Shown here piece after piece: positions 1 through 5,751 of a DNA stretch of 5,751 nucleotides. Every line of letters starts with the position of its first letter. Position 1 is the stretch's first letter. The notes beneath the pieces are model-generated. The model had not been told where the DNA came from. It ran no database searches and saw only the letters and a program-made list of their open reading frames with translations. A program made the translations under genes and the position numbers. This stretch comes from Candidatus Desantisiibacteriota bacterium (GTDB lineage: Bacteria; JACRDZ01), in the NCBI GenBank assembly GCA_016209155.1, contig JACQWU010000130.1, positions 1 through 5,751 on the forward strand. The letters run 5' to 3'.

Positions 1-41
1 AACATTATCAAAGAACGGGATAGGTTTTCAAATCCACCGCT

Positions 42-63
42 GAGACGCAAGGCATTGCGTCTC
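42..63. repeat. GAGACGC palindromic element, copy 1
   Basis: Arms GAGACGCAA and TTGCGTCTC form a perfect 9-bp stem around the centre GGCA. It lies at the right end of the first 66-bp core. Such short palindromes behave like REP or MITE-type dispersed repeats. It has no T-run, so it is not a classic terminator. Confidence 0.85.
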
Positions 64-71
64 TACAAACA

Positions 72-92
72 TGTTAATAATTGTTGCATCAT
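72..92 (-). pseudogene. Degenerate second copy of the hsdS-tail relic
   Basis: This is the counterpart, in the first repeat unit, of the HsdS tail at 327-359. On the minus strand it reads MMQQLLT and then diverges. It meets a stop supplied by the GAGACGC palindrome. It is recognisable only by comparison with the other unit. Confidence 0.4.
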
Positions 93-297
93 GCCCTACC
101 TCTGAAATATATTTAATATACAACATTTATTTTAAAATCGATTTATTCATCACAACCATATTTTCCCCGCATTGGCTTACCGTGTATCCGTTTTTTTACC
201 CCACATTTGCACAAAATAATTCATTTCACATCATCTGTTACACCGTCTTTTCCCTGAACATTATCAAAGAACGGGATAGGTTTTCATATCTACCGCT

Positions 298-319
298 GAG
301 ACGCAAGGCATTGCGTCTC
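298..319. repeat. GAGACGC palindromic element, copy 2
   Basis: Identical to copy 1, with the same 9-bp arms and GGCA centre. It sits at the end of the second 66-bp core and directly abuts the hsdS-tail relic. Confidence 0.85.
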
Positions 320-326
320 TACCCAT

Positions 327-359
327 CAACCTGATTCTCCCTGTTAATAATTGTTGCAT
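327..359 (-). pseudogene. hsdS: Relic of the HsdS C-terminal tail
   Basis: The minus strand reads MQQLLTGRIRL. Type I restriction specificity subunits very often end in a stretch of the form KKGLMQQLLTGKIRL, so eleven residues match a family hallmark. The frame upstream does not look like HsdS and soon hits a stop. Downstream it runs into the GAGACGC palindrome. Only a scrap is left, with no target recognition domains. Its position fits: after hsdM and dinD on the same strand is where hsdS would be expected. A chance match is possible because the segment is short. Confidence 0.5.
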
Positions 360-457
360 CTTGCCCTGCCCCTGAAATATATTTAATATACAACATTTAT
401 TTTAAAATCGATTGGTTCATCCAAACCATATTTTTTCAGCATTGGTTTCCCGTGTAT

Positions 458-544
458 CCGTTTTTTTCTGTAGAGACGCAATGCCTAGCGTCTCCCGCGG
501 TAACAACAATATCCGCGTTATATCTAAATTTTACCCGTTTTTTT
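458..544. mobile_element. 77-bp MITE-like insertion with 10-bp flanking direct repeats
   Basis: The sequence CCGTTTTTTT occurs at 458-467 and again at 535-544. The first repeat unit has it once (188-197) and then continues directly into ACCCCACATTTGC, which in this unit resumes at 545. The unit therefore carries 77 extra bases. These include a GAGACGC palindrome (473-494) and a second small hairpin (CGCGG at 496-500 pairing with CCGCG at 513-517). The arrangement looks like an insertion with target duplication. Loss from the first unit by recombination between the 10-bp repeats would look the same. It encodes no transposase. Confidence 0.65.
473..494. repeat. GAGACGC palindromic element, copy 3 (inverted)
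   Basis: Arms GAGACGCAA and TAGCGTCTC with centre TGCC. It is in the opposite orientation to the other four copies and has one mismatch in the stem. It lies inside the 77-bp insertion. Confidence 0.8.
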
Positions 545-639
545 ACCCCACATTTGCACAAAATAATTCATTTTACACCGTCTATTACACCATCCATGAA
601 CATTATCAAAGAACGGGATAGGTTTTCATATCCACCGCT

Positions 640-661
640 GAGACGCAAGGCATTGCGTCTC
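640..661. repeat. GAGACGC palindromic element, copy 4, at the dinD stop
   Basis: Same sequence as copies 1 and 2, at the end of the third core. Read on the minus strand the element begins GTAGAGACGC, and its TAG is the stop codon of dinD (661-663). It could fold in the mRNA just after the gene, but it is not followed by a U-run. Confidence 0.85.
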
Positions 662-1473
662 TACTGTGGTCGTTCCGTCAACAATTTCTTCACAGAGCTT
701 TTCAATCGTTTTTTGGATTCTTTGATATTATCAGGTGTTGGTAGATTCTCCGGCATAGTACCGCCTAATTCTTTAATTGTCTGACGGACTTTTTTGCCAA
801 CATCATGATGTGCCTGGTTGGCTTTTGGCTGTCCTGATATATTTTCTCTTTTTAGTTTTGCTTCAGCTTGTGTAGCGCGAAATAAATTAGCTGCAAGCTC
901 TTCACTGTTCATATGATCAAGAATAGTTTCCTTTTTTTGTAGTTTCTTTTTAGCGTGAATATCTTTTTGTCTCATGCCGCCATACAAGCCCATATACCCG
1001 TAGTCCTGAAAATTTGCATAATTAATTACGCCTGCTTCTTTGGCTGCTTGAGCTAACTGTTTATTATGCGTTTTCATCTCATCGCGCAGATATAATCGCT
1101 TATTATCTTCAATTAATTGTTCATGCATTTCCTGTTTTCTGGTTTGAATTGCAAAATAGGTTTGAGCCATGGCAATTTTTTCTTTTCTGGGATCACCATT
1201 TTGAGCTATAAGGTAACAGGCGTAGCGGGAAAGATTGTAATCGTCAATGGAACGTTCAGTTCCTGAACCAATTTTGACCATTTTCGTGGCGCCAGCGAAA
1301 TGGTCATCCACCTTCTGACTACTGTTTTTACAAGATTCTTTCGCTCGTGTAACGGCTACTTCAAAATTTTCCCATCTCACATATCCCAGAGGTGTCATCA
1401 AATCGCGCGCACACCAATATTCTTTGCCATACTCATTATTTTTTTTGATCTGTTCAAAAATATTATTGGACAT
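661..1473 (-). CDS. dinD: DNA damage-inducible protein D (DinD), intact
   Basis: 270 residues, close to the E. coli DinD length. It is recognised by the BRO-N-like N-terminal region (about 12-115) with LSRYACYLIAQNGDP (81-95) and AQTYFAIQTRKQE (103-115). The DinD-specific C-terminal half has GLYGG (162-166), LAANLFRATQ (193-202) and VGKKVRQTIKELGGTMP (225-241). In E. coli DinD is an SOS-regulon protein reported to inhibit RecA strand exchange. I see no LexA-type operator here. The ATG at 1473 follows AAGGAG by 5 nt, and that site overlaps the stop of an hsdM tail relic, so dinD was translationally coupled to hsdM. From memory, DinD-like genes often sit inside type I restriction operons, which fits this context. 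The stop codon lies in a palindromic repeat. The identification is firm. Whether it acts with the methylase is inference. Confidence 0.93.
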   Translation of the reverse strand: MSNNIFEQIKKNNEYGKEYWCARDLMTPLGYVRWENFEVAVTRAKESCKNSSQKVDDHFAGATKMVKIGSGTERSIDDYNLSRYACYLIAQNGDPRKEKIAMAQTYFAIQTRKQEMHEQLIEDNKRLYLRDEMKTHNKQLAQAAKEAGVINYANFQDYGYMGLYGGMRQKDIHAKKKLQKKETILDHMNSEELAANLFRATQAEAKLKRENISGQPKANQAHHDVGKKVRQTIKELGGTMPENLPTPDNIKESKKRLKSSVKKLLTERPQ

Positions 1474-1527
1474 AGCGTCTCCTTATATTTTGTATTCCAT
1501 TTTTAATAAATGATTATTAACTTTTTT
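1429..1527. repeat. Duplicated hsdM-tail/dinD-start junction, downstream copy
   Basis: These 99 bp match 1704-1802 without gaps at an offset of 275, with 12 mismatches by my count. The copy covers the first 15 codons of the intact dinD, its ribosome site and the last 14 codons of an hsdM reading frame. Similarity stops sharply on both sides. Confidence 0.9.
1483..1527 (-). pseudogene. hsdM: Relic of the hsdM 3' end in front of dinD
   Basis: Reads KKVNNHLLKMEYKI and stop, against KKVDAHLLKMGYKI and stop at the true end of hsdM. It has no start and no upstream coding sequence. Before it the DNA turns into AT-rich filler and a CACAGAG repeat. The stop TAA overlaps the AAGGAG site of dinD. Confidence 0.85.
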
Positions 1528-1550
1528 ATCGAAATATAAATTAATTTATT

Positions 1551-1614
1551 TAACCACAGAGTAAAACATATTTAAATTTTTTTATTTCTCTGTGGCTCTG
1601 TGCCTCTGTGGTTA
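1551..1614. repeat. CACAGAG-type inverted repeat
   Basis: TAACCACAGAG (1551-1561) is a perfect 11-bp inverted repeat of CTCTGTGGTTA (1604-1614). Between them CTCTGTG recurs at 1588, 1596 and 1604, spaced 8 bp apart. Interspersed repeats built of CACAGAG blocks are common in many environmental bacterial genomes. Its function is unknown. It lies between the two copies of the duplicated junction. Confidence 0.75.
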
Positions 1615-1658
1615 GACATCTTTTTTAATTACGACTGCTAACTGTTAATTAAGCGTTT

Positions 1659-1748
1659 TCATCGCGTCCTGCGTTGAGACGCAAGGCATTGCGTCTCTAC
1701 AATATATTCATTAATTTTTTTGATTTGTTCAAAAATGTTATTGGACAT
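1659..1748 (-). pseudogene. dinD: Truncated dinD relic interrupted by a palindrome
   Basis: A start matching dinD for 15 codons: MSNNIFEQIKKINEY, against MSNNIFEQIKKNNEY in the intact gene. One codon later the reading frame enters the GTAGAGACGC palindrome and stops after 29 codons in total. The ribosome site is AAGGCG rather than AAGGAG. It follows the real end of hsdM directly, so this was the dinD originally coupled to this hsdM. Confidence 0.85.
1676..1697. repeat. GAGACGC palindromic element, copy 5
   Basis: Identical 22-bp palindrome to copies 1, 2 and 4, here outside the tandem array. With the adjoining TAC it abuts the dinD relic. The relic's match to the intact gene ends at 1704, four bases from the element. 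Confidence 0.85.
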
Positions 1749-1802
1749 AGGGTCGCCTTATATTTTGTATCCCATTTTTAATAAATGTGCATCTACTTTT
1801 TT
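1704..1802. repeat. Duplicated hsdM-tail/dinD-start junction, upstream copy
   Basis: Partner of 1429-1527. It contains the genuine last codons and stop of hsdM, a one-base-weakened ribosome site and the 15-codon dinD relic. Confidence 0.9.
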
Positions 1803-2594
1803 GGTAAGGGCTTCGGTTTCGGTGATAAGCGCTGGTAATGTAATCGCATAACGCTCGGCGAGTTCTTTGATACGCTGTGTCAAGCGTTGGCTAATGCGAT
1901 CCATTTCGGCCTTGGCCGCCAGATCGAGAGCCGCCATCCATTTGTCATCCACCACCAAAACTTTTATCTCTGATTCTGTAAGCGTCTTGTATTTGGCAAT
2001 CACTTTGGTATCAAGCGACTTCCCGGCTTCTTTGATTTTTTTCTTTGATTCGGATTCTTGTTCTCCAAGTGAGAGATATTTCTCCATAATTTTCTTTTCC
2101 TCGGCATCTTCAGGTTTGTTTTTTATTTCTTTAATTCGGGATGTAACACTCGCTTTGTTTATTTTTTCAAAATCTGCAAAATATCCTTCTTCTCTACTGT
2201 GTTCCTCTATGAGTTCCTCAATTTCTCTGCCGGTGTTATCAAGTTTGGTTTGAAGGTCTTCTATTGCCTGTTTCTCACCGGAAAAATAACGATTTATTAC
2301 CAGATACTTGGGTACGAGGTCGCATTCCATTTCACCCCTTTTGCCTTCTACTGCCGCAAGCTCCGCTTTCCAGCCGTCAACTGCAATCAGATACATATCA
2401 TCCTGCATCGTCTCTGCCCAATATTCCATGAGATGCTCGTAAATATCATACTTGTCAATTAAATTTGTTTTGCTGAATGACGTTAAAATATCTTTAGATA
2501 CTTCATGGATAATTTTTTTCGGTTTTGCGCCAATGATTAATTTTTTAAAGAGAGCGGTGTTTTTTTCTTTCCAAGTGTTAAAAGTTACATCCAT
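1758..2594 (-). CDS. hsdM: HsdM C-terminal fragment (frame-shifted from the N-terminal part)
   Basis: The matching frame is open from about 2828, where it reads YIDSQEAEDIEDIEAHLKGG, typical of HsdM just after the methylase core. Its first ATG is at 2594, giving 278 residues. The stretch holds a charged helical, probably coiled-coil region (about 75-190 from that ATG). It then has TESEIKVLVVDDKWMAALDL and the tail LTQRIKELAERYA to LLKMGYKI, the usual end of long-form HsdM subunits. This part normally contacts HsdS and HsdR. I see no convincing ribosome site at 2594, so separate expression is doubtful and the fragment is probably dead. Together with 2822-4099 and about ten missing residues it would make a protein near 790 residues, normal for the family. 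Confidence 0.8.
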   Translation of the reverse strand: MDVTFNTWKEKNTALFKKLIIGAKPKKIIHEVSKDILTSFSKTNLIDKYDIYEHLMEYWAETMQDDMYLIAVDGWKAELAAVEGKRGEMECDLVPKYLVINRYFSGEKQAIEDLQTKLDNTGREIEELIEEHSREEGYFADFEKINKASVTSRIKEIKNKPEDAEEKKIMEKYLSLGEQESESKKKIKEAGKSLDTKVIAKYKTLTESEIKVLVVDDKWMAALDLAAKAEMDRISQRLTQRIKELAERYAITLPALITETEALTKKVDAHLLKMGYKI

Positions 2595-2821
2595 TGTTTT
2601 GGCATATCCGGTAAATTCCGGATGTGAAAAAATGGTGTGCTTAATTTCTTCCTGCGTAATCTTGAGCGTGCTATATCCTTTTCTCTTACTCTCACCAAAA
2701 AGCGAGGTTTTGAGTGTTGGATATACGCTCCAATAGTTTTGTAAATTTTCAATATCCTGAGATGGAATGCCGCCTTTAAGATGCGCTTCAATGTCCTCTA
2801 TATCCTCGGCTTCCTGACTAT

Positions 2822-4099
2822 CTATATAGCAATCTCTACCACACTTACCATACGGGAATATTTTGGGATTTCTATTTGTTTATTGAATACATCAACAATC
2901 TTGTGAATGTCCTGAGCGCGCAGACGGTTTTTATTGCCATCTTTTACAAAGCCTTTGCCTGCGTCAATCATAAAAATACCTTTGCGGTTTTCAGCGTTTT
3001 CCTTGTCGAGCACAATGATACATGCCGGAATACCCGTGCCATAAAAAAGGTTTGCCGGCAGTCCGATAATGCCTTTGATATATCCGCGGCGAATAATGCT
3101 GGTACGGATTACTGCCTCGGCATTTCCGCGGAATAATACGCCATGAGGAAGAATACACGCGCCTTTTCCGGTGGTTTTCATTGAGCGGATAATATGAAGA
3201 AGAAAAGCATAATCGCCATTTTTAGCAGGCGGTGTGCCAAAACCTTCAAACCTGCCAAATTCATCAGGGTTTTTTACTGCATTGCTCCATGATTTAAATG
3301 AAAACGGAGGATTAGCTACGACAAAATCAAAAGTCTTGAGTTGATTACCGTCTTTGAAAAGCGGGGTTGAAAGAGTATTTTCGCGCATTATCACCGCTGT
3401 TGCGTTATCATGCAAAATCATATTCATACGAGCCGAAGCGGCAGTGGCATTATCCATTTCCTGACCGTAGAGTTTTATGTTTTTATCTGTCTCATCGGCC
3501 ACTTTCAAAAGTAAAGAACCGGAACCGCATGTTGGATCATAACCGGTTGGAGTTTTAATTGTTGTATTTGCAATACCAATAACTTTGGCAATAATCCGGC
3601 TCACCTCTGAAGGAGTGTAAAATTGTCCTTTGCTCTTACCGCTTTCAGAAGCAAAGTTTCGCATTAAATATTCATAGGCATCACCAAGAATATCATCACC
3701 TTCAGCGCGGTTTTTACTGAAATCAAGAGCAGGATTTTCAAAAATAGCGATTAAATTAGTGAGTTTCTTTACCATATCAGCGCCGCTTCCAAGCTTTTCC
3801 GCGTTATTAAAGTCCGGCATCTCCGAAAGTTTGTTTGCTTCGGCAATGGGAGCAATTATTTTTTTGTTGATATCGTCGCCTATAGTCGCTTTGCCCTTAA
3901 GTGCTGCCATATCCTTAAAACTTGAACCTACAGGAACAGTAATCGGAGCATACGGTACACCGGCATATTTGTCAGAGATGTATTTAATAAACAACAAAAC
4001 CAGAACATAGTCTTTATACTGAGATGCGTCCATCCCGCCTCGAAGTTCATCACAGCTTTTCCAAATTGAGCTATAGAGTTGCGATTTTTTGATTGCCAT
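2822..4099 (-). CDS. hsdM: HsdM N-terminal and catalytic part (type I N6-adenine methyltransferase)
   Basis: 425 residues covering the HsdM N-terminal helical domain (about 6-130) and the S-adenosylmethionine-dependent methylase core. Motifs visible are GQFYTP (158-163), the cofactor loop DPTCGSGSLLLK (188-199) and the catalytic NPPF (263-266) for adenine N6 methylation. The conserved run GYIKGIIGLPANLFYGTGIP spans 339-358. All catalytic motifs are intact. The ATG at 4099 follows AAAAGGA within a normal distance. The reading frame ends early at VVEIAI because of the deletion described for the whole gene, so the C-terminal half that docks HsdS is lost. A truncated protein might still bind cofactor but is unlikely to methylate specific sites without HsdS. 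Confidence 0.93.
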   Translation of the reverse strand: MAIKKSQLYSSIWKSCDELRGGMDASQYKDYVLVLLFIKYISDKYAGVPYAPITVPVGSSFKDMAALKGKATIGDDINKKIIAPIAEANKLSEMPDFNNAEKLGSGADMVKKLTNLIAIFENPALDFSKNRAEGDDILGDAYEYLMRNFASESGKSKGQFYTPSEVSRIIAKVIGIANTTIKTPTGYDPTCGSGSLLLKVADETDKNIKLYGQEMDNATAASARMNMILHDNATAVIMRENTLSTPLFKDGNQLKTFDFVVANPPFSFKSWSNAVKNPDEFGRFEGFGTPPAKNGDYAFLLHIIRSMKTTGKGACILPHGVLFRGNAEAVIRTSIIRRGYIKGIIGLPANLFYGTGIPACIIVLDKENAENRKGIFMIDAGKGFVKDGNKNRLRAQDIHKIVDVFNKQIEIPKYSRMVSVVEIAI

Positions 4100-4292
4100 A
4101 GTTTCCTTTTGTTTAATGAATAAAAAATCAATAATTTTTCAATATATTTTTTGGATTATTTTACTCCTTTTTCTTGTAGGATTCCATTCAATTTTAAATT
4201 ACATAAATTACGAATAAAAAGGGCAGGCACGGGGATCTGCCCCTACAATACAAAATAATAATTAATCAATTCTTTATGAAATTAAGACACAG
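4100..4292. other. Intergenic region upstream of hsdM
   Basis: Very AT-rich sequence holding the hsdM ribosome site (about 4104-4110) and the palindrome at 4221-4246. The hsdM promoter should be here, but no -35/-10 pair stands out from the A/T background. Confidence 0.5.
4221..4246. repeat. GC-rich palindromic dispersed repeat
   Basis: GGGCAG (4221-4226) pairs with CTGCCC (4237-4242) around a 10-nt loop and is followed by CTAC. It is a GC island in very AT-rich DNA. On the minus strand it reads GTAGGGGCAGATCCCCG, the form of a dispersed element seen in many bacterial genomes. It could weakly stop transcription from the genes to its right, but it has no T-run. Confidence 0.7.
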
Positions 4293-4373
4293 CTATCCTC
4301 TATGTTTATCATCTGCCTCAATTGCAAATTGTACCTTCCCGCCGCCTGGGGTAAATTTAACGGCGTTATCAAT
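4293..4373 (-). pseudogene. Relic of a histidine kinase ATPase domain (N-box)
   Basis: The minus strand reads IDNAVKFTPGGGKVQFAIE followed by ADDKHRG and stop. Sensor histidine kinases carry NLLDNAxKFTPxGGxV as the ATP-binding N-box of the HATPase_c domain, followed by a strand like this one. The upstream part of the frame overlaps the end of the next gene and does not look like a kinase. The G1 and G2 boxes that should follow are absent. About 26 residues survive, so this is a fragment left by deletion or rearrangement. AAGAAGGAG lies just upstream, but there is no ATG in frame. Confidence 0.6.
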
Positions 4374-4405
4374 AGTATAAAAGACTCCTTCTTTATTATC
4401 CGGTT

Positions 4406-5326
4406 TTACATTTCGATTCTCTCTTTTATTTTTTCTACATAATAAGTTATCCATGCGGAAGGTTCTTTTTTCTCTGAAAAGTCCCATCCTTTCCAGCTCA
4501 TATAAATTGACTCTGCTTTATATTTTCCATCAGGATATGATTTACTATATATTTCATTCAGCATAGAAATAAATCTTTTATCTTTACATGTTTTTTTATT
4601 TCCGGATAGGATATAAACTACATTAAGAATATCATACCAAAATAGCGGAGCTTTTAATTTTCTAAAATCAGTTCCCATATAAAACATGTATGGATGTTCT
4701 TCCCTGCTCATAACCCATAGTCTTAATAAACACTCCGAGCATATTTCTATTTCCTTTTTAAACTCGTCTCCATATAAGTTTAATAATCTCAACATAATTA
4801 ATGTTGCATATGGGCATGGATCATCTTTTCTTCCTGGACCTCTAAAAGGATTTAACTCTTTGGATACTTTACAGCGGTAACCATTATTATCTATAAGAGC
4901 TGCTAAATATCTCAGGGACTTTATAACAGCATTATCATTTTTTAATCCCATTATTGCCATTGAATAAGTGATACTCGGGGCATCACAAATAGCCCATGCA
5001 AGTGTATCTGTCCCGGTTCCACCGTAATTTTCTGAGATATTCATTGGTAAAACAAATGGACCTTCTTCTGAAACATTACCCTTAATTTTTGAAATAATTT
5101 CAGGAATATCTTTATAGGTGAGACCAATATCTGCCAGAAATTCAAGTTTATGGAATGACTGTTTTGCGCTTTTATGGCTGTTTAAAACAGTCCCGGGCCA
5201 ATTCATTAATTCATTTATTATAGATTTAATTCTTTCGTCTCGAATTATTTTTTTCTTGTCTTTATCGAGTATTGCATTCAGTAAAGAATCTTTAGAAATG
5301 ATCCATTGATGAATAGTCTTGTTCAT
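4406..5326 (-). CDS. Uncharacterised protein, possible alpha/alpha-toroid fold
   Basis: 306 residues with no signal peptide or membrane segment visible. I do not recognise a named family with certainty. Several helix-rich blocks are spaced like repeats of a prenyltransferase/squalene-cyclase type toroid: SLRYLAALIDNNGYRCK (137-153), DDPCPYATLIMLRLLNLY (168-185) and FWYDILNVVYILSG (229-242). A further block has DGKYKAESIYMSWKGWDF (266-283) followed by EKKEPSAWITYYV (285-297). A DxD-type catalytic motif typical of cyclases is not evident, so an enzymatic role is not claimed. The ATG at 5326 is preceded by AGAGGTG, which overlaps the end of the aminotransferase. Only three bases separate that stop from this start, so the two genes are surely co-transcribed. 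It looks more AT-rich than hsdM. Confidence 0.85.
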   Translation of the reverse strand: MNKTIHQWIISKDSLLNAILDKDKKKIIRDERIKSIINELMNWPGTVLNSHKSAKQSFHKLEFLADIGLTYKDIPEIISKIKGNVSEEGPFVLPMNISENYGGTGTDTLAWAICDAPSITYSMAIMGLKNDNAVIKSLRYLAALIDNNGYRCKVSKELNPFRGPGRKDDPCPYATLIMLRLLNLYGDEFKKEIEICSECLLRLWVMSREEHPYMFYMGTDFRKLKAPLFWYDILNVVYILSGNKKTCKDKRFISMLNEIYSKSYPDGKYKAESIYMSWKGWDFSEKKEPSAWITYYVEKIKERIEM

Positions 5327-5329
5327 AAT

Positions 5330-5751
5330 TCACCTCTTTAGCAGTTCCCGAATCGCTTTCCCCAATCTTTCTATCCCTATATTTATAGTAGGCACATCCA
5401 CACATGAAAAATTCAAGCGTAATGTATTTGTATTTTTTTTGTTAATGTAAAATGGATCGCCGGGGACAAATATTACTTTATCTTTCACAGCAAGATCAAA
5501 TAATTTTAAAGATGATAAACTCCCTGGTAATTGTGCCCAGAGAAACATTCCGCCTTCAGGTGTCGTATATTTAACATTATCCGGAAAATACTGCCAGATA
5601 CTTTTGATCATAGCCTCGCATTGTTTTCCATAAACCTGTTTTATTTTCATTATATGTTCATCACTATCATTATCCATAAGATATTGATAAATGATGCTCT
5701 GCGTAAAATGGCTTGTGTGGAGATCCGCTGCCTGTTTTGCGACTATAAGTT
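5330..5751 (-). CDS. PLP-dependent aminotransferase, C-terminal part (partial)
   Basis: The frame is open to the right edge of the window, giving the last 139 residues. The ATG at 5677 is internal, not the start. Visible features match the 2-aminoadipate aminotransferase (LysN) and MocR-like fold-type I group. AKQAADLHTS (visible residues 4-13) normally follows the PLP-binding lysine, which lies outside the window. Also present are PEGGMFLW (64-71), VIFVPGDPFY (92-101) and LRLNFS (110-115), whose arginine (111) normally binds the substrate carboxylate. Such enzymes transfer amino groups among 2-aminoadipate, aromatic or branched-chain substrates. The substrate cannot be told from this part. 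If the missing N-terminus carries a GntR domain it would be a MocR regulator instead. Its 3' end contains the ribosome site of the next gene. Confidence 0.9.
   Translation of the reverse strand, partial: LIVAKQAADLHTSHFTQSIIYQYLMDNDSDEHIMKIKQVYGKQCEAMIKSIWQYFPDNVKYTTPEGGMFLWAQLPGSLSSLKLFDLAVKDKVIFVPGDPFYINKKNTNTLRLNFSCVDVPTINIGIERLGKAIRELLKR

Follow-up and report, generated by a model that had tools for sequence, protein, structure and literature searches.

A repeated hsdM-end/dinD-start junction in an eroding type I restriction-modification operon

Type I restriction-modification (R-M) operons with dinD between hsdM and hsdS occur in a Pacebacteria MAG (L031) and in Legionella drozanskii (L035). 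In both, hsdM, dinD and hsdS follow in a row, and hsdM runs straight into dinD through a single junction. A GTAG class of REP has been described, and REP hairpins have been discussed as sources of instability (PMC3733652). REPs within genes or at gene ends are also documented (PMC3733652, PMC2817692), and REPs of the GTAG type are known together with RAYT (REP-associated tyrosine transposase). Partial tandem duplication of a gene with a pseudogenised copy is a further known arrangement.

In this study, we analysed a window of 5,751 nt, which is the whole stretch of DNA considered here (Table 1). The source genome is a fragmented MAG of 352 contigs that is 79% complete. As in the Pacebacteria and Legionella operons, hsdM and dinD lie on the same strand and the start of dinD is close to the stop of hsdM. 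However, the hsdM here is a broken gene of a long type (~800 aa), dinD has a relic duplicate, hsdR is frameshifted, and of hsdS, the next gene in those relatives, only C-terminal scraps survive. As in known GTAG REP/RAYT systems, GTAG stands beside a short palindrome that is dispersed in the genome; a candidate Y1-transposase-like gene on contig C257 is flanked by these repeats. Unlike in those systems, the copies are few (33 strand matches at <=2 mismatches at some 20 sites, against 0 in the control) and coincide with breaks in one decaying operon. As in partial tandem duplication, a start-proximal relic and an intact copy stand in direct tandem, on the same strand and head-to-tail, and the tail of the upstream neighbour is repeated. 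The locus does not differ in kind from an ordinary case, but it is unusually legible, with the hsdM tail retained. These results show that the repeated junction exists and tells more than was first reported. They indicate that an eroding R-M operon here probably underwent a partial tandem duplication of an ordinary kind, with pseudogenisation.

Table 1. Features of the window and their coordinates.
Feature	Position	Strand	Details
Tandem array of REP-bearing units	1-664	.	between dinD and contig end; families D1, D3, D6, D7
Second HsdS tail relic	72-95	minus	MMQQLLT; repeat D3
Second RAYT 5' leader + first codons relic	117-212	minus	alignment to C257:121-218
HsdS C-terminus relic	324-368	minus	QGKMQQLLTGRIRLM; repeated in part at 72-95
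RAYT 5' leader + first codons, relic	387-467	minus	alignment to C257:139-218 (RAYT start at 177)
Intact dinD	661-1473	minus	270 aa, BRO-N domain (Bro-N match)
Downstream 99-nt copy	1429-1527	minus	orphan hsdM tail (14 codons + stop 1483-1485), dinD ribosome site, start of intact dinD (1471-1473)
CCACAGAG...CTCTGTGG repeat element	1553-1612	.	between dinD relic and orphan hsdM tail; inverted repeat I11
Second dinD relic piece	1625-1668	minus	~codons 131-150; H136L, K138stop, G148V, 18-nt deletion; repeats D10, D17
GTAG-type REP palindrome	1673-1701	minus	exactly at break of dinD relic after codon 15
Upstream 99-nt copy	1704-1802	minus	end of resident hsdM (stop 1758-1760) + first 15 codons of dead dinD (start 1746-1748)
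hsdM C-terminal part, shifted frame	1758-2837	minus	PADLOC MTase_I profile PDLC03027 positions 515-809; stop 1758-1760
hsdM N-terminal part, type I DNA methyltransferase	2822-4099	minus	425 aa; N6_Mtase 2.6e-92, HsdM_N, TIGR00497; early end at net 31-nt deletion

The preliminary description had reported that the hsdM-end/dinD-start junction occurs twice, 275 bp apart, and this was borne out. A repeat search (family D4) returned two gap-free copies of 99 nt at a spacing of 275, identical at 87/99 positions (88%) with 12 mismatches. Their local alignment scored 138, whereas 1000 dinucleotide shuffles gave 43 at most. On the minus strand, both copies open with 14 hsdM codons and TAA; the dinD ribosome site follows within a spacer of 9 nt, and 15 codons of dinD complete the copy. 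The upstream copy, from 1802 to 1704, reads KKVDAHLLKMGYKI-stop, GGCGACCCT, MSNNIFEQIKKINEY; the downstream copy, from 1527 to 1429, reads KKVNNHLLKMEYKI-stop, GGAGACGCT, MSNNIFEQIKKNNEY. Of the mismatches, six are in the tail of hsdM, two are spacer positions and four are in dinD, three of the last being synonymous. The spacer is AAGGCGAC in the upstream copy and AAGGAGAC in the downstream copy, and the ribosome site is AAGGCG and AAGGAG, respectively. In the orphan hsdM tail the conserved MG has become ME, the G being kept in 39/46 relatives. Read along the minus strand, this gives hsdM, a dead dinD, an orphan tail of hsdM and the intact dinD. The downstream copy carries the start of the intact dinD, as first described. 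The upstream copy does belong to the hsdM present here, but this resident gene is itself broken.

The 176-nt gap separating the copies contains a dinD fragment, a GTAG-type REP palindrome and the CCACAGAG repeat. The fragment, which had been missed in the first reading, is identical at 25/27 nt to codons 132-141 and continues with GCAG-CGTAATTA beyond the 18-nt deletion. Its alignment score was reached by 0/1000 shuffles, and its order and orientation are collinear with dinD. A part of the remainder of the duplicated unit is therefore found between the copies, and the rest is deleted. The REP hairpin GTAGAGACGCAATGCCTTGCGTCTC (DNA hairpin z -4.9) lies between the first 15 codons and this second piece. 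Elsewhere in the genome, the CCACAGAG repeat recurs as three partial copies (84-94%). Candidate dinD scraps on either side of it, at 1528-1552 and 1613-1627, were not convincing (p 0.043 and 0.26, respectively). The region had no Rfam match to an RNA element.

The intact dinD is a full-length match to DinD NF008573 over residues 3-266 (1.2e-113; 379 bits against a curated cut-off of 242), and its last codons and stop extend into a REP. It is the only R-M gene at the locus that reads through intact, and it may still be expressed. Its nearest relatives are in a WOR-1 MAG (L029, 78%) and in a genome of the same phylum (L030, 75-76%). Neither has an hsdM tail upstream of dinD, and hsdM was undetected in the fetched flanks; the upstream hsdM tail is therefore not a normal dinD leader. 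Viral contigs scanned with the single dinD protein gave no match, and an alignment query gave only more distant dinD. Relatives of the long hsdM type, in genomes and viral contigs, were searched for an adjoining dinD and had none. An unrearranged version of the locus with the long hsdM type was present in no relative compared.

The locus does not hold the intact hsdM, hsdS and hsdR of a functional type I R-M system. The distance from the match of residue 423 in the first part of hsdM to that of residue 4 in the second is 33-36 nt in relatives and 2 nt in the window. This net loss of 31 nt, relative to the commonest spacing in relatives, shifts the frame, and the deletion (2822-2837) removes a stretch that links the methylase domain to the C-terminal part. 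The C-terminal frame is open to 2837, with its first in-frame ATG at 2594. hsdS is absent from the locus save for two C-terminal scraps with the MQQLLTG motif, each of which adjoins a REP and a relic of the RAYT start. The longer scrap is identical at up to 13/15 residues to the tails of HsdS encoded beside related hsdM genes (score 66; shuffles reached 38 at most).

Window positions 1-84 overlap the end of contig C257 at 83/84, and C257 is therefore very probably the next contig. It encodes a RAYT-like gene, hsdR and a truncated YgjP. The RAYT-like gene (C257:177-716) matched NF047646 at 9.3e-13, with 48 bits against a curated cut-off of 80, and Y1_Tnp at 0.0046. Array units with REPs and relics of the RAYT start occupy window positions 1-664 and positions 1-220 of C257 (L214), and the RAYT start with the hsdS tail is likewise repeated, with decayed copies beside an intact one. 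hsdR is recognisable (TIGR00348, 1.2e-157), but its native start is lost: at L214:900-1110, its first recognisable codons, which are in another frame from the rest, continue in frame from half of a REP, and a frameshift follows. Thus, a REP marks the point where the dead dinD breaks off, the 3' end of its intact counterpart, the 5' end of hsdR and the flank of each hsdS scrap. These positions suggest that REPs may have caused the breaks. The whole type I R-M cluster is decaying, and its R-M part is very probably dead. Other hsdM/hsdS-like genes of the same genome (L216, contig C217 2301-3526; L217, contig C205) carry stop codons, and several R-M loci in the genome seem to be decaying. Upstream of hsdM, a partly palindromic stretch, GGGCAGGCACGGGGATCTGCCCCTAC (4220-4247), resembles another dispersed repeat family. 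A 306-aa protein is encoded at 4406-5326 on the minus strand, between an aminotransferase fragment and hsdM, and had no Pfam match (E up to 1).

We consider it probable that a segment at the hsdM end and dinD was partially duplicated in tandem inside the type I R-M operon and then eroded. The ancestral order was probably hsdM-dinD-hsdS-hsdR. A segment from just before the hsdM stop through dinD would have been copied in tandem, giving hsdM-dinD-(hsdM tail)-dinD. A REP would then have inserted into the upstream dinD, with codons 16 to ~130 lost beside it, and this relic would later have gained its stop codon and small deletions. The CCACAGAG repeat may have inserted further downstream of the relic. 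The downstream dinD would have stayed intact with its own ribosome site, attached to a now non-coding 54-nt hsdM tail. A single event in place, preceding the REP insertion, is our reading of this order. The preliminary description had suggested tandem duplication of the operon followed by deletion. The duplication is strengthened by the dinD fragment in the gap, but the scale of a whole operon is more than is needed. The repetition of the RAYT start with the hsdS tail and the intact gene order of L031 and L035 also speak for it. We favour a smaller duplicated unit, dinD with no fewer than the 54 nt that precede its start, which suffices; a whole second hsdM could have been lost, but this need not be assumed. 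Counting against duplication, the breakpoint is covered by the CCACAGAG element and cannot be read, the relatives compared lack an unrearranged version with the long hsdM type, and the MAG is fragmented and 79% complete.

Recombination with a related hsdM-dinD locus of another strain or species, which would have put a foreign hsdM tail and dinD behind a decayed resident dinD, is possible but doubtful. The 12% divergence between the copies and the non-family residue E after M in the orphan hsdM tail would agree with it. The divergence had been taken as a pointer to old age or two sources, but by itself it does not indicate the latter. The neighbouring non-coding tandem duplications (72-197/342-467 and 185-247/532-594) are also ~10% diverged, and no second source is therefore needed. 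For a second related hsdM-dinD locus, as earlier proposed, the genome gave no support: in the assembly, which is 79% complete, dinD and the C-terminal hsdM half have one match each. A foreign or strain donor is less likely for this reason. The copies are also closer to each other than to any fetched relative compared, the relic and the intact dinD being identical at 41/45 nt and either one at 33-38/45 to L029, L030 and L031. We also polarised the dinD substitutions with L029-L031 as outgroups, site by site, as the relic stretches (45 and ~43 nt) are too short for a tree. All four differences in the first 45 nt were derived on the intact copy and none on the relic. In these small numbers, this is the reverse of what is expected of a pseudogene; it speaks for recombination and counts against duplication. 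However, the internal relic piece has three relic-side changes, which makes the overall balance even. Such near-equal numbers of substitutions (4 and 3) fit one duplication in the present lineage.

Partial tandem duplication would also be compatible with selection for the arrangement, in which dinD was given its own promoter and ribosome site and was uncoupled from a dying hsdM. The AAGGAG site at the intact dinD, compared with AAGGCG upstream, and the survival of dinD as the sole intact-reading R-M gene here are consistent with this. However, a promoter scan near the intact dinD gave 2 promoter-like matches against 2.1 expected, which is the level of chance, and dinD may simply be not yet decayed. 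We regard selection of the layout as rather improbable.

Misassembly is unlikely. The fragmentation of the MAG, together with the presence of both repeat types of the gap elsewhere in the genome, could suggest that two strain haplotypes or two loci were joined through repeats into one contig. Against this, the longest exact run common to the copies is 16 nt. The gap matches the other genome loci tested exactly over at most 30 nt (REP), and over <=16 nt in the case of the two CCACAGAG copies that were compared. Joining at random would not bring dinD codons 131-150 directly behind codons 1-15 in the same orientation, and we give a misassembly a low probability.

At this locus, dinD and RAYT itself share a tandem gene-start pattern. 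It is conceivable, but highly unlikely, that REP/RAYT activity generates such copies over and over, each a gene start together with the tail of its neighbour, so that the upstream ones die and the last stays intact, and that the small cargo gene dinD would thereby outlive the R-M operon with its own ribosome site. An ordinary intergenic region, with similarity due to a shared ribosome site or to a leader conserved in relatives, can be practically dismissed: the copies do include the dinD ribosome site, but both also hold 14 codons of hsdM and 15 of dinD. Upstream of the closest stand-alone dinD genes (L029, L030) there is no such tail, and L031 and L035 show one junction only.

Taken as a partial tandem duplication with REPs at several breaks, the locus is a readable fossil of the erosion of a defence operon. 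The specificity gene has been lost, hsdM and hsdR carry frameshifts, and the accessory dinD still reads through. An annotator relying on the sequence alone would report a functional hsdM-dinD system, although its R-M part is very probably dead.
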